DNA from: Blastococcus atacamensis | GTDB lineage: Bacteria > Actinomycetota > Actinomycetes > Mycobacteriales > Geodermatophilaceae | Direction of reading: 5' to 3' | Assembly: GCF_002938425.1 (NCBI RefSeq) | Contig: NZ_POQU01000014.1 | Coordinates: 1-60,022, forward strand | DNA length: 60,022 bases | Part shown: positions 1 through 60,022 of the stretch, piece after piece | Layout: each line of letters begins with the position of its first letter | Numbering within the stretch: position 1 is the stretch's first letter | Translations under genes and position numbers: made by a program | Notes under the pieces: model-generated | The model's input: only the letters and a program-made list of their open reading frames with translations | What the model was told of the DNA's origin: nothing | The model's database searches: none

Positions 1-1262
1 AGGTCGGCGGCACCTGCCTGCACCGCGGCTGCATCCCCACCAAGGCGCTGCTGCACGCCGGTGAGGTCGCCGACCTGGCCCGCGAGGGCGAGCAGTTCGG
101 CGTGAAGACGTCGCTGGCCGGCATCGACATGGACGGCGTCAACAGCTACAAGGACGGCGTGATCTCCAAGCTCTACAAGGGGCTGCAGGGTCTGGTGAAG
201 GCCCGCAAGATCACCTACGTCGAGGGCGAGGGCCGGCTCACCTCCCCGACGACCGTCGAGGTGAACGGTCAGAGCTACGAGGGCAAGCACGTCCTGCTGG
301 CCACCGGTTCCTACCCCCGGTCGCTCCCGGGCCTGGAGATCGACGGCACCAAGGTCATCACCAGCGACCACGCGTTGAACCTCGACCGCGTGCCGAGCTC
401 GGCGATCATCCTCGGCGGCGGCGTCATCGGCTGCGAGTTCGCCAGCGCGTGGAAGTCCTTCGGCGTCGACGTGACCATCGTCGAGGGCCTGCCGCACCTC
501 GTGCCGCTCGAGGACGAGGCGGCCTCGAAGCTGCTGGAGCGAGCTTTCCGCCGGCGCAAGATCGCCTTCGAGCTGGGCAGCCGGTTCTCCGGTGTGCAGC
601 TCACCGAGAACGGCGTCAAGGTCTCGCTCGAGAGCGGCAAGGAGCTGGAAGCCGAGCTGCTGCTCGTCGCCGTCGGCCGCGGCCCGGTCAGCTCCGGCAT
701 CGGGTACGAGGAGGTGGGCGTGGCCATGGAGCGCGGCTACGTCCTGGTCGACGAGTACATGCGCACGAACATCCCCACGATCTCCGCCGTCGGCGACCTC
801 GTGCCCACCCTCCAGCTGGCCCACGTCGGCTTCGGCGAGGGCATCCTCGTCGCCGAGCGCGTCGCGGGCCTGGAGCCGGCGCCCATCGACTACGCCGGCG
901 TTCCGCGGATCACCTACTCCGAGCCGGAGGTCGCCTCCGTCGGGCTCACCGAGGCCCAGGCCAAGGAGCGCTACGGCGAGGTCAAGACCCTCACCTACGA
1001 CCTCGCGGGCAACGGCCGCAGCCAGATCCTCAAGACCACCGGCGCCGTGAAGCTCATCCAGGCCCCCGACGGCCCGGTCGTGGGCATCCACATGGTCGGC
1101 AGCCGCGTCGGCGAGCTCATCGCCGAGGCACAGCTGATCTACAACTGGGAAGCCGAGGCCGACGACGTCGCCAGCCTCATCCACCCCCACCCGACGCAGA
1201 GCGAGGCCCTCGGTGAGGCCCACCTGGCTCTCGCCGGCAAGCCCCTGCACGTGCACGGCTGA
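1..1262 (+). CDS. lpdA: Dihydrolipoyl dehydrogenase (E3), 5' end cut off by the window
   Basis: FAD/NAD disulfide oxidoreductase that reoxidises dihydrolipoyl groups of the 2-oxoacid dehydrogenase complexes. The frame is open from base 3, and its first residues hold the redox-active disulfide [13 protein letters not shown], so the visible part is nearly complete; only about 40 N-terminal residues with the first FAD-binding loop lie outside. Further marks are the NAD-binding GGGVIGCEF, the second FAD motif AVGDL and the C-terminal catalytic HPHPTQSE. A start can be drawn at base 102, but that would remove the active-site cysteines, so it is internal. The gene lies 46 bp upstream of sucB (E2) in the same direction, the expected E3-E2 pair. 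Function is firm from the motifs. Confidence 0.95.
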
Positions 1263-1308
1263 ACCACCTACTCCCCCCCCATTCCGCGCCAGAAGGAGCA
1301 CTGCCCCG

Positions 1309-3156
1309 ATGCCGACGTCCGTCACCATGCCCGCCCTGGGCGAGAGCGTCACCGAGGGCACGGTCACTCGCTGGCTCAAGCAGGAGGGTGAGCAGGTCGC
1401 AGTCGACGAGCCCCTCCTCGAGGTCTCGACCGACAAGGTCGACACCGAGATCCCCTCGCCGGCCGCCGGCGTCCTGACCAAGATCGTGGTCGCGGAGGAC
1501 GAGACGGTCGAGGTCGGCGCCGAACTCGCCGTCATCGGCGGCGAGGGCGACGACGGCGACGCGGGCGGTGGCGGCGACGCCGCCTCGGCCGACGACGAGA
1601 CCATGCCCGCGACCCCGGACCAGCAGGTCGAGGACGCCTCTCCTGCTCCGCAGGATGAGCAGCCGGCGGCCGAGCCGGCGCCCGTCCAGAGCGGCGGCGA
1701 CTCCGGTGGCTCGAGCGGCGGCGGCGAGGGCACCCCGGTGACCATGCCGGCGCTGGGCGAGAGCGTCACCGAGGGCACCGTCACCCGCTGGCTGAAGGCC
1801 GTGGGCGACGAGATCACCGCCGACGAGCCGCTGCTCGAGGTCTCCACCGACAAGGTCGACACGGAGATCCCGGCGCCGGTCAGCGGCACCCTGCTGGAGA
1901 TCACGGTCAACGAGGACGAGACCGTGGACGTCGGCGCCCAGCTGGCCGTCATCGGCGTCGCCGGCGGTGGCTCGGCCCCCGCTCCGCAGCAGGAGGCCCC
2001 CAAGCAGGAGGCCCCCAAGCAGGAGGCGCAGCCGGCGCCGCAGGCCGCGCCCGAGGCAAAGCCCGCCGCGGCCGCCACCGAGCAGCCCGGTGGCGACTAC
2101 GGCGCCAGCGGCGCCCAGCCGTCGACCTCGCCGACGTCCGCGCCCGCGCCCCAGGTCGCCCCGCAGGCTCCGGCTCCCACGGCATCCGCCCCGGCGCCCT
2201 CGGGTGACGGTGGCGGGCAGTACGTGACCCCACTGGTCCGCCGGCTCGCGGCTGACCACGGCGTCGACCTCGGGAGTGTCACCGGCACCGGCGTCGGCGG
2301 CCGCATCCGCAAGCAGGACGTCCTCGCCGCGGCGGAGAAGGCCGCGGCTCCGGCGGCGTCCGCGCCCGCAGCTCCGGCTGCCTCGACCGGCGCACGTACG
2401 CCGTCCCCGGCGGCGGCGCCCAACACCTCGGTCCGTGGCCGGACGGAGAAGCTGTCGCGCCTGCGCGCGGTCATCGCCCGCCGCATGGTCGAGTCGCTGC
2501 AGGTCAGCGCCCAGCTGACCACCGTTGTCGAGGCCGACGTCACCCGCATCGCGCACCTGCGCCAGCAGTCGAAGTCGGCGTTCGAGGCCCGCGAGGGCGT
2601 CAAGCTGACCTTCCTGCCGTTCTTCGCCAAGGCCGCGGTCGAGGCGCTGAAGGCCCACCCGTCGGTGAACTCCTCGATCGACCAGGAGGCCGGCACCGTC
2701 ACCTACCACGACACCGAGAACCTGGGCATCGCGGTGGACACGGAGCGCGGGCTGCTCGTCCCGGTGATCCACGAGGCCGGCGACCTGAGCCTCGGCGGGA
2801 TCGCCCGCAAGATCGGCGACCTGGCCGAGCGCACCCGCACCAACAAGGTGACGCCCGACGAGCTCGGTGGCGGCACGTTCACGCTGACCAACACCGGCAG
2901 CCGGGGGGCGCTGTTCGACACCCCGATCATCAACCAGCCGCAGGTCGCCATCCTCGGCGTCGGCTCGGTCGTGAAGCGCCCGGTGGTCGTCCAGGACGCC
3001 GAGCTCGGCGAGGTGATCGCGGTGCGGTCGATGGTCTACCTGGCGCTCACCTACGACCACCGCATCGTCGACGGCGCCGACGCCGCACGGTTCCTCGGGA
3101 CGGTGAAGGAACGGCTGGAAGCCGGCCAGTTCCACGGCGAGCTCGGCCTCGCCTGA
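1309..3156 (+). CDS. sucB: Dihydrolipoyl acyltransferase (E2) of 2-oxoacid dehydrogenase complex, two lipoyl domains
   Basis: 615-residue E2 core that transfers succinyl or acetyl groups from lipoyl-lysine to CoA. Two nearly identical lipoyl domains (about residues 2-78 and 146-220) each carry the lipoylated lysine in [10 protein letters not shown]. They are joined by Ala/Pro/Glu linkers that include a small QEAPK tandem repeat near base 1990. A peripheral subunit-binding domain (about 305-340) follows, then the catalytic acyltransferase domain with HRIVDG (catalytic His about 584). The ATG at 1309 is chosen over an upstream extension because AGAAGGAG lies 10 nt before it and the lipoyl domain begins at once. 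In actinobacteria one such E2 often serves both the 2-oxoglutarate and pyruvate complexes, so the sucB symbol is conventional. lipB and lipA, needed to lipoylate it, are downstream in this window. Confidence 0.95.
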
Positions 3157-3165
3157 CGTACGCCC

Positions 3166-3199
3166 GCTCGGGGCCCCGGTGACCACCGGGGCCCCGAGC
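3166..3199 (+). terminator. Hairpin terminator after sucB
   Basis: Perfect 16-bp inverted repeat (3166-3181 with 3184-3199) made almost wholly of G and C, ten bases after the sucB stop. It has no U-run, as is common in high-GC actinobacteria. It separates the lpdA-sucB unit from the next gene. Confidence 0.7.
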
Positions 3200-3237
3200 C
3201 CGTTCTGCCCCCGCTACCCCGTATCCGGGAGTGCCGC

Positions 3238-4143
3238 ATGAAGATCGCCGTGGCCGGCGCGTCCGGCTTCGTGGGCAGCGCCCTGCTCCCGGCTCTCCGC
3301 GAGGACGGGCACGAGGTCCTCCAGCTGGTCCGCCGCACGCCCCGGACCGCGGAGGAGCACCGGTGGGACCCCCAGCACCGCCGGATCGACACCACGCTGC
3401 TCGATGACGTCGACGCGGTCGTGAACCTCGGGGGCGTGGGCGTGGGCGACCGCCGCTGGAACGAGCGTCACAAGCAGGCTGTGCTGTCCAGCCGGGTGGA
3501 GACGACGGCGACGATCAGCCAGGCGCTCGCCGACGCGGCCGCCGCCGACCCCGGCCGGCCCCGCGTGCTCGTGAACGCCTCCGGCGTGGGCTTCTACGGC
3601 GACACCGGGAACCGGGTGATCGACGAGGACGCCCCGGCCGGCGACGACTTCCTGGCCCGGGTGTGCGTGGCGTGGGAGGGCGCGACCGAGCCGGCCGCGC
3701 AGGCCGGTGTGCGGGTGGCCCGGATCCGCACCGGCCTGGTGCTCGGCCCCGGCGGACTGCTCAAGCAGCTCCTGCCCCTCTTCCGGGCGGGACTCGGCGG
3801 TCGACTGGGGTCCGGGAAGCAGTACATGCCCTGGATCAGCCTGCGGGACGAGGTGGACGCGATCCGGTTCCTGCTCACCACGCCCGTGGAGGGGCCGGTC
3901 AACCTCAGCGGGCCGACTCCGGTTCCCAACGCCGAGTTCACCGCGGCGTTCGGCCGCGCGGTGCACCGGCCCGCCGTGCTCGTCGTCCCGCCGCCCGCCC
4001 TGCGGCTGGCGCTGGGCGAGTTCGCCCGCGTCGGGGTGCTCGCCGGACAGCGCGCCGTTCCGGCCGTCCTGACCGAGGCGGGCTTCCGGTTCACCCACAC
4101 CGACGTCGAGTCCGCCCTGCGTGCGGCGGTCGCCCGCGCCTGA
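3238..4143 (+). CDS. TIGR01777 family NAD-binding epimerase-like protein (SDR39U1/YfcH type)
   Basis: 301-residue extended short-chain dehydrogenase. The N-terminus has the Rossmann motif GASGFVGSAL, the middle ASGVGFYG followed by a DEDAP stretch typical of the family, and the C-terminus the DUF1731 tail (PPALRLALGEF ... LTEAGFRFTH). The start ATG has GGGAG about 6 nt upstream. Substrate and reaction are unknown for the whole family. A member sits between the E2 gene and lipB in many actinobacteria (Rv2216 in M. tuberculosis, from recall), so a link to lipoyl metabolism is suspected but unproven. The family call is strong; no function is claimed. Confidence 0.85.
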   Translation: MKIAVAGASGFVGSALLPALREDGHEVLQLVRRTPRTAEEHRWDPQHRRIDTTLLDDVDAVVNLGGVGVGDRRWNERHKQAVLSSRVETTATISQALADAAAADPGRPRVLVNASGVGFYGDTGNRVIDEDAPAGDDFLARVCVAWEGATEPAAQAGVRVARIRTGLVLGPGGLLKQLLPLFRAGLGGRLGSGKQYMPWISLRDEVDAIRFLLTTPVEGPVNLSGPTPVPNAEFTAAFGRAVHRPAVLVVPPPALRLALGEFARVGVLAGQRAVPAVLTEAGFRFTHTDVESALRAAVARA

Positions 4144-4147
4144 CGGC

Positions 4148-5734
4148 TCAGCCGGTCCGGACGGCGGAGTCGATCCGCCAGCCCCCGGTCGTGCGCACCA
4201 GCACGACCTGCACCGGCGCGTCCGACCGCCCGGGCACGGTGCGCAGCACCGGTCCCTCCGGCCGGCCGGCCGGGACCACCAGGTAGTCCAGCCAGCGGTC
4301 GACGAGCTGCAGTTCCGCCCGCTCCGGTGAGGCGTCCAGCACGGTCACGTCCCGCACCACCGGGGAGAAGCCGCTGAGCGCCTCGCCGGCGCCGGCCAGC
4401 ACCCGGGCGTGCTCCTGGTCGGTTCCCAGCAGCGCGCTGCCCGGCGTGTAGACCTCGGAGAGCCGCTCGGGACCGGCGGGACCGAAAGCCTCGGCCCGCC
4501 GCTGGTAGAGCTCCGCGACCAGTGCCCGCCACTCCTCCGGCGTCCCTGGCTCGGCGGTCTCCGGGAGCCCCTCGGTCCCCGTCGGCTCGGGGGCGGGCTC
4601 CGGCCGCGGCGGTGCCGACGGCGGAGAGGTGGACGCCGCCGCGGTGGACGCCGCCTCGGACGGCTGCCCCGCGGCAGGAGCGCTGCCGGAGCCCCACCGG
4701 GTGCCGGCCCACGCGGTCAGCGACAACGCGATGAGCACTACGGCCGCCAGCAGCAGGCCGCGGGCGGCGCGGGCGGGGACCAGCTGACGCCGTCCCGACC
4801 GGTCCTGCTCGGCGACGACCGGTGCCGGACGCGGCCGACGGCCGGCCACGACGTGGGTGAGCGCCGTCCGCACGTCGGGCCGGCCGGCCGAGGCGACGGG
4901 CGCGCCGGAGCCGAGGACCACCGCCTCAGCGCGGCACGCGTGCCGGAGGTCGAGGGCGAACTCCGCGGCGGTCCCCCGCTCGTGCGGCTCGGCGGCGAGT
5001 CCCCGCCGGATGACGGTCACCAGGGCCGCCGGAGCGTCCGGGGCCAGCTCCGCCAGGTCGGGGACGGACCCCTCGGCGGCGACCTCGAGGATGTCCTCCG
5101 GGGTGGCCGCGTTCCACGGGGAGATGCCGGTGAGCGCGTGGAAGGCGGCCGCCGCGACCCCGAAGACGTCCGACGGCGGGCCCGGGACACCGCCGCGGGC
5201 CACGACCGGGTCGACGTAGGCGGGCGTCACCTCGGCGACGGCGGTCTCCCCCAGCACCCGGGCCACCCCGAGGTCGGTGAGCACGGGCCGCCCCTCGGCG
5301 GTGAAGAGGATGTTCCCGGGCGCGAGGTCGCCGTGGACGACGCCGTGCTCGTGCGCGTGCGCGAGGGCGGACGCCACCGGCGCCAGCGCGGTGACCACCT
5401 CCCCCGGGGCGAGCCGGCCGCGCCGGGCGAGCAGCGCCGCCAGGCTGCCGCCGGCCAGCAGGTCGAGCACCAGGGCCACCCGGGGCGTGCCCCCACGCCG
5501 CGGCTGGTGCACGACCTCGTGCAGCCGGACCAGGTGCGGGTGGTCCAGTTCGCCCAGCAGCGCCGCCTCGCGCACCTGCCGGTCCGGGTCCCCGGCCACG
5601 AGCACCTTGACGGCCACCGGGTCACCCCCGCCACGCGGAACTGCGCGCCACACCTCTCCGGACCCGCCGCGGCCCAGCAGCACCTGCAGCGTGTACCCGG
5701 GGACGTGCGGCGGGACGGGCGCGGGAAGCGACAT
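4148..5734 (-). CDS. Membrane-anchored serine/threonine protein kinase
   Basis: 528-residue Hanks-type kinase. Residues about 10-280 hold the kinase domain: glycine loop GRGGSGEVW, VAVKVL lysine, catalytic loop HGDLAPGN and DLG in place of DFG. The HRD arginine is replaced by glycine (HGD), so activation-loop control may differ from classical RD kinases. After a charged juxtamembrane stretch comes one membrane helix (GLLLAAVVLIALSLTAW, about 335-355), then a Pro/Ala/Ser-rich linker and an outer domain of about 110 residues that is not a PASTA repeat. The ATG at 5734 is chosen because a TACGGT -10 box stands 7 nt before it. It converges on the TIGR01777 gene with only 4 bp between the stops. 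Substrate and outer ligand are unknown. Confidence 0.88.
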   Translation of the reverse strand: MSLPAPVPPHVPGYTLQVLLGRGGSGEVWRAVPRGGGDPVAVKVLVAGDPDRQVREAALLGELDHPHLVRLHEVVHQPRRGGTPRVALVLDLLAGGSLAALLARRGRLAPGEVVTALAPVASALAHAHEHGVVHGDLAPGNILFTAEGRPVLTDLGVARVLGETAVAEVTPAYVDPVVARGGVPGPPSDVFGVAAAAFHALTGISPWNAATPEDILEVAAEGSVPDLAELAPDAPAALVTVIRRGLAAEPHERGTAAEFALDLRHACRAEAVVLGSGAPVASAGRPDVRTALTHVVAGRRPRPAPVVAEQDRSGRRQLVPARAARGLLLAAVVLIALSLTAWAGTRWGSGSAPAAGQPSEAASTAAASTSPPSAPPRPEPAPEPTGTEGLPETAEPGTPEEWRALVAELYQRRAEAFGPAGPERLSEVYTPGSALLGTDQEHARVLAGAGEALSGFSPVVRDVTVLDASPERAELQLVDRWLDYLVVPAGRPEGPVLRTVPGRSDAPVQVVLVRTTGGWRIDSAVRTG

Positions 5735-5741
5735 GCCCGGC

Positions 5742-5747
5742 ACCGTA
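5742..5747 (-). promoter_or_regulatory. -10 box TACGGT for the kinase gene (leaderless)
   Basis: TACGGT on the minus strand, 7 nt before the kinase ATG. The spacing puts transcription start at or next to the start codon. No -35 is evident. Confidence 0.5.
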
Positions 5748-5838
5748 GGGGGAACCGACCGCAACGCGTTCCGGTTGTCCACAGGCCGGGTGCTGCACCC
5801 GGGCGGCCCGCTGCACGCACCCCGGACACCGCCGGGCG

Positions 5839-5904
5839 GTGTCGACGCCCACGCACGCCGAGGTCGTCGTGGTCGGAGCCGGGCTGTCGGTGGCGACGCG
5901 CTGA
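5839..5904 (+). pseudogene. Possible N-terminal stub of a FAD/NAD-binding oxidoreductase
   Basis: GTG-started frame of 21 codons ending in TGA. It reads as the first strand and glycine loop of a Rossmann-type flavoprotein (EVVVVGAGLS) and then stops. It lies directly against the peptidase E remnant, as if two decayed genes had been joined by deletion. Such a short match could be chance, so confidence is low. Confidence 0.3.
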
Positions 5905-6213
5905 GCCTCTTCCCGATGCCCACGGTCGCCGACCTGCGCGCCCATCTGCTGGCGCGGGACGTCGTGTGGGTCGGCGGCGGGAGCGTGGCAACCTGACTCC
6001 GAGGAGCCGCGCCGGCCGCTCCACCACCGCCTGGCCGCCGACGGCACCCTTTCCGGAGGCCATGCGACCGACGACGGCGCGGGCCTGGTCTACCGCGTCA
6101 CGGAGCTGGTGGAGGCGGTCGCCGACCGGCCCGGGGCGGCGGCCGACCGGGTGGAGCGCGGCACCGGCGGCAGGGCCGTCGAGACCCGCGTCGAGCCCCA
6201 CCGGCCGGCCTGA
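5895..6213 (+). pseudogene. Peptidase E (family S51) remnant with internal deletion
   Basis: Two adjacent pieces match the actinobacterial dipeptidase E family as I recall it. The first (5895-5994) reads LSLFPMPTVADLRAHLL then VVWVGGGSVA, the middle of the protein. The second (5995-6213, frame shifted) reads [19 protein letters not shown], then ATDDGAGL and [12 protein letters not shown], the C-terminal part up to the natural stop. The first ~60 residues are missing, and the junction at about 5994 removes the region that should hold the catalytic serine (GxSAGS). The gene cannot be functional. It fills most of the gap between the kinase and lipB. Confidence 0.75.
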
Positions 6214-6217
6214 GGCA

Positions 6218-6223
6218 TAGGCT
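6218..6223 (+). promoter_or_regulatory. -10 box TAGGCT for lipB (leaderless)
   Basis: TAGGCT, 7 nt before the lipB GTG. The spacing implies a leaderless mRNA and supports the chosen start. Confidence 0.5.
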
Positions 6224-6230
6224 GGCACCC

Positions 6231-6881
6231 GTGACGCTCGAGGTGCACCGGCTCGGCATGGTCGGCTACGAGGAGGCATGGGCGCGCCAGCGCGAGCTGC
6301 ACGCCCGGGTCGTGGAGGGCAGCGCTCCCGACACGCTCCTGCTGCTGGAGCACCCGTCGGTCTACACCGCCGGGCGCCGCACCGAGCCGCACGAACGCCC
6401 CGCGGACGGGACGCCGGTCGTCGATGTCGACCGCGGCGGCAAGATCACCTGGCACGGCCCCGGGCAGCTCGTCGGCTATCCGATCGTCGCGCTGCCGGAC
6501 CCGGTCGACGTCGTGGCCTACGTCCGCCGGCTGGAGGCCGCGCTGATCGAGGTCTGCTCGGCGTTCGGCGTCGACGCCGGCCGGGTCGAGGGGCGCAGCG
6601 GCGTCTGGCTGCCCGCGGACGAGCCCGGCGCCGGTTTCCGGCCGGAGCGCAAGGTGGCCGCGATCGGCATCCGGGTGGCCCGCGGCGTCACCATGCACGG
6701 CTTCGCGCTCAACTGCGATCCGGACCTCGGGGCGTTCGGCGCGATCGTCCCGTGCGGGATCCCGGACGCCGGGGTCACCTCGCTGTCGGCCGAGCTGGGC
6801 CGCGACGTGACGGTCGCCGAGGCCCTTCAACCGGTCGAGGCGGCGATGGCGCGCGCCCTCGTCGTCGAGCCGGCGGCCTGA
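6231..6881 (+). CDS. lipB: Octanoyltransferase LipB
   Basis: 216 residues, full length. Transfers octanoyl from acyl carrier protein to the lipoyl-domain lysine, the first step of lipoate synthesis in the cytoplasm. The family signature [16 protein letters not shown] is present, as are the catalytic lysine (KVAAIGI) and the active-site cysteine loop ([14 protein letters not shown]). A GTG start 7 nt after a -10 box means a leaderless message. lipA, which completes the pathway, lies 9 kb downstream, and the substrate E2 lies upstream. In many relatives lipB and lipA are neighbours; here a block containing leuS and other genes separates them. Confidence 0.95.
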
Positions 6882-6885
6882 GGGG

Positions 6886-7899
6886 TCAGCCGAGGTTGCG
6901 CGACCACGAGGTCAACCGGCCGGCCGACACGAACCCGAGCGCCTCGTTGACCGCCACCATCGGGGTGTTGGTCTCCGCGTTGTAGGTGCTGACCCGCCGT
7001 ACCTCGGGAAAGGCGACCGCCAGCTCCCGGAGGACGGCGGCCTTGAGCAGCGCGCCCAGCCGGTGACCGCGGTGTTCGCGCAGCACCAGCGTGCCGCCCT
7101 GGTGGGCGCGCACCGGGCCCGAGAGCGGCACCTGCAGGTCGGTGAACGCGACCAGCCGGCCATCGGCCACCGCTCCCGCCGACAGCACCGTGCGCCCCCG
7201 GGCCACGTGCGCCGCCTCGTACTCGCGCACCCGGTCGCCGTCCCAGCGTTCCTCCTCCACGGGGAGGTCGCCCTGGGGCGCGTCGCTGCTCATCCGCTGC
7301 TCCAGCAGCGCCCGGTCGTCGAGGAACTCGTCCGGGGCCCGGTCCCGCCAGGTGACCAGCTCGTAGCCCCCGCTGCGCGCCCGCGCGTCGGCCTCCATTG
7401 CCGCCAGCCGGTGGTCGTCCACCGGCAGCACCAGGTCGCGGCGGGTCTCCTCCAGATCGCACGTCCAGCCCAGCCGCTCCGCGAACCCGCGTCCGGGCGC
7501 GTCGTCGGCCGGCTCGTCGACCTCCGAGATGAGCACCGTCCGCCCGGCGGCGGCGCACAGCCGCAGGGCCTCGTCGTGCAGCACCCGGCCGATGCCCAGG
7601 CCCCGGTGCGCCGGGTGTACCGCGAGGTCGACGACCGCCATCCGCGGGTTGTCCTTCAGCGGGAAGAGCAGCCGCAGGGCACCGACCACGTCCCCGCCGA
7701 CCAGCGCAGCCCGGTGCGTGCCGTCCCGGAAACCGCCGGGATGGACCAGCTGGCGACCGAGCGCGACGTGCTCGGCCGCCGGCCGCGGTGCCTCGTCGGG
7801 CCGTGCGGCGCGAGCGGAGGCGGCGAGGACCTCGCACCACGCGGGGAAGAGGTCGTCGTCCGGGCCGAGCTCCGCGAGTGTCGCGGTCGAGGAGGTCAC
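6886..7899 (-). CDS. Tandem GNAT-family N-acetyltransferase
   Basis: 337 residues with two GNAT folds. The first (about 50-150) has an acetyl-CoA loop HPAHRGLGIGRVLH; the second (about 235-337) has REHRGHRLGALLK and ends in NEALGF. Two-domain GNATs include mycothiol synthase, but the MshD motifs are not obvious, so the acceptor is unknown. The GTG start follows a TAGAAC hexamer by 7 nt, a weaker leaderless promoter. It lies 32 bp downstream of leuS on the same strand and may be co-transcribed with it. Its stop is 5 bp from the lipB stop, convergent. Family certain, substrate not. Confidence 0.85.
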   Translation of the reverse strand: MTSSTATLAELGPDDDLFPAWCEVLAASARAARPDEAPRPAAEHVALGRQLVHPGGFRDGTHRAALVGGDVVGALRLLFPLKDNPRMAVVDLAVHPAHRGLGIGRVLHDEALRLCAAAGRTVLISEVDEPADDAPGRGFAERLGWTCDLEETRRDLVLPVDDHRLAAMEADARARSGGYELVTWRDRAPDEFLDDRALLEQRMSSDAPQGDLPVEEERWDGDRVREYEAAHVARGRTVLSAGAVADGRLVAFTDLQVPLSGPVRAHQGGTLVLREHRGHRLGALLKAAVLRELAVAFPEVRRVSTYNAETNTPMVAVNEALGFVSAGRLTSWSRNLG

Positions 7900-7931
7900 A
7901 CCCGTGGTTCTACCGCTCCGGGCAACCGCTT

Positions 7932-10826
<2,895 letters not shown>

Positions 10827-10864
10827 CGTGGGGCTCCCGTGGGGGTCGAACCGGCGGCGGGCAG

Positions 10865-10890
10865 AAAAAAACCCCTCACGCAGGAGGGGT
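10865..10890 (-). terminator. Intrinsic terminator in the leuS leader (attenuator)
   Basis: On the minus strand a 7-bp stem ACCCCTC/GAGGGGT with a 6-nt loop is followed at once by a run of T. A U-run terminator is unusual in this GC-rich window and sits about 40 nt before the leuS ATG, where it would stop leuS transcription. Confidence 0.8.
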
Positions 10891-10928
10891 CGGCCGTGCT
10901 GTCTGGACGTTCTCCGTCAGCACGGCCG
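10891..10928 (-). promoter_or_regulatory. Perfect 11-bp hairpin in leuS leader (pause or alternative structure)
   Basis: Arms 10891-10901 and 10918-10928 pair without a mismatch around a 16-nt loop. The 5' arm (minus strand) overlaps the last codons of the leader peptide. The 3' arm runs directly into a GCCGACC that can instead pair with GGTCGGC inside the peptide's Gly-Arg codons. Alternative pairing is therefore possible, as attenuation requires. Confidence 0.65.
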
Positions 10929-10952
10929 GCGAAGCAGGAGCCGACCGGTCAC
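10917..10952 (-). CDS. leuS leader peptide with Leu-Leu-Leu
   Basis: Eleven codons from GTG to TGA reading VTGRLLLRRPC. Codons 5-7 are CTC CTG CTT, three different leucine codons in a row. A TAGGCT -10 box 7 nt upstream makes it the leaderless first frame of the leuS transcript. The stop lies in the downstream hairpin. By analogy with amino-acid leader peptides, a ribosome stalled on the leucine codons when Leu-tRNA is scarce would change the folding and let RNA polymerase pass the terminator. The peptide and its codons are visible; the mechanism is inferred. Confidence 0.7.
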   Translation of the reverse strand: MTGRLLLRRPC

Positions 10953-10959
10953 AGACCAG

Positions 10960-10965
10960 AGCCTA
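10960..10965 (-). promoter_or_regulatory. -10 box TAGGCT for the leuS leader
   Basis: TAGGCT on the minus strand, 7 nt before the leader-peptide GTG; the same spacing recurs at lipB and other leaderless genes here. Confidence 0.5.
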
Positions 10966-11088
10966 CCGCCTGGACGCGGCGCCGTGACCGGCCGTTCCAC
11001 GACCGCCGCCTGGTCCCGCTCCCCCGTTCGGGCGAGGCGGTGCCGTCCCAGCCTCCCGCGGGGATGTGCTGCGACCGATGACGTCCGG

Positions 11089-13416
11089 GTGGCAGGACAC
11101 CGGACCCAGCCGAGCAGCGATCGCGTCCCCGCGACCGCGGGGCTGCTGCTGGCGTGCCTGCTGACCGTCGCCGCCCACGCCACCGGCCTCCTGGGCCGGC
11201 CGGACGGAGTGGCAGCCACCGTCGTCTACGACGTGGTGCTCTACAACGGGGCCTACCTGCTGGCCGCGCTGGCGTGCCGGCGTACCGCGCTGGCCCGCCG
11301 GCAGGAACGGCTGGTGTGGAACGCACTCGCGGTCGCGCTGTCCGTAGGGGTGGCGGGGACGCTGCTCTACGTCCTCGTGCTGGTGCCGGTCCTCGGCGAC
11401 GTGCCGACGTGGCTGCTGGTCACCCTCTGGGCCCCGGCCTATCCGGCCATGGGGGTCGCCCTCCTCGGCGTCGTTCGCTCCCGGGTGGGCCCCACCCACC
11501 CGAGCATGTGGCTCGACGCGCTGACCGCTGCCTGCGGCGCGGTGATCTTCGCCCTCACCCTCCTGCCGTCGCTCGAGTCCCTCCCCACCGAGGGTTCCCT
11601 CGCCGTCCTCCTGCACCTCTATCCCGTCGCCGACACGATCCTGCTGGCCGCCGTCGCCGCGGTGTGCGCGGTCATGGGGTTCCGCCGGGACTGGCCGCTG
11701 GTGCTGCTCGTCGCCGGGCTGCTGTGCACGTTCGCCGCGGACTCGTGGTTCGTGACCGCCGTGGCCGAAGGCGACCGGTCCGCGTCACCGGTGCTCGACT
11801 CGATCTGGATCGCCGGAGCGGCTTTCGCGGCCGCTGCCGCCCACGTCGCGGGGCGTTCGCCCCGGCCCGTGCCGGCCGAGGCCGACCCGATGGCACGGGC
11901 CGGCTGGCGGGTCGCCGTCGTCCCGCTCGGGTCCAGCGTCATGGCGCTGGCCGTCCTCGTCTCCATCTGGGGCACACCGCGCCTCGGGCTGCTCGGGTGG
12001 TCGGCCATCACCTGTCTCCTGGCGACCCTGGCCCGCACCGCCATGTCGGTCCAGGAGTTCCGCGGTCTGCACGAGTTCCGCGCTCAGGCCCGCACCGACG
12101 AGCTGACCGGCCTGCCCAACCGCCGGGCACTGCTGGAGCGGGTGCGCCTGGCGCTGACCAACGGAGGCGGCCGGCCGGTCGCACTGCTCCTCCTGGACCT
12201 GGACGGCTTCAAGGAGATCAACGACAGCCTCGGGCACGCCGCGGGCGACGACCTGCTGCGCCAGGTGGGCCCGCGGTTGTGGCCCGACCTGGTGTGCGGG
12301 GAACTGCTGGCCCGGTTGGGCGGCGACGAGTTCGCCGTGCTGCTGCCCGGAACGGGTCTGGACGCCGCCATGGCGCGGGCCGAGCAGCTGCGCGCCCGTC
12401 TTCTGGAGCCCTTCGTCGTCCACGGCGTCCGCCTGCACGTCGGGGTGAGCGTCGGCATCGCCACCGGTCCCGTGCCGGCGAACACGGTGAGCGAGCTGCT
12501 CCGCTGCGCCGACGTCGCGATGTACGCGGCGAAGAAGGCGCGGGACGGGGTGCGCACCTACGTGCCCGAGGCCCGCGACGGGGACGGCGACCGGCTCCGG
12601 ACCATGGAGGACCTCCGGACGGCGCTCGACGACGACCAGCTGGTCGTGCACCTGCAGCCCCAGGTGGCGCTGCACGGTCGCGCGGTGGTCGGCGTCGAGG
12701 CGCTGGTGCGGTGGCAGCATCCGGAGCGCGGGCTGCTCTCCCCCGCCGTGGTCCTGCCGGCGGCCGAGCAGGCCGGGCTCATGCGACCCCTCACCACCAC
12801 CGTGCTCGGGCTCGCCCTCGACGCGGCCGCCCGGTGGTGGCCGGAGCGGGCGGTGCCCGTCTCGGTGAACCTCTCCGCCGCGAGCGTGATCGACCTGGAC
12901 CTGCCGGCGACGGTGTCCCGCCTGCTGCACGACCACGGGCTCCCCCCGGAGGCCCTCACCCTGGAGCTGGTCGAGGACACCCTCATGGCCGATCCCGACC
13001 GCGGTCGCACGGTGCTGAGCGAGATGCGCAGGTTGGGCGTCCGCTCGTCGATCGACGACTACGGCACCGGCTACAGCTCGCTCGCCTACCTCCGGCACCT
13101 GCCGGCCGACGAGCTGAAGCTGGACCGGGGCCTCACCCACGACGTGGGGCGCGACGAGCGGGCGACGGCGATCGTGCGGCACACCGTCGCGCTCGCGCAC
13201 GACCTCGGCCTCACCCTGGTCGCGGAGGGCGTGGAGGACGAGGAGACGGCGGCCGCGCTGACCGCGCTCGGGTGCGACGTCGCGCAGGGCTGGGCCATCG
13301 CCAGGCCGATGCCGGTGGAGGACTTCCTCGGCTGGCTCGCCGACCGCCCCGCGCCATTCCCCGGCACGCCGGCGGTCCCCGCTCCGCGGACGCCGGCGCA
13401 GCACCTGCACCTGTGA
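11089..13416 (+). CDS. Membrane GGDEF-EAL protein (diguanylate cyclase/phosphodiesterase)
   Basis: About 775 residues. The N-terminal ~300 residues form roughly eight hydrophobic segments with no recognised sensor domain. A GGDEF domain follows (LTGLPNRRALL, LLDLDGFKEIND, intact signature RLGGDEF near 411), then an EAL domain with EALVRW (near 536), SIDDYGTGYSS and EGVED. Both catalytic signatures are intact, so it may make and break cyclic di-GMP. The start is uncertain: GTG 11089 is chosen because the first membrane helix follows closely, but GTG 10984 is also in frame and no clear ribosome site supports either. It is divergent from the leuS leader. Confidence 0.88.
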   Translation: MAGHRTQPSSDRVPATAGLLLACLLTVAAHATGLLGRPDGVAATVVYDVVLYNGAYLLAALACRRTALARRQERLVWNALAVALSVGVAGTLLYVLVLVPVLGDVPTWLLVTLWAPAYPAMGVALLGVVRSRVGPTHPSMWLDALTAACGAVIFALTLLPSLESLPTEGSLAVLLHLYPVADTILLAAVAAVCAVMGFRRDWPLVLLVAGLLCTFAADSWFVTAVAEGDRSASPVLDSIWIAGAAFAAAAAHVAGRSPRPVPAEADPMARAGWRVAVVPLGSSVMALAVLVSIWGTPRLGLLGWSAITCLLATLARTAMSVQEFRGLHEFRAQARTDELTGLPNRRALLERVRLALTNGGGRPVALLLLDLDGFKEINDSLGHAAGDDLLRQVGPRLWPDLVCGELLARLGGDEFAVLLPGTGLDAAMARAEQLRARLLEPFVVHGVRLHVGVSVGIATGPVPANTVSELLRCADVAMYAAKKARDGVRTYVPEARDGDGDRLRTMEDLRTALDDDQLVVHLQPQVALHGRAVVGVEALVRWQHPERGLLSPAVVLPAAEQAGLMRPLTTTVLGLALDAAARWWPERAVPVSVNLSAASVIDLDLPATVSRLLHDHGLPPEALTLELVEDTLMADPDRGRTVLSEMRRLGVRSSIDDYGTGYSSLAYLRHLPADELKLDRGLTHDVGRDERATAIVRHTVALAHDLGLTLVAEGVEDEETAAALTALGCDVAQGWAIARPMPVEDFLGWLADRPAPFPGTPAVPAPRTPAQHLHL

Positions 13417-13515
13417 CCGCCTGCCGGGATCCTCCCGGCCGGCTCGCTGCTCCACCCCGAGGACAGCACACGGGACCGACTCCCTCCCCCCGGTGCCGGT
13501 CAGCCCAGGTGTCGC

Positions 13516-14445
13516 TCAGGCCAGCTGCGGAGCCACGTCCGCGGCCACCAGGTCGAGGTGGTCCAGGTCGGCGAGGTCGAGCACCTGCAGGTAGACCCGC
13601 TGCGCGCCGGCCTCGGCGTAGCGGCCGAGGGTGTCCACGGCCTCGGCGGGCGTCCCGGCGACGCCGTGCTCCCGCAGCTCCCCGACCTCCCGGCCGATCG
13701 CCGCAGCCCGGCGGGCGATCTCGGCCTCGTCACGGCCCACGCACAGCACCAGCGCCGAGCTGTGGACCAGCGACGAGGGGTCCCGGCCGACCTCGTCGCA
13801 GGCCTCCCGCACCCCGGCGAACAACCGCGCGTTGTCCTCGGCCGACATGAACGGCACGTTGAACTCGCTCGCGTACCGGGCCGCCAGCCGGGGCGTCCGC
13901 TTCTTCCCCGCGCCCCCGACCAGGATCGGCACACCCCCGTCCTGCACCGGCTTGGGCAGCGCCGGTGAGCCGGACAGCTGGTAGTGCCGACCGTCGAAGT
14001 CGAACGTCTCCCCCACCGGGGTGCGCCACAGCCCGGTGAGGACGGCGAGCTGCTCCTCGTACCGGTCGAACCGCTCCCCCAGGGACGGGAACGGGATGCC
14101 GTAGGCGGTGTGCTCGGCCTCGAACCAGCCGGAGCCGATCCCCAGCTCCACCCGGCCGCCGCTCATCTGGTCGACCTGGGCCACGCTGATCGCCAGTGGC
14201 CCGGGCAGCCGGAAGGTGCCGGCCGTCATGAGGGTGCCCAGCCGGATCCGGCTGGTCTCGCGCGCCAGCCCGGCCAGGGTGATCCACGCATCGGTGGGGC
14301 CGGGCAGGCCGTCGCCGCCCATGGTCAGGTAGTGGTCGGAACGGAAGAAGGCGTCGAAGCCGGTCTCCTCCGTGCGGCGGGCCACGGCCAGCAGGTCGTC
14401 GTAGGTCGCGCCCATCTGGGGCTCGGTGAAGATGCGGAGCTGCAC
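13516..14445 (-). CDS. LLM-class F420-dependent oxidoreductase
   Basis: 309-residue luciferase-like TIM-barrel enzyme. Typical marks are FDAFFRSDHYL near the N-terminus, RIRLGTLMTAGTFR, SGGRVELGIGSGWFEAEH and GGAGKKRTPRLAARY. It resembles the TIGR03560 group that uses the deazaflavin F420; the npdG gene at 36.3-37.0 kb can supply reduced F420. Substrate unknown. The GTG start at 14445 follows a TACGGT -10 box by 6 nt, so the mRNA is probably leaderless. It converges on the GGDEF-EAL gene. Confidence 0.85.
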   Translation of the reverse strand: MQLRIFTEPQMGATYDDLLAVARRTEETGFDAFFRSDHYLTMGGDGLPGPTDAWITLAGLARETSRIRLGTLMTAGTFRLPGPLAISVAQVDQMSGGRVELGIGSGWFEAEHTAYGIPFPSLGERFDRYEEQLAVLTGLWRTPVGETFDFDGRHYQLSGSPALPKPVQDGGVPILVGGAGKKRTPRLAARYASEFNVPFMSAEDNARLFAGVREACDEVGRDPSSLVHSSALVLCVGRDEAEIARRAAAIGREVGELREHGVAGTPAEAVDTLGRYAEAGAQRVYLQVLDLADLDHLDLVAADVAPQLA

Positions 14446-14451
14446 GTCCGG

Positions 14452-14457
14452 ACCGTA
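14452..14457 (-). promoter_or_regulatory. -10 box TACGGT for the LLM oxidoreductase
   Basis: TACGGT on the minus strand, 6 nt before the GTG start; leaderless arrangement. Confidence 0.5.
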
Positions 14458-14561
14458 ACGAGCACCATGTCCCGTCGCGCAGCGACCTGCGATCTCGGGG
14501 TGTGCTGACCGCCGGGACCGGGCAGGATGATCGCCAGACGATCAACTCGGAGGTGCAGCTC

Positions 14562-15713
14562 GTGTTCCGCAAGAAGACGCGTGGTCAGGTCATCGGCGCC
14601 GAGCTCCAGGAGGGTTTCGCCCACATCGGGGTCGCCGCCACCGAGGCCGGCCGCCTCGCCGCTGAGCAGCTGGGTCCGCGCGTCGCCGCGGCCCGCGAGG
14701 CAGCAGGCCCGGCGCTCGACGCCGCCCAGCGCGCGGTGTCGCCCAAGGTCGCCGCCGCCGTGGCCGTCGCGGGACCGGCCGTCGCCACCGCACGCGACAC
14801 CCTCGCCCCCCGCGTGGAGGCGGCGCGTGACGCCGTCGCGCCACGGTTCGAGGCCGCGCGCGACGCCGCTGCACCCAAGGTGGCCGGCGCAGTCGTGGCC
14901 GCGCAGGCCGCCGCGAGCAAGGCGGCCGCCGACCTCGGTCCCCGCGTCGAGGCGGCTCGCAAGGCGCTCGAGGACGACGTCGCCCCGCGCGTGGCCGCCG
15001 CGCAGAAGGCGGCCCGCAAGGCGCTCGAGGACGACGTCGCCCCGCGGGTGACCGCTGCCCAGGCAGCCGCCCTCGCCTACGCCACCCCCCGCGTGGTCGC
15101 CGCCCGCGAGGCCGTGACCCCCGCGCTCGACAGCGCCCGCGAGACGCTGATCGCCGGCGTGGACAGCGCCCGCAGCGAGCTCGACGCCCGACGCGCCGAG
15201 CTGGCGGCGGCCGCCGCGGAGTCCGGGCGCAAGGCCCGCAAGACGGCGAAGAAGGCTCGCAAGAAGGCCGGCAGGAAGCACCGCGAGTTCGAGAAGGCGG
15301 CGAAGGCCACCGCCAGGACCGTCAAGCGCCGCGTCGGCGTCGAGCCCGAGTCCCGTCGCTGGCCGTGGGTGTTCGTGTTCGCCGCAGTGGGTACGGCAGT
15401 GTTCGTCCTGCTGCGCCGCAACAAGGCCGACGCCTGGACACCCGCTCCGGCCGGCGACGGCCCGGTGCCCAGCTACCGAGAGGACCCCGTGCCCAGCTCC
15501 CCGAGCACTTCCGGCAAGACCGTCTCCACCGCCGACACCACCGGCGACTCCGCCCCGGCGGAGTCGGACATGGGCGTCCGTGACGCGCAGTTCGTCGACG
15601 GCGACGGCGCCGACACCGCCAGCGAGGACGTCAAGAACACGCCGGAGCCGTTCAGTTCCGGTGGCGCCAGCGACGCGGGCCCGACCGCCGGTCCCGACGA
15701 CAAGCAGGTCTGA
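14562..15713 (+). CDS. Ala-rich helical-repeat protein with C-terminal membrane anchor (DUF5324-like)
   Basis: 383 residues. Residues 1-220 are one long series of short repeats of the form APRVEAARDAV / APKVAAAV, about 11 residues each, which would form an extended amphipathic helix. Next come a very basic stretch (RKARKTAKKARKKAGRKHR), one membrane helix (WPWVFVFAAVGTAVFVLL, about 268-285) and an acidic Ser/Thr/Pro tail of about 95 residues. The GTG at 14562 is chosen because GGAGG lies 8 nt upstream. It resembles the Streptomyces DUF5324 proteins from memory. No function is known; a structural role at the membrane is only a guess. It is divergent from the LLM gene and upstream of lipA. Confidence 0.75.
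   Translation: MFRKKTRGQVIGAELQEGFAHIGVAATEAGRLAAEQLGPRVAAAREAAGPALDAAQRAVSPKVAAAVAVAGPAVATARDTLAPRVEAARDAVAPRFEAARDAAAPKVAGAVVAAQAAASKAAADLGPRVEAARKALEDDVAPRVAAAQKAARKALEDDVAPRVTAAQAAALAYATPRVVAAREAVTPALDSARETLIAGVDSARSELDARRAELAAAAAESGRKARKTAKKARKKAGRKHREFEKAAKATARTVKRRVGVEPESRRWPWVFVFAAVGTAVFVLLRRNKADAWTPAPAGDGPVPSYREDPVPSSPSTSGKTVSTADTTGDSAPAESDMGVRDAQFVDGDGADTASEDVKNTPEPFSSGGASDAGPTAGPDDKQV
14958..15071 (+). repeat. 57-bp tandem duplication within the Ala-rich gene
   Basis: Two adjacent 57-bp copies, nearly identical in DNA (the GCGCTCGAGGACGACGTCGC block recurs 57 bp on). Each encodes the 19-residue unit beginning ARKALEDDVAPRV. The near-identity at the DNA level suggests a recent internal expansion of an older repeat protein. 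Confidence 0.75.
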
Positions 15714-15735
15714 CGACCGCACTCCCCAGCAGCAC

Positions 15736-15772
15736 CCGCCGCCCCTGTCGCCTCCGGTGACGGGGGCGGCGG
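15736..15772 (+). terminator. Hairpin between the Ala-rich gene and lipA
   Basis: 14-bp GC-rich stem (15736-15749 with 15759-15772, one G-T wobble) shortly after the Ala-rich gene's stop and before the lipA -10 box. It isolates lipA from upstream transcription. Confidence 0.6.
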
Positions 15773-15784
15773 CGTCTTCGCGAG

Positions 15785-15790
15785 TACGGT
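15785..15790 (+). promoter_or_regulatory. -10 box TACGGT for lipA (leaderless)
   Basis: TACGGT, 7 nt before the lipA ATG at 15798; decides the start against the in-frame GTG at 15789. Confidence 0.5.
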
Positions 15791-15797
15791 GGGGATC

Positions 15798-16772
15798 ATG
15801 AGTGAGACGGCCCTTCCGGCGCAGTCCTCGGGTTCCCCTCTCGAGCCGGCCGGTCGCAAGATGCTCCGCCTCGAGGTCCGCAACAGCCAGGTCCCGATCG
15901 AGCGGAAGCCCGAGTGGATCAAGACCCGGCTCAAGACGGGCCCGGAGTACACCGAGCTGAAGTCCCTGGTCCGCCGCGAGGGGCTGCACACGGTGTGCGA
16001 GGAGGCCGGCTGCCCCAACATCTACGAGTGCTGGGAGGACCGGGAGGCCACTTTCCTCATCGGTGGTGACCAGTGCACCCGGCGCTGCGACTTCTGCCAG
16101 ATCGACACCGGCAAGCCCGCCGACTTCGACCGCGACGAGCCCCGGCGGGTCGCCGAGAGCGTCGCCACCATGGGCCTGAAGTACGCCACGGTCACCGGGG
16201 TCGCGCGGGACGACCTGCCCGACGGCGGTGCCTGGCTGTACGCCGAGACCGTCCGCCAGATCCACGCCCAGCTGCCCGGCTGCGGCGTGGAGCTGCTCAT
16301 CCCCGACTTCAACGCCGACCCCGCGCAGCTCGCGGAGGTCTTCTCCTCGCGTCCCGAGGTGCTCGCCCACAACGTCGAGACGGTGCCGCGCATCTTCAAG
16401 CGCATCCGTCCCGGCTTCCGCTTCGAGCGCTCGCTCGCCGTCATCACCGCCGCCCGCGAGGCGGGCCTGGTCACCAAGTCCAACCTCATCCTGGGCATGG
16501 GCGAGGAGCCCGCCGAGGTCGTCGAGACGATGCAGGCGCTGCACGACGCCGGCTGCGATCTGCTGACCATCACCCAGTACCTGCGCCCCTCGCCGCGGCA
16601 CCACCCCGTGGTCCGGTGGGTCAAGCCCGACGAGTTCGTCGGGTTCCAGGCCGAGGCGGAGCGGATCGGGTTCCCGGGCGTCCTGGCCGGGCCGCTGGTG
16701 CGCAGCTCGTACCGCGCCGGCCGGCTCTACCAGCAGGCCGTCGAGGCACGCGGGCTCACTCCTCAGGGCTGA
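15798..16772 (+). CDS. lipA: Lipoyl synthase LipA
   Basis: 324-residue radical-SAM enzyme that inserts two sulfurs into protein-bound octanoate. The auxiliary [4Fe-4S] cluster that donates sulfur is bound by [12 protein letters not shown] (N-terminal third), and the SAM cluster by CTRRCDFC. The C-terminal RSSYRAG holds the serine ligand typical of the family. The length is normal. The ATG at 15798 follows a -10 box by 7 nt. lipB is upstream and the lipoylated E2 is at the window's start. DUF4191 follows, as in many actinobacteria. Confidence 0.96.
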
Positions 16773-16821
16773 CCGGGCACCGAATCCGCTCGGCGCGCGC
16801 CGGTCGGGCGCCGGCCCGCTT

Positions 16822-16827
16822 TAAGCT
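16822..16827 (+). promoter_or_regulatory. -10 box TAAGCT for the DUF4191 gene (leaderless)
   Basis: TAAGCT, 6 nt before the ATG at 16834; leaderless spacing. Confidence 0.5.
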
Positions 16828-16833
16828 GGGCGC

Positions 16834-17640
16834 ATGGCACGCAGCAAGTCCTCAGACCAGGCCGCTCAGAGCGGCGGCGGCAAGGCCGCCGCGCCCAAGG
16901 GCGGAGCCACCGCGTCGGGGGTGAAGCTGGGCAAGAACGGCGAGCCCAAGGTCGGCCGGCTCAAGAAGCTCGGCAACAACGGCCGGATGATGAAGCAGGC
17001 GTTCACGCTGACGCGCCGCAACGACCCGCAGCTCCCCTGGGTCATGCTCATCGCCTTCATCGTGGTGTTCGCGGTGGTCGAGCTCATCGGCATCCTGCTC
17101 GACTCGCCGTTCCTCTTCCTGCCGTTCGCCCTCATCCTGGGCGCCCTCGCCGCTCTGATCATCTTCGGTCGCCGGGCCCAGGGGTCGGCCTACCGCCAGG
17201 TGGAGGGCCAGCCCGGCGCTGCGGCGTGGGTGCTGGAGGGCATGCGCGGTGACTGGCGGGTCAGCTCCGGCGTGGCCGGCACGCCGCAGATGGACGCCGT
17301 CCACCGGGTGCTCGGACGGCCGGGTGTGATCCTGGTCGGCGAGGGCTCGGCGCAGCGCGTGCGCGGCCTGCTGGCCCAGGAGAAGAAGAAGATCGCCCGC
17401 GTCGTCGGTGACACCCCCATCTACGACGTCATGGTCGGCGACGACGAGGGGCAGGTGCCGCTGAAGAAGCTGAGCACCCACGTGATGAAGCTGCCGCGGA
17501 ACCTCTCCGCCGCCGAGCTGAACAGCCTGGGCCGGCGGATGAGCGCCCTCGGCGGCGCGCGGATGCCCGTCCCCGGGGGTCCGCTCCCCGGTGGCCGGCA
17601 GATGTCGGTCAGCCAGCGACAGGTCCGCCGCCGCGGCTGA
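16834..17640 (+). CDS. DUF4191 family membrane protein
   Basis: 268 residues. A basic, Gly/Lys-rich N-terminus of about 60 residues precedes two membrane helices (WVMLIAFIVVFAVVELIGILL and FLFLPFALILGALAALIIFG). A cytoplasmic domain of about 170 residues follows. The family is conserved in actinobacteria beside lipA (Rv2219 in M. tuberculosis, from recall) and has no known function. The complete frame, normal length and position make the family call secure. Confidence 0.88.
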   Translation: MARSKSSDQAAQSGGGKAAAPKGGATASGVKLGKNGEPKVGRLKKLGNNGRMMKQAFTLTRRNDPQLPWVMLIAFIVVFAVVELIGILLDSPFLFLPFALILGALAALIIFGRRAQGSAYRQVEGQPGAAAWVLEGMRGDWRVSSGVAGTPQMDAVHRVLGRPGVILVGEGSAQRVRGLLAQEKKKIARVVGDTPIYDVMVGDDEGQVPLKKLSTHVMKLPRNLSAAELNSLGRRMSALGGARMPVPGGPLPGGRQMSVSQRQVRRRG

Positions 17641-17650
17641 TCCACCCAGC

Positions 17651-17693
17651 ACGACGAAGGGCCCCGTCCGCTGCGGACGGGGCCCTTCGTCGT
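17651..17693. terminator. Bidirectional terminator between DUF4191 and RDD genes
   Basis: Perfect 21-bp inverted repeat (17651-17671 with 17673-17693) between two convergent genes, able to stop transcription from both sides. Confidence 0.8.
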
Positions 17694-17747
17694 CCCGCGG
17701 CACCTGCCCCGCCCGGCGCGGACACCGACCGGAGGCGGGGCGTCGGC

Positions 17748-18167
17748 TCAGGCCCGGACGACGGCGGTCTTCGTCAGGCGGTCGTGCAGACCGCGTCCGT
17801 CGGCGTCGGTGATGAGCGCCGGCACCAGCAGCACGAGCAGCACGGTCCGGACGACGGCCCGCCACGGCGCCAGGCGCGATCCCGGCGTCGGGTGGGCCAG
17901 CCGCAGGCCCATCAGCCGGTGGCCGGGTGACTGGCCGAAGACCACCAGGCTTCCCGAGGTGAGCACGAAGAAGACCAGCAGGCTCGCGTTGCCGGGAAGT
18001 TCCGGGGCGGAGAACGCCCAGGCGATGGCACCGGAGAGCAGGGCGTCGATGACGTAGCCACCGGCTCGCGAGGTGAAGGACGCGAGCGACCCCGGGCCCT
18101 CGGCGGGCAACCCCAGGGAGGCGCCGCGGTCCGGAGCCTGAGAGGCTTGATCGACATTCCTGACCAT
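17748..18167 (-). CDS. RDD family small membrane protein
   Basis: 139 residues. The family's Arg-Asp signature is in [15 protein letters not shown], followed by two more hydrophobic segments, [13 protein letters not shown] between them, and a C-terminal HDRLTKT motif. Function unknown; the family also occurs in transport-related membrane proteins. The ATG at 18167 is preferred over the in-frame GTG 6 nt earlier because TACGCT lies exactly 7 nt upstream. It is divergent from glnA1, with their promoters in the 177-bp gap, matching the Rv2219A-glnA1 order. Confidence 0.85.
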
Positions 18168-18174
18168 GACCACC

Positions 18175-18180
18175 AGCGTA
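18175..18180 (-). promoter_or_regulatory. -10 box TACGCT for the RDD gene
   Basis: TACGCT on the minus strand, 7 nt before the RDD ATG; leaderless spacing. Confidence 0.45.
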
Positions 18181-18256
18181 GTAAGAGGACCCCCTGCTCC
18201 CCACCACTCGCTCGCTCGTGGTGGTGCCCTGCAGAGGGCCGACCGCCCGGCGTGTT

Positions 18257-18294
18257 GTTACGCCCCCGAAACACTCGGGACACCGCAGGGCAAT
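18257..18294 (+). promoter_or_regulatory. GlnR box upstream of glnA1 (four half-sites)
   Basis: GTTAC-n6-GAAAC-n6-GACAC-n6-GCAAT. All three gaps are exactly six bases. This follows the actinobacterial GlnR consensus gTnAC-n6-GaAAC (a and b half-sites) repeated twice; the first pair is perfect and the second pair weaker. It ends 50 nt before the glnA1 ATG and overlaps the expected -35 region. GlnR is the OmpR-type nitrogen regulator of actinobacteria. Binding is inferred. Confidence 0.75.
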
Positions 18295-18304
18295 TCCCCG
18301 CTCG

Positions 18305-18310
18305 TAACGT
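18305..18310 (+). promoter_or_regulatory. Possible -10 box TAACGT for glnA1
   Basis: TAACGT 11 bp after the GlnR box. Transcription would start near 18317, giving a 5' UTR of about 28 nt that contains the GGAGG ribosome site at 18337-18341. Confidence 0.4.
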
Positions 18311-18344
18311 GCAGTTCGGCTTTCCGCCCACACCCGGAGGATCG

Positions 18345-19781
18345 ATGTTCACCAGTCCCGACGAGGTCGCCGCCTACATCCGCGACAACGACGTCGAGTT
18401 CGTCGACGTCCGCTTCTGCGACCTGCCCGGCGTCATGCAGCACTTCACCATCCCTGCGTCGACGTTCGGCGAGGACACGTTCAGCGAGGGCCTCGGCTTC
18501 GACGGCTCCTCGATCCGCGGGTTCCAGGCGATCAACGAGTCGGACATGCTCCTGCTGCCCGACGCCAACAGCGCCTTCGTGGATCCGTTCCGCAAGCACA
18601 AGACGCTGAACGTCAACTTCTTCATCCACGACCCGATCACGCGCGAGGCCTACAGCCGCGACCCGCGCAACGTCGCGAAGAAGGCCGAGGCGTACCTGGC
18701 GAGCTCCGGCATCGCCGACACCGCGTACTTCGGCGCCGAGGCGGAGTTCTACATCTTCGACTCGATCCGGCACGGCACCGGCATCAACGAGGGCTACTAC
18801 CACATCGACGCGGTCGAGGGCTCCTGGAACACCGGTTCCCGGACCGGCGAGAACGGGCTCGGCCCGAACCTGGGGTACAAGACGGCGACCAAGGGCGGCT
18901 ACTTCCCGGTCGAGCCCGTGGACCACCAGAGCGACCTGCGCGCCGACATGATGGTCAACCTGACCAACGCCGGCCTCGAGCTCGAGCGCGGCCACCACGA
19001 GGTGGGCACCGGCGGTCAGGCCGAGATCAACTACAAGTTCGACACGCTGCTGCGCTCGGCCGACAGCCTGATGCTCTTCAAGTACATCATCAAGAACACC
19101 GCATGGGCGCACGGCAAGAGCGTGACCTTCATGCCGAAGCCGCTCTTCGGCGACAACGGCTCGGGCATGCACTGCCACCAGAGCCTCTGGCGGGACGGCC
19201 AGCCGCTGTTCCACGCCGAGACCGGCTACGCTGGCCTGTCGGACATGGCCCGCCACTACATCGGCGGCCTGCTCAAGCACGCGCCGTCGCTGCTGGCCTT
19301 CACCAACCCCACGGTGAACAGCTACCACCGACTGGTTCCGGGCTACGAGGCCCCGATCAACCTCGTCTACTCCGCTCGGAACCGCTCGGCCTGCACCCGC
19401 ATCCCGATCTCGGGTGACAACCCCAAGGCCAAGCGCATCGAGTTCCGCGTGCCCGACCCGTCGGCCAACCCCTACCTCGCCTTCTCGGCGATGCTGATGG
19501 CCGGCCTCGACGGCGTGAAGAACAAGATCGAGCCCCCGGCACCGGTCGACAAGGACCTCTACGAGCTGCCGCCCGAGGAGGCCCTGGGCATCGACAAGGT
19601 GCCGGCCTCGCTCGACGCCGTCCTCGACCGTCTCGAGGTCGACCACGAGTACCTGATCGACGGCGGGGTCTTCACTCCCGACCTGATCGAGACCTGGATC
19701 GACTACAAGCGGGCCAACGAGATCGACCCGATCCGGCTGCGCCCGCACCCGCACGAGTTCGCGATGTACTACGACATCTGA
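18345..19781 (+). CDS. glnA: Glutamine synthetase type I (GlnA1)
   Basis: 478 residues. Makes glutamine from glutamate, ammonia and ATP. Family motifs are [19 protein letters not shown], the ATP-site run [12 protein letters not shown] and NRSACTRIP. The adenylylation tyrosine is in DLYELPPEE near residue 405, so the enzyme should be switched off by GlnE, whose gene lies at 27.3-30.4 kb. The ATG at 18345 has GGAGG 4 nt upstream, and long in-frame extensions upstream are ignored because they cross the GlnR box. A 19-bp hairpin ends the transcript. Confidence 0.97.
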
Positions 19782-19798
19782 TCCCGGCACCTGCTGCA

Positions 19799-19841
19799 CA
19801 CCGCGGCCCCCGACCTGCACGTCAGGTCGGGGGCCGCGGTG
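19799..19841. terminator. Bidirectional terminator after glnA1
   Basis: 19-bp perfect inverted repeat (19799-19817 with 19823-19841) with a 5-nt loop, between the convergent glnA1 and SPFH genes. Confidence 0.85.
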
Positions 19842-19849
19842 CGTCCGGG

Positions 19850-20524
19850 TCAGCTCGCGGGAGGAATCGGCCCGTGCACCGGGGACGCCGTCAGCACGAC
19901 GGTCGCACCACCGGCCTCGACCGCCTGGAGGGTCCGCAACTGCAGGAGCCCCGGCTGCTCGGTGATCATCCGGGCCGCGTTCGCCAACGCCCGCGCGGAC
20001 GCGACCTCCGACCGCGCCCGTTCCAGCGCCGCCTGCCCCTGCGCCCGGGCGGCAGCCACGTCGGCAGCCGCCCGCCGGAGCTCGGCGGGCACCATCACGT
20101 CGCGGACCGCCAGGCCCTCGAGCGCCATCCCGACCTCGCCGGCCGTCTCCGCTACCCGCTCCGCGATGCCGTCCGGGAGCGAGTCCCGGGCGGCGAGCAG
20201 CTCGTCGAGGGTGCGCCCGGCCACCGCCTCGCGCAGCCCGATCTGCAGCGCGACGTAGAGAAAGCCGTCGGCGCTCTCCGTCGCCTCGTGCCAGCGCCGC
20301 GGATCCGCGACGCGGACGGTCGCGATCAGGCTCACCTTGACCGCCAGCCCGTCGGCCGTCAGGACCTCCTGGGCCGGGACGAGGAGCAGCCGCGGGCGGA
20401 CGTGCACCCGCACCTGCCGACGCCGGCGCCGGCGCACCCGGTGCCGTCCCGGACCCAACTCGGTCTCGAAGCGGCCGTCCCGGTACACCAGGACCCGCTC
20501 CCACTCCTGCGCGGTCACCCGCAC
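19850..20524 (-). CDS. SPFH/Band 7 (slipin-like) protein without a membrane helix
   Basis: 224 residues. The SPFH fold is suggested by ELGPGRHRV, the slipin-type EVLTADGLAVKVSL and VADPRRWHEA, then RDSLPDGIAERVAETAGEVGM. An Ala/Glu/Arg coiled segment follows (AAADVAAARAQGQAALERAR). The usual N-terminal membrane hairpin of slipins is absent; instead there is a very basic RVRRRRRRQVRV. The GTG at 20524 is chosen because GAGGAGGAG lies 9 nt upstream; GTG 20533 is an alternative. No NfeD-type partner is nearby, so it stands alone. The 281 bp upstream (20525-20805) hold no gene I can support. Confidence 0.72.
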   Translation of the reverse strand: MRVTAQEWERVLVYRDGRFETELGPGRHRVRRRRRRQVRVHVRPRLLLVPAQEVLTADGLAVKVSLIATVRVADPRRWHEATESADGFLYVALQIGLREAVAGRTLDELLAARDSLPDGIAERVAETAGEVGMALEGLAVRDVMVPAELRRAAADVAAARAQGQAALERARSEVASARALANAARMITEQPGLLQLRTLQAVEAGGATVVLTASPVHGPIPPAS

Positions 20525-20796
20525 GTTCTCCACCTCCTCCTCGGTCCCGGTCGCACGGACCGCCCGGCGCGTGGTCGGGCGCCGGCGGGGAACGCACGGG
20601 ACGCTGCAGACCGCCGGAGCCGGAATGACCGCGCGCCGGACGGCGTCGGGAGTCGAACCCGCGCGTTCCTGAGACGCTTGCCCATACATGGCACGCCCGT
20701 GACCGACGCGCAGAACCTGCGGCGGCGATGCCGCCCGGCTGCTGACCACGAGCCGCGAGAAGGTAGCGCGACCGCCCGTCGGGTGTCCTCCCGTTT

Positions 20797-20966
20797 TTCG
20801 GGCGGTCAGGTGCGGAACGAGCCGGCGTCGCCCCGGGGCGAGCCGATCAGGAGTCCTACCCCGGCCTCGACCGCGGCGTAGACCAGCAGCGCCAGCCCGA
20901 CGACCAGCGCCGGCGGGACGACCCCCGGCGCGCTCCGCCACCAGCCCGGACCGCGCTCCGCCTCGG
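20797..20966. repeat. Direct repeat copy 1 (DUF1353 tail region)
   Basis: This segment is highly similar to 21635-21835 and identical over the 34 bases around the stop codons. Copy 2 has about 39 bp more in the middle. It encodes the membrane tail of the DUF1353 gene. Confidence 0.8.
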
Positions 20967-21000
20967 CGGGAATGTCATCCCCCTTTGCCACGGTTGTCAT
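20806..21000 (-). CDS. Small single-helix protein, truncated duplicate of the DUF1353 C-terminus
   Basis: 64 residues. After a short hydrophilic start (MTTVAKGDD), residues about 18-64 repeat the C-terminal tail of the DUF1353 protein at 21.6-22.2 kb: both have PGWWRSAPGV, a membrane helix around LALLVYAAVEA and the ending GSPRGDAGSFRT. The catalytic-type DUF1353 domain is missing. The frame is preserved and many differences are silent or conservative, so it may be expressed, or it may be a decaying partial duplication. No clear ribosome site is seen. Confidence 0.5.
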   Translation of the reverse strand: MTTVAKGDDIPAEAERGPGWWRSAPGVVPPALVVGLALLVYAAVEAGVGLLIGSPRGDAGSFRT

Positions 21001-21217
21001 GTCCAGGCAACCCGGTCCTCGCATGCTCGAGGGGCGCCCGAGAAGGCGCGCACCGGCCGAGCGCGGCACCGCCCCGAGCGGTTCCACCGGCCAGGCAGTT
21101 CGACACCGCCGCCGGCTCGGCACCACGTGAGCCACCCAGAACGTCCGCAGACACCGTCGTCTCGCCATTCCGCTCGGCCTTCCGCGCCGCACGCCGTCCC
21201 GAGACAAGAGGTTCCCC

Positions 21218-21619
21218 GTGAACGCAGAGCGACTTCCCCTGAACGATGACCACGGCGACCAGTTCCCCGGCGCCCTTCCCGCACCCCGGACCGTCCTTCC
21301 CCGCCACGATGCGGCCGACGAGCGGCTCGTCCGCATGCGCACGGCGTACGTGTACAAGATCGACTCCGCGGTGGAGGTCGACCGCGAAAACCTCGCCGAC
21401 GAGCTGGCCACGTCCTTCGCGCACGAGGCCTCCGCTCTCCGGTTCTCAGACGCACGGCCCCGGCGTCCGAGCCGCGGCACCCCGGCGCGCACCCGCACCG
21501 GCAGTCCGGCGAGCCGCGCGACCGCGGCCGGCGGGACCATGCGGGCGTTGATCCGGCGGTTCGACCGCTACACCCTCAAGGTCTTCAACGCCGGGACGCC
21601 GACCCGCCCGCTCGACTGA
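21218..21619 (+). CDS. Hypothetical protein
   Basis: 133 residues, not recognised. The GTG start has AGAGG 6 nt upstream. The middle (RMRTAYVYKIDSAVEVDREN) reads as a normal mixed-polarity segment. The region around residues 80-105 is Arg/Pro/Thr-rich and low in complexity, and the C-terminus is basic (MRALIRRFDRYTLKVF). It lies between the two copies of the DUF1353 tail repeat and points into copy 2. It may be a lineage-specific gene or a non-coding frame; the ribosome site favours coding. Confidence 0.45.
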   Translation: MNAERLPLNDDHGDQFPGALPAPRTVLPRHDAADERLVRMRTAYVYKIDSAVEVDRENLADELATSFAHEASALRFSDARPRRPSRGTPARTRTGSPASRATAAGGTMRALIRRFDRYTLKVFNAGTPTRPLD

Positions 21620-21634
21620 GCGCGAGCGCGCCCC

Positions 21635-21835
21635 TTCGGGCGGTCAGGTGCGGAACGAGCCGGCGTCGCCTCGGGGCGAGCCGGTCAGGAATCCCACTGC
21701 GGCCTCGACGGCGGCGTAGACCAGCAGGGCCAGCCCGATGACCAGCCCCGGCGGCACGACCACCGGTGCGGCCAGCACCGAGATGCCGAGGACGCCCGGC
21801 GCGCTCCGCCACCACCCGGGGCGGCGCTCGGCGTC
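21635..21835. repeat. Direct repeat copy 2 (DUF1353 tail region)
   Basis: Partner of 20797-20966; this copy is the 3' end of the full DUF1353 gene. The two are about 840 bp apart in the same orientation with a short hypothetical gene between. Confidence 0.8.
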
Positions 21836-22183
21836 GACCAGCGCTCCCCACCGGACGCCGCACCACATCAGCCAGCGCCGCACCACCGGCACGCCGTTCT
21901 CCCGCATGACCCGGCGGAAGAGACCGTCGGCGTCGGCCGAGGTGACCGCTCCGCTGCGGATGCCCTCCGTGCACAGCCAGTCGTGCAGGATCGCGGCCGC
22001 CGTGTAGCGGCCGAAGCGCGGCACGAGCCACACCACGAGCCGGGGCACCGTCGCGAAGTCGGTCAGGAAGCCGGCGGGCACCACGAAGCGGTCCCGCTTC
22101 CCGCGGTAGACCAGCGGCTCCTCCACGGCCCAGTGGTCGTCGTCCACGCTGCGGACGACGACGTCGCCCGACTCCAGCGGCAC
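21644..22183 (-). CDS. DUF1353 family protein with C-terminal membrane helix
   Basis: 179 residues. The DUF1353 core is visible as FVVPAGFLTDFATVPRLVVWLVP, then YTAAAILHDWLC and FRRVMRENGV, with the conserved Thr-Asp-Phe and His-Asp-Trp. In phages and bacteria this small domain is of unknown biochemical role. Here it carries an added hydrophobic tail of about 60 residues (LAAPVVVPPGLVIGLALLVYAAVEA), which makes it a membrane protein. The GTG start is 5 bp after the Pr6Pr gene's stop, so the two are likely co-transcribed. Its tail is duplicated at 20.8 kb. Confidence 0.7.
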   Translation of the reverse strand: MPLESGDVVVRSVDDDHWAVEEPLVYRGKRDRFVVPAGFLTDFATVPRLVVWLVPRFGRYTAAAILHDWLCTEGIRSGAVTSADADGLFRRVMRENGVPVVRRWLMWCGVRWGALVDAERRPGWWRSAPGVLGISVLAAPVVVPPGLVIGLALLVYAAVEAAVGFLTGSPRGDAGSFRT

Positions 22184-22188
22184 CGCGC

Positions 22189-22883
22189 TCAGCCCGCGCC
22201 GACCGGGCACCCGAGCCGCCCGCCCATCGCGGCGATCGGCGGGAGCCGGCGGTCCACGAGCCGGAACAGCAGCAGGAACGCCAGCGCCAGCGCGACGACG
22301 ATCGCGAGGTTGCGCAGGGCGATGGCGTAGCCGTGGGTGGCGACGTCCATGAAGTGGTAGGGGTACCAACCGGTGACCACGCCCTGGGCGAGGATCCAGG
22401 CGATCCAGGCGACCGGCCACAGCAGGGCGCGGGCCACGACGCCGGAGGGAATGCGCGGGCGCGGGCCCAGCAGCAGCCAGCCGAGCACCGTCATCACCGG
22501 GGAGACGTAGTGCTCACCGGCGTTGGTCCAGGCGTTGATCCCCTGCGGGTCGTACAGCGGGGCGAGCACGACGGCGTGGACGATCCCGGTGATCGTGATC
22601 CCGATCAGCGACCCAGGCGGGCGACCCGCCAGAGCCGGCCGTCGGAGAGCGGGTCGCGGACCAGCGGCAGCACGGACGCGAGCACCAGCAGATTGCTCTG
22701 GATCGTGAAGTAGCCGAAGAACCGGACGACGCGCTCGACGACTCCCAGGGAGGGGTCCGCGGGGTCGACGAGGTGCAGCACGAACTCGGTGCCCACCGAC
22801 AGCGCGACCACGACGGCCAGCACGGCCCACCAGGCGCGTGCCGCCCCGAGGCCGACGTCCGCGGCAGGCGTCGTCACGGTCAC
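22189..22883 (-). pseudogene. Pr6Pr family membrane protein, interrupted by a one-base frameshift
   Basis: Six-helix family named for three conserved prolines, function unknown. The first 92 codons from the GTG at 22883 (AWWAVLAVVVALSVGTEFVLH ... YFTIQSNLLVLASVLP) run to DGRLWRVARL and then hit a stop. The family continues without loss in the next frame (SLIGITITGIVHAVVLAPL ... PYHFMDVATHGYA). Restoring one G in the CTGGGTCGCTG run near 22607 rejoins them into a 231-residue protein of normal length. The span is 695 bp, one short of a whole number of codons. This is either a real recent frameshift or a sequencing undercall. Confidence 0.75.
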
Positions 22884-22904
22884 CCGCCGGATTCTGCCAA
22901 CTGC

Positions 22905-23750
22905 TCACCCGATCCTCCGCGACACCACCCGTTCGGTGACGCGCCGCACCGTGCCGGCGCGGCCGGAGAGGACGGCGTCCAGCAGCCGGTTGACCGGCGG
23001 CATCTCGCCGAGCCGGGCGATGCCCGACCAGCGCGGCACCCCGATGGTCCGCGCCCGCGACGCGGCCAGGCAGTCCGCGACCCGCTCGGCAACCCGGTCC
23101 GGGGAGATCCCCCGCGACAGTCGGCCCTCGGCGTCGGCGTCGGACACCGGCGCGTGTCCGTGCCCGCGGGCCAGCCACTCGGTGCGGACGAAGAAGGGGT
23201 TCACCGAGGAGACGCGCACGCCCCGGGCGGCCACCTCGCGCCGCAAACCGTTCAGGAAGCCGTCGACGCCGGCCTTGGTGGCCGAGTAGACGGTGAGCGG
23301 CGGCACCTGCGCCCAGGCGGCGACCGAGGAGACGGCGACGACGTCGGCACGGCCGCGCTCGGCCGCCGTCGACAGCAGGTGCGGCAGCGCCAGCCGGGTG
23401 AGCTCCACGACGGCCGTCAGGTTCGTGGCCACGACGCCCTCGACCGCCTCCCCCGGCATGTCCTCCACGAGGCCCGCCCACCCGAGGCCGGCGTTGTGCA
23501 CGACCGCGTCGATCCGGCCGTGCTCCGACAGCGTGCGCTCGACCAGCGCCGCCCGGTCCGCGGCGTCGGCGACGTCGGCCACGGTCGTCGTCACCCCGGG
23601 GAGGGCGCCCACCGCCTCCTCGAGCCGGTCCCCGTTTCGGGCGCAGGTGACCACCCGCGCGCCTCCGGCGGCCAGCCGGTGGACGGTGGACCGGCCGATG
23701 CCGGCGCTCCCCCCGGTGACGAGGACGACGCGCTGCTGCAGATGGCTCAT
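22905..23750 (-). CDS. Short-chain dehydrogenase/reductase
   Basis: 281-residue classical SDR. The cofactor loop TGGSAGIG, the NAG motif (HNAGLGWAG) and the YSATK active site are all present, with the catalytic Ser in VSSVAAW. The C-terminal 60 residues are basic and Arg-rich (GTVRRVTERVVSRRIG), more than usual. The ATG follows a weak TAGGAC hexamer by 6 nt. It reads toward the Pr6Pr gene on the same strand, 21 bp away. Substrate unknown. Confidence 0.85.
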   Translation of the reverse strand: MSHLQQRVVLVTGGSAGIGRSTVHRLAAGGARVVTCARNGDRLEEAVGALPGVTTTVADVADAADRAALVERTLSEHGRIDAVVHNAGLGWAGLVEDMPGEAVEGVVATNLTAVVELTRLALPHLLSTAAERGRADVVAVSSVAAWAQVPPLTVYSATKAGVDGFLNGLRREVAARGVRVSSVNPFFVRTEWLARGHGHAPVSDADAEGRLSRGISPDRVAERVADCLAASRARTIGVPRWSGIARLGEMPPVNRLLDAVLSGRAGTVRRVTERVVSRRIG

Positions 23751-23820
23751 GGTGGGGTCCTACCCCAGGAGGACATCACATCCACCGGGCGCATCGTTTC
23801 CGGGGCCACGGGGCACAACG

Positions 23821-24840
23821 ATGATCATGCGCCTGCCCGAGCCCCGTGGTCCGCTGAGCGACGCCCTCGCCCGCGACCTCGCCACCCGGACCACGCTGTC
23901 GGCGGAGACGGCGGCGATCGCCGAGCGGTCCGCGGCCGATCCGGCCGACGCCCTGGCCGACGATGACCTGCAGCTCGCCCTGGCCATCGCCTACGAGCTG
24001 CACTACCGCGGCTTCGACGGGATCTCCGACGACTGGGAGTGGGATCCGGCGCTGCTCTTCCTGCGCGCGGGCCTGGAGCGCCGCCACCTCGCCGCGCTGC
24101 GCAGCCTGGTCGGGCCGGTCCCGGTGACCGACGAACCCGTCGACCGCCAGATCACCGCGCTGATCGACGCCGACGACAGCCCGTCGCTGTCGACCTACAT
24201 GGCCAAGAAGGGTTCGCTGGAGCAGTGGCGCGAGTACCTCACGCTGCGCTCGGTCTACCACCTCAAGGAGGCCGATCCGCACACCTTCGCCATCCCCCGC
24301 CTCTCCGGGCGGACGAAGGCGGCCATGGTGGAGATCCAGGCCGACGAGTACGGCGGCGGCTCGGCCGCGCGTATGCACAGCGAGCTGTTCGCCGGCCTGA
24401 TGCGCGACCTCGACCTGGACCCCGGCTACGGCGCCCTGTGGGACGAGGCGCCCACCGCGGCGTTCGCCTCGGTCAACACGATGTCCCTCTTCGGTCTGCA
24501 CCGGCGGTGGCGGGGGGCGGCGCTGGGGCACCTGACCGCGGTGGAGATGACCTCGTCCGAGCCGAGCCGGCGGTACTCGGCGGGGCTGCGCCGGCTGGGC
24601 TTCGACGAGCGGACGACGGTGTTCTACGACGAGCACGTGGAGGCCGACGCCGTCCACGAGCAGATCGCCTCGGTCGACATGTGCGGCTCCCTGGTCGCGG
24701 GCGAGCCGGAGCTGACCACCGACGTGCTGTTCGGTGCGGCGACCTCCCTGGCGATGGACGGGCTCGCCGCCCGCCATCTGCTGGGCGCCTGGGAGGCCGG
24801 CCGCTCCGCGCTCTACCGGGACCGCGCGCTCGCCGCCTGA
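23821..24840 (+). CDS. Iron-containing redox enzyme family protein (haem-oxygenase-like fold)
   Basis: 339 residues, almost wholly helical. Candidate metal ligands sit in the pattern IQADEYGGG ... MHSELFAGLM, then HLTAVEMTSSEPSRRY and YDEHVEADAVHEQIASVDM, the E/H arrangement of the di-iron haem-oxygenase-like (PF14518) family. Members oxidise small or amino-acid-derived substrates, but this subgroup has no assigned reaction. Two ATGs (23821, 23827) compete; no ribosome site helps. It is divergent from the SDR gene, and its 3' end overlaps the symporter gene by 28 bp on the opposite strand. Confidence 0.75.
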   Translation: MIMRLPEPRGPLSDALARDLATRTTLSAETAAIAERSAADPADALADDDLQLALAIAYELHYRGFDGISDDWEWDPALLFLRAGLERRHLAALRSLVGPVPVTDEPVDRQITALIDADDSPSLSTYMAKKGSLEQWREYLTLRSVYHLKEADPHTFAIPRLSGRTKAAMVEIQADEYGGGSAARMHSELFAGLMRDLDLDPGYGALWDEAPTAAFASVNTMSLFGLHRRWRGAALGHLTAVEMTSSEPSRRYSAGLRRLGFDERTTVFYDEHVEADAVHEQIASVDMCGSLVAGEPELTTDVLFGAATSLAMDGLAARHLLGAWEAGRSALYRDRALAA

Positions 24841-25706
24841 TCCACCGCGGCGCCGGCGCTCCGGGTGATGAGCCACCCGAAGACGGCGGCCAGCGGGAAC
24901 ATCAGCACGCCGTAGACCGCCGCAGGCACCGCCAGCTCCACGCTGTCCAGCACGCTGATGGCCACCGCGATCGCCAGCGTGCTGTTGTGGATGCCGATCT
25001 CGAACGCGCTGGCGGTCGCCTGCCGGCGCTGCACCCCGAGCAGCCGCGGCACGGTGAAGCCGATCGTCAGGCTGAGCAGGCAGAAGACGACGGCGGGCAG
25101 GCCGATCTGGCGGAGGTACTCCCCGATCCGGTCCTGCTCGGCCAGCATCGTGCCGACGATCACCAGCGCCAGCACGACCGCCGACAGGATGCGCACCGGC
25201 CTGTCCATGCGGTCGGCGAAGCCTGCCGACCGCCGGCGGACCAGCATGCCCAGCGCCACGGGCACGACCACCACCGCGAAGACCTGGACGGTCTTGCCGA
25301 ACTGCAGACCCAGCGAGCCGCTGTCGGCCGGGTCGAAGTACTGGACGGCGAGGTTCGTGACGACCGGCAGGGTGATCACGGCGATCACCGAGTTGATCGC
25401 CGTCAGGGTGATGTTGAGGGCGACGTCGCCACGGAAGAGGTGGCTGAACAGGTTCGCGGTGGTGCCCCCGGGCGAGGCCGCCAGCAGCAGCATCCCCACC
25501 GCCAGCAGCGGCGGGAGGTCGAAGGCCAGCACCACGCCGAAGCAGAGCGCCGGGAGGACGAGCAGCTGGAGCCCCAGCGCGATCAGCACGACCTTGGGAC
25601 GGCGACCGATGGCCGCGAAGTCGCCCGGGGTGAGCGAGAGCCCGAGGCCGAACATGACGACCGCCAGGGCCAGTGGCAGGGCGACGGTGGTGAGCGCGGA
25701 ATCCAT
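24813..25706 (-). CDS. Bile acid:sodium symporter (BASS) family transporter
   Basis: 297 residues with about ten membrane helices. The family signature region ASPGGTTANLFSHLFRGD (near 80-97) and the second half motif FEIGIHNSTLAIAVA are clear. Members carry organic anions such as bile acids or pyruvate with sodium; the actual substrate cannot be read from the sequence. The ATG has GGAGG 6 nt upstream. The last 28 bp overlap the end of the convergent iron-enzyme gene. Confidence 0.88.
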   Translation of the reverse strand: MDSALTTVALPLALAVVMFGLGLSLTPGDFAAIGRRPKVVLIALGLQLLVLPALCFGVVLAFDLPPLLAVGMLLLAASPGGTTANLFSHLFRGDVALNITLTAINSVIAVITLPVVTNLAVQYFDPADSGSLGLQFGKTVQVFAVVVVPVALGMLVRRRSAGFADRMDRPVRILSAVVLALVIVGTMLAEQDRIGEYLRQIGLPAVVFCLLSLTIGFTVPRLLGVQRRQATASAFEIGIHNSTLAIAVAISVLDSVELAVPAAVYGVLMFPLAAVFGWLITRSAGAAVDQAASARSR

Positions 25707-25778
25707 CGGACCTCCGATCGGGGCGCCGGTGCGACGCTCCGCGAATCATGAGGGGCGCAGGTCACACCTGGGGGGATC

Positions 25779-26902
25779 GTGCCGTGGGACCCGCTCGAGT
25801 ACTACAGCCGCAACGAGCTGCCGTTCTTCGGCGGCCGGTCGCAGAAGTGGGAGGCGCTGGGCCGGCTCATCGCCCACGCCCGGCGCAGCGTGCTGACGGC
25901 CGCGGCCCTCCGGGAGAACCTGGACGACCGCAACGCCGTCACCGACGTCGTGGCGAAGGTCGGCGACGCCCCGGACGAGTCCGCCGCCCTGCAGGTGGCC
26001 CTGGACTCCGTGCGCGAGAGGTTCGGTTGGGCCTACGGCTCGTTCTGGGCGCTGGACCCCACGACGAACGTGCTGCGGTTCCAGCGTGAGTCCGGCTCCG
26101 CCGGTGACGAGTTCCGCAAGGTCACACTCGCCGCCAGCTTCGCCGAGGGCGTCGGCCTCTCCGGCCACGCCTGGCGGGCCCGCGACCTGGTCTTCGTGCG
26201 GGACCTCGCCCAGGTGACCGATTGCGTCCGCGCGCCCGCCGCTCAGCGGGCCGGAGTCAAGTCCGGCGTCTGCTTCCCGATCATCAGCGACGGCAAGGTC
26301 GTCGGGACGATGGACTTCTTCGTCACCGAGACCATCGACCTGTCCGACTCGCGCGGCTCGGCGCTGCGCAACGTGCAGCAGTTGGTCTCCCAGCGGCTGG
26401 ACATCCTCCGGCGCGCCGAGGCCGACGCGGCGAACTCCCGGGAGCTGCTGGAGACGGTCTCCCGGCTGCGCGAAGCCGCCGACGACGCCGGCCGGGTGGC
26501 CGACAGCGCCGTGGGCAAGACCTCCTCGATGACCACGGAGGTGCAGGCGCTGGCCAGCGCCTCGGCAGCCGTCGGCGACGTCATCCGGATCATCTCGAGC
26601 ATCGCCGACCAGACCAACCTGCTGGCCCTGAACGCGACGATCGAGGCGGCGCGGGCGGGCGAGTCCGGCAAGGGCTTCGCCGTCGTCGCCAACGAGGTGA
26701 AGGAGCTGGCCCGCGAGACCGCCGCGGCGACCAGCAAGGTCTCCGAGCAGATCGCCGGGATCCAGGCCGGCACCCAGTCGGTGTCCGACGGCATCCAGCG
26801 ACCAGCGAGGTCATCGGCGAGCTCGACGCCGTGCAGGCCCGCATCGGGGAGATCCTCGAGGAGCAGGTGCGCATGGCCCGGGCCTTCGAGACCACGCACT
26901 GA
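25779..26902 (+). pseudogene. Soluble GAF-domain chemoreceptor, interrupted by a one-base frameshift near the 3' end
   Basis: Residues about 55-205 form a GAF sensor domain ([12 protein letters not shown] ... [23 protein letters not shown]). Residues about 230-345 form a methyl-accepting signalling domain with its hairpin tip ([35 protein letters not shown]). There is no membrane helix, so it is cytoplasmic. The frame breaks at about 26802 after SVSDGIQ; the natural end ([21 protein letters not shown] ... FETTH) continues one frame over, and one added G (CAGGCGACC) repairs it to 374 residues. No che genes are in the window. Confidence 0.78.
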
Positions 26903-26921
26903 CCTCCGGCCCGCTGCGCGC

Positions 26922-27281
26922 TCAGCCCTCCTGGCGGAGCTGCGCGGCGGGCCGGGGGCGGCTCGGCGCGCTGGGCGCCGAGAACCCGGCGCGCTTGTGC
27001 GAGCCGTCGCAGAACGGCTTGATGCCGGACTTCCCGCACCGGCACAACGCGATGGTCTCCCGGCCCGGATCGATCTCGGCGCCGTCCTGGTCCAGCAACC
27101 GGAAGTCCCCGCGCACGATCAGCGGACCGTCGCGGTAGGGCGTGATCGTGGTGCCGCTCCCCCGCTCGGACACCGGGAGGTCCTCGTCGACGCGATGGGG
27201 CTCGGCGGGGCTCTCCTCGGTGGGCTGCACTGGCACGTCGTCCCCCTGCCCGGCGGCCGGTCGGCTCACACGCCCGGTCAT
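26922..27281 (-). CDS. CDGSH iron-sulfur protein
   Basis: 119 residues. The C-terminal half holds the CDGSH signature [16 protein letters not shown], which binds a redox-active [2Fe-2S] cluster through three Cys and one His. The first ~50 residues are acidic, disordered-looking and poor in conservation. Its ATG overlaps the TGA of glnE (ATGA), so translation is coupled to glnE. Small bacterial CDGSH proteins are linked to iron and redox balance in general; a role with GlnE is only suggested by position. Confidence 0.85.
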
Positions 27282-30200
27282 CCGTTCGGTCCGCTTCCGC
27301 CCGGAGCCGCGGCGCCGTAGAAGACCTGCTCCACCACGGTCCGGGCGCGCCTGGTGGTCCGGCGGTAGTCCTCGACGAACTGGCCGGGCTCCTGGTCGGG
27401 TCCGTAGCCGCAGGCCTGTGCGACACCGGCCAGCTCCAGGCCGGGGCGCGGCAGCTGGTCGCTGGGCCGGCCGCGTACCAGGAAGATCGCGTTCCGAGCG
27501 CGCGTGGCCAGCTCCCAGGCATCCCGCAGCGCGGCGGTCTGCTCGGCGTCGAGGTGCCCGCCGGCGGCCAGCGCGTCGAGCGCGCCGATCGTGGACGCCA
27601 CCCGCAACCCCTCGATGGCGGCGGCGTGCTGCAGCTGCAGCAGCTGGACGGTCCACTCGACGTCGGCCAGACCACCCCGGCCCAGCTTGGTGTGCGTCGC
27701 CGGGTCCGCTCCGCGGGGCAGCCGCTCCCGCTCGACACGGGCCTTGATCCGCCGGATCTCGGCCACCTGCTCGGCGGTGATCCCCTCGGCGGGGTACCGG
27801 ATCGGGTCGACGAGCGCCACGAACTGCGCCCCGAGCTCCTCGTCCCCGGCCACCGGCACCGCTCGCAGCAGCGCCTGCACCTCCCAGACCGAGACCCAGC
27901 GCTCGTAGTACTCGCGGAACGCCGGAAGGCTCCGCACCAGCGCACCCTGCCGCCCCTCCGGGCGCAGGTCGGCGTCCACCTCGAACGCCGGGTCCGGAGC
28001 CGGCTCGCTCAGCAGCCGGCGCATCGTGTGCGCGACGGCGTTGGCCGCCGCCGCTGCCCTGGTGTCGTCGGCGCCCGGACGCGTGCGGTGCACGAACAGG
28101 ACGTCGGCGTCGGACCCGAAGCCCAGCTCCCCGCCGCCGAGCCGCCCCATCCCGATGACCGCGAGATCCATGGGCAGGTCCGCGACGCCGGTGCCGGTCT
28201 CCGTGGCGTGTGCCCGCAGCGCGACGTCCAGACCGGCGCGCAGGGTGGCCACGGCGACGTCGGTGAGCGCCCGGCCGACCCGGTGCACGTCGAGGCGGCC
28301 CAGCAGGTCGGCGGCAGCGATGCGCAGCAGCTCCTGGCGGCGCAGACCCCGGATGACCCGGATGCCCGCCTGGGGGTCGGGCGCCCGCCCGGCGGCCTGC
28401 CGCCAGGCGTTGGCCAGCGTGGTCGCGCTGCGCGGTTCGAGCTCGGCGTCGTCGGCCAGCAGCTTGAGCGCCTCGGGCGTGCGCGTCAGCAGCGAAGCCA
28501 CGTACTGGCTGGACCCCAGGAGCTGGGCCAGCCGTTCGACGACCTGGCCCTCGTCGCGCAGGAGCCGCAGGTACCACTGGTTGCCGCCGAGCGCCTCGCT
28601 CACCTGCCGGTAGGCCAGCAGCCCGGCGTCGGGGTTCGGGCAGGAGGCGAAGGTCTGCAGCAGCACCGGCAGCAGGTACTTCTGCATCGACGCCGACCGC
28701 GAGAGCCCGCCGGTGAGGGCGGCCAGGTGCCGCAGGGCGCCATCGGGATCGGCGAAGCCGAGCGCCCGCAGCCAGTCGCCGGCGGCCTTCGAGCCGAGGT
28801 GGAGGTGCTCGCCCGGAACGCGGGCGACCGCCGACAGCAGCGGCCGGTAGAAGAGCTTCTCGTGCAGCCGCCGGACCTCGCGGGTGTGCAGCGCCAGCTC
28901 GGCCCGCAGGACGGCGATGGCGTCGCCGCGGTGGTCGGGCTTGTAGCCCAGCGAACGCGCCAGCCACCGCAGTTGCTGCTCGTCGGTGGGCAGCAGGTGC
29001 GTGCGGCGCAGGCGCAGCAGCTGCAGCCGGTGCTCCACGGTGCGCAGGAAGCGGTAGGAGGCGATGAGCGTGGCGGCGTCGTCCCGGCCGACGTAACCGC
29101 CGGCCGACAGCGCCGTGAGGGCCGGCACCGTCCCGCCGAGCCGGAGCCGCTCGTCGGCCCGCCCGTGGACCATCTGCAGCAGCTGCACGGCGAACTCGAC
29201 GTCGCGCAGGCCTCCCCGGCCGAGCTTGAGCTCCCGCTCCGCCTGGGCCGGCGGGATGTTGGCCTCGACCCGGCGGCGCATCGCCTGCACCTGGCCGACG
29301 AACCCGGGCCGGTCGCCAGCCGTCCACACCAGCGGCCACAGGGCGTCGACGTAGGCGCGCCCGAGATCCGGGTCGCCGGCAACCGGGCGCATCTTCAGCA
29401 GCGCCTGGAACTCCCACGTCTCGGCCCACTGGGCGTAGTAGGCGGCGTGCCCGGCGACGGTGCGTACCAGGGCGCCGGCCTTGCCCTCCGGACGCAGCGC
29501 GGCATCGACCTCCCAGGCCGCCTCGTGGCAGACCCGCATGAGCGTGGCGGCGACCCGGGTGGCGGTGGACAGTGCGGCGCCCTCGGGATCGGAGGGGTCC
29601 ACGGCCTCGGCGACGAAGACGACGTCGACGTCGCTGACGTAGTTGAGCTCGCGGCCGCCGCACTTGCCCAGCCCGATCACGCTCAGCCGGCAGGCGGCGG
29701 CATCGTCGGGCTGTTCGGCGACGGCGATGGCCAGGCCGGCGGTCAGCACCGCCGCGGCGATGTCGGCCAGCTCGACGGCGGCGTCCTCCGCCGGCAGACC
29801 GTCGCCGAGGTCCCGCCCGGCGAGGGAGAGCACCGCCCGCCGGTAGGCCAGCCGGAGTGCGGCCACCCGCTCCGGACCGGCGTCGGGCGCGCCCTTGCCC
29901 AGCCGGACGCCCCACGGCGGGTCGTCGGGGTCCGCGCCGACCGCGGTGAGCATCTGCCGCTCCAGCGCGTCGGGCGTCGGACGGGTGGGGCCGTGCCGTT
30001 CGTCGTCGAGGACGTGCCAGTCCAGCGGGTGCGCGGCCAGGTGGTCGGCCAGGCCCGAGCTGGCCCCGAGCACCGAGACCAGCCGCGCCCGGAAGGAGCC
30101 GGGCCCGCGGAGGCGGGCGAGGAGCGCGGCGGCGGCCGAGCCGTCCGGGTCCTCCTCGTCGAGCGCCTCGACCAGCCGGTGCAGCGACCGGACGGCGAGG

Positions 30201-30394
30201 TCGGGGTCGCCGGCACGGGCGAGCGCGGCCACCACCGGCCCGGCCTCCGGATCGGCCGGCTCGTTGCGCCCGAGGTCCCAGAGCCCGAGCGCCGGGTCCG
30301 ACAGCAGCCGGGCGGCCCGCTCGCCGTCCTCGAAGCCGAAGCGGACCAGCCGGACGATGGCGGGTCGCGGGATCTCCGGGAGGGCCGTGGTCAC
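27278..30394 (-). CDS. glnE: Glutamine synthetase adenylyltransferase/deadenylylase GlnE
   Basis: 1038 residues, bifunctional. Two nucleotidyltransferase domains are visible: [20 protein letters not shown] (N-terminal, deadenylylating half, near 245) and [20 protein letters not shown] (C-terminal, adenylylating half, near 745), each with the Gly-Ser/Asp-x-Asp metal motif. Each is followed by an HD-like helical region. It adds or removes AMP on the tyrosine of GlnA1 encoded at 18.3 kb. The GTG start overlaps the stop of the amidotransferase gene (GTGA), and its stop overlaps the CDGSH ATG, giving a coupled three-gene operon. Confidence 0.95.
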
Positions 30395-31122
30395 GCGGGC
30401 GACCCGGCGCGGAGGCCGACGAGGTGGGCGAACCGGCCGGCGAAGGGCTGCCAGATCTCGGTGAGGTCGTCGTGCGCGGCGGCGGCGCGGGCGCAGAGCG
30501 TCTCGATGTCCAGCGGGCTGGCCCCGACGCCCACGGGGTCGCTCTCCGCCCAGGCCCGCACCATCTCCGGCGTCGTCTCGATGTGGAACTGCAGCGCGTA
30601 GACGTGCGCGCCGATCCGGTAGGCCTGGTGCGGGTAGTGCGGGTTGCTCGCCAGCAGGGTGGCCCCGGTCGGCAGCTCGGAGATCTCGTCGTGGTGCCAC
30701 TGGAGCACGTCGGGCGAGAGCGGCAGCGGGCCGAAGACCGGGTCCTTGTCGGCCGCGTCGCGCTTGGCCACCAGCGTGGCCCCGACCTCGGGCCCGTCGA
30801 CGCCGACCCGGGTCCGCCCGCCGCCCACCCGGGCCAGCAGCTGGGCGCCGAGGCAGATGGCGAGCGTGGGGAGGTCCGCGTCGAGCGCCTGACGAAGCAG
30901 GAGGCGGACACCCACGAGCTCGGGGCTGGTCGCGTCGTCGTCCATCGAGGACTGCGGTCCGCCCAGCACCAGCAGCCCGTCGATCCCGTCGAGGGTCGCG
31001 GGCAGCTCCTCGCCCAGCCCCAGGTGCCGCTCGTCGAGCTCGAGACCGGCCGCCCGCAGCCACTCCCCCAGCCGCGCGGGCGGGTCGGTCTCGCTCGGGA
31101 CGACGACGAGCAGGCGGGCCAC
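30391..31122 (-). CDS. Class I glutamine amidotransferase (GMP synthase-like)
   Basis: 243 residues. A GATase1 fold with nucleophile cysteine in AICLGAQLLA and the His/Glu pair in FHIETTPEM, so the triad is complete; GLLVLGGPQSSMDD forms the oxyanion side. It would hydrolyse a gamma-glutamyl amide, but no synthetase domain is attached and the acceptor is unknown. The GTG at 31122 is chosen because TAACCT lies 7 nt upstream. It is the first gene of the glnE operon, a position that ties it to glutamine metabolism by context only. Confidence 0.85.
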   Translation of the reverse strand: MARLLVVVPSETDPPARLGEWLRAAGLELDERHLGLGEELPATLDGIDGLLVLGGPQSSMDDDATSPELVGVRLLLRQALDADLPTLAICLGAQLLARVGGGRTRVGVDGPEVGATLVAKRDAADKDPVFGPLPLSPDVLQWHHDEISELPTGATLLASNPHYPHQAYRIGAHVYALQFHIETTPEMVRAWAESDPVGVGASPLDIETLCARAAAAHDDLTEIWQPFAGRFAHLVGLRAGSPA

Positions 31123-31129
31123 GCCGACG

Positions 31130-31135
31130 AGGTTA
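31130..31135 (-). promoter_or_regulatory. -10 box TAACCT for the amidotransferase-glnE operon
   Basis: TAACCT on the minus strand, 7 nt before the GTG start; leaderless spacing. Confidence 0.5.
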
Positions 31136-31224
31136 GTTCCCCCGCCGAGGACGCTCGTCACCGATCGGCCGCGACCGTGCATGGATCGGGCCATCCGCTA
31201 CGGACCACCCCGAACCACCCGCAG

Positions 31225-31377
31225 TCAGGAGGAGGACCCGTCGTCGTCCACCTCGTCGACGAAGAAGTGCGCCACCGTCCGCGCCCCTCCGGTGACCACG
31301 ACGGTCGCGCCCGGCTCGATCTGCTGAGCGTCGTCCAGCCCGGGCACCAGCCATCGCGCCTCCGCCGGCGACGTCAT
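31225..31377 (-). CDS. Small hypothetical protein
   Basis: 50 residues from an ATG, acidic (pI low from DDAQQIEPG and VDEVDDDGSSS). A short beta-rich segment (GATVVVTGGARTVAHFFVDE) looks structured. It lies between glnA2 and the amidotransferase on the same strand. I do not recognise it. It is short enough to be chance, but the residue mix is protein-like. Confidence 0.45.
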   Translation of the reverse strand: MTSPAEARWLVPGLDDAQQIEPGATVVVTGGARTVAHFFVDEVDDDGSSS

Positions 31378-31492
31378 CGCATCAGGGTCGGACCCGCCCG
31401 TCCCCCGTCCTGGGCGGCCAGCCAGTGCACTGTCCCGTGGAGGGACCGGGTCCACGGTTCCCCGGCCGGCCGCCGGCGGCGACGGAACAGCC

Positions 31493-32842
31493 TCACAGGC
31501 CGGGCAGGTACCGCTGGAGTTCGAACGGCGTGACGTTCTGCCGGTAGGAGTTGAACTCCTCCCACTTGTTGCGGAGGAAGAACTCGAACACGTGCTCGCC
31601 CAGGGTCTCGGCGACCAGTTCGCTGCCCTGCATGGCGGTGAGCGCCTCGCCGAGGCTGACCGGCAGGTCCTCGTAGCCGGCGGCGCGCCGCTCGGTGTCG
31701 GTGAGCGACCAGACGTCGTCCTCGGCCTCCGGCGGCAGCTCGTAGCCCTTCTCGATGCCGCGCAGCCCGGCGGCCAGCAGGACGGCGAAGGTCAGGTAGG
31801 GGTTGCAGGCGGAGTCCGGCGAGCGGACCTCGACCCGGGCCGACTGCGCCTTGCTCGGCTTGTAGCTCGGCAGGCGGACCAGCGCGGAGCGGTTCGCCCG
31901 GCCCCAGGTCGCCGCCGTCGGAGCCTCGGTGCCGGCCAGGAGCCGCCGGTAGGAGTTCACCGTCTGGTTGGTGATCGCGGTGACCTCGCGGGCGTGGGTC
32001 AGCAGCCCGGCGATGAACTGCTTGCCGGTCGTCGACAGCCGCATCGGGTCGGCCGGGTCGTGGAAGGCGTTGCGGTCGCCCTCGAACAGCGACAGGTGCG
32101 TGTGCATGGCCGAACCGGCCAGCTCGGTGAAGGGCTTGGGCATGAACGTCGCGTGCACGCCCTGTGCCAGCGCGACCTCCCGGACGACGTGCCGCAGCGT
32201 CATGATGTTGTCGGCCATCGACAGGGCGTCGGCGTAGCGCAGGTCGATCTCCTGCTGACCGGGGGCGACCTCGTGGTGGCTGAACTCCACCGAGATGCCC
32301 ATCGCCTCCAGCGCGAAGACCGCCTCGCGGCGGAAGTCGTGCGCGACGTTGTGCGTGGAGAGGTCGAAGTAGCCGCCGGTGTCGGCCGGCCGCGGCGGGG
32401 TGCCGTCGGTCGGCAGGTCCTTGAGCAGGAAGAACTCGATCTCGGGGTGCGTGTAGAACGTGAACCCCATGTCGCCGGCCTTGGCCAGGGCGCGGCGGAG
32501 CACGTGCCGCGGGTCGGCCCACGACGGCGAGCCGTCGGGCAGCGTGATGTCGCAGAACATCCGTGCGGTGTCGCTGACGCCGCCCCGCGAGGCCGGCATC
32601 ACCTGGAAGGTGCCCGGGTCGGGCTTGGCGAGCATGTCGGACTCGTAGACCCGCGCGAAGCCCTCGATCGCCGAGCCGTCGAAGCCGATCCCCTCCGCGA
32701 ACGCCGCCTCGATCTCGGCCGGGGCCACCGCGACGGCCTTGAGGTAGCCGGAGACGTCGGTGAACCACAACCGCACGAAGCGGATGTCGCGCTCTTCCAG
32801 GGTGCGCAGGACGAACTCCTGCTGTCGGTCCATGCCCGCCAT
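31493..32842 (-). CDS. glnA2: Glutamine synthetase GlnA2 (type I, actinobacterial second copy)
   Basis: 449 residues with the glutamine synthetase fold: GFDGSAIEGFARV, HPEIEFFLL, ATFMPKPFTELAGSAMHTHL and NRSALVRLPSYKP. The region equivalent to the adenylylation loop reads GYELPPEAEDDVW without an obvious target tyrosine, so GlnE control is unlikely. The place next to glnE matches GlnA2 of M. tuberculosis (Rv2222c, from recall). Its true substrate may be another glutamylation acceptor. ATG 32842 is used; ATG 32833 is possible. A GlnR-like box lies 14 nt upstream. Confidence 0.92.
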   Translation of the reverse strand: MAGMDRQQEFVLRTLEERDIRFVRLWFTDVSGYLKAVAVAPAEIEAAFAEGIGFDGSAIEGFARVYESDMLAKPDPGTFQVMPASRGGVSDTARMFCDITLPDGSPSWADPRHVLRRALAKAGDMGFTFYTHPEIEFFLLKDLPTDGTPPRPADTGGYFDLSTHNVAHDFRREAVFALEAMGISVEFSHHEVAPGQQEIDLRYADALSMADNIMTLRHVVREVALAQGVHATFMPKPFTELAGSAMHTHLSLFEGDRNAFHDPADPMRLSTTGKQFIAGLLTHAREVTAITNQTVNSYRRLLAGTEAPTAATWGRANRSALVRLPSYKPSKAQSARVEVRSPDSACNPYLTFAVLLAAGLRGIEKGYELPPEAEDDVWSLTDTERRAAGYEDLPVSLGEALTAMQGSELVAETLGEHVFEFFLRNKWEEFNSYRQNVTPFELQRYLPGL

Positions 32843-32856
32843 GATCCAGTCCGCTC

Positions 32857-32872
32857 GTTTCGGGTGTGTGAC
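32857..32872 (-). promoter_or_regulatory. GlnR-like half-site pair upstream of glnA2
   Basis: On the minus strand GTCAC-n6-GAAAC, an exact match to one a/b pair of the GlnR consensus, 14 nt before the ATG at 32842. That is nearer the gene than at glnA1, so bound GlnR might overlap the core promoter and repress. Confidence 0.55.
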
Positions 32873-32942
32873 GTCGGCGCCAGACTGCCCCCTGCGGGGC
32901 ACCCCGGCGCGCGATCCCGGCTGATCCGGGTGCGTGTCGTGG

Positions 32943-33245
32943 TCAGGTGCCGTGGCGCGGTGCCGCCCCCGCCAGCCGGGCCGGCGCCATGCCCGCGCTG
33001 GCATCGTCCACGGTCCGGAGCACGGCGGCGCCCGCCGCCGGGCCCTGCCCCTCCGACCGGAGCAGCGCGGTGGCGAACGCGAGCGGGATCCCGGCGTGGA
33101 CCGCCCGGACCTCCGTGCGGGACTCCGGTGTCCGGGCCGAGCCGCCGAACACCGACGGCACCAGGGACGGGCGCACGGCCGCACCCGCACCGATCGCCGC
33201 GTAGCCGCCCGCCACGAGCCGCGAGATCGTCGTGGGGTCGCCCAT
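32943..33245 (-). CDS. Small membrane protein, DUF4267-like
   Basis: 100 residues with two or three weak hydrophobic segments (LVAGGYAAIGAGAAVRP, VHAGIPLAFATALL). The arrangement of a GGYAAIGA start, a short loop with FGG and RAVHAGIPLA resembles the DUF4267/DUF4345 small-membrane families; the match is by eye. The ATG has TAGCGT 6 nt upstream, a leaderless start. It is divergent from nadE. Function unknown. Confidence 0.65.
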   Translation of the reverse strand: MGDPTTISRLVAGGYAAIGAGAAVRPSLVPSVFGGSARTPESRTEVRAVHAGIPLAFATALLRSEGQGPAAGAAVLRTVDDASAGMAPARLAGAAPRHGT

Positions 33246-33251
33246 GTCTGC

Positions 33252-33257
33252 ACGCTA
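33252..33257 (-). promoter_or_regulatory. -10 box TAGCGT for the DUF4267-like gene
   Basis: TAGCGT on the minus strand, 6 nt before the ATG. Confidence 0.45.
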
Positions 33258-33352
33258 GGACGGCCGCTCCCCCGTGTCACCCCCGTCCGGCCGTCCACGG
33301 CGTGAACACCGGGACGGCCCCACCTGGCCCCTCCGCGCGGCGAGCGACGAGG

Positions 33353-35203
33353 ATGGAGCGCGTGAGCGATCAGCAGCCGGTGCAGTTGCGGGTGTCCCTG
33401 GCCCAGGTCGATACGCGCGTCGGCGACCTCGCGGGCAACTGCGAGCTCGTCGTCCGGTGGGCGGCGAAGGCGGCCGAGGCCGGGGCGCACCTCGTCGTCT
33501 TCCCGGAGATGACCCTGACGGGGTACCCGCCCGAGGACCTCGTGCTGCGGGAGTCCTTCGCCCGCGCGAGCGAGCAGGCGCTGGTCGACCTGGCGGAGCG
33601 GCTGGCCGCCGAGGGGCTCGGGGACCTCGCCGTCGTCGTCGGCTACCTGGCGCACACCCAAGGCGCAGGACCCGCGCCGGTCGACCGGACGCCCTCCGAC
33701 GACGACGACCGGCCCAGCGACGCCAACCCGCGCCGGGGTGCCCCGCGCAACGCCGCGGCCCTGCTGCACGGTGGCGACGTCGTCGTCCGCTACTACAAGC
33801 GGCACCTGCCGAACTACGGCGTCTTCGACGAGGCCCGCTACTTCGTGCCCGGCACCGAGCTGCCGGTCGTCCGGCTGCACGGGGTGGACGTCGCGCTCAC
33901 CGTCTGCGAGGACCTCTGGGTCGAGGGCGGCCCGTGCGGCGTGGCCGGCCAGGCCGGCGTCGACCTCGTCGTCTCCCCCAACGCCTCGCCCTACGAGCGC
34001 GCCAAGGACGACCTGCGCCTGCCGCTGGTGCAGCGCCGGGCCGCCGAGGCACGGGCGGCGATCCTCTACTGCAACCAGGTCGGCGGCCAGGACGAGCTGG
34101 TGTTCGACGGCGACTCGATGGCGGTCTCCCCCACCGGCGAGCTGCTGGCCCGGGCACCCCAGTTCGTCGAGCACCTGCTCACCGTCGACCTCACGCTGGA
34201 CCCGTCCTCGGTGCCCGAGCGGCGCGAGGGCCGGGTCGGGCCGATGACCGTCACCCGCTCCGTGCTCAGCGAGGAGCCGGTGCCGGCCTACGCGGCGCAG
34301 CCGGCTCCCGTCGTCGAGCCGCTCAGCGACTGCGAGGAGGTCTGGCGGGCGCTGGTGCTGGGCCTGCGCGACTTCATCGACAAGAACGGCATGCCATCGG
34401 TCGTGCTCGGCATGTCCGGCGGCATCGACTCGGCGCTGGTCGCCGCCCTCGCCGTCGACGCCCTCGGCGCCGACCGCGTGCACGGCGTCGGGCTGCCCTC
34501 GAAGTGGTCCAGCGAGCACTCGCTGTCCGACGCGGAGGACTCCGCCAAGCGCCTGGGCATGCACTACTCCGTGGTGCCGATCGCCCCGATGGTCGACGCC
34601 TACGAATCCTCCGTCGAGCTCTCCGGCGTCGCCGCGGAGAACCTGCAGGCGCGGGTCCGCGGCACCCTGCTCATGGGGCTGTCCAACCAGCACGGCCACC
34701 TGCTGCTGGCGACGTCGAACAAGAGCGAGGTCGCCGTCGGCTACTCCACGCTCTACGGCGACGCCGCCGGCGGCTTCGCGCCGATCAAGGACGTGCCCAA
34801 GACCCTGGTCTGGGACCTGGCCCGCTGGCGCAACGCCCATGCCCGCGAGCGCGGGGAGACCGAGCCCATCCCGGTCAACTCCATCGAGAAGCCGCCATCG
34901 GCGGAGCTGGCGCCCGGCCAGCAGGACAGCGACTCGCTGCCGTCCTACGACGAGCTGGACGCCGTCATCGCCGACTACGTCGACCGGGACCTCGGCATGG
35001 CCCAGCTGCTGGAGCGAGGCCACGACGCCGAGGTCGTCGCCCGGGTCCTCCGGCTGGTGGACGCCGCCGAGTTCAAGCGCCGCCAGTCGGCCCCGGGGAC
35101 CAAGATCAGCCTCAAGGCGTTCGGCCGGGACCGGCGCCTGCCCATCACCAACCGCTGGCGGGAGACCCTCCCGACGGTCCGCGAAGGAGCGGCGCAGTCA
35201 TGA
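33353..35203 (+). CDS. nadE: Glutamine-dependent NAD+ synthetase
   Basis: 616 residues, two domains. The N-terminal nitrilase-type glutaminase has its Glu-Lys-Cys triad in FPEMTLTG (about E51), YYKRHLPN (about K149) and TVCEDLW (about C184). The C-terminal synthetase has the ATP P-loop [15 protein letters not shown] (about 354) and [16 protein letters not shown]. Ammonia from glutamine is channelled to amidate deamido-NAD, the last step of NAD synthesis. ATG 33353 is taken; GTG 33362 is also possible. The stop overlaps the panB ATG, so the two cofactor genes are translationally coupled. Confidence 0.95.
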
Positions 35204-36030
35204 CCGAGTCGGTTCTCTACGGCGGCACGTCGAGCGCGCGGGTGCGCATCCACCACCTGCAGCAGGCCAAGGCGCGCGGCGAGAAGTGGGCGATGCTCAC
35301 CGCCTACGACACCTACAGCGCAGCCATCTTCGAGGAGGCCGGCATCCCGGTCCTGCTCGTCGGCGACTCCGCCGGGAACGTCGTCATGGGGCACACCAGC
35401 ACGGTGCCGGTCACCGTCGAGGACATCCTCTTCCTGACCAAGGCCGTCACCCGCTCCACCTCGCGGCCGCTGATCGTCGCGGACATGCCGTTCGGCTCCT
35501 ACGAGTCCGGCCCGCAGCAGGCGTTCGACAACGCCGTCCGGCTGATGAAGGAGGGCGGCGCGCAGGCGGTCAAGCTGGAGGGCGGCGTCCGGGTGGCCCC
35601 GCAGATCCGGCTGCTCAGCGAGTCCGGCATCCCGGTGATGGCGCACATCGGCTTCACGCCGCAGAGCGAGCACGCCCTCGGCGGCTTCCGGGTGCAGGGC
35701 CGCGGTGCCGGCGCCGAGCAGCTGCTGGCCGACGCGCACGCGGTGCAGGAGGCCGGTGCCTTCGCCGTCGTCCTGGAGATGGTGCCGGCCGGGATCGCCA
35801 GCCGGGTGACCGAGGAGCTGTCCATCCCGACGGTGGGCATCGGTGCCGGGGTCGACTGCGACGCCCAGGTGCTCGTCTGGCCGGACATGGCCGGGCTCAA
35901 CGGCGGCCGGGTGCCGAAGTTCGTGAAGAAGTACGCGGATGTCCGGGCCGAGCTGCGGCGGGCGGCGCAAGAGTTCGCCGACGACGTCCGCGGCGGCGCC
36001 TTCCCCGGGCCCGAGCACTCCTTCGAGTAG
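35200..36030 (+). CDS. panB: Ketopantoate hydroxymethyltransferase
   Basis: 276 residues. Makes ketopantoate from 2-oxoisovalerate and methylene-tetrahydrofolate, the first step of pantothenate and CoA synthesis. Motifs: [29 protein letters not shown] with the metal-binding Asp, [15 protein letters not shown], and [16 protein letters not shown]. The ATG shares bases with the nadE stop (ATGA), and AAGGAG lies 10 nt upstream. The length is normal. Confidence 0.95.
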
Positions 36031-36035
36031 GCGGC

Positions 36036-36247
36036 ATGAGCCGGTGGCGCATTCCCCAGTGGCTCAGAGGCCTGCGCTTCGACGACGTCCCGGTGCCGGT
36101 ACTGCTCCCCGAGCCGCTCGCCGGTGACGTGCGCGCCCTGCTCGCCGGCGGCGAGCGCATCGAGGCCGTGCGGCTCGTGCGGCAGCGCACCCACCTGGGT
36201 ATCCGCTCGCGGTGGACGCGATCCGGGACGGCGACCGGCCGGCGTAG
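36036..36247 (+). pseudogene. Small L7/L12 C-terminal-domain-like protein, interrupted by a one-base frameshift
   Basis: Starts 5 bp after panB. The first 55 codons (MSRWRIPQWLRGLRF, then ALLAGGERIEAVRLVRQRTHLG) match the pattern of small actinobacterial proteins related to the ribosomal L7/L12 C-terminal domain. After CACCTGGGT the frame slips: one extra G gives YPLAVDAIRDGDRPA and a TAG at 36245, a 70-residue protein. As written, translation would run past this stop into the npdG region. Role unknown. Confidence 0.6.
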
Positions 36248-36256
36248 CCGGGTTGG

Positions 36257-36952
36257 TCAGACGTCGGTGACGCGGACGCCGGCGTGCACCTTGTAGCGGC
36301 GGTTGACCGACACCAGGTTGATGGTCAGCGCCTCGACCTGGCGGGCGTTGCGCAGCCGGCCGGCGTAGATGCCGCGCATGCCGGGCAGCCGCCCGGCCAG
36401 CGCCTGCACCGTGTCCATCGACGCGCGGTCGTCGCCGACCACCATGACGTCGCCGTCGATGGTGGGCTTGGAGAGGTCCTCGAGCAGCGTGGCCGAGAGG
36501 TGGTGGAACGCGCCGACCACGTGCGAGTCGGGCAGCAGCGCGGCCGCCTGCTGGGCGACGCTGCCCTCGGCGACGTCGAGCACGTGGGCGCCGAGCTCGT
36601 CGAAGCCCATGGGCACGACGCAGTCGACGACGATCTTCCCGGCCAGCGGGGTCGCCAGCTCGGCAAGCGTGGCGGCGTGCCCGGCGAAGGGGACGGCGAC
36701 GATGACCAGGTCGGCGGCGCCCGCCACGTCCACGTTGGAGCCGCCGGTCACCGACACCTCGACGTCGCCGGCGACCGTGGCGGCGCGCTGAGCGACCTCG
36801 GCGGCGACCTCGGCGGCGCGCTCGGCGTCCCGCGAGCCCAGCAGCACGCGCTGACCCTGGGCGGCCAGTCGGACGGCGAGCCCGCGTCCCTGCGGTCCGG
36901 TGCCGCCCAGCACCCCGACGACCAGTTCCTCGACCGCGCGCCCGTCCGTCAC
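36257..36952 (-). CDS. npdG: F420H2:NADP+ oxidoreductase
   Basis: 231 residues. Moves hydride between NADPH and coenzyme F420. The N-terminal NADP motif is GVLGGTGPQGRGLAVRLA with GSRDAERA after it, and the family's DCVVPMGFDELGAH and VVGAFHHLSATLLED follow. The GTG at 36952 (V-T-D-G) is chosen because GGGAGG stands 7 nt upstream; the GTG two codons earlier is too close to that site. It supplies reduced F420 for enzymes such as the LLM oxidoreductase at 13.5 kb. Confidence 0.92.
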   Translation of the reverse strand: MTDGRAVEELVVGVLGGTGPQGRGLAVRLAAQGQRVLLGSRDAERAAEVAAEVAQRAATVAGDVEVSVTGGSNVDVAGAADLVIVAVPFAGHAATLAELATPLAGKIVVDCVVPMGFDELGAHVLDVAEGSVAQQAAALLPDSHVVGAFHHLSATLLEDLSKPTIDGDVMVVGDDRASMDTVQALAGRLPGMRGIYAGRLRNARQVEALTINLVSVNRRYKVHAGVRVTDV

Positions 36953-37025
36953 GTCCACCCCTCCCGCGGCGCCGGACAATCCGGACGCACGCGCCCGATT
37001 CTGCCCCGCCCGGCCGGGACGGCCG

Positions 37026-37208
37026 TCAGTCGCCCTTCCAGGCGCGGTCCTCGGCGTCGAGCTCCTCGTTGCGCTCGGCGACGGACTGCAGCGCCTGCTC
37101 GGCGTCCTCGCGGGTCTCGTACGGACCCAGCCGGTGCTTGTCCGGGCAACCCTCACGCGGTTCCACGGTGTGGTGCTTCAGGCAGAAGTACCAGGGCCCT
37201 CCGGCCAT
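37026..37208 (-). CDS. Small SPOR-like/zinc-type conserved protein
   Basis: 60 residues. The N-terminal half has WYFCLKHHTVEPREGCPDKHRLGPY, with two Cys and three His that could bind a metal. The C-terminal half is a charged helix (ETREDAEQALQSVAERNEELDAED). Such short proteins are annotated as SPOR-domain-like in actinobacteria. AAGGAGG lies 6 nt before the ATG, a strong ribosome site. Function unknown. Confidence 0.75.
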   Translation of the reverse strand: MAGGPWYFCLKHHTVEPREGCPDKHRLGPYETREDAEQALQSVAERNEELDAEDRAWKGD

Positions 37209-37329
37209 GCGCGGCCTCCTTCGCTCGTCGTCGTCCCCAGCCTTCCACCCCGGGGACGTCGTCGCCCCCGGTGACCGCACCGCGCGCAGAACGCTCCCGC
37301 GCAGCCGGATGGTGCGGCATCCTTCGGCC

Positions 37330-38463
37330 GTGACCAGCCGGGACGACGAGCTCCCGCGGATGTCCGAGGGTCGTCTCGCCGCCCGCACGGTCGCCGCGCT
37401 GCTCGTGATCGGCGGGCTCATGGGCTCGATCAACCTGTTCGTCGACGGCGTGCTGCGCGAGGGCGCCGGCCGCTTCGCCTACGCCGCAACGATGGCCACC
37501 CTGCTGGTCCTGGGCACCTCCATCGGCACCCGCGGGCGGGTCAGCCCGCGGCACACCTTCGCGCTGGTGCTGGTCGGCGACGTCATCTACCTGGTCGTCG
37601 TCCTGTGCATCCACGACCCGCTGCGCTACGCCACCCCGCTGATGCTGCTGTTCCCCGCGCTGGTCGCCGCCTGGTTCCTGGAGCTGCGGCAGCTGGTCGT
37701 GCACATGGTCGTCACCGGCGCGGTCTGCCTGGCCGCGCTGTGGCCCAGCTACGACGACACCGTGGGGCTCGCGGTCCAGGTCGGGGTGAGCGCCGGGATG
37801 CTGGACGCCGCCGCGCTCGGCGTCTTCATGCTGCGCCGACGGGTGCAGCGGCTGCTGGTGGCCACCGAGAAGCTCACCCGCCTGGACCCGCTCACCGGGC
37901 TGTTCAACCGGCGCTACCTCGTCGAGCAGGCCCCGCGCATCTGGCGCCAGGCGCGGCGCGACGGCACCCGCGTCACCGCGATGGTGCTCGACCTCGACCA
38001 CTTCAAGCGGCTCAACGACCAGTTCGGGCACGCCGTGGGGGACCGCGTCCTCAACGCCGTCGCCCGGTCCCTCCAGGGCACGGTCCGCCCGGCCGACGTC
38101 CTCGCCCGCACCGGCGGCGAGGAGATGGTCGTGCTGGGCCTGGTCGCCGACGCCGCCGAGGCCCAGCAACTCGCCGAGCGCCTGCGCACGGCCGTGTCCG
38201 CCGGGCACACCGTCGACGGGTACGGAGTGACCGCCTCGGTCGGCTTGGCGGTTTCGCGGCCCGAGGACGGCGAGGACGCGGTCGCGGCCCTGTGGCGGCT
38301 GGTCGACCGCGCCGATGCCGCGATGTACGAGGCCAAGCGACTGGGCCGCGACCGGGTCGCCACCGCCGTCCTGCCCCGCGCCCGGGTGCCACGACCGGAG
38401 GAGACGAGGGCCTGGCCCGGCGTGCCCCGGTCGGAGGAACGGCGGCCCGCGCTCGACCGGTGA
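37330..38463 (+). CDS. Membrane GGDEF protein with altered signature GGEEM
   Basis: About 377 residues. Five or six membrane helices fill the first ~180 residues (ARTVAALLVIGGLMG, FALVLVGDVIYLVVVLC, LMLLFPALVAAWFL and others). The GGDEF domain follows: LTGLFNRRYLV, LDLDHFKRLNDQFGH, then RTGGEEMVVL near 261. The Asp/Glu metal and base-binding residues are kept, but the final aromatic of GG(D/E)EF is Met, which may weaken activity. A proline-rich tail ends the protein. The start is uncertain (GTG 37330, ATG 37309 or ATG 37360). Confidence 0.82.
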   Translation: MTSRDDELPRMSEGRLAARTVAALLVIGGLMGSINLFVDGVLREGAGRFAYAATMATLLVLGTSIGTRGRVSPRHTFALVLVGDVIYLVVVLCIHDPLRYATPLMLLFPALVAAWFLELRQLVVHMVVTGAVCLAALWPSYDDTVGLAVQVGVSAGMLDAAALGVFMLRRRVQRLLVATEKLTRLDPLTGLFNRRYLVEQAPRIWRQARRDGTRVTAMVLDLDHFKRLNDQFGHAVGDRVLNAVARSLQGTVRPADVLARTGGEEMVVLGLVADAAEAQQLAERLRTAVSAGHTVDGYGVTASVGLAVSRPEDGEDAVAALWRLVDRADAAMYEAKRLGRDRVATAVLPRARVPRPEETRAWPGVPRSEERRPALDR

Positions 38464-38492
38464 GTTCGCCGGTTCTCTGCTTCCCTTGAGCC

Positions 38493-39788
38493 ATGTCGCT
38501 CGCCGCGCCGGACCCGCTGCGGACGGTGCCGCCGCCGCTCCGCGAGCAGGCCGGCGTGCGCGACCGCTGGCTCACCGAGCGCCTGATCGACGTACTGCCC
38601 GGGCTGATGGACCGCGCCGGCATCGACCTGTGGATCATCGTCGGCCGGGAGTACAACGAGGACCCGGTGCTGGCCACGTTCCTGCCGGCGACCTGGCTGT
38701 CCGCGCGACGGCGCACGATCCTCGTCCTGCACCGCAGCGACGACGGGGTGACCGCGGCGGCGGTGTCCCGCTATCCGGTGGGGCAGTTCCTGCCCGCCTG
38801 GACGCCGGGCGCGTCCACCGGACCCGAGTCGCAGTGGGCCGAGGTGCGCCGGTTCGTGGAGCAGGCGGCGCCGGAGCGCATCGGCATCGACGTCTCCGAG
38901 GACTTCGGCCTGGCCGACGGCCTCTCGCACACCGAGCACCGCCTGCTCACCGAGGCGCTGGGCCCGTGGGCCGGCCGGCTGGTGTCGGCCGAGCAACTGG
39001 CCGTCAGCTGGCTCGAGACTCGGCTGCCGGAGGAGATCGCGGTCCTGCACCGGCTCAACCGGCTCGCGCAGGACGTCGTCGACGAAGCCTTCTCCTCCGC
39101 CGTCGTCACCGTCGGCGAGACGACCGCGCTGGACGTCGCGTGGTGGATCCGGCAGCGGCTGCACGACCTCGGCGTCGAGCCGTGGTTCCAGCCGTCGGTG
39201 CTGCTGCAGCGCGCCGGGGTGCCGCTGGCCGAGGAGCAGGGCGCGCTGCTGCCGACGGTCCCCTTCGACGCGGTTGTCGAGCCGGGCGACCTGCTGCACT
39301 GCGACGTGGGCCTGAGCTGCCTGGGCCTGCGCACCGACAACCAGCGCAACGCCTACGTGCTGCGCCCCGGCGAGACGGTGGCTCCCGAGGGGCTGCGGGC
39401 GGCCATGCGTGATGCGAACCGGCTGCAGGAGCTGACGGTGGAGGCGCTGGTTCCCGGCCGGACGGGCAACGAGGTGCTGGCCGCGGCCCGGGCGGCGGCG
39501 GCCGCCGAGGGCATCGACGGCGAGGTGTACTCGCACCCGATCGGCTTCCACGGGCATGGGGCCGGTCCGGCGATCGGTCAGTGGGACGAGCAGTCCGGGG
39601 TGCCCGGTGCCGGCGACTACCCGGTGAGCCCCGACACGGCGTTCGCGCTCGAACTGGCCGTGCGCCGGCCGGTGCCCGAGTGGGACGGCCAGTGCGTACG
39701 CCTCGGGCTCGAGGAGGGCATCGCGATCACCGGGGGCGGCGTCCGGTTCCTCGGCGGCCGACAGTCGGAGTTCGTCCTCATCGGCTGA
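38493..39788 (+). CDS. M24 family metallopeptidase (Xaa-Pro peptidase-like)
   Basis: 431 residues. An N-terminal creatinase-type domain (LIDVLPGLMDRAGIDLWIIVGREYNEDP) is followed by a pita-bread fold. Metal ligands appear in order: Asp in LHCDVGLSCLGLRTDNQR (two Asp), His in HPIGFHGHGAGPAIG, Glu in ALELAV and Glu in LGLEEGIAIT, so the dinuclear site looks complete. Substrate could be Xaa-Pro peptides or a related amide. No signal peptide, so cytoplasmic. The start is 30 bp after the GGDEF gene. Confidence 0.85.
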   Translation: MSLAAPDPLRTVPPPLREQAGVRDRWLTERLIDVLPGLMDRAGIDLWIIVGREYNEDPVLATFLPATWLSARRRTILVLHRSDDGVTAAAVSRYPVGQFLPAWTPGASTGPESQWAEVRRFVEQAAPERIGIDVSEDFGLADGLSHTEHRLLTEALGPWAGRLVSAEQLAVSWLETRLPEEIAVLHRLNRLAQDVVDEAFSSAVVTVGETTALDVAWWIRQRLHDLGVEPWFQPSVLLQRAGVPLAEEQGALLPTVPFDAVVEPGDLLHCDVGLSCLGLRTDNQRNAYVLRPGETVAPEGLRAAMRDANRLQELTVEALVPGRTGNEVLAAARAAAAAEGIDGEVYSHPIGFHGHGAGPAIGQWDEQSGVPGAGDYPVSPDTAFALELAVRRPVPEWDGQCVRLGLEEGIAITGGGVRFLGGRQSEFVLIG

Positions 39789-39806
39789 CGCCGTCCCCGG
39801 CCGCGA

Positions 39807-40244
39807 CTACTTCTTCTTCTTCTTCCGCGCGGCGGCGGTCGTCTTGTCGTTCGCCTTCTGGATGGCGTCGACCAGTTCCTTCTTCTTCATCTTCGAGCGG
39901 CCGGAGACGTCGAGCTTCTTGGCCAACTTGAGCAGGTGTTCCTTGGTGGCATTGGCGTCGACGCCCCCCTTGGTCTCCTTGTTGGTGCCGCGGCCGCCCT
40001 TGGCCTGCTCGTCGGACGGGCCCTTCTTGCCGCCCTCCTTGGGCTCCCAGTGGTCCCCGACCTTCTCGTGGGTGTGCTTGAGCGCGGAGTAGGCGGTCTG
40101 GTGGGCCCTGCGGCCCTCGCCGTAGGACTCGACCGCGGAGTCGTGGGCCTTCGCGTAAGTGCGCTGCGCCTTCTTGTCCGAACGCTCGATGGTGCTGGGC
40201 AGCTCTTCCTTCTTGGCGTTGCCGTTGTCAGTGGTCTTGGGCAT
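39807..40244 (-). CDS. ChaB-type and Rho N-terminal (SAP-like) domain protein
   Basis: 145 residues, highly charged. The N-terminal part has the ChaB pattern (ELPSTIERSDKKAQRTYAKAHDSAVESYG). A flexible Gly/Lys linker follows, then a helix-extended-loop-helix (TKEHLLKLAKKLDVSGRSKMKKKELVDAI) as in Rho N-terminal domains that bind nucleic acid. It ends in a run of five lysines. ATG 40244 is chosen over an upstream extension because GGGAGAGG precedes it. It is convergent with the M24 gene, 18 bp apart. Function unknown; a nucleic-acid-binding stress protein is a reasonable guess. Confidence 0.75.
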   Translation of the reverse strand: MPKTTDNGNAKKEELPSTIERSDKKAQRTYAKAHDSAVESYGEGRRAHQTAYSALKHTHEKVGDHWEPKEGGKKGPSDEQAKGGRGTNKETKGGVDANATKEHLLKLAKKLDVSGRSKMKKKELVDAIQKANDKTTAAARKKKKK

Positions 40245-40301
40245 GACCTCTCCCTTCCTCGCGGCGACCCGTACCCGGAACGCCGGGAAGATCACCCGAT
40301 G

Positions 40302-41201
40302 TCACCCGTCCAGGAACGGCAGCAGCGTGGCGGCCAGCTCCTCCGGTGCCTCCTCGGCCATGTGGTGTCCGCTGTCGATCGGCCCGCCGCCGCGCAGGTC
40401 GGTGGTCCACTGCGTCCAGATCGCCCGTGGATCGCCGTGCAGCTCCACCAGGTCGTCGCGCGCGGACCACAGAACCAGCGTCGGGCAGGTGACCCGCCGC
40501 CCGGCCCTCCGGTCGTCCTCCTCGGCCGCACGGTCGACCCCCAGCCCGGCCCGGTAGTCCTCGAGCATGGCGCGGACGGTGGCGGGATCGCGGATCGCGG
40601 TCATGAAGTCGGCGTGGTTCTCCTCCCCCATCGCCTGCGCCCGCCCCGATCCCGTCGCCCGGTACCAGGCGACGGGATCGGCCAGGATCGCCTGCTCGGG
40701 CAGCCGCGGCTGGGCGAAGAAGAACCAGTGGAACCATGCGGTCGCGAACCGGGCGTCGGCGCGGTCCAGGTGCTCGACGATCGGGATGCAGTCCAGGACG
40801 GCGAGGTGCGAAACCGCCGCCGGGTGGTCCAGCGCCGTCCGCAGGGCCACGTAGCTACCCCGGTCGTGACCGACGACGGCGAAGCGCTCGTGTCCCAGCA
40901 ATCGCATCAGCGCCACCACGTCACCGGCCAGGGCGCGCTTGGAGTACGGCGCGTGGTCGTCGGTCGTGGCGGGCTTCGACGACATGCCGTAGCCGCGGAG
41001 GTCGGGGCAGACGACGGTGTGCCCGGCGGCCACGAGCAGCGGCGCGACGCGGTGCCAGGTGGTGTGGGTGCGTGGATGCCCGTGCAGCAGCACGACCGGT
41101 GGGCCCTGTCCGCCTGTCCGGACCCGCAGGACGACGTCGTTCCCGACGGCCACCCGGCGCTCGGTGAACCCCGCGAAGAATCGCCTGTCCCTGTCCGGCA
41201 T
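40302..41201 (-). CDS. Alpha/beta hydrolase of haloacetate dehalogenase/epoxide hydrolase type
   Basis: 299 residues. The nucleophile is an Asp in VVGHDRGSYVALRTALDHP rather than a Ser, and PDLRGYGMSSKP precedes it. A Trp-rich helix FHWFFFAQPRLPEQ follows, and the catalytic His is in SGHHMAEEAPEE. This set (HDRG with a second Arg, WFFFAQP) is what I know from fluoroacetate dehalogenase and close epoxide hydrolases. The reaction would be hydrolytic C-X or epoxide opening through an ester intermediate. No regulator or transporter stands beside it. Confidence 0.8.
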   Translation of the reverse strand: MPDRDRRFFAGFTERRVAVGNDVVLRVRTGGQGPPVVLLHGHPRTHTTWHRVAPLLVAAGHTVVCPDLRGYGMSSKPATTDDHAPYSKRALAGDVVALMRLLGHERFAVVGHDRGSYVALRTALDHPAAVSHLAVLDCIPIVEHLDRADARFATAWFHWFFFAQPRLPEQAILADPVAWYRATGSGRAQAMGEENHADFMTAIRDPATVRAMLEDYRAGLGVDRAAEEDDRRAGRRVTCPTLVLWSARDDLVELHGDPRAIWTQWTTDLRGGGPIDSGHHMAEEAPEELAATLLPFLDG

Positions 41202-41380
41202 CGTCCCTGTCTACACCGACCCCTGTCGGGCCCCGGGCCCGCGCCGACGGGGTCCGCGGGTGGACACCGATGCCTTCTGTGCCCCCGCCGAGGAGAACCG
41301 CGGCGGGGACGACGTCGGCGGGCCGAGGTGTGGGCCTACGCCCCGCTGGAGGGCTGGCAGCGGGGAAGGTACGGGGCCAC

Positions 41381-41764
41381 CTAGCCCTCCAGGTAGGACT
41401 TCCAGTGCACGCGCTCGTCCTCGGTCATCGCGCGGCTGGCGTTGGCGGCGAAGTCGAAGACGACCAGCACGATGTCGGCGCGGATGGCGACCTCGCCGTC
41501 CTGGGCCAGCTCCTGCCGGATGGAGAAGGACTTGGTGCCCAGTCGGGTCACCCAGCTGGTCACCGTGAGCGGCTCGTCCACCCGGTAGTACAGCTGCCGG
41601 AGGTAGTCCGCCTCGAGCCGCGCGAGGATGAGCTCCCCGCCCGGCCGGCCGTCGATCATGGCCAGCCGGGCGTCCTCGAGCAGGCTCAGCGCCCGGGCGT
41701 GGTTGACGTGCCCGAGCATGTCGGGATCTGACCAGCGCAGCTGGACCCGGTGCTCGTGCCGCAC
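41381..41764 (-). CDS. Hotdog-fold acyl-CoA thioesterase (4HBT type)
   Basis: 127 residues. The 4-hydroxybenzoyl-CoA thioesterase motif RWSDPDMLGHVNHARALSLLED at the N-terminus contains the catalytic Asp, and the rest is a single hotdog domain. The GTG start is 1 nt from the stop of the upstream small gene, so they are probably co-transcribed. Substrate unknown. The ~180 bp before it (41202-41380) hold no gene I can support. Confidence 0.85.
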   Translation of the reverse strand: MRHEHRVQLRWSDPDMLGHVNHARALSLLEDARLAMIDGRPGGELILARLEADYLRQLYYRVDEPLTVTSWVTRLGTKSFSIRQELAQDGEVAIRADIVLVVFDFAANASRAMTEDERVHWKSYLEG

Positions 41765-41765
41765 G

Positions 41766-41996
41766 TCAGGGCAGGTCGGCGGTCTCGGCCGACTGACGGT
41801 GCGCCCCCTGGGCGTCGTCGGGATCGGCGTGCACCGTCCGTTCCGCGGACTCGGCGAGGATGATCTCGGCCGCGACCTCCTCCATGCCGCTGCCGCGCAT
41901 CCCCTCCTCCTCGGGGAGCAGGTGGGACCGCGTCTCGATGGTGTGCTCGGTGACGCTGTCCAGCGCCTCCGGGCTCGGCTGCTTCTGGGTGGTCAC
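41766..41996 (-). CDS. Small acidic hypothetical protein
   Basis: 76 residues, rich in Glu and Ala (LLPEEEGMRGSGMEEVAAEI), no Cys or membrane segment. Not recognised. It sits 1 nt after the DUF2795 stop and 1 nt before the thioesterase start, which supports translation as part of one operon. Confidence 0.6.
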   Translation of the reverse strand: MTTQKQPSPEALDSVTEHTIETRSHLLPEEEGMRGSGMEEVAAEIILAESAERTVHADPDDAQGAHRQSAETADLP

Positions 41997-41997
41997 G

Positions 41998-42255
41998 TCA
42001 GAACCGCTGCTGCTCGGTGCCGAGGCCGAGGGCGGCGGCGACCTCTTGGACGTTCTCGAACTGCTGCCCGGCGGGCAGGCGCTGCAGATCCGAGAGGACC
42101 CGGTCGGCCGGGGTGCCCTCCTGCGCCTTGGCGATCAGGGCGTCGCGGTCGGCGGGCCACACCTCCTTGCCCAGGGCCTCGGCGATCGCGGCTCGACGTT
42201 CGATGTCGGCCTCGTTGGTGCCGGGAGAGGTGGCGGGCTGGTGCGGGTCGGTCAC
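41998..42255 (-). CDS. DUF2795 family protein
   Basis: 85 residues. The family pattern VWPADRDALIAKAQEG followed by VLSDLQRLPAGQQFENVQEV is clear, a small helical domain of unknown role found in actinobacteria and cyanobacteria. The GTG start has AAGGAGC 4 nt upstream. It is 29 bp downstream of the baeRF gene, in the same operon. Confidence 0.8.
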   Translation of the reverse strand: MTDPHQPATSPGTNEADIERRAAIAEALGKEVWPADRDALIAKAQEGTPADRVLSDLQRLPAGQQFENVQEVAAALGLGTEQQRF

Positions 42256-42284
42256 GGGTGCTCCTTCGGGTGGTGCGGTCGGGG

Positions 42285-43418
42285 TCAGTTGCCGGCGTCG
42301 GTGGACGCGTCGGTGTAGCGGAGGATCGCCGCTACCGTCGCCTCCTCCGGCATCGCCGCGTGCGGGACGACGACGACGTCCGCGGCGCTCGCCACGGCGG
42401 CGGCGAGCAGCGCACGGTCGGCCGGGACGACGTCGCCGTGGATGCCGAGGGCGTCCATGTCCTGCTGATCGACGCCGAGCTCCAGCGGGTTGTTGCCCAC
42501 CAGCAGGGTGGCGTCGGACTCCTGGGCGTCGGCGAGGACGAGGGTCTCGACCTGGCCCTTGCGCAGGGCCTCGACGACGTGGTCGACGCCGGTCACCGAC
42601 AGCCCGTGCGCCGCGGCCGCCTCGATCTTCTCCACGGTCTCGGCGATCTCGCGGGCCTCGTGCTCGGCGACCAGCTCGGCCTCGCGGGCGTCGACCGGCG
42701 CGCGGTCGGCGCCGGCAGCGCGACCCCCCTCGTCCATGGACACGATGAGGTCGGACCAGAGGTCACTGGCCCGGTCGGTGAGGATCTGCCGAGCCCGGAT
42801 GTCGCCGGCGACCAGCACGAACCGAGGCCCGAGCCGCCGGACCATCGAGGCGATGTGCTGGGCGACGTCCTCGGCGTTGTGGATCCACTTGTTCTCGGTG
42901 TTGTGCTGGTAGCGGTGGTGGGCCCAGCCGCCGCCCTGGAACTTGTGGATGTGGACGCTGTCCCCCTCGACCGACTGCTCCTCCTCCACCTGGCCGGCGC
43001 CGCCGAAGTAGGTGATGTCGGCGCCGATGCGGTCGGTGAGCACGACGATGTGCGGCACGCGGCCCGGCAGCTGGCGCAGGACGGGCAGCAGGTCGGGCTT
43101 CGGCGACCACTCGGCGACCTCGCGCAGCGGCGCGGCGGCCAGCGCCTGGTCGAGCACGACCGTGCCGTCGGCGGCCACGACGACGGCACGGCCCTTCAGC
43201 TCTCCGGCGGCGCCGCCGTCGTTGCCCTCGAGCAGGCGGCTGCGCACGGTCTCCAGGACCGGCTCCGGTACGCCCTGCTCGGTGAGCCGCTCGGCGATCG
43301 CGCGGACGCGGAGGTCGAGCTCGGTGCCCGCGTTCTCCGTGGTGTGCGTGACGTCGGCCAGCACCGTGGCGAAGGGGCCCGCCGCGGCGAAAACCGGCTC
43401 CAGGAAGGACACGTCCAT
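42285..43418 (-). CDS. baeRF family protein (Rv2629-like, eRF1/Vms1-related)
   Basis: 377 residues. It matches the Rv2629 type: an N-terminal domain (MDVSFLEPVFAAAGPFATVLADVTHTTENAG, AVVVAADGTVVLDQAL), a middle domain with HIHKFQGGGWAHHRYQHNTENKWIHNAEDVAQHIASM and FVLVAGDIRARQIL, and a C-terminal eRF1-domain-3-like part (VDHVVEALRKGQVETLVLAD). These are bacterial relatives of eukaryotic release factor eRF1 and of the tRNA-cleaving Vms1. In mycobacteria the gene is part of the dormancy response. Likely a ribosome-rescue or stress role; activity is not proven. ATG 43418 matches the family start. Confidence 0.82.
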   Translation of the reverse strand: MDVSFLEPVFAAAGPFATVLADVTHTTENAGTELDLRVRAIAERLTEQGVPEPVLETVRSRLLEGNDGGAAGELKGRAVVVAADGTVVLDQALAAAPLREVAEWSPKPDLLPVLRQLPGRVPHIVVLTDRIGADITYFGGAGQVEEEQSVEGDSVHIHKFQGGGWAHHRYQHNTENKWIHNAEDVAQHIASMVRRLGPRFVLVAGDIRARQILTDRASDLWSDLIVSMDEGGRAAGADRAPVDAREAELVAEHEAREIAETVEKIEAAAAHGLSVTGVDHVVEALRKGQVETLVLADAQESDATLLVGNNPLELGVDQQDMDALGIHGDVVPADRALLAAAVASAADVVVVPHAAMPEEATVAAILRYTDASTDAGN

Positions 43419-43584
43419 GTCGGTGCGACAACTCCTCGTTCGATCGGCTCGGTGCGCGGGGCGGCGACGGGGCCGCGACTCCCGCCGTCGCCGCCTACCC
43501 ACGCCCCGGCACCTCACACCCGTGTCGATTCCTGGAGGCGGGGGTAGGCGGTCGGGCGACACCAAACCGCCGAGAGGACGAGGG

Positions 43585-43929
43585 ATGACAGAGCACGACC
43601 AACTGCCGCTGCCCGACTACGACCACCTGCCGGTGGACGGGCTGACCTCGCGCATCAGGACCCTGGACCTGCAGGGCCTGGAGACGCTGCTCGAGTACGA
43701 GCGCGCACACGCCAACCGGGTGCAGGTGGTCACGATCATGGAGAACCGGGCGCAGTCCCTGCGCGAGGGCGCCCAGCCCTCGGGGGGCGACCCGGCCGCT
43801 CCGGCCGCCGACGATCCCGGACACGCCGCGGGTGGCTCCAAGGCCTCCGAGGCGACCACCGGCCCAGCGATGAACCCGCCGTCCCAGGGCGACCCGACCA
43901 ACCCGGCACAGCCTCGTTCCACCGGCTGA
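43585..43929 (+). CDS. Hypothetical protein, DUF8129-like
   Basis: 114 residues. The N-terminal ~60 residues (DQLPLPDYDHLPVDGLTSRI, then LDLQGLETLLEYERAHANRVQVVTI) match a short helical domain that recurs in actinobacteria at the start of small proteins. The remainder is a Pro/Ala/Gly-rich disordered tail. The ATG has GAGG 2-6 nt before it. It is divergent from the baeRF gene and ends at the large palindrome. Function unknown. Confidence 0.7.
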   Translation: MTEHDQLPLPDYDHLPVDGLTSRIRTLDLQGLETLLEYERAHANRVQVVTIMENRAQSLREGAQPSGGDPAAPAADDPGHAAGGSKASEATTGPAMNPPSQGDPTNPAQPRSTG

Positions 43930-43934
43930 TCCGG

Positions 43935-43995
43935 GCCGGGTGGACCGAACTCGTGGTGATCAGCGGCTGATCACCACGAGTTCGGTACACCCGGC
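43935..43995. terminator. Very long palindrome between convergent genes
   Basis: Arms 43935-43963 and 43967-43995 pair over 29 bp with a single mismatch (43943/43987), around a 3-nt loop. The inner 20 bp are perfect and less GC-rich than the rest of the window. It lies between the DUF8129-like gene and tadC, so a bidirectional terminator is likely; its size also fits a dispersed palindromic repeat. Confidence 0.7.
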
Positions 43996-43998
43996 GGC

Positions 43999-44895
43999 TC
44001 AGCCGCTGAAGGCGTCGATGATGTCCAGCACGGCGGGCCCCAGCAGCACGATGAACAGCGTCGGAAGGATGCAGAGGATCAGCGGGAAGATCACCTTCAC
44101 CGGGATCTGCATGGCCTTCTCCTCGGCCCGCTGACGCCGCTTGAGACGCATCACCTGCGCCTGCGTCCTCAGCACGTCGGCGATGGAGACGCCGTACGCG
44201 TCAGCCTGCACGATCGCCGCGATGAAGCGCCGCAGGTCCTGCACGCCGGTCCGGTCGGCCAGCGCCAGGTAGGCGTCCCGCCGCGGCTGGCCCACCGCGA
44301 TGTCCTGCAGGGTGCGGACCAGCTCCTCGGCCAGCGGGCCGGTGCCGTTCTTCCCCGCACGCGCCATGGCCGACTCGAAGCCGAGACCGGCCTCCACCGC
44401 GATGGTCATCTGGTCGAGGGTGTCCGCGAGTTCCAGCCCGATGGCCGCCTGGCGCTCCTGTCCCCGCGAGTACAGCAGCAGTTCGGGAACGAAGTAGGCC
44501 ACGACGGTCACCACGACCGCGATTCCCAGCGAGAGGCCGCCGGGGTCGGCGCTCACCACAAGGGCGGACAGCGCGCCCGCGACGCCGCCCAGCACCAGCT
44601 TGGCGGCCACGAGTCGCGGCACCGGCCAGGCCGCCGGGCGCCCCGCCGTGCCGGCCAGCCGGTCCAGGCGGTCAGTGGTGCCCCCGGGGGTGAGCCCGTC
44701 GACGAGCCGGCGCAGCAGTCCGGGTCCCGCCGGCCGGGTATCCGCCGGACCGGTCAGGTCGATGCCGCGCAGCAGGTTGTCGCGAGCCCGGGCGGTCGGT
44801 GACGCGGGCCGCGCCACCAGGGCCCACCCGAGCAGCGGGACGGCGGCGGCCACCGCCAGGACGGCGGCGACGACGGGGATCGGCAGCGTGGTCAT
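43999..44895 (-). CDS. tadC: Tad pilus membrane protein TadC
   Basis: 298 residues. A type II secretion F (T2SSF) domain with membrane helices at both ends and in the middle. Typical marks are QAAIGLELADTLDQMTIAVEAGLGFESAMAR and the C-terminal KVIFPLILCILPTLFIVLLGPA. It is the inner-membrane platform subunit paired with TadB. The ATG overlaps the tadB stop by one base. It is the last gene of the operon, ending at the large palindrome. Confidence 0.9.
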   Translation of the reverse strand: MTTLPIPVVAAVLAVAAAVPLLGWALVARPASPTARARDNLLRGIDLTGPADTRPAGPGLLRRLVDGLTPGGTTDRLDRLAGTAGRPAAWPVPRLVAAKLVLGGVAGALSALVVSADPGGLSLGIAVVVTVVAYFVPELLLYSRGQERQAAIGLELADTLDQMTIAVEAGLGFESAMARAGKNGTGPLAEELVRTLQDIAVGQPRRDAYLALADRTGVQDLRRFIAAIVQADAYGVSIADVLRTQAQVMRLKRRQRAEEKAMQIPVKVIFPLILCILPTLFIVLLGPAVLDIIDAFSG

Positions 44896-45836
44896 CAGAA
44901 CCTGATCGCCACGGTCTTCTTGAGCCAGAACCCACCGACGCACAGCATCAGGGCGGCGGTGGCCAGCATCGCGTAGCCGGCCAGTCCCTCGGTGAACCCG
45001 GCCAGGTAACCGGGGTTGCTCATGGCGATGAAGCCGAAGACACCGAAGGGCAGCGCCATGAGCACGATCGCCGAGAGCTTCCCCTCGGCCGAGAGCGCCT
45101 TGACCTGACGGCGGATGGCGCTGCGCTCGCGGATCGTGTGCCCGACGGCGTCGAGCACCTCCGCCAGGTTGCCCCCGACCTCGCGGTGGATGCTGATCGC
45201 CTGGGCCACCCAGACGAAGTCGTCGCTGCCCATGCGCTGGGCCACCTCGTCGAGGGCGTCGCCCAGGTCCCGGCCGACCCGCGTCTCGTTGACGATCCGG
45301 GCGAACTCCTCCGAGGTGGGCGCGGAGGCATCGGTCGAGACGGCGTCCACCGCGCGCAGCAGGCTGTGCCCGGCGCGCAGGCTGCTCGCCATCAGCTGCA
45401 GCGAGTCGTCGAGCTGGTCGGCGAACGCCGCCCGGCGGCGGCTGGTGCGGAAGCGGACGAGGAGCCGGGCGCCCAGCGGGACCAGGACGAGGACGACCAG
45501 GACGAGGAGCGGGCCGCCCAGCAGGGCACCGATCGCGCCGGCGACCACGGTGACCAGGCCCGTGGCGAGGACGAAGTCGGGCAGGCTGGTGCGCATGCCG
45601 GCGGTCTCCAGCGCGGCCGCACCGGCGGCGAGGCGGCCGCGCTCGACCAGCACCTTCTCCACCGCCGCACCGGCCGCGGCGCCCGCGCCGGCCAGGGCAG
45701 AGGTCGGGGGCGCCGTCGCCGGGTCCAGCCGGCTCAGCGGGACCCGCGAGGGGCCGCCGGGCAGGACGACGAGGGCCAGCAGCAGCAGTGCGGCGGCGAC
45801 CGCGGCGAGGCCGGCGACGAGCAGGACCGGTGACAT
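44895..45836 (-). CDS. tadB: Tad pilus membrane protein TadB
   Basis: 313 residues. T2SSF domain (FADQLDDSLQLMASSLRAGHSLLRAVDAV, EVGGNLAEVLDAVGHTIRER) with an N-terminal helix and three more hydrophobic segments. It forms the platform on which the CpaF ATPase works. ATG 45836 overlaps the cpaF stop (TGATG); an in-frame GTG 9 bp earlier is possible. Confidence 0.9.
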   Translation of the reverse strand: MSPVLLVAGLAAVAAALLLLALVVLPGGPSRVPLSRLDPATAPPTSALAGAGAAAGAAVEKVLVERGRLAAGAAALETAGMRTSLPDFVLATGLVTVVAGAIGALLGGPLLVLVVLVLVPLGARLLVRFRTSRRRAAFADQLDDSLQLMASSLRAGHSLLRAVDAVSTDASAPTSEEFARIVNETRVGRDLGDALDEVAQRMGSDDFVWVAQAISIHREVGGNLAEVLDAVGHTIRERSAIRRQVKALSAEGKLSAIVLMALPFGVFGFIAMSNPGYLAGFTEGLAGYAMLATAALMLCVGGFWLKKTVAIRF

Positions 45837-47242
45837 CACTGCCACCCGCGGGCGGCAGCGGCCTCGCTCGCCCCGAAGACGCGCGGGGAGAGCGTGATGC
45901 CCAGCTCCTCGAAGCGCTCGGTGAAGCGCGGGCGCACCCCGGTCGGCACGGGCCTGCCGAGGAACTTCCCGGAGGCGTCCACGCCGGCGGAGTAGTCGAA
46001 GAGGAAGGCGTCCTGGAGGGTGACGGTCTCCCCTTCCATACCCTGCACCTCGGTGACGTGGGTGACCCGGCGGGTGCCGTCCCGCAGGCGGGTCAGCTGC
46101 ACGACGACGTCGACGGCGGAGGCGATCTGCTCGCGGATGGCCCGCAGCGGCAGGTCCATGCCGGCCATCAGGACCAGCGTCTCGAGACGGGCGATGGCGT
46201 CGCGCGGCGAGTTCGCGTGCACCGTCGACAGCGAGCCGTCGTGACCGGTGTTCATCGCCTGCAGCATGTCCAGCGACTCACCACCACGGCACTCCCCCAC
46301 CACGATCCGGTCGGGCCGCATGCGCAGGGAGTTGCGCACCAGGTCGCGGATGGTGATGGCGCCCTTGCCCTCGATGTTGGGCGGACGCGACTCCAGCCGG
46401 ACGACGTGGTCCTGCTGCAGCTGCAGCTCGACGGCGTCCTCGATCGTGACGATCCGCTCGCCCTCGGGGATGAAGGAGGACAGCACGTTGAGCAGCGTCG
46501 TCTTCCCGGTGCCGGTGCCCCCGGAGACGATGATGTTCAGCCGCGCGTCCACGCAGGCGTGCAGCAGCTCGGCCATCTCCGGCGAGAGAGTGCCGAAGCC
46601 GATCAGGTCGGTGACGGTGAACGGGTCCTTGGAGAACTTGCGGATCGTCAGCGTGGAACCGCTGAAGGCCAGCGGCGGGATGATCGCGTTCACGCGGGAG
46701 CCGTCGGCGAGGCGGGCGTCGACCAGCGGCGAGGACTCGTCGATCCGTCGTCCCACCCGGGAGACGATCCGGTCGATGACCCGGCGCAGGTGCTCCTCGG
46801 AGGTGAAGAACGCGCCGGTGCGGACGAGCTTGCCGTTCTGCTCGACGTAGATGTGATCGGGGCCGTTGACCATGACCTCGCTGACGCTGTCGTCGTCGAG
46901 CAGCCGCTGCAGCGGACCGAAGCCGAGCACGTCGTCGGCCAGGTCGGCGGTCAACCGCTGCCGCTCCTCGGTGCTGAGGGGGACGTTCTCCTCCTCCACC
47001 ACCGCGTCGAGCTCGCCCAGCACGATCGACCGCAGCGCGTCCTCGCCCAGTGACGGGTCGTTCATCCGGCTGCCCATGCGCTCGAACAGCGCCTTCCCGA
47101 CCCGGTCCTTGAGCCGGGCGAGGGCGTCGGTCGGTGGCGCCGGCGGGGGCGCCACCGGGCGCGACGTCCGGGCGGTGGGCAGGGCGAGGTCCTCGACGGC
47201 CTGCCGGCCGCGGGCGGCCTCGAGACGGTCGGCCAGGTTCAT
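45836..47242 (-). CDS. cpaF: Tad pilus assembly ATPase CpaF/TadA
   Basis: 468 residues. Hexameric secretion ATPase that powers Flp pilus assembly. Walker A GGTGTGKTTLLN is at 241-252, the Asp box near EDAVELQL and Walker B RIVVGECRGGE at 312-322, with a His box in STVHANSPRDA. The Ala/Pro-rich first ~45 residues are probably disordered. The ATG overlaps the cpaE stop (ATGA). Confidence 0.95.
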   Translation of the reverse strand: MNLADRLEAARGRQAVEDLALPTARTSRPVAPPPAPPTDALARLKDRVGKALFERMGSRMNDPSLGEDALRSIVLGELDAVVEEENVPLSTEERQRLTADLADDVLGFGPLQRLLDDDSVSEVMVNGPDHIYVEQNGKLVRTGAFFTSEEHLRRVIDRIVSRVGRRIDESSPLVDARLADGSRVNAIIPPLAFSGSTLTIRKFSKDPFTVTDLIGFGTLSPEMAELLHACVDARLNIIVSGGTGTGKTTLLNVLSSFIPEGERIVTIEDAVELQLQQDHVVRLESRPPNIEGKGAITIRDLVRNSLRMRPDRIVVGECRGGESLDMLQAMNTGHDGSLSTVHANSPRDAIARLETLVLMAGMDLPLRAIREQIASAVDVVVQLTRLRDGTRRVTHVTEVQGMEGETVTLQDAFLFDYSAGVDASGKFLGRPVPTGVRPRFTERFEELGITLSPRVFGASEAAAARGWQ

Positions 47243-48435
47243 CGCGCGGCCGCCCGGTGCTTGGCCCGGTAACGGCCGGCGGCCTTGAGCGGGGTGGCCT
47301 GGAAGCGGGTGACCAGCCGGTTGAGCTCCTTGACCATCGGGTCGCGCCGGCTGCCGGTGGCGATGAGCGGCACGCCCTGGTTGGTCGAGGGCGGGACCTT
47401 CGCCGACCGCGGGAGGACGACGTCGACGCCGGTGCCGATCGTCGTCTCGACGTCGCGCACCGACAGCCCGCCCCGGGGGTCGGCGAAGTTCATGACCACG
47501 TGCCGGCCGGCGGGGATCATGCACAGCTCGCGCAGCACGTCGAGCTCCTTGCGCAAGCCGCGCACGCCGGGAACGTCCATGCTGGTCAGCATCACGACGT
47601 CGCTGGCGCGGTCGAGGGCGGCGAGCGTCTGCTCGGACAGCCCCGGCGCGGTGTCCACGACGACGTAGCGGAACTCCCGCGCCAGCGCCGCGAGCAGCCG
47701 GGTGACGTCCTCGCCGCGCACGGTGTCTCCGGCCGCGGGCGACTCCGCGCCGCACACGGTGAACAGCCCGCTCGGGTGCTGGGTGAGGAAGGTCTTCAGG
47801 ACCATCGTGTCCTCGGCCGCGGGGCCGCGGACGACGTCGGGCAGCGTGTACTCGGGCGTGAGCCCCAGCGCCGAGGCGACGTCGCCGAACTGGACGTCGA
47901 GGTCGACCAGCACCGTCGACTGCGGGGCCGAGGCGGTCAGCCCCAGCGCCAGGTTGGTCGACACCGTCGTCTTGCCCACCCCGCCCTTCGGCGAGGCGAT
48001 GGTGATGACGCGGCCGGTGTAGCGCGCGGTCTCCTCGACCGGGCGCAGCACGCGGCGCCGGCCGCTGGCCGTGGAGCAGGCGCGCTCGACGGAGGCCCGG
48101 AGTTCGAGGGCGTCCGCGCCCGGCGAGACCAGGTCGCGGATGCCGGCGCGCATGGCGGCCTGCCACAGCTCGGGTGTCGGATCGGCGACCAGCACGACGC
48201 TGATCCCCGGGCTCTGCACGTCCAGCCGGGCGGCGAGGCCCAGCGCCTCCTCGACGGTCGCCTCCGGGCCGATGACCAGCACCTCGGGCAGCTCGCCGTC
48301 GAGGAGCTGCTCGAACAGCCGGGACGGCTCGCCGGGGAGGCGGCCGGGCGGCAGCACCGACAGGTCGCCGTCGGTGGCCTGCTTGATGCGGAGGATGAGG
48401 TCCTCGTCGGCAGCGGCGAGCACGACGCGGCTCAT
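47239..48435 (-). CDS. cpaE: Tad pilus localisation ATPase CpaE/TadZ
   Basis: 398 residues. The N-terminal ~125 residues look like a degenerate response-regulator receiver (VLAAADEDLILRIKQA, VLVADPTPELWQAAMRAGIRDLVSPG). A MinD/ParA ATPase follows with SPKGGVGKTTVSTNLAL near 148 and VLVDLDVQFGDVASALGL. TadZ/CpaE recruits the pilus machine to its cell site. The ATG overlaps the cpaB stop (ATGA). Confidence 0.92.
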   Translation of the reverse strand: MSRVVLAAADEDLILRIKQATDGDLSVLPPGRLPGEPSRLFEQLLDGELPEVLVIGPEATVEEALGLAARLDVQSPGISVVLVADPTPELWQAAMRAGIRDLVSPGADALELRASVERACSTASGRRRVLRPVEETARYTGRVITIASPKGGVGKTTVSTNLALGLTASAPQSTVLVDLDVQFGDVASALGLTPEYTLPDVVRGPAAEDTMVLKTFLTQHPSGLFTVCGAESPAAGDTVRGEDVTRLLAALAREFRYVVVDTAPGLSEQTLAALDRASDVVMLTSMDVPGVRGLRKELDVLRELCMIPAGRHVVMNFADPRGGLSVRDVETTIGTGVDVVLPRSAKVPPSTNQGVPLIATGSRRDPMVKELNRLVTRFQATPLKAAGRYRAKHRAAAR

Positions 48436-49172
48436 GAGAAGTCCTTCCCGTAGATGACCGTCGGGTCGACGACCTCGGTGCCGGAGGTGTCGGCTTCGGC
48501 CGGCTCCAGCGAGAGCCAGAGGGCGCCGTGCTCCATGCCGAAGACGACGGCCTCGGCCTGCGCCGCCGTGACGGCGAGCGTGACCATCAGGCTGGACGTG
48601 GGGGCCGGACCGGCGCCGGAGGACGCCGTCTGGGTGCCCTCGGCGGCGGGCGCGGCGACCGGCGCCCCCTGCACCTGGGTGACCAGGACCTGGTGCAGGA
48701 CCGCGTGCGTGCGGGCGTCCGACAGCGACACCAGGACGCCCACGGTGTCGCCGGCGGTCAGGCGGCCACCGACCGCCCGCTGCGGGTCGAGGAGGACCGA
48801 CACCTCCTGCAGGCCGGCCGGCACCTCGACGATGCCCGGCCCGCGGACGTCGTCCGGAGCGGCGAAGCGGCCGGCGATCAGCTGCTCCCCCGGCTGCAGG
48901 TCGACCGTGGCCACCTGGCCCGCGAGGTCGCTCAGGGCGGTGACCCGGCCGGGCACGGCGGCCTTCGCGGGCACCGGCTCGGAGCTCACCAGATCCGCGA
49001 GCTGCTCGGCCGGGGTGCCGGCCGGGATCGGTTCGACGACCACGAGCACGTCGACCGTGCGGGCCCCGGCCAGGGCGCGGGCGTCCGCGCCACGCACGTA
49101 GGCCAGCAGGACCCCGGCTCCGACGAGGAGCAGGACGAGTGCCGCGACGGCGGCGAGGATGCGACGTCTCAC
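48432..49172 (-). CDS. cpaB: Tad pilus assembly protein CpaB (RcpC, SAF domain)
   Basis: 246 residues. An N-terminal signal-anchor helix (RILAAVAALVLLLVGAGVLLAYV) is followed by a SAF domain (VEPIPAGTPAEQLADLV) and the CpaB core (DLQPGEQLIAGRFA, AVGGRLTAGDTVGVLVSL). It acts outside the membrane in pilus assembly. The GTG start lies 10 bp after the tadG stop. Confidence 0.88.
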   Translation of the reverse strand: MRRRILAAVAALVLLLVGAGVLLAYVRGADARALAGARTVDVLVVVEPIPAGTPAEQLADLVSSEPVPAKAAVPGRVTALSDLAGQVATVDLQPGEQLIAGRFAAPDDVRGPGIVEVPAGLQEVSVLLDPQRAVGGRLTAGDTVGVLVSLSDARTHAVLHQVLVTQVQGAPVAAPAAEGTQTASSGAGPAPTSSLMVTLAVTAAQAEAVVFGMEHGALWLSLEPAEADTSGTEVVDPTVIYGKDFS

Positions 49173-49182
49173 TGTCGGCCCC

Positions 49183-50139
49183 CTATCGGATCAGTCGGAG
49201 GACGGAGGCCCCGAGGCTCGGGGCGTCGGGGCTGTAGGACCAGGCGTCGGAGAGCTCGACGAAGCGGGTGAAGTAGCCCGAGACGCAGCGCTCGTTGCCG
49301 TTGCACGGCTTGGGCTCGGTCTTGAACTGGCCGGTGAAGTGGTAGCCGATGAGGTGGAAGGCGGCATAGCCGTACACCTCGTACCACCCGCTCGTGCCCG
49401 TCCCGCCGTACCGCTCGTAGATGGGCATCAGCACCGTGTCGCCGACCAGAGCCGCGAAGTCGGCGGCGTCGCAGCCCTGCGGCGGCGACTCACCGGGGTC
49501 GGACTGCAGGGGCTCGTCGACGGAGCTGGTCGCCTCGCAACCGCCCGCGTCGGTCTTCACGAAGCCGAACCCGCCGGGGATCGCGTTGCCCGAGGGGCCC
49601 GTGCAGGTGGTGCCGTCGGACTTGGACAGCTTGATGACCTGGAGCGTGGTCGCCGACGGCAGCCCGCCGCCGGTCTGCTTCTCGAACGAGCACCAAGAGA
49701 ACGCCAGGGGCAGCATCGCGGTGCCGCCGGTGGGGCTACCCCAGCCGACGGTCGCGGTCGCCGAGACGCCGGTGGACTCGTGCCCGATGATCGGCGCGAA
49801 CCAGTGGTCCTTCGGCGTGCTCCCGGTGACGGTCACGCTGATCGGATCGGTGCCGAGGACGGGCTGCCCCGCCGTCCCCTCGGGGTCGTTCGCGAGCAGG
49901 AGGGCCGTGGCGGTGGCGAGCATGTCACCGCAGTTGCCGCGGGCGCAGTCCTGGGCGACCGCGATGGCAGCCGCGTCGGCGGCCACCTGGAGGCGGGCCC
50001 GCTCGGCGTACAGCGCGCCGACGTCGACGGCGATGGCCGCGAACCCGAGCACCGGCACGAGGAGCAGCGACACCAGAACGGCCGCGGCGCCGTCCTGACG
50101 GGCGAGCCGCCCGCGCAGCCGGGAGGTCAGCCGTTGCAT
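49183..50139 (-). CDS. tadG: TadG-like pilus-associated protein
   Basis: 318 residues. A prepilin-like N-terminal helix with the TadE/G pattern (RQDGAAAVLVSLLLVPVLGFAAIAVDVGALY, then ERARLQVAADAAAIAVAQ). A long exported domain with about nine cysteines follows (CARGNCGD, CSFEK, CTGPSG and others), so disulfides are likely. It probably anchors or caps the pilus at the cell wall. The ATG lies 13 bp inside the end of tadE in another frame. Confidence 0.82.
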   Translation of the reverse strand: MQRLTSRLRGRLARQDGAAAVLVSLLLVPVLGFAAIAVDVGALYAERARLQVAADAAAIAVAQDCARGNCGDMLATATALLLANDPEGTAGQPVLGTDPISVTVTGSTPKDHWFAPIIGHESTGVSATATVGWGSPTGGTAMLPLAFSWCSFEKQTGGGLPSATTLQVIKLSKSDGTTCTGPSGNAIPGGFGFVKTDAGGCEATSSVDEPLQSDPGESPPQGCDAADFAALVGDTVLMPIYERYGGTGTSGWYEVYGYAAFHLIGYHFTGQFKTEPKPCNGNERCVSGYFTRFVELSDAWSYSPDAPSLGASVLRLIR

Positions 50140-50516
50140 CGCATGACCCCCGTTCCGTCCAGCGTCAGGCCGGCTCCGAAGAAGTCGGTGAGGAAGGGCA
50201 TGGGATAGGTGATGGTCAGCCGCACGGTGCTGCCGGTCGGGCCGTCGCACCCACCCGGGCTGATGGTGATCTGCGCGTCGGTGATGTCCGGATCCAGCGA
50301 GTCCGCGGCGAACCGGGCGGCCGCCCTGGCGGCGGCCGGATCGTTCTGCAGGGCCATGGTGCGGACGCCCTCGCGGGCGGCGGCGGAGATCGTGCCCTGC
50401 ACCTGGAAGGCGCGGCCGAACTCGGCGATGCCGAGGACGAGGAGGAGCAGCAGCGGGACGACGAAGGCGAACTCCACCGCACTCGCACCGCGCTCGTCGC
50501 GCAGTCGGAACCACAT
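50127..50516 (-). CDS. tadE: TadE-family pseudopilin
   Basis: 129 residues. After a short basic start, DERGASAVEFAFVVPLLLLLVLGIAEFGRA is the classic TadE helix with the conserved Glu. A small exported domain with two Cys follows. GGGAGGTGGG stands upstream of the ATG 50516. It is processed by the prepilin peptidase encoded at 51.0 kb. Confidence 0.88.
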   Translation of the reverse strand: MWFRLRDERGASAVEFAFVVPLLLLLVLGIAEFGRAFQVQGTISAAAREGVRTMALQNDPAAARAAARFAADSLDPDITDAQITISPGGCDGPTGSTVRLTITYPMPFLTDFFGAGLTLDGTGVMRCNG

Positions 50517-50609
50517 GCCCGTTCCCACCTCCCTCCCTCGTGCGGCGACGCAGCGGCCCCCGTGCGGGGACCGCTGCGTCGTCACAGCCGCGACCGGTTC
50601 AGGTACAGG

Positions 50610-50837
50610 TCAGCTGCCCGCCGGAGCACCCTCGGCGGCGCCGCCGAGCTTGCCGGTGATGGTCTCGAAGAGCGTGCCGAGCTGGTCGCCCAGCGCGGTG
50701 ACGGCGACGATGATGACGACGGCGATCAGGCCGACCATGAGGCCGTACTCGACGGCGGTCGCGCCCTTCTCCTCCTTGCGCAGGCGGTCCTGGGCGAAGG
50801 CGACGAAGGTGGTCAGAGCGACGAAGGGGTTCAGCAT
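50610..50837 (-). CDS. flp: Flp pilin
   Basis: 75 residues. The major pilus subunit: a short charged leader with DRLRKEEKGATAVEYGLMVG, where cleavage should occur in the KGATAVEYG motif before the helix (LMVGLIAVVIIVAVTALG). AGGGAG lies 8 nt before the ATG. The 190 bp upstream (50838-51029) are probably its promoter, though no clear -10/-35 pair is seen; the pilin is expected to be the most highly expressed gene of the operon. Confidence 0.93.
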   Translation of the reverse strand: MLNPFVALTTFVAFAQDRLRKEEKGATAVEYGLMVGLIAVVIIVAVTALGDQLGTLFETITGKLGGAAEGAPAGS

Positions 50838-51029
50838 CTGTATTGCTCCCTGAGGTGTCGGCCGGTCCGGATCGGGTCGGGTGACCCGGCCTCGCGGCTG
50901 CTGCAGGGAGTTGTCGTGCGTGGCGGTCCGGGACTTGAGCGTTCTTCACCCGGTCCACGGACCCGCGCCCGCCATTCGGGTTACACCTCGCGGCCTCTCA
51001 TCACGCTCGGTGAGGGATCGGGCAGCGGA

Positions 51030-51686
51030 TCAGGTCAGCAGGACCCCGCTCGAGCCCACCACGAGCGCCGCGCCGACCAGCATGGCCGGGCCGAAGGGCA
51101 TCTGCGCCTTCAGCGTGATCCGGCGGGCGGCCAGCAGCAGGAGCGCCAGGGCCGCCTGGACGACGAACCCGGCGAACGCCCCGAGCAGCACCGCGCCCCA
51201 GCCGAGCCAGCCGAGCACCAGTCCCAGGAGCGCCGCGAGCTTCACGTCGCCCATGCCCATCGCCCCGGGAGACAGCAGCGCCATCCCCAGGTAGACGGCG
51301 AAGAGCACCGCGGCGGCCAGGAGCGCGCGGAGCAGCGAGTTCCAGGCTCCGTCGACGGCTGCCGCCAGCGCCAGCAGCGCCGCCGTGACCACCAGGGCCG
51401 GGACAACCACGCGGTTCGGCAGCAACCGGTGCCGGAGGTCCACCACCGTCAGGAGCACACCGGCTGCGACCACGGCCAGGAAGGCGGGCAGCTCCCAGGC
51501 CGGCCCGAAGCGCAGGGCGGTCAGCGCGAACAGCAGCGCCGTCAGCAGCTCCAGCACCGGCGGCCGGACCGCCCGACCCGACCGCTCGCCGGAGCCGCCC
51601 CAAGGGAAGGACGCCGCGGCGCGGTTCGCCGCGGCGCCCGCACCCAGACCGACGGCGGCCGACACCGCGACGACCACCGCCGTCAC
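51030..51686 (-). CDS. Prepilin peptidase (A24, TadV/CpaA type, no methylase domain)
   Basis: 218 residues, about seven membrane helices. The two catalytic Asp are in TVVDLRHRLLPNRVV and GAMGMGDVKLAALLG. The N-terminal Cys-rich methyltransferase domain of PilD is absent, as in other Tad peptidases. It would process Flp and TadE. The start is uncertain: GTG 51686 begins just before the first helix. It is the first gene of the Tad block, upstream of flp. Confidence 0.85.
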   Translation of the reverse strand: MTAVVVAVSAAVGLGAGAAANRAAASFPWGGSGERSGRAVRPPVLELLTALLFALTALRFGPAWELPAFLAVVAAGVLLTVVDLRHRLLPNRVVVPALVVTAALLALAAAVDGAWNSLLRALLAAAVLFAVYLGMALLSPGAMGMGDVKLAALLGLVLGWLGWGAVLLGAFAGFVVQAALALLLLAARRITLKAQMPFGPAMLVGAALVVGSSGVLLT

Positions 51687-51786
51687 GGCGTGCGAAGCGG
51701 AGCGGCGGACACGGACCCACCCTGGCACAGCCGACGCTCCGCACCTGGCACCGCCGGACCGGGCCGCCGCGATCCCGCAGGCGCCG

Positions 51787-52164
51787 TCAGCGGATGCCGT
51801 TCCACCAGTTCCTGACCGCCGTGCGGGCGGAGCGCCCTGCCGCGAGCAACTGGTCGGTCGCGCCGGGGCGCGCTCCGAGCCGCGACTCGAGTCCGGCGAG
51901 CCGGTCCTCCAACGCACGGAGCCGCGCGCCGGACGGCTGCCGGGCAGGCTGGACGGCGATCTCGGCGAGCCCGTCGGAGAGCCCGCCGATCAGCAGAGCG
52001 ACCTCGGCGGGCAGCAGCTGAGCCGTGCCGACGCACGTGTCGCCGCGCCACAGGCTGAGGCTCGTCACTCCGACGTCGGCGTGGGCCGAGACGCGGACGC
52101 TGCGCCCCTGGCCTCGGAGGTCGCCGACCCATTGCCCGTGCCGAGGAAGCGGGATCACCGTCAT
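51787..52164 (-). CDS. Conserved hypothetical protein
   Basis: 125 residues. The first ~70 residues look like a small beta domain (GQWVGDLRGQGRSVRVSAHADVGVTSLSLWRGDTCVGTAQLLP). A helix with LRALEDRLAGLESRLGARPG (heptad-like) and NWWNGIR at the end follow. Found between the pilus genes and rnpB; I do not recognise it. The ATG 52164 is chosen because the preceding 14 codons are outside the compact domain. Confidence 0.6.
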   Translation of the reverse strand: MTVIPLPRHGQWVGDLRGQGRSVRVSAHADVGVTSLSLWRGDTCVGTAQLLPAEVALLIGGLSDGLAEIAVQPARQPSGARLRALEDRLAGLESRLGARPGATDQLLAAGRSARTAVRNWWNGIR

Positions 52165-52235
52165 GGACAGAGGCTGGTGATCGCCGTCCCGCGTGTCAAG
52201 ACGCATCCGTACCGCATCTAGCTGCCGCCGGGAGG

Positions 52236-52648
52236 ACGACGGACGAGTCGACCTGTACGCCGGGTTCTGTCCACGGGTGCCTTGCGGCCTCCCGATGGGC
52301 GGTCATCCATCTAGGCCTGCCGTTGCCGGCAGGCTCGAGCGATCTACCCGCAGGCTCGGGCGGGCCGCCCTCGAACGCCTGCGCAGGACGGCGGCGAACC
52401 GTCGTCCCTTCTTGATCTAGCTCCGGGTGGGGTTTACCGAGCCACACCGGTCGCCCGGTGTGCGGTGGTCTCTTACACCACCGTTTCACCCTTACCAGCG
52501 CGAGCGCTGGCGGTCTGTTCTCTGTGGCACTGTCCCGCGGGTCACCCCGGGTCGCCGTTAACGACCACCCTGCCCTGTGGAGCCCGGACGTTCCTCGGCG
52601 ACGGGGTCTCCCCCGCCGACGCGACCGCCCAGCCGACTCGTCCGTCGT
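52236..52648 (-). ncRNA. rnpB: RNase P RNA, class A
   Basis: 413-nt catalytic RNA that trims tRNA 5' ends. Read on the minus strand it has the universal GAGGAA-CGTCCGGGCTCCA core and CAGGGTGGT, the conserved ACAGTGCCACAGAGAACAG and GGTAAGGGTGAAACGGTG, the GTGTAAGAGACC block, TAGATGGATGACCGCC and, near the 3' end, ACAGAACCCGGCGTACAGG. The two ends pair as a 15-bp P1 helix (52236-52250 with 52634-52648), which fixes the boundaries to within a few bases. Confidence 0.95.
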
Positions 52649-52655
52649 GCCGGCC

Positions 52656-52661
52656 AGTCTA
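52656..52661 (-). promoter_or_regulatory. -10 box TAGACT for rnpB
   Basis: TAGACT on the minus strand ends 7 nt before the first paired base of P1, the right distance for transcription to begin at the mature 5' end. Confidence 0.55.
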
Positions 52662-52790
52662 GGCGGTGACCACCTGCGCTCCTGCCCCCTGGAGGCAGAA
52701 CCGCACCTGCGGGTTCACCGACCCGCCACCGGAGCCGATGACCCGACCGTGCAGGCTGCTCTGCGTTCCCGGTTGCTGCCCCGGGCGCCC

Positions 52791-53015
52791 ATGCGGACGA
52801 CGGCGCTCGTCATCGTCACCGGTGTGGTCGGGCTGCTCGTGGGCAGCGGCCGACCGGAGGCCAGCTCGCCGTCGGACATGGGCGCACTGCGCGTGCTGGT
52901 CACGCTGCTGCTGCACGGGATCCTGCTGGCGCTGCTCGTCCGGCGGGAGCGCGAGGTGCCGCTGCCCACCGAACAGTTCGAGGAGTTGCCGGCCGGCCTC
53001 CCCTCCCCGGCCTGA
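52791..53015 (+). CDS. Small two-helix membrane protein
   Basis: 74 residues from ATG 52791 (or 88 from GTG 52749). Two hydrophobic segments (TTALVIVTGVVGLLVGSG and ALRVLVTLLLHGILLALLV) flank a short loop, with an acidic tail. Not recognised. It is divergent from rnpB, and its end is 10 bp from the PIG-L stop. Confidence 0.55.
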   Translation: MRTTALVIVTGVVGLLVGSGRPEASSPSDMGALRVLVTLLLHGILLALLVRREREVPLPTEQFEELPAGLPSPA

Positions 53016-53025
53016 CCGGCGCGGC

Positions 53026-53745
53026 TCAGCCCCAGTAGAGGCGGAACCCGACCCGTCGGCGGCCGTCCTCGGTCGTGGTCGACATGTCCACGACCTGACG
53101 GGCCTGCTGCTCCACCGGGTCGTCGGACAGGAGTTCCAGGTAGCGGCGGTGCTCGACCAGCGAGGCGACGGCGAGCTCGACGGCGTCGCTGACGTCCACC
53201 TCGTGCGGTGGGTCGTTCAGCTCGCTGACGGCGATGTACTGCACGCCCCGCCACGGGTCCTCCGCCAGCTCCGGGAAGATCCACTCGTTGCCGGCGTCGG
53301 CCACCGCGTCCAGCACGCTCTGCCCGAGCGCCTGGTGGTCGGCGGAGTTGAGGTAGGCCGGTGAAACCCCGGGCGGGGTCCAGGTCGGCCCGAAGTATCC
53401 GGTGACGACGAGCTCGGGCCGGTGCCGCCGAATAGCTCCGGCGAGGTCGCGGCGCAGCTCGGGCCCGGCCTGCAGGACGCCGTCCCGGTGGTCCAGGAAC
53501 TCGACCTCCGACACCCCCACGACGGCGGCCGAGCGGCGCTCCTCCTCCTCGCGCAGCGGTCCCGCCTGCGCCGGTGGCACGCCGGCCATCCCTGCCTCCC
53601 CTCGGGTGGCCAGCAGGTAGTGCACCTCCTTGCCGGCCGCCGTCCACACCGCGACGGCGGCGGCCAGGCCGTACTCGATGTCGTCGGGATGGGCGGCGAT
53701 GACGAGGGCGCGCTGCCAGTCGTCGGGCATCGGGGAGGGAGGCAT
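53026..53745 (-). CDS. PIG-L family deacetylase
   Basis: 239 residues. The zinc-binding motif AHPDDIEYG near residue 20 and a later HxxH-like HQALGQ (SADHQALG) mark the LmbE/MshB/PIG-L fold that removes acetyl groups from N-acetylglucosaminyl compounds. In actinobacteria relatives make mycothiol, but this one is not clearly MshB. ATG 53745 is preceded by CAGACT at 7 nt. Substrate unknown. Confidence 0.82.
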   Translation of the reverse strand: MPPSPMPDDWQRALVIAAHPDDIEYGLAAAVAVWTAAGKEVHYLLATRGEAGMAGVPPAQAGPLREEEERRSAAVVGVSEVEFLDHRDGVLQAGPELRRDLAGAIRRHRPELVVTGYFGPTWTPPGVSPAYLNSADHQALGQSVLDAVADAGNEWIFPELAEDPWRGVQYIAVSELNDPPHEVDVSDAVELAVASLVEHRRYLELLSDDPVEQQARQVVDMSTTTEDGRRRVGFRLYWG

Positions 53746-53767
53746 GGAAGGGAGTCTGCCGGGTGGC

Positions 53768-54127
53768 TCAACGTCCACGGGCGACGTCGAGCGCGGCGGT
53801 GACCATCGGGACCTGCAGCGGGAGCCGGCCGATCGCGACCGCCATCGGCAGCGGCTTCCGGGGGATCACCCGGAACGTGTGCAGGTGCGCCGGCACGAAC
53901 GCCAGCAGCAGCCCCGCGGCCGCCCAGCCGCCCAGCCGGCGGGTCGCGGGAAGCGCCAGCAGGCCCGCGGTGCCGATCTCCGCCACCCCGGTGGCCAGCA
54001 CCCAGGTGCGCTGGTCCCCCAGCTCGGGCGGCACCAGCCAGTCGTACATCCGGGGTCGCACCAGGTGCAGCACGCCGCCTCCGCCCAGCAACGCGGCCAG
54101 CAGCGACGCCTTGCCGGGCTTCCTCAC
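53768..54127 (-). CDS. DoxX-like small membrane protein
   Basis: 119 residues, four hydrophobic segments (KASLLAALLGGGGVLHLV, TWVLATGVAEIGTAGLLALPA, GWAAAGLLLAFVPAHLHTF). The GVAEIG and HLHTFRV marks fit the DoxX/SURF4-type family, mostly of unknown role in redox or thiol metabolism. The GTG start lies 6 nt from a -10 box shared with the divergent TSUP gene. Confidence 0.75.
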   Translation of the reverse strand: MRKPGKASLLAALLGGGGVLHLVRPRMYDWLVPPELGDQRTWVLATGVAEIGTAGLLALPATRRLGGWAAAGLLLAFVPAHLHTFRVIPRKPLPMAVAIGRLPLQVPMVTAALDVARGR

Positions 54128-54133
54128 GAGGTC

Positions 54134-54143
54134 ACCGTAGGTT
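54134..54143. promoter_or_regulatory. Overlapping divergent -10 boxes for DoxX and TSUP genes
   Basis: Minus strand TACGGT (54139-54134) is 6 nt before the DoxX GTG; plus strand TAGGTT (54138-54143) is 6 nt before the TSUP GTG. The two boxes share the TA pair at 54138-54139, so one 10-bp element could drive both leaderless genes, one at a time. Confidence 0.6.
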
Positions 54144-54149
54144 GGCCCG

Positions 54150-54905
54150 GTGTCCGCCGCTGATCTCGTCGTCGCGGCCGCGGTGGCGCTGGTCGCCGGG
54201 GTCATCAACTCGATCGCCGGCGGCGGATCGCTGATCCTCTTCCCGACGCTGGTCGCCCTGGGGCTGCCCACAGTCGCGGCCAACGTGACCAACTCGGTCG
54301 CCCAGTGGCCGGGCTACCTCGGCGGGGTCGTCGGCTTCCGCGCCGAGTACGCCGGGCAGCGCAGCCGGCTGGTGCGGTTCGGGGCGGTCGCGGTGGCCGG
54401 TGGCGCCACCGGCAGCGTGCTGCTGCTCACCACCCCGACGGAGTCCTTCGACGTCGTCGTCCCCGTGCTGGTGCTCCTGGCCGCCGTGCTGCTCGCCGTG
54501 CAGCCCCTGCTCACGCGGCGGATCGGGGACCGGGCCGACGGCGCACCCCGGCGCGACCCCGTCTGGCTGCACGTCGCGCTGTTCCTGGCCACCGTCTACG
54601 GCGGCTACTTCGGCGGTGCGCTCGGTGTGATCCTCGTCGGCGTCCTGGGCATCGGGCTGCACCGGCTGAAGCTCGCCAACGCGCTGAAGTCCGCCCTGTC
54701 CGCCGTCACCGCCACCGTCACCCTCGTGGTGTTCGGCATCTTCGGGCCGATGGACTGGGCGGTCGTCGCGGTCGCGGCACCGGCGAGCCTCGTGGGCGGG
54801 TTCGTCGGCGCCCGGATCGCCACCCGCATCCCCGTCGCGCCGCTGCGGGTGCTGATCGTGGTGTTCGCCGTCGCCGTGTCCGCCTACCTGTTCGCGCGGA
54901 TCTGA
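54150..54905 (+). CDS. TSUP family (sulfite/sulfoacetate exporter-type) transporter
   Basis: 251 residues, about eight membrane helices in two related halves. VAGVINSIAGGGSLILFPTLVALGLP near the N-terminus and GGYFGGALGVILVGVLG in the middle are the family marks. Members export sulfite, sulfoacetate or other sulfur anions. The GTG start is leaderless. It converges on the RNase HI gene, with 3 bp between stops. Confidence 0.82.
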   Translation: MSAADLVVAAAVALVAGVINSIAGGGSLILFPTLVALGLPTVAANVTNSVAQWPGYLGGVVGFRAEYAGQRSRLVRFGAVAVAGGATGSVLLLTTPTESFDVVVPVLVLLAAVLLAVQPLLTRRIGDRADGAPRRDPVWLHVALFLATVYGGYFGGALGVILVGVLGIGLHRLKLANALKSALSAVTATVTLVVFGIFGPMDWAVVAVAAPASLVGGFVGARIATRIPVAPLRVLIVVFAVAVSAYLFARI

Positions 54906-54908
54906 GCC

Positions 54909-56003
54909 CTAGCGCAGGTGGGCGGTGTCGTTCACCAGCCGCACGGCGGTGCGCCCGTCCGAGGACCACGCGACGGTGCACAGCGACGCCGCCTCCAGGA
55001 ACACCCGGTGCACGACGTCGTCGCCGGCACCGAGCCCGGCGGCCAGCATGAGCTTGATCGGCGTGACGTGGCTGACGACGAGCACGGTCTTCCCGGCGTA
55101 CTGCGTGAGCACCCGCTGCCGGGCCCGGGCGACGCGGGCGCTGACGTCGGCGACCGACTCCCCGCCGGGAGCCGCCACCCGCACGTCGGACAGGAACCGG
55201 CGCACGGCCAGCGGGAACTTCTGCCGTGCCTCGTCGCCCGACAGGCCCTCGAGGTCGCCGAAGTCGAGCTCGACCAGGTCGTCGTCGAACGCGACCGGCA
55301 GCCCCAGCACGGCGGCGACGGTCTCCGCCGTCTCCCGGGTGCGGCGCAGCGGGGAGGCGATCACCACGTCGATGCCCAGCGCCGCCACCCGGTGCGCGGC
55401 GGCCTCGGCCTCGGCACGGCCGGTGCGCGACAGCGGCAGGTCGTTGCGCCCGCTGAACCGGCGCTCGGGGGTGTGCTCGGTCTGCCCGTGCCGCAGCAGG
55501 TGGGTGACCGTGGTGACGACCGGAGCCGGTTCGACCGTGGGCTGCACGTCGTCCTCCAGGACCACGGCCTCCACGGCGGCGTCCCGGTGGATGGGCCTGC
55601 CGTCCATCGCGCTGTTGGCCAGCGCGTCGGCGGCACCGTTCTGCGCCCGCGGCACCCACGTGTAGCGGACCTGACCGAGCTGCCGGGCGATCTGCTGGGC
55701 CTGCAGGGCGAGCTTCTGCATGTCCGGGTGCTTGACCTTCCAGCGTCCGGACATCTGCTCGACGACGAGCTTGGAGTCCATCCGGACCTCCACCGACGCC
55801 GTCGGGTCGAGGTCCAGCGCCGCCTGCAGGCCGGCCACCAGGCCCCCGTACTCGGCGACGTTGTTCGTCGCGCGACCGACCGACGCCGCGCGCTCGGCCA
55901 GCACCCGACCGGTCTCGGCGTCCCGGACGAGCGCGCCGTAGCCCGCGGGACCGGGGTTCCCCCGCGACCCGCCATCGGCCTCGACGACGAACCGCCGGGT
56001 CAC
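54909..56003 (-). CDS. Bifunctional RNase HI / histidine phosphatase (Rv2228c type)
   Basis: 364 residues. Residues 1-140 are RNase HI with the acidic set EADGGSRGNPGPAG, NNVAEYGGLVAGL, RMDSKLVVEQM and NGAADALANSAM. Residues about 165-364 are a phosphoglycerate-mutase-like phosphatase with LLRHGQTEHTPERRF and VVSHVTPIK. In mycobacteria this fusion removes RNA from RNA:DNA hybrids and dephosphorylates a cobalamin-pathway or small substrate. It is followed (upstream on this strand) by the zinc ribbon and Nif3 genes, the same order as Rv2228c-Rv2230c. Confidence 0.92.
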   Translation of the reverse strand: MTRRFVVEADGGSRGNPGPAGYGALVRDAETGRVLAERAASVGRATNNVAEYGGLVAGLQAALDLDPTASVEVRMDSKLVVEQMSGRWKVKHPDMQKLALQAQQIARQLGQVRYTWVPRAQNGAADALANSAMDGRPIHRDAAVEAVVLEDDVQPTVEPAPVVTTVTHLLRHGQTEHTPERRFSGRNDLPLSRTGRAEAEAAAHRVAALGIDVVIASPLRRTRETAETVAAVLGLPVAFDDDLVELDFGDLEGLSGDEARQKFPLAVRRFLSDVRVAAPGGESVADVSARVARARQRVLTQYAGKTVLVVSHVTPIKLMLAAGLGAGDDVVHRVFLEAASLCTVAWSSDGRTAVRLVNDTAHLR

Positions 56004-56073
56004 GGTGTCCCCCGTTCGACCCCGGGCTCGTTCCGCTCCCCGGTCGCCGCCGCTGCCTGCTCGCCCGTCGTCC

Positions 56074-56814
56074 TCACAGCCCGGACTCTGCGGTGCGGAC
56101 GAGGATCCGCGCGCAGTTCTCGCAGCGCACGACCTCGTGCGGATCGGCGTTGCGCACGGCAGCCAGCTCGCGCCCGTTCAGCTCGATCCGGCAGCCCTGG
56201 CACTGCCGCGCCCGGAGCATGGCGGCGCCGGTGGTGCCCGTCTGGGTGCGGATGCGGTCGTAGAGGGTCAGCAGCGGGGCGGAGATCCCGCCGGCCACCG
56301 CGGCACGGGCCGCCTCGTGCCGGTTGGTGCCGTCGGTGATGTCGGCGAGCGCGTCGTCGCGCAGCTGCTCGGCCCGCTCCCGGGCGGCCCGCGCCTCGTC
56401 GCGGCCCTGCTCGGCCTCCCGGAGGGCGGCCTCGGCGGTCTCCAGGCTCTCCATGAGCTCGAGCTCCTGGTCCTCCAGATCCGACTGACGGCGCGACAGA
56501 GACTGCAGCTCGTGCTGCAGGTCGGTCATCTGCTTGGGCGAGACGCTGCCGGAGTCGAGCAGCTTCTGGTCCTTGGCCGCCCGTGCCCGGACCGTCTCGA
56601 CGTCGCCCTCGAGCCGCTTGACCTCGCGCTGGAGGTCGCGGACCGCGGTCTCGGCGCGCACGACGTCGTCGGCGAGGGTGCGCTCGGCCTGCGCCGCGGC
56701 CTCCACGGCCGCCGCCTCCGGCAGGGTGCGCCGGCGGTGCGCGAGCTGGGTGAGTGCGACGTCCTCCGCCGCCAGCTCCAGGAGCTTCTGCTGCTCGAAA
56801 TGGTCGGCCTTCAC
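56074..56814 (-). CDS. Coiled-coil zinc ribbon protein (Rv2229c/zf-RING_7 type)
   Basis: 246 residues. A long helical hairpin (residues about 10-180, heptads with AAAAQAERTLADDVVRAE and ELQSLSRRQSDLEDQELELM) ends in a C4 zinc ribbon: CQGCRIEL ... VRCENCARIL. The GTG start follows TAGGTT by 6 nt. These proteins are thought to act as adaptors near RNase HI and Nif3; a direct function is not proven. Confidence 0.85.
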   Translation of the reverse strand: MKADHFEQQKLLELAAEDVALTQLAHRRRTLPEAAAVEAAAQAERTLADDVVRAETAVRDLQREVKRLEGDVETVRARAAKDQKLLDSGSVSPKQMTDLQHELQSLSRRQSDLEDQELELMESLETAEAALREAEQGRDEARAARERAEQLRDDALADITDGTNRHEAARAAVAGGISAPLLTLYDRIRTQTGTTGAAMLRARQCQGCRIELNGRELAAVRNADPHEVVRCENCARILVRTAESGL

Positions 56815-56820
56815 GCGGTG

Positions 56821-56826
56821 AACCTA
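56821..56826 (-). promoter_or_regulatory. -10 box TAGGTT for the zinc ribbon gene
   Basis: TAGGTT on the minus strand, 6 nt before the GTG at 56814. Confidence 0.5.
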
Positions 56827-56905
56827 CCTGGGCAGCGTCATGCCCACGGCGCCCCTGCAGGATCCTGCCCCAGCGCGGCGAACCGGTGACCGCCGCTCGC
56901 CCGCC

Positions 56906-57748
56906 TCAGCCCGCCGCGTGCCTGCCGCCGCCCTCCTCCTGGCCCGCGCGGCAGGTCCAGGGGTCGGTGCGCCGGCCGGAGACGACGACCTCCACCCGGC
57001 CGCCCAGGTCGGTACGCAGCACCTCCGCGGCGACCGGGAGCCATGGCCACTCGGAGGCGAAGTGGGCGACGTCGCAGAGCGCCGGCCCCTGCACCTCCAG
57101 CGCCTCGCTCGTCGGGTGGTGCTTGAGGTCGCTGGTGAGCAGGACGTCCGCCCCGGCCGCCGCGGCCGCGCCCAGGAGCGATCCGCCGCTGCCGCCGCAG
57201 ACCGCGACCGTGCGCACCACCCGGTCCGGGTCGCCGGCTGCCCGCACGCCGCCCGCCGTGGCGGGGAGCGACGCCGCGGCGTGCTCGGTGAACTCCCGGA
57301 GGGTCAGCGGCTCGGGCAGCCGGCCCACGCGCCCGAGGCCGGCCCGCGGATCGGCGTCGGGCTCCAGCGGAACCGCGTCCGCCAGCCCCAGGGCCGCCGC
57401 CAGCGCGTCGTTGACCCCGTGCTCGGGCGCCCGGTCGGCGTTCGTGTGCGCCACCAGCAGCGCGGCACCCGCCCGCACGAGGCGGTGCACCAGCCGGCCC
57501 TTCGGGTGGTCGGCCGGGACGCCGTGCACCGGCGTCAGGAACAGCGGGTGATGGGTGACGAGGAGCTGCGCGCCGGTCTCCAGCACCTCGTCGACGACGG
57601 CGGCGGTCGGGTCGACGGCGAACAGCACCTTTGCCACCAGCTCGTCGCGGTCGCCGCACACCAGGCCGACCGCGTCCCAGCTCTCGGCGAGCGCGGGCGG
57701 GTAGCGGGCGTCGAGGGCGGCGAGGACCTCACCGAGCAGCACGGGCAC
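56906..57748 (-). CDS. Nif3-like dinuclear metal-centre protein
   Basis: 280 residues. Metal ligands are in LVTHHPLFL, AHTNADRAPEHGVNDALA and CDVAHFASEW, the His/Glu set of the Nif3/YbgI hexamer. Often annotated GTP cyclohydrolase I type 2, but that activity is not general. The GTG at 57748 begins the conserved LGEVLAALDARYPP. It is upstream of the zinc ribbon gene on the same strand and divergent from the FUSC transporter. Confidence 0.88.
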   Translation of the reverse strand: MPVLLGEVLAALDARYPPALAESWDAVGLVCGDRDELVAKVLFAVDPTAAVVDEVLETGAQLLVTHHPLFLTPVHGVPADHPKGRLVHRLVRAGAALLVAHTNADRAPEHGVNDALAAALGLADAVPLEPDADPRAGLGRVGRLPEPLTLREFTEHAAASLPATAGGVRAAGDPDRVVRTVAVCGGSGGSLLGAAAAAGADVLLTSDLKHHPTSEALEVQGPALCDVAHFASEWPWLPVAAEVLRTDLGGRVEVVVSGRRTDPWTCRAGQEEGGGRHAAG

Positions 57749-57756
57749 GGCTCCGC

Positions 57757-57762
57757 AGCGTA
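57757..57762 (-). promoter_or_regulatory. -10 box TACGCT for the Nif3 gene
   Basis: TACGCT on the minus strand, 8 nt before the GTG start. Confidence 0.4.
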
Positions 57763-57807
57763 GGCGTCGACGGCGCGACCGCCGCGTCGGAATGACAAGC
57801 TCTAGGC

Positions 57808-59772
57808 GTGGCGGACGAGCGGCGTCGGGACCGGGGCCTGCGCGCTCCCGCCTGGCTCGAGGAGCTGCTGCGCACGACGCCACCGCGGGTGCCCTGGCGG
57901 GACGTCACCCGGTTCGCCGTCGCGGTGCCGACGCCCCTGGCCGTCGCGATGGTGGTGGGCGGGGGCCTGGACTCCGGGGCGATCCTCGGCGCCGGTGTCT
58001 TCGGCACGATGGGCGCGCTGGCCGCATCCCTCGCCCCCCAGCCCGGGCCGCTGCGCGAACGGCTCCGGCGGATCGCCGCGGCGACCACCTTCGGCACGCT
58101 CGGGCTGCTCGCCGGCCAGTTCGCGACCGGCGGCGGCTGGGCACCCGTGGTCGTCATCGCGCTGCTGTCCGCGGCGGCGGCGCTGATCAGCGCGGTCAAC
58201 TCCGCGCTCTCGCTGGGCGCTTTGCAGCTGCTGATCTACACCGCGCTCGCGTCGGGGCTCATCACCCCGCTGTCGGCGGCCGGCGAGGTCGGCTTCTTCC
58301 TCTGCGGGGCTGCCTGGGCCACGCTCGCGACCCTCGTGCAGATCCGCACCGAGCCCGTCGACCCCGACCGCTCCTCCGTCGCCACGGTGTTCACCCGGAT
58401 CGCCGAGCTGCTCACCGTCGCCGGCACCGACACCGCACCGGCCGCGCGACGGGCGCTGACCACCGCGCTGAACGCGGCCTACGACCGCGTCATCCGCAGC
58501 CGCAGCCGGTCGGCAGGGCGCAGCCGGGAGCTCAGCGAGCTGGCCGGCGTCCTCAACGCGGCGGCGGTGCTGGTCGAGGGGGCCGTGGCCACCGCCGTCG
58601 CCGGCGTGCAGGCCGACCCGCAGGACGTCGCGGCGGCACACGCGCTGGCGGCCGCGGTCTCCGGGAGCCGGCCGCTCCCCGAGGACCAGCCACCCGAGCG
58701 GACCGAGGGGCATCCGGCCCTCCGCGCGGTCCGCCACGGCGTGCGCCTGGCGTGGGCCGTCGTCGGCGATCCCGAGGAGCGGGCGCGCGCGGCAGCCCTC
58801 CAGCCCGCCGTCAGTCTCCCGGCTCGGCTGCGGGACGTCGTCGACCGGACCCTGGCCAGCGCCGACGCCCGCGGCTTCGCCGTCCGCCTCGCGCTGTGCA
58901 TGTCGATCGCGGAGATCGCCCGCCAGTACCTGCCCTTCGAGCGCCCCTACTGGGTGCTGCTCACCGTGGCGATCGTGCTGAAGCCCGACTTCGGCTCGGT
59001 CTTCACCCGGGCGATCCAGCGCGGTGCGGGCACGCTGCTCGGCGTCCTGCTGGGCTCGGCACTGCTGGCGGTCCTGCCCCGCAACGGCTGGGTGGTCGTC
59101 GCCCTGGCCTGCGCGGCCGCCGTGCTGCCCTGGGCGCGGGACACCAACTTCGGGTTGTTCTCCGTCTTCCAGACGCCGCTGATCATCCTGATGCTGGACC
59201 TCGCACTGCCCGGCGGCCCGGCGCTGGTCGGCGCCCGGCTGCTCGACACCCTCGTCGGCTGCGCGATCGTCCTGGTGTTCGGGTACCTGCTCTGGCCGCA
59301 GACCTGGCGGGCGCCCCTGGACCAGGCGCTGCGCGAGGCCGCCATCGCCCTCGACGGCTTCGTCGACGCCGCCTTCACCGGCAGCCCCGCCGAGCGGCGC
59401 CGGGCCCGCCGTCGCAACTACCGGGCACTGACCGAGCTGCAGACCCAGCTCCAGCGCCGGCTGGCCGAGCCGCCCCCCATCAGCACCCGGGCGGCGGCCT
59501 GGTGGCCGGTCATCGTGCAGCTGGAGCGCACCTCCGACGCCATCACCGGGGCGGTGATCGCCACCCGCGGGGGCGAGCCGGCGCCCGACCTCGCCCAGGT
59601 CGCCACCCTGCGCCGGGCCATCCGCCGGCTCGAGGACGACGTGCGGGAGCACCGGCCGCCCGACGACGCCGAGCTGCACGCCGACGGGGTGCTGGCGCCG
59701 GTCGCCCGGGAGGTCGACGCCGTCCGCCGGCTGGTGCGCGAGTCCGCCCCCACCTGGCGCGCGCCGCACTGA
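57808..59772 (+). CDS. FUSC family membrane transporter
   Basis: 654 residues. Two membrane blocks (about residues 40-180 and 360-480) separated by a soluble helical region; the second contains RPYWVLLTVAIVLKPDFGSVFTRAIQRGAGTL, the FUSC signature. Members export aromatic acids or fusaric acid. The GTG start is preceded by CAAGCT at 6 nt. It is the last complete gene of the window. The 250 bp after it hold a possible hairpin and the AT-rich end. Confidence 0.85.
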   Translation: MADERRRDRGLRAPAWLEELLRTTPPRVPWRDVTRFAVAVPTPLAVAMVVGGGLDSGAILGAGVFGTMGALAASLAPQPGPLRERLRRIAAATTFGTLGLLAGQFATGGGWAPVVVIALLSAAAALISAVNSALSLGALQLLIYTALASGLITPLSAAGEVGFFLCGAAWATLATLVQIRTEPVDPDRSSVATVFTRIAELLTVAGTDTAPAARRALTTALNAAYDRVIRSRSRSAGRSRELSELAGVLNAAAVLVEGAVATAVAGVQADPQDVAAAHALAAAVSGSRPLPEDQPPERTEGHPALRAVRHGVRLAWAVVGDPEERARAAALQPAVSLPARLRDVVDRTLASADARGFAVRLALCMSIAEIARQYLPFERPYWVLLTVAIVLKPDFGSVFTRAIQRGAGTLLGVLLGSALLAVLPRNGWVVVALACAAAVLPWARDTNFGLFSVFQTPLIILMLDLALPGGPALVGARLLDTLVGCAIVLVFGYLLWPQTWRAPLDQALREAAIALDGFVDAAFTGSPAERRRARRRNYRALTELQTQLQRRLAEPPPISTRAAAWWPVIVQLERTSDAITGAVIATRGGEPAPDLAQVATLRRAIRRLEDDVREHRPPDDAELHADGVLAPVAREVDAVRRLVRESAPTWRAPH

Positions 59773-59913
59773 CCGACCGCCGCCGCCCTTCGGGGCGCGT
59801 TCCGACGCTCGTGCGCGAGGGCGCGCCGTCCGAGCCCTCCGCTCCGGTGCTCCTGCGCATGCGGGCGGTAGCGCGGAGGCGGGCCGGTTCGGGTTGCGCC
59901 GCCGGCGGGAGGG

Positions 59914-59938
59914 CCCTGGGATGGCGCGGTGCCCAGGG
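59914..59938 (+). terminator. Possible weak terminator after the FUSC gene
   Basis: 7-bp inverted repeat CCCTGGG/CCCAGGG around an 11-nt loop, 140 bp after the stop; no U-run. Weak. Confidence 0.3.
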
Positions 59939-59975
59939 ACCTGCCGCCGCTGACCCTCCCGCCGCTGTCGGCCCT

Positions 59976-60022
59976 GTTCATTATAAACATCTACATGCCC
60001 ACGAGAACGTACTAGATATCGG
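59976..60022. other. AT-rich end of the window
   Basis: The last ~45 bases (from TTCATTATAAACATCTACATG) have far more A and T than anything else in the window. A short plus-strand frame reads LFIINIYMPTRTY then TAG, with rare ATA codons. It may be a contig-end artefact, vector/linker or the edge of inserted DNA; the window is too short to tell. Confidence 0.5.

Follow-up and report, generated by a model that had tools for sequence, protein, structure and literature searches.

In the trp operon of Escherichia coli, the attenuator is built of control codons, a hairpin that overlaps the leader's end, and a terminator. Attenuators of this type, known also from Corynebacterium and Streptomyces (PMC1262725), share these three parts with the leuS leader described here, but they have an antiterminator that is mutually exclusive with the terminator, and none was found at our locus. 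For leuS itself, Seliverstov et al. (2005; PMC1262725) predicted attenuators of the classical kind in S. coelicolor and S. avermitilis. Thus, an attenuator on leuS rather than on leucine biosynthesis, a point raised in a preliminary description of the present locus, is not new. In S. lividans, a peptide termed LeuL2 with the sequence MRAVRLLLSEPR was reported from RNA-seq to be encoded by a leaderless transcript 5′ of leuS (PMC8079986). The three-hairpin attenuator of C. glutamicum ilvBNC also has a near-leaderless leader with branched-chain codons including CUU, but its terminator and antiterminator overlap, whereas the hairpins abut in our case (PMC11857589). The leuA LEU element of actinobacteria likewise contains a Leu-codon leader, but it uses a pseudoknot and Shine-Dalgarno pairing and belongs to another gene (PMC1262725). 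leuS does not appear in the main text of two further articles (PMC4833913; PMC11109978).

The locus described here lies in the window, that is, the whole stretch of 60,022 nucleotides analysed from Blastococcus atacamensis (contig NZ_POQU01000014.1). Its element can be aligned with the Streptomyces leuS attenuator over the leader, a hairpin (H1), and a terminator stem-loop (T), so that the kind is already known and, as judged from this alignment, the two are homologous. Of the features given by Seliverstov et al. (2005) and for LeuL2, three are found: a short leader ORF with a Leu run, a hairpin and U-run terminator before the gene, and leuS as the gene. The relatives share this downstream protein with the window. 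Most of the Streptomyces-type leaders that we recovered encode exactly the LeuL2 peptide within the same architecture, in which a leader with a Leu triplet, a hairpin, and a U-run terminator stand directly 5′ of leuS. There are differences as well. The Streptomyces peptide ends in EPR and that of the window in RPC, and the H1 loop is shorter in the window. Seliverstov et al. (2005) speak of an antiterminator hairpin (PMC1262725), whereas no conserved hairpin overlapping T was found here.

Anatomy of the leuS Leader

All parts of the element are on the minus strand of the window. A −10 box, TAGGCT, can be read at 10965-10960, 7 nt 5′ of the leader start. The leader ORF (10952-10917) runs from GTG (10952-10950) to TGA (10919-10917) and encodes VTGRLLLRRPC in 11 codons; its transcript is probably leaderless. 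Codons 5-7 are the Leu control codons CTC CTG CTT (10940-10932). H1 (10928-10891) is a perfect 11-bp inverted repeat in the window, compared with 9 bp in the family consensus, and is supported by sequence, folding, and covariation. Its arms are CGGCCGTGCTG (10928-10918) and CAGCACGGCCG (10901-10891), and the 5′ arm contains the 3′ end of the leader ORF. T (10890-10871), supported by folding and covariation, directly abuts H1 with the stem ACCCCTC (10890-10884) / GAGGGGT (10877-10871). H1 and T touch without a spare base because G10891 can pair in either, as the 11th pair of H1 or the 8th pair of T; in the minimum free energy (MFE) fold, it is the 8th pair of T. Seven T residues follow (10871-10865), the first of which also closes the T stem, and just past them is a stretch (10864-10856) conserved in the family and class comparisons. 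The presumed regulated gene, leuS (7932-10826, ATG at 10826), presumably encodes leucyl-tRNA synthetase (LeuRS), as judged from its sequence. The −10 box, the reading frame, the three different Leu codons, the 11-bp hairpin, and the terminator are all present as listed in the preliminary description.

The RNA of this region, for which the same description had pointed to folding as a check, folds better than shuffled versions. For 10950-10862, the MFE is −43.7 kcal/mol, whereas shuffles give −30.9 ± 3.1 (z −4.1), none of the 200 being as good; for 10952-10863, z is −3.2, and 2 of 200 shuffles are equally good.

A T-box riboswitch was considered and rejected, since no T-box match was obtained either in the Rfam scan of the window at gathering scores or in 10800-11000 at E ≤ 5. 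In the window scan, no family reached its gathering score in the vicinity of the leuS leader, and the eight matches at E ≤ 5 in 10800-11000 are all far below gathering scores. The only gathering-level match in the window is a bacterial RNase P class A RNA at 52240-52640 (minus strand). On the plus strand, a divergent ORF is listed at 10828-13416, the later part of which resembles, by eye, a GGDEF-EAL protein. In this form the ORF overlaps the leuS leader on the opposite strand, so that its true start is probably further in.

Conservation in Geodermatophilaceae

Blastococcus, Geodermatophilus, and Modestobacter belong to Geodermatophilaceae. A search with the LeuRS N-terminus matched 111 of 112 genomes of this family, including that of the window. 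This gave 111 leuS upstream stretches from 110 other genomes, one of them with two copies, and together with the window 112 sequences representing 108 distinct regions. The genome with two copies (G054) has leuS and its leader on two contigs (L084 and L142) with equal N-terminal scores and identical leader regions, which is either an assembly duplicate or a recent duplication.

A leader with a start codon, a Leu run, and a stop codon was recognised by script in 110 of the 112 upstream regions. In one exception (G003, locus L034), which belongs to the genus of the window, a one-base insertion breaks the frame while H1 and T remain; the loss may be real, or it may come from a sequencing error. 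In the other (G032), the leader reads LEL, without adjacent Leu codons. At least two consecutive Leu codons are found in 110 of the 112 leaders, the longest run being three in 80, four in 18, two in 12, and one in 2. In 109 of 112 regions, a TAnnnT box precedes the leader start by 6-7 nt, as compared with 0 of 2240 control offsets, and the three misses are sequences of genus g7 in which the script chose an internal start. The spacing of the −10 box, in the window as in the family, would fit a leaderless transcript, as reported for the S. lividans homologue. The family comparison is thus in favour of what had been proposed, a likely leaderless Leu-codon leader with a hairpin and terminator 5′ of leuS. 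Loss of the Leu codons or of the frame in relatives, which would have spoken against it, is confined to G003 and G032. At the level of sequence, most of the leader element is seen to be under selection when it is compared with the 111 other leuS upstream regions in the family.

Base pairing was examined in an alignment of 62 family sequences, consisting of the window and 61 hand-chosen from the 111 relatives. Pairing is kept in 98.8% of cells in H1, 99.8% in T, and 99.2% in both together. In H1 and T, 13 cells are changed on both sides and the covariation score is 0.067; not one of 500 shuffles reaches either of these values or the 99.2% pairing. Further pair types are no more numerous than usual in these 62 sequences (8 vs. 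6.9, matched by 117 of 500 shuffles). In a class-wide alignment of 64 rows, which was fitted to the covariance model and so leans to it, 97.9% of H1 and T cells are paired and 101 are double-changed (0 of 500 shuffles); in three of these rows, only part of the near-palindromic H1 is matched, and on the reverse strand. The preliminary description had proposed to look for covariation of two pairings. H1 indeed covaries, as does T, whereas the pairing of GGTCGGC (10946-10940), in the leader, with its complement GCCGACC (10894-10888) is without conservation.

The distance between H1 and T was measured in 68 diverse sequences, comprising 39 of 40 short stretches from the class, 17 other loci, and 12 family members. 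The GCC that begins 5 nt past the last Leu codon was taken as the anchor for the 5′ arm of H1, with the 3′ arm left free; an earlier run had confined the 3′ end of H1 to near T, and this limit was lifted in the repeat given here. The gap is 0 nt in 43 sequences, 1 nt in 14, and between −2 and +2 nt in 64 of 68. The outliers are one gap of 3 nt, one of 13 nt, and two sequences without an H1 helix. Conservation of the leader, the Leu codons, H1, T, and their spacing is shown by these alignments.

Conservation extends beyond the T-run. The word found there is NTG[TC]CCGCC-like in most of the family and TGTCCGG-like in many other sequences (including L196-L235). Positions +9 to +16 past the T stem carry 0.48-1.37 bits vs. 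0.04-0.27 at +19 to +40 (69 sequences, among which D231 is misplaced). Of 68 diverse sequences, 32 have the pattern T[GT][TC]CNGG between +8 and +18; in the two stretches that follow, it is present in 1 and 0 of them. Neither frame nor start codon at this word is conserved in the 112 family sequences. A second upstream ORF after T, starting past GAGGGG and with a stop overlapping the leuS ATG, was rejected as a conserved ORF: its frame ends in ATGA in 66 of 112 (a few not at leuS), has no stop in the stretch in 41, and ends otherwise in 5, with the start codons ATG in 44, CTG in 34, TTG in 32, and GTG in 2.

Distribution in Actinomycetes and Linkage to leuS

A covariance model built from 39 sequences was used to scan the class at E ≤ 0.01; the filters applied cost some of the weak matches. 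It matched 167 of 394 Actinomycetes genomes, in 69 of the 137 genera sampled, and its single match in the genome of the window is the leuS leader. Linkage to leuS was checked in two subsets of these hits. leuS is downstream on the same strand in all of the 30 best-scoring loci with flanks. In 40 short diverse stretches from other hits, leuS is seen downstream in 32 with E ≤ 0.01 and in a total of 36 when the limit is set to E ≤ 1; the other 4 show no leuS in the brief sequence beyond the element. A scan of the phylum with a terminator pattern matched 15 of 396 genomes; some of these matches are unrelated, and the scan yielded the Streptomyces-type loci.

Conversely, 80 named leuS loci were inspected, and the element is present in 55 of them: 42 from Streptomyces, 6 from Blastococcus, Geodermatophilus, and Modestobacter, 2 from Brachybacterium, and 1 each from Streptantibioticus, Kibdelosporangium, Amycolatopsis, Glycomyces, and Lentzea. 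Among the 25 loci with no match are those of Mycobacterium and allied genera, Nocardia, Corynebacterium, and Bifidobacterium, and also those of Acidimicrobiaceae, Janibacter, Arcanobacterium, and several MAGs. Thus, leuS can do without the element. By its distribution as a whole, the element turns out to be old and widespread in related bacteria. A survey by Lopatovskaya et al. in 2010 reportedly covers attenuation in amino acid and aminoacyl-tRNA operons and may list more leuS cases, so that no novelty is claimed for the spread as such.

Leucine Codons and tRNA

Codon positions were counted back from the conserved Pro codon in 111 family leaders, G003 being excluded. The last Leu codon (position −3, codon 7 in the window), which lies 5 nt 5′ of H1, is Leu in 111 of 111; it is CTT in 94 and CTC in 17, and never CTG. 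Position −4 (codon 6) is Leu in 110 of 111 (CTG 55, CTC 46, CTT 9), and codon 5 in only 88. In the 68 diverse leaders, the last Leu codon is CTT in 61, CTC in 6, and CTG in 1. CTT is rare otherwise, with 19 of 1422 Leu codons (1.3%) against 855 for CTG in 31 ORFs of the window selected by GC3, which serve as the background here in place of the whole genome. Among 46 of the 47 tRNA hits of the genome that were scanned, there is one tRNA-Leu gene each with the anticodons TAG, CAG, GAG, TAA, and CAA. Both CTC and CTT are decoded by the tRNA-Leu with the GAG anticodon. Sensing of more than one Leu isoacceptor, as suggested in the preliminary description from the three different codons, is possible, but the codon that is fixed is CTT or CTC, read by the GAG tRNA.

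The tail of the peptide, P-C or P-R, reflects the RNA rather than the peptide, because the H1 arm persists in the 10 of 68 diverse leaders in which a TAG stop directly precedes it.

A Terminator Predicted to Lack a Conserved Competitor

The longest helix between leader and terminator is 3-5 bp in 110 of the 112 family sequences, no better than with shuffled leaders. Only the window and G070 have one of 7 bp, and that of G070 is in another register. A scan of the 62 aligned family sequences for conserved helices that compete with T gave, beyond H1 and T, only short ones, mostly without double changes. The exceptions with double changes are two helices of 4 bp, CACG:CGTG and GGCG:CGCC, the latter extending beyond the T-run.

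A ribosome covers the RNA up to 15 nt downstream of the first base in its P-site codon. Its presence was modelled by removing the 5′ part of the leader for three ribosome positions: on the first and on the last of the Leu codons, and at the stop. T keeps at least 5 MFE pairs in 67 of the 68 diverse sequences with no ribosome, and in 68, 66, and 67 with the ribosome at these three positions, respectively. Neither the family nor the 68 diverse sequences revealed, by prediction, a conserved structure incompatible with T. Since T stays folded at the modelled ribosome positions and has no conserved competitor, a classical antiterminator mutually exclusive with T, such as that of trp-type attenuators, is predicted to be absent.

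Possible Modes of Action

We consider it quite probable that the element, a homologue of that of Streptomyces, attenuates leuS transcription by way of the ribosome and in response to leucine, with H1 hindering T. It would probably raise leuS output when charged Leu-tRNA is short, and leucine sensing by the leader is likely. Transcription would start at or beside the GTG, and a ribosome would translate the short leader. With ample Leu-tRNA, the ribosome would pass the Leu codons to the stop and cover the 5′ arm of H1; T would then act and most transcripts would stop before leuS. With Leu-tRNA in short supply, most critically the GAG isoacceptor for CTC and CTT, the ribosome would wait on the Leu codons, H1 would form, T would be weaker, and leuS would be transcribed. 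We infer the ribosome positions on the leader and, with more reserve than for any other step, how H1 weakens T. The reasoning is as follows. Ribosome position can change only H1, so that H1 should carry the signal; if starvation is to raise leuS, H1 would have to either weaken T or pace the polymerase, and the first is favoured. No conserved pairing competes between H1 and T, and it is therefore proposed that H1 acts by abutting the base of T. Standing flush with this base, it may hinder full closure of T inside the exit channel of RNA polymerase, or it may act via pausing. One observation is against this sign of action. The best kept Leu codons are 6 and 7 (110 and 111 of 111), those nearest to H1, and a ribosome at codon 7 would already cover the first nucleotides of H1, so that the proposed sign fits worse there than with a wait at codon 5. 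As a more specific and only tentative picture, this may be an attenuator that works without a competing antiterminator, in which the ribosome sets H1, the flush H1 controls T either sterically or through polymerase pausing, the rare CTT is the sensor, and a conserved DNA or RNA word lies just beyond the site of release.

The opposite role for H1 we regard as rather doubtful. H1 would aid termination like the trp 1:2 pause hairpin, pausing the polymerase in the T loop for the ribosome to catch up, and a ribosome stalled on CTT would break H1. The distance from H1 to the T loop suits a hairpin pause, and the most conserved codon is this CTT, 5 nt before H1. The consensus for pausing is G−10…Y−1 G+1. 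A similar word is present in the T loop in 104 of 112 family sequences vs. 776 of 2240 shuffled versions of the same 17-mers, a count made on related sequences with a loose pattern. By eye, the word is absent in a number of other families, and a role in pausing leaves the prevention of T unexplained.

It is improbable that the leader is a translated short ORF followed by a constitutive partial terminator with no response to leucine. The ilvB and leuA leaders of S. coelicolor, when mutated, did not behave like classical attenuators (PMC1262725), which would fit such a case. Against it are the Leu identity kept under synonymous drift, the retention of the rare CTT, and the cognate gene downstream.

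A short antiterminator formed by CACG in the 3′ arm of H1 and CGTG in the T loop is still harder to accept. In the 62 family sequences, 93% of its cells are paired and 4 are double-changed, but it has only 4 bp against an 8-bp terminator, it is broken in at least 9 family genomes by eye, and the T loop varies in other families.

The antiterminator of the preliminary description, in which T would be blocked by pairing of the leader's GGTCGGC with GCCGACC, can hardly hold: it is perfect over 7 nt in the window, and G026 and G035 retain 5 bp, but all seven pairs form in the window only (1 of 62 aligned rows), two of them in 13 and 3 rows (the latter because most genomes are without the extra C), a stalled ribosome would itself cover GGTCGGC, and the MFE fold retains T instead.

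Concluding Remarks

As far as the comparisons of leader regions go, the window contains a real, conserved, leucine-coded attenuator of leuS, of a known kind. What was in 2005 a prediction for two Streptomyces species is now a conserved element in 69 of 137 sampled Actinomycetes genera, the anatomy of which is precise. Its parts of note are the abutting arrangement of the two hairpins, which many actinobacterial families share, and the kept CTT. If the abutting hairpins replace a competing antiterminator, this would be a different route by which a ribosome controls termination. In actinobacteria, the leuS leader could also find use as a natural reporter for the charging of Leu-tRNA.
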